A stretch of 7,754 nucleotides of DNA from Candidatus Altarchaeales archaeon WOR_SM1_86-2. Its GTDB lineage: Archaea > Altiarchaeota > Altiarchaeia > IMC4 > MCBC01. A model generated the notes under the pieces. That model was given only the letters and a program-made list of their open reading frames with translations. It made no database searches and was not told the DNA's origin. The stretch is from positions 1 through 7,754 of the forward strand of contig MCBC01000066.1 of the NCBI GenBank assembly GCA_001723855.1, written 5' to 3'. Position numbers and translations under genes: made by a program. Below are positions 1 through 7,754 of the stretch, piece after piece (position 1 is the first letter of the stretch; each line of letters opens with the position of its first letter).

Positions 1-282
1 GTTGTCTGAAATTCCGTCCTGATTGGCTGTGTTTGTAACAGGAACAATGTTTGTAATTCCATCCGCATCAGGTGGCAGGTCGGCATCAAATTCATCGTTT
101 ATCATCATATTATTGCCCAGGAATGTTGAATGCGGTGCAAAATGACACGGTCCCAACGGGAGTTGACCATCCCAGACGGTGCTTGGATAGTGGGCAGGTA
201 CTCCTGCTTGTGCGCCCGGCGGGTAAGCTGTCATTTGTATGTTGCCCCAGTTGTTCAAACTGTCAGGAGCGTCTCCCAAATC
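1..282 (-). other. GEVED-like DLGDAPDS domain (cut by window edge)
   Basis: DLGDAPDSLNNWGNIQMTAY is followed by PAHYPSTVWDG, LGPCHFAPHSTFLGNN, EFDADLPPDADGITNIVPV and NQDGISDN. The order DxGDAPDS - f/yPT - G-P-x-H - LG - E-x-DAD-x-x-x-D-x-D-x-x-N-x - D-G matches a domain seen in large secreted bacterial and archaeal proteins, related to GEVED domains. Its role is unknown but it often accompanies DUF11 and SdrD-like surface modules. The rest, and the protein's C-terminus, lie beyond base 1. Confidence 0.8.
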
Positions 283-3200
283 CTGGTACTGGCTGTAAGT
301 ATAGTCAATTGAATTTGTATCTGTGTATTTTCCTACTACCGTCGAATCAGGTTCTGTAAAAACACATTCGCAGAGTTCGGGATTTGACTGGACACAGCAA
401 TACCCTTCTTCACAACCGCCTGAACAGGGGTACATTCCCGGCTCCCATCCGGGTTCGGGGGCAAACTGGCATGCACAATCCTCGGGACAGTTTGTTATAT
501 TTTCGGCTGGGTCGCAGATACCGTCACCGCAGTAACTGCCGCCGCAGTCCTCCAGCGCCCAGAAAGTATCTCTTATGCCATAATCCGCACCCTGGTCATA
601 GAAGAACATCTCGAGGCAGCCATCTGCATCTACATCAGCAATGCTTGGAGAAGTGTGAATATCACCGCAGGTCAGGAATCTATCAATCACAAAGCCATCC
701 GAACCTCTTAGTAAATAAAGATACCAGTCATTTGAGCCGATGTATATTTCAAGATCCTTATCACTACTTCCGTAGAAACCTGTACGCTTTATATCGTGCC
801 TGAAGAATGGCCAGTCCTTATCGTAATTTCCGATATCATCTCTATCTGCAAGTGATGGAGAGGAGTAGATTGCTCCGCCTGTAGGGGTTTGCCAATTTTG
901 AGTCGCGGTATTTGCTGCCGGGACATAGTCAAAACTGTAAACATTGGTGTCTGTTGACCCTATTATCACTTCATAGTCGCCGTCAGCATCAACATCACCT
1001 ATGGCAGGCGAGGAATAGACGGCACCGCCTGTTACTGCAAACGTTACTTCAGAAGCATCTATGTTCCCATTGTCGTCTTCATCTCCGTTAATGAAATATA
1101 TATTACCGTCAGTTGAGCCGATTACAACTTCAAGATCGCCGTCGCCGTCAAAGTCAGCAAGTCCTGCAGAACCGTGGACGGCATATCCTGTCGGGTAGCT
1201 CCATTCAAAAGTTCCTGTCGCAGCATCCAGGCAATAAACATTACCGTCGCCTGATCCAAATACTACTTCTAAACTTCCGTCATTATCAACATCTCCAATT
1301 GCGGGTGTGGAAATTACACTACCCTCTGTATAGAAGACCCACAGAACATCCCAGTCCATACCTTCTGTTCCTACAGGTCCCGGGTAACCCCATGAGGATA
1401 TGTCAACAGTTATTCCATCATCAATTCCATCCGAATTATCACCGTCAAATGCCCAGAGACTATTTTCCGGGTTGTTCCCGATTATAATTTCCGGGCCATT
1501 CAATGAAGGCGGTGCTTGCTCATCGCACACGCATACGCCGGGGTAATCTGGCGGATCGTAACCCGAACAGTAATTGGGCATTCCTCCGCAGTATTCATCA
1601 CCCATGCATTCGGCATCATCCACACAAACAGGATGCACATCTGCTACCGCCGGGGATGAATGCCACATAAACGGACCGTTTTGCTGCGGTGGGAACGGAA
1701 ATGTCCATTCAAAACTTCCGTCTTGTGAATTCATTACTTCAACACACCAACCTGATGTTGTTCCCCCTGCTATATCAAGAGATTCGTCACCGTCAATATA
1801 TGTGATGGCGGGGGAACTTCTGGCTTCGTCTGTTTGCGTATCCACCGCCCATTCAACATTTCCTTGAGAATCAAAGGTACGCCAGATACCAAGGGTGTAT
1901 ATTCCAAGGTCCGGATGATAGTTATGGTACTCATCGCTTCCCGTTACAATTTCAAGGTCCGAATCAGGTTCTTCACCGGCATTATTAACACCTAAATCTG
2001 CAATTCCGGGAGATGAACCGAATATCATTCTTGTCGGGTTTGCCATAACATACTCCCACTGCTCTGTTAATATTCCATTATCACTGACTCCGTTGCCGCA
2101 AACTCCGCAATCTTGCGGGCAGTTTGATTCATTTTCATTTGCATCGCAATAACCGTCGCCGCATGTGCTGCAATCTTCGGGACAGTTTTCCGGATTTTCA
2201 TAAGGATAAATGCAGTAATCATCGCCGCAGTCACATACATCACCTTCTCCGTCGACATCGGTATCCTCCTGGTCAGGGTTATATTCTTCGGGGCAGTTAT
2301 CACATTCATCTCCTATGCCATCCTCATCAGTATCATTCTGTTCCGGGTTATATTCTTCGGGGCAGTTATCACATTCATCTCCTATGCCATCATCATCGGT
2401 ATCCTCCTGGTCAGGGTTATATTCTTCGGGGCAGTTATCACATGCGTCTCCTACACCATCAGCCTCGTAAATCCAGATGTCTGTAATTGCCGCATTATCT
2501 GGACTTGTGCTACCATCAATACTTAAAATTACATTTCCGTCTGCGTAGGATGCCGGCGGTATTTGGACAGGTCCGACAATATCCGCATTTGTGTAATCAA
2601 AGACAAGAATGCCGTCTGCCACCATATTATGTGTCCTGCCCAGAGTATTATCAAGGTCAACTTCAACAAAATAGTTCTTTGCAGGATCAAGGTTGTATTG
2701 GAACTCTAATGTGAAGAAGTGATAACACTGCCATCCGTCAAATATGCTGCCTTGAATCATGTGGGGTGCTGTTGCAGTACTTGCACAATAATCGTAGTAA
2801 ACGACACCGTCGGTATCATTCTGATCAGGGTTATATTCTTCGGGGCAGTTATCACATGCATCTCCTGCACCGTCACCGTCGGTATCATTCTGATCAGGGT
2901 TATATTCTTCGGGGCAGTTATCACATGCATCTCCTGCACCATCATCATCCGTGTCCTCCTGCTCAGGATTATATTCATCAGGGCAGTTATCACATGCATC
3001 TCCTGCACCATCATCATCCGTGTCCTCCTGCTCAGGATTATATTCATCAGGGCAATTATCACATGCATCCCCCAAGCCATCCTCATCAATATCTTCCTGC
3101 TCAGGATTAAATACTTCAGGGCAATTATCGTACATGTTAGGTATGCCGTCCATATCCAGATCGCAATCTACAGGACAATTTTGTGGACTTTCCCATGCTT

Positions 3201-6200
3201 CCGGCTGGCATTCGCCGTCCCCGCAGTAGCCGCCGGTACACGGATAATCCTCATACTCCGAACCAAATGCCCTTGCAAATTTGAAGAAATCATAATTGTT
3301 TATTTCGCCGTTGTCATTAAAGTCGCCGAGTGAATCATAATTGGAGTCATTTGCGAATACATATTCAAATCCAAGATATGAATACCACCAGTCATACATA
3401 TCTATGTCCCCGTCACAATAACCATACTTCAGCATCGGGTAAAGGTCTCCTTTCATGCAGGGAGTTACTATTACCTGCGCATCTATAATTGATACCGGGG
3501 ACATGGGATTTGCATCATCTCTTAAAATTTCCGGTGTAGTGTGTGTGCCTATAAGGTCAAGTACGGTCATTCCAATATCGTCGGCATATAAGTCAATATG
3601 GGTGACATATCCTGTCCCCGACTCGGTTTCGGAATCCAGCAATGAAAGTGCATATTTAAGATAACAACCCCCGGAATCCATTTCATTACCTGGCGATAAG
3701 AAGTAGGGGTAACCCCAGAAGAATGAACCATCCGAATAATTTAAGGTCATTAATACATCAGGATCACACATCATTTCATAATCAATTCCCGCAATATCAC
3801 TTCCTTTTACTTTAACATCCGCAGTAAAATCCTGTCCTATATAAACACATTCCGGGGCAATAATTTCCACTTTCGGACCTGCTATCTCTGTTATGAAATA
3901 GGTGCTGCCGTGTGGACAGCCAGTATCGCTCTCGCCGCAGTTCCAGGTATAATTTACAGTGTTATTAAGAAGCATTCCTGTCTCTGCCTCTTCGCTTACC
4001 TGAAGCACTAAAGTTATTTCTTCAATTTCATCTAAATCCTCTAAATACCAGCATGCTGCCGTACTTGGATTGTACGGCTCAGGCGCTGTTGGTAAATCTG
4101 CACAGGTACCGTTTTCGTCGCATAAAACATCAGGTTCCGGCTCGGCATCCACATAGATTGTCCCTTCCGGAAACTCGTCGCATATCATTGCATTGTAAGC
4201 GCCGACATTTTTGACTTTTAGAGCGTATTCAATTATTTCACCGGGGTATGCTTCTTCAGGTCCTTTTTTATTAACAACAATATAAGGGGTTATCACATCC
4301 GTAAACCGGTGGATGTCCCGCATAAAAGTAAAATTATAAGGTTTGATCCCGGAATCACATGTCCACGAAACCTCTGCCATGTTGTCAATTTCACCTATTA
4401 CCGGCTGCTCAACAGCAACCGATATATGCTCTACTAAAAGATCAAGAATTTCAGGTATATCTCCCGGGTCGCATTCATCGGAGAAAGCATAATATTGCCC
4501 GCCTGTTTCTTGTGCCATTCTTTTAAGTTCATCAATCCAGAATTGATCAATATAAACCCCGTAACCCTCTTCAGCCACAATAGGATATATTGCAACTCCT
4601 TCTGACCGGGCTTTTGCAATAACAGAATCTACCGTTGAAAAGTCATCTAAATCGGGATCAAAACCATAAGTATCTGTCATCATAATCATTGCTCTAACGC
4701 CATCCTCTCTCCAGGGCACATTATCAAGCATCCAGTTCATTGCCGCAAGGTAGGATGCACCGCCGCATCCACCCCATTCCCATATATTTTCCATCCAATC
4801 CTTAAATTCTGCCGGGTCGGTTGTTGTACCATCATAATGCCATTCACTCCAATAAGGATCATAATCCCAGCACCCAAACTCTCCTGAACTTAGTTGATAG
4901 TCAATTTCCATTGAATCAAGTTCATCTGCAAAGTCCATTACTGAATCCGCCATTGGAGCAATTCGGCATTCCATACTCCCGGTGGTATCCAGAACAAATG
5001 CAAAGTCCGCCTGTGATGTTTCCTCCGTTATAGTTTCTATTTCCACATCACCCTTGAAATCCTCACTTACCTTGACAGTTACCTCAACATACCTGTCACA
5101 TTCGGATATCCAGTAACAACCCCATGGGTCGCAATACCAACCTGTTTTATTCATATCAACCATTGCTTCTTCGTCAGAGGCGTATACTTTGTTTCCGGTT
5201 CTGCGAGTAGGATCATACCAATAATAATCCCCGTAGCACGAATCCAATGTATCAATATACCAGCACAACTTCTTTCCGTCATCCGATATTGTTGTAGGCC
5301 ACGGATCGGCATCTACGAAAGTTACATTATCGTCCAACCTGTCGCATATCCACCCGTTATAAACCGTCTCAAACGCGGTATTCCATGCATAAATCTCGTA
5401 AGTCATCTCTTCTCCGGGATATATTTCACGCTCGCCCCACTTCTCAATTGCCATGCCGCAGGAGTCCGCTATTTTAATTAATAAATTTGTATTTTCTTCA
5501 CACGCGGGTTGATACAGCGGTTCATTATCATAAGTGGGTTCACAATTCCATGTTACCTGCGCGGTGTTATTGAGCCACATGTACTTGGTCATCCATATAC
5601 TCACTTCAACGGTTATCATTATTTCCCTGGTTTCTCCCGCATCCATTACATCATCATACCAGCATACTGTGTTGCTGTAATCGTCATACCAGTCCCAATA
5701 GATTGGAGGTGCGATGGTTTCTTCCGGGTCGGATTCAAGGAAGTACACATCCAAAGGCAGATGGTCGCACACCCAGACATTATAAACCGGCTCATCGCCG
5801 TTGTTTTTTATGGTTAATTTATAATTAATTATTTCACCGGGGTACGCTTTATCTGGTTTTGGATTTGAATAGTACAGCCCGTTTTCCTTTTCAATTGTCA
5901 CTCTTGAGGAATTTTCTTCATCAATATATCTACAATCATCATCGCAAATTACAGGTTCCTGAATTTCCTCAACGGGACAGCTTGTATCATTTGTATTTAC
6001 AGATTCATTTGCATCCACTTTCCCGTATCCGTACCATCCGTCTCTCCCCGGGAATCCCAAATCATCTGCCGTTCTCCGGATAATGCATCTGACATCCTCA
6101 TTGCTGAACTCAGGGTGCTGTGAAAGTATAAGTGCCGCAACACCTGCAACATGCGGAGCCGCCATTGATGTGCCTGACATGGGCGTGTAACCAAGCGGGC

Positions 6201-7273
6201 TGCATGGTTCGTTATACGGGTCATAATAAGTTGTTTCATTATTGTTTGTTTCATTGTTTTCCGTATCATTATCCTCATCGCAAAAAGGAAAGGTGGATAG
6301 TATATTAACTCCCGGTGCCGCAACTTCTATTTCCGCACCCACGCTGCTGAAATAAGCCAATTCATCGTTCTTATCCACTGCTGAAACCGCCATTACTTCA
6401 TCATACCTTGCAGGATACGAAATCGGTCCGTAATTTCCCGCGGCGGCGGCAATGAAAACACCGCTCTCGTGAGCATATTTTACAGCATCCTCCAGCATAT
6501 AATCATTGTAAGATCCGCCCCAGCTGATACTTATAACATCCGCACCGGCGACCGTGGCATGAATTATTCCCATGGCACAGTCCCACGACCACCCATAACC
6601 TTCATAATCAAGAACTTTTACACCCATAACTTTTACCTGTGCAATTCCCGCTATTCCTACCCCGTTATTTGTCTCAGCCGCTGCAATACCTGCACAGTGA
6701 GTTCCGTGCCCGTTGTCATCCATCGGGTCGGAATCATCATTTACAAAATCATATCCTGAAGGTAAGTAATTATTTGCCAGATCTTCATGCGTGTAATCAA
6801 TGCCTGTATCCACTATCGCTATTATAATAGCGTCGCTTCCGTTTATCGTATCCCATGCACCTTCCGCTTTAATATTTTTTGGGCCGTATTGAAGTTTATA
6901 CTTGGGATCGTTTGGTATCATAACCGCTTTAACCATGTGGTTTAGTACGGCATATTTTATTGCAGGGTCGTCTTTTATTGCATTTATAAATTCTTCCTCA
7001 TCCCCAACATTAACCTTAACAAGCATGGAATTCAATAAATTACTTGTACCGGTAACCTGCCCGCCATTGCCGGTTATTACCGCGTTTACATCAGCAAGCA
7101 GTATCCCCTGCTCCGTCTCCCGCGGCACAGACGACGCTGATGCCTCCTGAAAATAAAATAAGAAGCATCATTATAATAAAGCTGCTCAATAAATTATAAA
7201 TTTTATAAGTTTTTTTAATATTCGTATCAAAATTGTTATTAAAAACCCCGTTTATATTATTTTTTTCTTTCAT
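1..7273 (-). CDS. Giant secreted mosaic protein: subtilisin-like S8 protease with VWA, DUF11, cohesin, dockerin, TSP3 and beta-propeller domains (3' end outside window; one frame change)
   Basis: Translating the minus strand gives a stop-free frame from 7167 to base 1, with codons ending cleanly on base 1. It therefore continues beyond the window. Known families recognised in order are the I9 prodomain, S8 peptidase (D155, H189, N280, S369), DUF11 repeats, VWA, cohesin, dockerin, TSP3, FG-GAP-like propeller and a DLGDAPDS domain. The likely role is an exported, calcium-stabilised surface protease that also binds proteins or glycans. Substrate and partners are unknown. The start is placed at the ATG at 7273 because it opens a convincing signal peptide. 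That peptide lies one frame away from the protease, so the gene as written needs a +1 shift between 7167 and 7094. No start in the protease frame provides an export signal. Many Cys residues and N-x-S/T sites fit an extracellular location. The protease and reading frame are near certain; overall function is inferred. Confidence 0.93.
283..548 (-). other. Cys-rich CGDGxC module 4 and linker
   Basis: CGGSYCGDGICDPAENITNC leads to PEDCACQF, then a further Cys cluster (PCSGGCEEGYCCVQSNPELC, then EC). This is followed by a Tyr/Thr-rich linker ending SIDYTYSQYQ. The first part is a full copy of the CGDGxC...NCPxDC module; the second is a different small disulfide unit. The stretch connects the propeller to the DLGDAPDS domain. 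Confidence 0.75.
763..816 (-). other. DWPFFRHDIKRTGFYG motif inside the seventh propeller blade
   Basis: KDWPFFRHDIKRTGFYG lies between SSPSLADRDD and KDLEIYIGSNDWYLYLL. The W-P-x-F-R-H-D-x-x-x-T-G-x-Y pattern is a known short motif of FG-GAP/PQQ-type secreted proteins, usually seen beside rather than within blades. Here it adds about 30 residues in the position of the calcium loop, so this blade probably lacks that loop. Confidence 0.6.
1500..1638 (-). other. Cys-rich insert within the third propeller blade
   Basis: After SSPAVADV the blade is interrupted by HPVCVDDAECMGDEYCGG, then six residues later by C-SGYDPPDYPGVCVCDE, before the blade resumes as GPEIIIGNNPENSLWAFDG. Six Cys in about 35 residues suggest a small disulfide knot. 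The spacing CxxDxxCxxxxYC loosely recalls small secreted Cys-knot modules, but no family is certain. It would stick out from the propeller rim. Confidence 0.7.
2112..2232 (-). other. Cys-rich CGDGxC...NCPxDC modules 2 and 3, in tandem
   Basis: Module 2 is CGDDYCIYPYENPENCPEDC and module 3 is CGDGYCDANENESNCPQDC. They are joined by ST and followed by GVCGNGVSDNG. They share their final Cys pattern with modules 1 and 4. They link the calcium stalk to the beta-propeller and probably form two small disulfide-locked beads. Confidence 0.8.
2233..2460 (-). repeat. TSP3 calcium-binding repeats, second block (about three units plus a terminal half)
   Basis: The array continues after the insert as DGVGDACDNCPEEYNPDQED, then two DECDNC units, and ends TDVDGEGDVCDC, which runs into the Cys modules. 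The 69-bp period and the codon spelling (AAC TGC CCC GAA GAA TAT AAC) are the same as in units 4-5 before the insert. The insert therefore interrupted one pre-existing repeat family. Across both blocks there are about eight full units, one of them split. Confidence 0.95.
2461..2805 (-). other. About 115-residue beta-rich domain inserted inside a TSP3 repeat
   Basis: The array stops at NDTDG, then VVYYDYCASTATAPHMIQGS begins a segment that ends ITDIWIYEA. After this DGVGDACDNCPEEY resumes the interrupted unit. The 345-bp insert keeps the frame. Alternating strands (HFFTLEFQYNL, NYFVEVDLDN, DGILVFDY, GNVILSIDG, ITDIWIYE) suggest a jelly-roll or carbohydrate-binding-module-like sandwich with one Cys pair. 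I cannot name the family with confidence. Its job may be ligand or glycan binding, displayed from a stiff calcium stalk. Confidence 0.7.
2806..3162 (-). repeat. Thrombospondin type 3 (TSP3) calcium-binding repeats, first block (about five units, 69-bp period)
   Basis: The units read D-x-D-x-D-G-x-G-D-A-C-D-N-C-P-x-x-Y-N-P-x-Q-x-D, 23 residues (69 bp) each. Five occur here, starting at LDMDGIPNMYDNCPE and ending in NDTDG, where the array is broken. Each binds calcium through the Asp-rich run and is locked by a Cys pair. At DNA level 2811-2871 is identical to 2880-2940 over 61 bases, so these copies arose recently or are kept alike. Units 2-3 spell the motif CCT GAT GAA TAT AAT CCT; unit 4 onward spells it CCC GAA GAA TAT AAC CC. 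These are two sub-families. Confidence 0.95.
3163..3240 (-). other. Cys-rich CGDGxC...NCPxDC module 1
   Basis: CTGGYCGDGECQPEAWESPQ is followed by NCPVDC. This is a small disulfide-rich unit of the CGDGxC-(x)n-ENxxNCPxDC type. The same unit recurs three more times in the protein, always at the border between larger domains. The function is probably that of a rigid spacer. This type of module is common in very large secreted proteins of uncultured archaea and some bacteria. Confidence 0.8.
3253..3450 (-). other. Dockerin-like duplicated calcium-loop domain
   Basis: Two dockerin half-repeats are visible. The first is YCDGDIDMYDWWYSYLGFEY; the second is GDFNDNGEINNYDFFKFARA, followed by FGSEY. 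Each carries an Asp/Asn-rich EF-hand-like loop followed by a helix, as in type I dockerins (G-D-x-N-x-D-G-x-I-x-x-x-D). The first loop is shortened (CDGDIDMYD), so its calcium binding may be weaker. It lies directly after the cohesin-like domain. It could bind that domain in the same or a neighbouring molecule; this is inference only. Confidence 0.8.
3457..3879 (-). other. Cohesin-like domain
   Basis: Residues about 1132-1273 run from GPKVEIIAPECVYIGQDFTA through DVKVKGSDIAGIDYEMMCDP, YSDGSFFWG and HIDLYADDIGMTVLDL to SIIDAQVIVTPC. This follows the cohesin pattern: 'v-x-G-x-x-f-x-v-x-V' strand, 'y-x-x-x-y-D-P' strand, an eG-x-f-f turn, an 'i-x-l-x-A' strand and a closing v-x-v strand. Cohesins bind dockerins, and in archaea they often sit in large secreted proteins unrelated to cellulosomes. 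A dockerin-like segment follows immediately. Confidence 0.75.
3930..4290 (-). other. DUF11-like beta-sandwich 3
   Basis: It starts TPYIVVNKKGPEEAYPGEII and continues EYALKVKNVGAYNAMICDEF. It then has CWYLEDLDEIEEITLVLQV and closes LLNNTVNYTWNCGESD. The motif order and Cys positions match copy 1, including ICD and CWY. This copy is uninterrupted and serves as the reference for recognising the split in copy 2. Confidence 0.8.
4348..5499 (-). other. DUF11-like beta-sandwich 2, split by a VWA domain
   Basis: The first part (5499-5014) has IYPGEEMTYEIYAWNT, GWICDRL, FVDADP and LCWYIDTLD. After an aromatic, Cys-rich loop comes the strand RYVEVTVKVSEDF. In copies 1 and 3 that strand runs on to the closing motif LNNT-x-x-x-TWNC. 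Here the closing motif (EIDNMAEVSWTCDSG, 4392-4348) appears only after the whole VWA domain. The VWA domain therefore seems to be inserted in the last loop of this sandwich, rather than placed between two complete domains. Confidence 0.7.
4426..5013 (-). other. von Willebrand factor A (VWA) domain with MIDAS-type metal site
   Basis: ADFAFVLDTTGSMECRIAPM starts the domain, with the metal-ion motif DxTGS at 4989 downward (residues 762-766). AMIMMTDTYGFDP supplies the later MIDAS Asp, and GVAIYPIVAEEGYGVYID with LKRMAQETGGQYYAF is the usual last third of the fold. The middle helix region has GGCGGASYLAAMNWML in place of the common GGDGPE motif, so the MIDAS Thr is not obvious. VWA domains bind protein ligands through a bound divalent metal. 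Here it is held out from a DUF11 sandwich next to the protease, and its ligand is unknown. Confidence 0.9.
5536..5904 (-). other. DUF11-like beta-sandwich 1
   Basis: The stretch begins RVTIEKENG and includes AYPGEIINYKLTIKNNGDEP, VWVCDHLP and CWYDD. It ends LNNTAQVTWNCEP. This is the DUF11 or conserved-repeat pattern: proline-glycine turn, 'x-y-x-v-x-N-x-G', 'v-x-D-x-l-P', and a final 'x-N-x-a-x-V' strand. Such domains are passive stalk or adhesion modules of surface proteins. Extra Cys pairs unique to this protein recur at the same places in the other two copies. Confidence 0.8.
6020..6905 (-). other. Subtilisin-like serine protease catalytic domain (peptidase family S8)
   Basis: All S8 signatures are present in order. 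IIIAIVDTGIDYTHEDL carries the catalytic Asp (codon 6810-6808, D155). DDNGHGTHCAGIAAA carries the catalytic His (6708-6706, H189). The oxyanion Asn is in AAAAGNYGP (6435-6433, N280). GTSMAAPHVAGVAAL carries the nucleophile Ser (6168-6166, S369). The domain should be an active endopeptidase outside the cell. A Cys-bounded acidic loop of 27 residues (6282-6202) sits just before the Ser motif. It holds three N-x-T sequons (NDT, NET, NET) and is not a standard part of the fold. The domain ends around WYGYGKVDANESV, the usual last helix of subtilases. Confidence 0.97.
6940..7107 (-). other. I9-type inhibitor prodomain of the subtilase
   Basis: Residues about 57-112 read GILLADVNAVITGNGGQV, then LLNSMLVKVNVGDEEEF, then DDPAIKYAVLN. 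This is the usual subtilase propeptide layout: a strand, a helix ending at GG-x-V, a central strand, a helix, and a final dp.vkyve.n motif. Such prodomains assist folding and inhibit the enzyme until they are cleaved off. Its presence just after the signal peptide supports joining the two frames. The first strand is short and sits at the frame break, so its N-terminal limit is uncertain. Confidence 0.75.
7105..7108 (-). other. Likely frame-change site: G4 run between signal peptide and prodomain
   Basis: Both frames are open only between 7167 and 7094, so the change must lie there. The coding strand has a run of four G at 7108-7105. Removing one G joins the two frames as ...CAAGDGAGILLADVNAV, which leads straight into the prodomain. 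This makes a one-base insertion, in the cell or in the read, the simplest account. An AGGAGG sequence at 7148-7143 in the coding strand could pause ribosomes, but there is no slow stop codon next to it as in the prfB +1 shift. The exact position is inferred. Confidence 0.5.
7121..7273 (-). other. Sec-type signal peptide in frame +1 relative to the protease
   Basis: The ATG at 7273 opens a 60-codon frame that ends at TGA 7093-7091. It begins MKEKNN and carries a KK pair at residues 20-21. A hydrophobic stretch of about 20 residues (LLSSFIIMMLLILFSGG) follows, then ISVVCAA, which is a plausible signal peptidase cleavage site after residue 51. The Cys is preceded by Val-Val, so this is not a proper lipobox. 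On its own the 60-residue product would be a pointless exported stub. Its hydrophobic segment ends where the prodomain of the next frame begins, so I read it as the N-terminus of the large protease. No Shine-Dalgarno is visible; the bases before the ATG are TTAATTAAAA. Confidence 0.8.
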
Positions 7274-7358
7274 TTTTAATTAATTTATTATTTTTTAATT
7301 TTTAATTCCGGATTGGTTTTAGATTGATGTTATATATTATATTTTTATTGTTTATATA
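7274..7358. other. AT-rich intergenic region between the two minus-strand genes
   Basis: 85 bp with only 10 G or C bases. No hairpin followed by a T run is seen for the upstream gene on the minus strand, and no Shine-Dalgarno lies before the ATG at 7273. The gap is long enough to hold a promoter for the protease gene, so the two genes may or may not be co-transcribed. Confidence 0.8.
7331..7347 (-). promoter_or_regulatory. Possible TATA or -10 element for the protease gene
   Basis: The coding strand reads AAATATAATATATA here. This would serve as an archaeal TATA box, with initiation about 25 nt downstream and a short leader, or as a bacterial -10 (TATAAT at 7341-7336). No good -35 hexamer lies upstream. 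In sequence this AT-rich such matches occur by chance, so the call is weak. Confidence 0.25.
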
Positions 7359-7754
7359 TTATGGGCAGTAATAAGTGCAACCTGTTGTGCCATTATCATT
7401 CCATCCGTCCGGCGTGCTGCATGTATTATCATCCCCGGAAGTCGTCAGCCAGTTACCTGAACCGAAGTCCAGCAGGGTGTTCCCGCAGACAATGTTTGAG
7501 TTTATTGTTGAATCCGAATCTTTTGAGTAAATCCCGTAATAATTATTTAAAATTACATTTTCCTGGAGAACATTGTCTGAGGAAAATTGCAGGTAAATTC
7601 CGTATAGGTTTGAACTGGCGGTATTACTGTTTATATCGTTATTGTTTGAAGAGCGGTCTAAAAGAATCCCTCGACCGTTTGAATTTACATTGTTGTTAAG
7701 TACATTATTATTGTTTGATGAATACCTCAGGGAAATTCCGTTAAAATTATTTGA
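7359..7754 (-). CDS. C-terminal part of a secreted right-handed parallel beta-helix (NosD/PbH1-type) protein, 5' end outside window
   Basis: The frame is open from the right edge to TAA at 7361-7359, giving 131 residues. It reads as repeated 20-25-residue coils: NFNGISLRYSSNNNNVLNNN, then GRGILLDRSSNNNDINSNTA, NLYGIYLQFSSDNVLQENVI and YYGIYSKDSDSTINSNIV. The G-I-x-L-x-x-S-x-x-N-x-I-x-x-N rhythm is that of parallel beta-helix repeats. In secreted proteins these form a long solenoid that binds or degrades polysaccharide, or acts as an adhesin. No catalytic residues can be assigned from this fragment. After the last coil comes a Cys-containing tail, CGNTLLDFGSGNWL, then SGDDTCSTPDGWNDNGTTGC and TYYCP. 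It probably caps the solenoid through disulfides. It lies 85 bp upstream of the protease gene on the same strand, and both products are extracellular. Confidence 0.85.
   Translation of the reverse strand, partial: SNNFNGISLRYSSNNNNVLNNNVNSNGRGILLDRSSNNNDINSNTASSNLYGIYLQFSSDNVLQENVILNNYYGIYSKDSDSTINSNIVCGNTLLDFGSGNWLTTSGDDNTCSTPDGWNDNGTTGCTYYCP

Follow-up and report, generated by a model that had tools for sequence, protein, structure and literature searches.

The window, i.e., the whole stretch of 7,754 nucleotides of archaeal DNA analysed here, carries one giant minus-strand frame in which an S8 protease is joined to adhesion-type modules and in which a VWA domain is nested within the second of three DUF11 copies, between a Lys and an Asn that might form an isopeptide bond. 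The single frame of the preliminary description is real (2376 codons, 7128 to 1), and its joining of a protease to adhesion-type modules in one protein is well supported. The VWA nesting, the Lys-Asp-Asn triads of the DUF11 copies, slots of variable content and a frame break go beyond that earlier reading. Coordinates are collected in Table 1.

Table 1. Features of the window; residues are counted along the main open frame
Feature	Positions	Strand	Residues	Remarks
Main open frame	1..7128	minus		2376 codons from GTG 7128; open at window end
60-codon ATG frame with signal-peptide-like stretch	7091..7273	minus		differs from protease frame
Remaining protease prodomain	6889..7113	minus	6-80	alignment to P0001/P0002
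S8 protease	5971..6888	minus	81-386	Pfam profile and alignment
DUF11 copy 1	5464..5904	minus	409-555	best-matching stretch 426-527
DUF11 copy 2, part before VWA	5017..5463	minus	556-704	Lys563, Asp596
VWA nested in DUF11 copy 2	4411..5016	minus	705-906	Asp714, Thr716, Ser718, Asp819
DUF11 copy 2, part after VWA	4291..4410	minus	907-946	Asn916
DUF11 copy 3	3877..4290	minus	947-1084	Lys954, Asp984, Asn1056
Cohesin-like segment	3460..3876	minus	1085-1223	weak
Dockerin-like segment	3238..3459	minus	1224-1297	weak
Cys module 1	3163..3225	minus	1302-1322	
TSP3 array before insert	2806..3150	minus		last unit split mid-way
115-residue domain inside TSP3 unit	2461..2805	minus	1442-1556	
TSP3 array after insert	2236..2460	minus		
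Cys modules 2 and 3	2107..2229	minus	1634-1653, 1656-1674	
Beta-propeller, FG-GAP/BamB type	559..2085	minus		limits approximate
Cys-rich insert inside propeller	1513..1632	minus		about 40 residues; limits approximate
Cys module 4	475..531	minus	2200-2218	
DLGDAPDS segment	1..291	minus		cut by window end

With regard to profile evidence, the S8 match reaches 210 bits against a cut-off of 21.8, and the Asp, His, Asn and Ser motifs, which we take to be the catalytic motifs of this protease, are present. Copy 1 of DUF11 passes its Pfam cut-off; copies 2 and 3 taken alone fall below it. The TSP3 repeats (PF02412) and the FG-GAP/BamB propeller match their profiles, the latter also with a propeller fold, and the VWA segment has a VWA fold. 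The DLGDAPDS segment gave no Pfam match as a cut piece at E≤10; it is 82% identical to the relative P0001 over 177 residues, counted from the Cys module on. Of six pieces compared with NCBIfam at E≤1, two were matched (VWA, neighbour gene), and nothing was obtained for the other four (cohesin-like, dockerin-like, TSP3 insert, DLGDAPDS). That is, of the proposed domain set the S8 protease, three DUF11 copies, VWA, TSP3, four Cys modules, propeller and DLGDAPDS segment stand, while the dockerin is weak and the cohesin weaker. Among the families named for the profile search, S8, DUF11, TSP3 and the FG-GAP propeller were matched; for cohesin (PF00963) and dockerin (PF00404), Pfam was silent on the cut pieces at E≤10.

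A search with the whole frame retained 1511 of 7986 scored candidates at E≤0.001, and the great majority of the 120 matches listed are to TSP3, covering about 13% of the query. The search with the core alone (residues 400-1310) is passed by 4 of 3906 candidates. Only P0001 and P0002 span most of this core (70% and 99% of it by best local alignment, compared to 24% and 23% for the other two); P0002 is labelled Candidatus Altarchaeum by its source, and by this one label the window protein probably belongs to that lineage or to a closely related archaeon. Narrow pattern scans of genome contigs returned 2 and 104 stretches, none of them relatives by tblastn, and a narrow scan of viral contigs returned one stretch that is not a relative, each being weak evidence of absence. 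The core found no match among plasmids.

Common to the window, P0001 and P0002 are the prodomain, the S8 protease and three DUF11 copies, the second of which contains a VWA, as well as both the cohesin-like and the dockerin-like segment, one Cys module and TSP3. Both relatives keep the window's domain order over the first 1,324 residues, which speaks against the earlier concern that the gene is a chimera of two genomes. Given an order common to three records, a chimeric core is not supported; the parts found only in the window rest on one assembly. Family members differ from each other at the joints of this shared core. A LamG domain separates S8 from DUF11 copy 1 in P0002, and DUF11 copy 3 of P0001 contains an insert of 218 residues. 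In the window, a TSP3 unit is split mid-way by an insert of 115 residues, and a propeller stands between Cys modules at a place where P0001 lacks one. C-terminal to its LamG, P0001 also has two stretches that by eye resemble papain/C39-type domains (residues ~2380-2560 and ~2780-2950; Cys followed by Gly-His); neither has a Pfam match at E≤0.01.

Without the VWA, DUF11 copy 2 can be aligned to copies 1 and 3. Since the last strands of the three copies correspond (LNNTAQVTWNC in copy 1, IDNMAEVSWTC in copy 2, LNNTVNYTWNC in copy 3), the VWA is nested within copy 2. Its excision raises the profile score of the window but little (from 47.6 to 48.0 bits), the first half of the copy being matched by the profile in any case. 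The P0001 insert in copy 3 sits just ahead of the strand that is equivalent to IDNMAEVSWTC of copy 2. A structure model of the core is poor (mean pLDDT 42); Foldseek returned a few VWA-type rows for it at an rmsd of 4-5 Å, and integrin/transglutaminase rows were set aside, their rmsd being mostly above 15 Å. Searching PDB sequences with the VWA piece gave four unrelated matches (E 0.68-0.7).

For the CLIPPER (DUF11) structure 9IFR, the accessible text of the source gives a Lys715-Asn806 bond with Asp748 as presumed helper (PMC12617251). We compared nine DUF11 rows, i.e., three copies each of the window, P0001 and P0002. The Asp and Asn columns are held in all nine and the Lys column in 7/9; the two exceptions for Lys are the first copies of the window and P0001, in which an invariant Lys414 lies eight residues earlier. 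The complete triad is present in 6/6 rows of copies 2 and 3, and the Lys-Asp spacing of copy 2 is the same as in 9IFR (33). A regular expression found no outside DUF11 copies, and a profile was used instead: among the 28 outside stretches collected with it, Asp is held in 27; the Asn column is reached by nine and held in all of these, and Lys is held in 2/4. Among the PDB matches listed, 9IFR itself occurs only once, at E 0.19 for a DUF11 of P0121.

These columns bear on a rival reading that is doubtful in our estimate, though a serious one, namely that of a secreted degradative subtilase whose long tail consists of commonplace spacer and binding modules. Here, the nesting would be real, disulfides would take the place of isopeptide bonds, and the VWA would have evolved faster in one lineage. 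The main frame holds 90 Cys, so many that disulfides may hold the DUF11 domains, and the Lys column is incomplete; the 38 private changes of the window VWA (see below) point the same way. On the other hand, the rival leaves the invariant Asp and Asn and the full set of Lys in copies 2 and 3 to be accounted for, the latter though Lys makes up 2.0% of the frame.

According to the accessible parts of the respective sources, RrgA, GBS104 and Mfa5 carry a VWA in a CnaA-type domain that is locked by a Lys-Asn isopeptide bond (PMC5333627, PMC7835359, PMC12617251). For RrgA, D3 is inserted in D2 with a Lys191-Asn695 bond and Asp600 (PMC5333627), and for Mfa5 the VWA lies between strands B and C with a Lys111-Asn518 bond (PMC7835359). 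The window VWA likewise lies inside a beta-sandwich of the CnaA-like group, with a Lys before it, an Asn after it and an Asp as putative helper, i.e., it is inserted between the putative bond Lys and Asn, a likeness of layout only. The entry point differs: the VWA of the three known proteins enters early, that of the window late, before the Asn-bearing strand, and we thus do not file the window protein in their group. It is also unlike them in its DUF11 scaffold, in the S8 protease at the chain start and in its bond being putative, and none of the three is among the 50 matches listed for the window VWA. The window protein may work as they do.

The profile match and the Asp/Asn columns are shared with CLIPPER (DUF11, PF01345) stalks. 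Unlike these, the window has a large domain between the bond residues, for which the accessible text of PMC12617251 offers no CLIPPER case. Likened by description, tetrabrachion also combines a protease with an archaeal surface stalk, but its protease STABLE is associated with the stalk's anchor, as far as the accessible text of PMC4460559 goes, whereas the window joins both in one chain. DUF11, VWA nesting in CnaA-type domains, TSP3 and S8 are already known singly. The literature covered, mostly open-access and at the level of listings and selected passages, yielded no account of this protein, no VWA inside a DUF11 domain and no archaeal instance of the VWA-in-isopeptide-domain layout.

The reading we prefer, with the chances for and against it about evenly balanced, is that of a modular exported protease-adhesin, i.e., a clamped stalk with display loops of exchangeable content, its bond being putative. 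From the comparisons above and below, we infer bond formation, export, adhesion, the load path and the exchange as follows. Three DUF11 (CLIPPER) beta-sandwiches would build up a stalk together with TSP3 spacers, Cys modules and the cohesin-like/dockerin-like pair, with the S8 protease close to the N-terminus. Further modules would hang at the stalk joints (in the window, the propeller and the 115-residue domain), and the VWA would be shown from a loop of DUF11 copy 2. As Lys563 precedes and Asn916 follows the VWA, an isopeptide bond would close the loop around it, and the closed loop would route mechanical load past the VWA as in RrgA, GBS104 and Mfa5. Loop content would be swapped among family members while the scaffold is retained, and the gene would encode an exported chain, or would have done so before the frame break.

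If the bond forms, an archaeon would present a VWA by the trick of streptococcal and Porphyromonas tip adhesins at another insertion point, which would argue for convergence. It would also offer a natural socket for the display of inserted domains and a clue to the attachment of uncultivated groundwater archaea. More tentatively, DUF11 might serve a family of archaeal surface proteases as a reusable isopeptide-locked socket, with different domains (a VWA and, in P0001, the one of 218 residues) placed before the Asn strand of different copies. Each would lie in a covalently closed loop away from the load path, and contents would be swapped while the socket stays, a generalization that is possible but that we would rather bet against. 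If it is true, the RrgA/Mfa5 layout would have been reached independently outside bacteria.

With regard to exchange, we counted private changes, i.e., gap-free sites at which one of the three sequences is unlike the other two. In the VWA, these number 38 for the window, 6 for P0001 and 14 for P0002. Summed over nine other pieces from the prodomain to Cys module 1 (omitting the linker after S8, TSP3 onward and the P0001 insert), the respective counts are 53, 57 and 219. The VWA thus differs from the rest for the window against P0001 (Fisher p 9.4e-6) as well as for all three (chi-square p 2e-15). The identity between window and P0001 is 64% for the VWA against 82.5% elsewhere, and that between P0001 and P0002 76% against 67%.

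We also compared blocks of 25 gap-free sites, again for three sequences with no outgroup. The window and P0001 are the closest pair in blocks 556-630 and again in 929-1046, and the three pairs are near equal in blocks 631-721. P0001 and P0002 are closest in blocks 722-826 and 879-903; between these, block 827-851 is near equal and 852-878 goes in the opposite direction, with the window and P0001 closest. Ties are found for block 904-928 (window-P0001 vs. P0001-P0002) and block 1052-1079 (window-P0001 vs. window-P0002). By the counts of private changes, the window VWA has diverged out of step with its flanks. The pattern fits a replacement of the VWA, and three sequences without an outgroup also allow a lineage-specific burst. 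Asp714, Thr716, Ser718 and Asp819, which we take to be the MIDAS metal-site residues, are conserved in all three VWAs. ESSLA and TDAPSHDPD of P0001/P0002 read ASYLA and TDTYGFDPD in the window; two loop residues common to the relatives are altered, and the metal site of the window VWA may be altered with them.

The N-terminus is where the claim of an intact S8 protease holds for one part only: profile and motifs are there, but the prodomain is broken and the signal peptide from ATG 7273 lies in another frame. The break is located where the 60-codon ATG frame (7273 to 7091) meets the main frame, so that no single frame of the window joins its S8 to an intact prodomain and signal peptide. P0001 can be read in a single frame from the signal peptide through the prodomain to the protease. 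Between the Gly-Gly that follows the signal core and the Glu-Gln-Gly of the prodomain, we count 28 bases in the window as against 17 codons in P0001, a difference not divisible by three. The prodomain family PF22148 is detected in P0001 and P0002, and a Pfam profile search of the window gave no match to it at E≤0.01. The break, seen in a single record, may be a real lesion or an assembly error, and the window copy may not be made as one exported chain.

Were the break real, the gene might be a decaying copy that is being lost, and the VWA changes would reflect relaxed constraint instead of exchange. A signal peptide and protease out of frame with each other and altered VWA loops would be expected of such a copy. 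We nevertheless consider decay improbable, given that outside the VWA private changes are no more numerous in the window than in P0001 (53 vs. 57 over the nine pieces) and that 2376 codons remain open.

The break could also be of technical origin, together with the TSP3 insert and the propeller, if reads of different genes had been joined at repeats. Both elements lie between repeats and are missing from P0001, and the narrow scans of genome and viral contigs left the joins without a second record. Relative to the core, the codon use of the propeller deviates at z -5.0, a value overstated like all those given here by a null from overlapping blocks. The insert fits (z -0.6), however, S8 itself is at -2.6, and the two TSP3 stretches deviate in the opposite direction (5.6 and 5.8). 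The halves of one TSP3 unit flank the insert on both sides in frame, the propeller is in frame as well, the core order is common to P0001 and P0002, and the VWA nesting, present in all three, would be untouched by such an error. We consider a partial assembly artefact very improbable.

The insert had no match at E≤1 among 173 candidates, and none among phages. At 2806-2940, the TSP3 unit before it contains an exact copy of the first 45 bases of its predecessor, a recent duplication adjoining the insert, to judge from the letters. The propeller (residues ~1686-2169) shares 43-60% identity with the propellers of seven proteins that are otherwise unalike, including one named Bacteroidetes and one named Chloroflexota, and seems to be a module that travels. 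Its Cys-rich insert is missing from 6/6 aligned propellers.

Protease, cohesin and dockerin in one chain had been called unusual, a view weakened by two precedents. P0104 (3223 aa, source name Chloroflexota bacterium) holds a C11 protease, FG-GAP repeats, cohesin and dockerin, all above the Pfam cut-offs, and its propeller is 48.8% identical to that of the window over 422 residues. Like the window, it thus joins a protease, an FG-GAP propeller and cohesin/dockerin modules (weak in the window) in one chain; unlike it, the protease is C11, not S8, and DUF11, VWA and TSP3 are absent among 25 of its 26 families. Archaeal (ANME) proteins, which according to the accessible text of PMC9012536 have a single dockerin and as many as five cohesins, also have both module types in one chain, whereas the window's pair is but weakly indicated. 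Its cohesin-like segment gives a weak pairwise signal, and a PDB profile built from the alignment of this segment has four matches, none a cohesin. For the dockerin-like segment, 9 of 14 PDB matches are of dockerin type, the best at a weak E of 0.05. Judged by these matches, the dockerin is a weak candidate and the cohesin, a weaker one, is not established.

Two minor observations concern the surroundings and the DUF11 profile. The end of an upstream gene of the same direction (7359-7754, minus strand), cut by the window edge, encodes a right-handed beta-helix of NosD type (PF05048, 53.2 bits). A profile of DUF11 copies 1/3 has its best PDB sequence match (E 7e-7) in GhpA, the grappling hook protein of Aureispira, a bacterium. 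Altiarchaeum bears hook-like hami, and the correspondence is possibly a coincidence.
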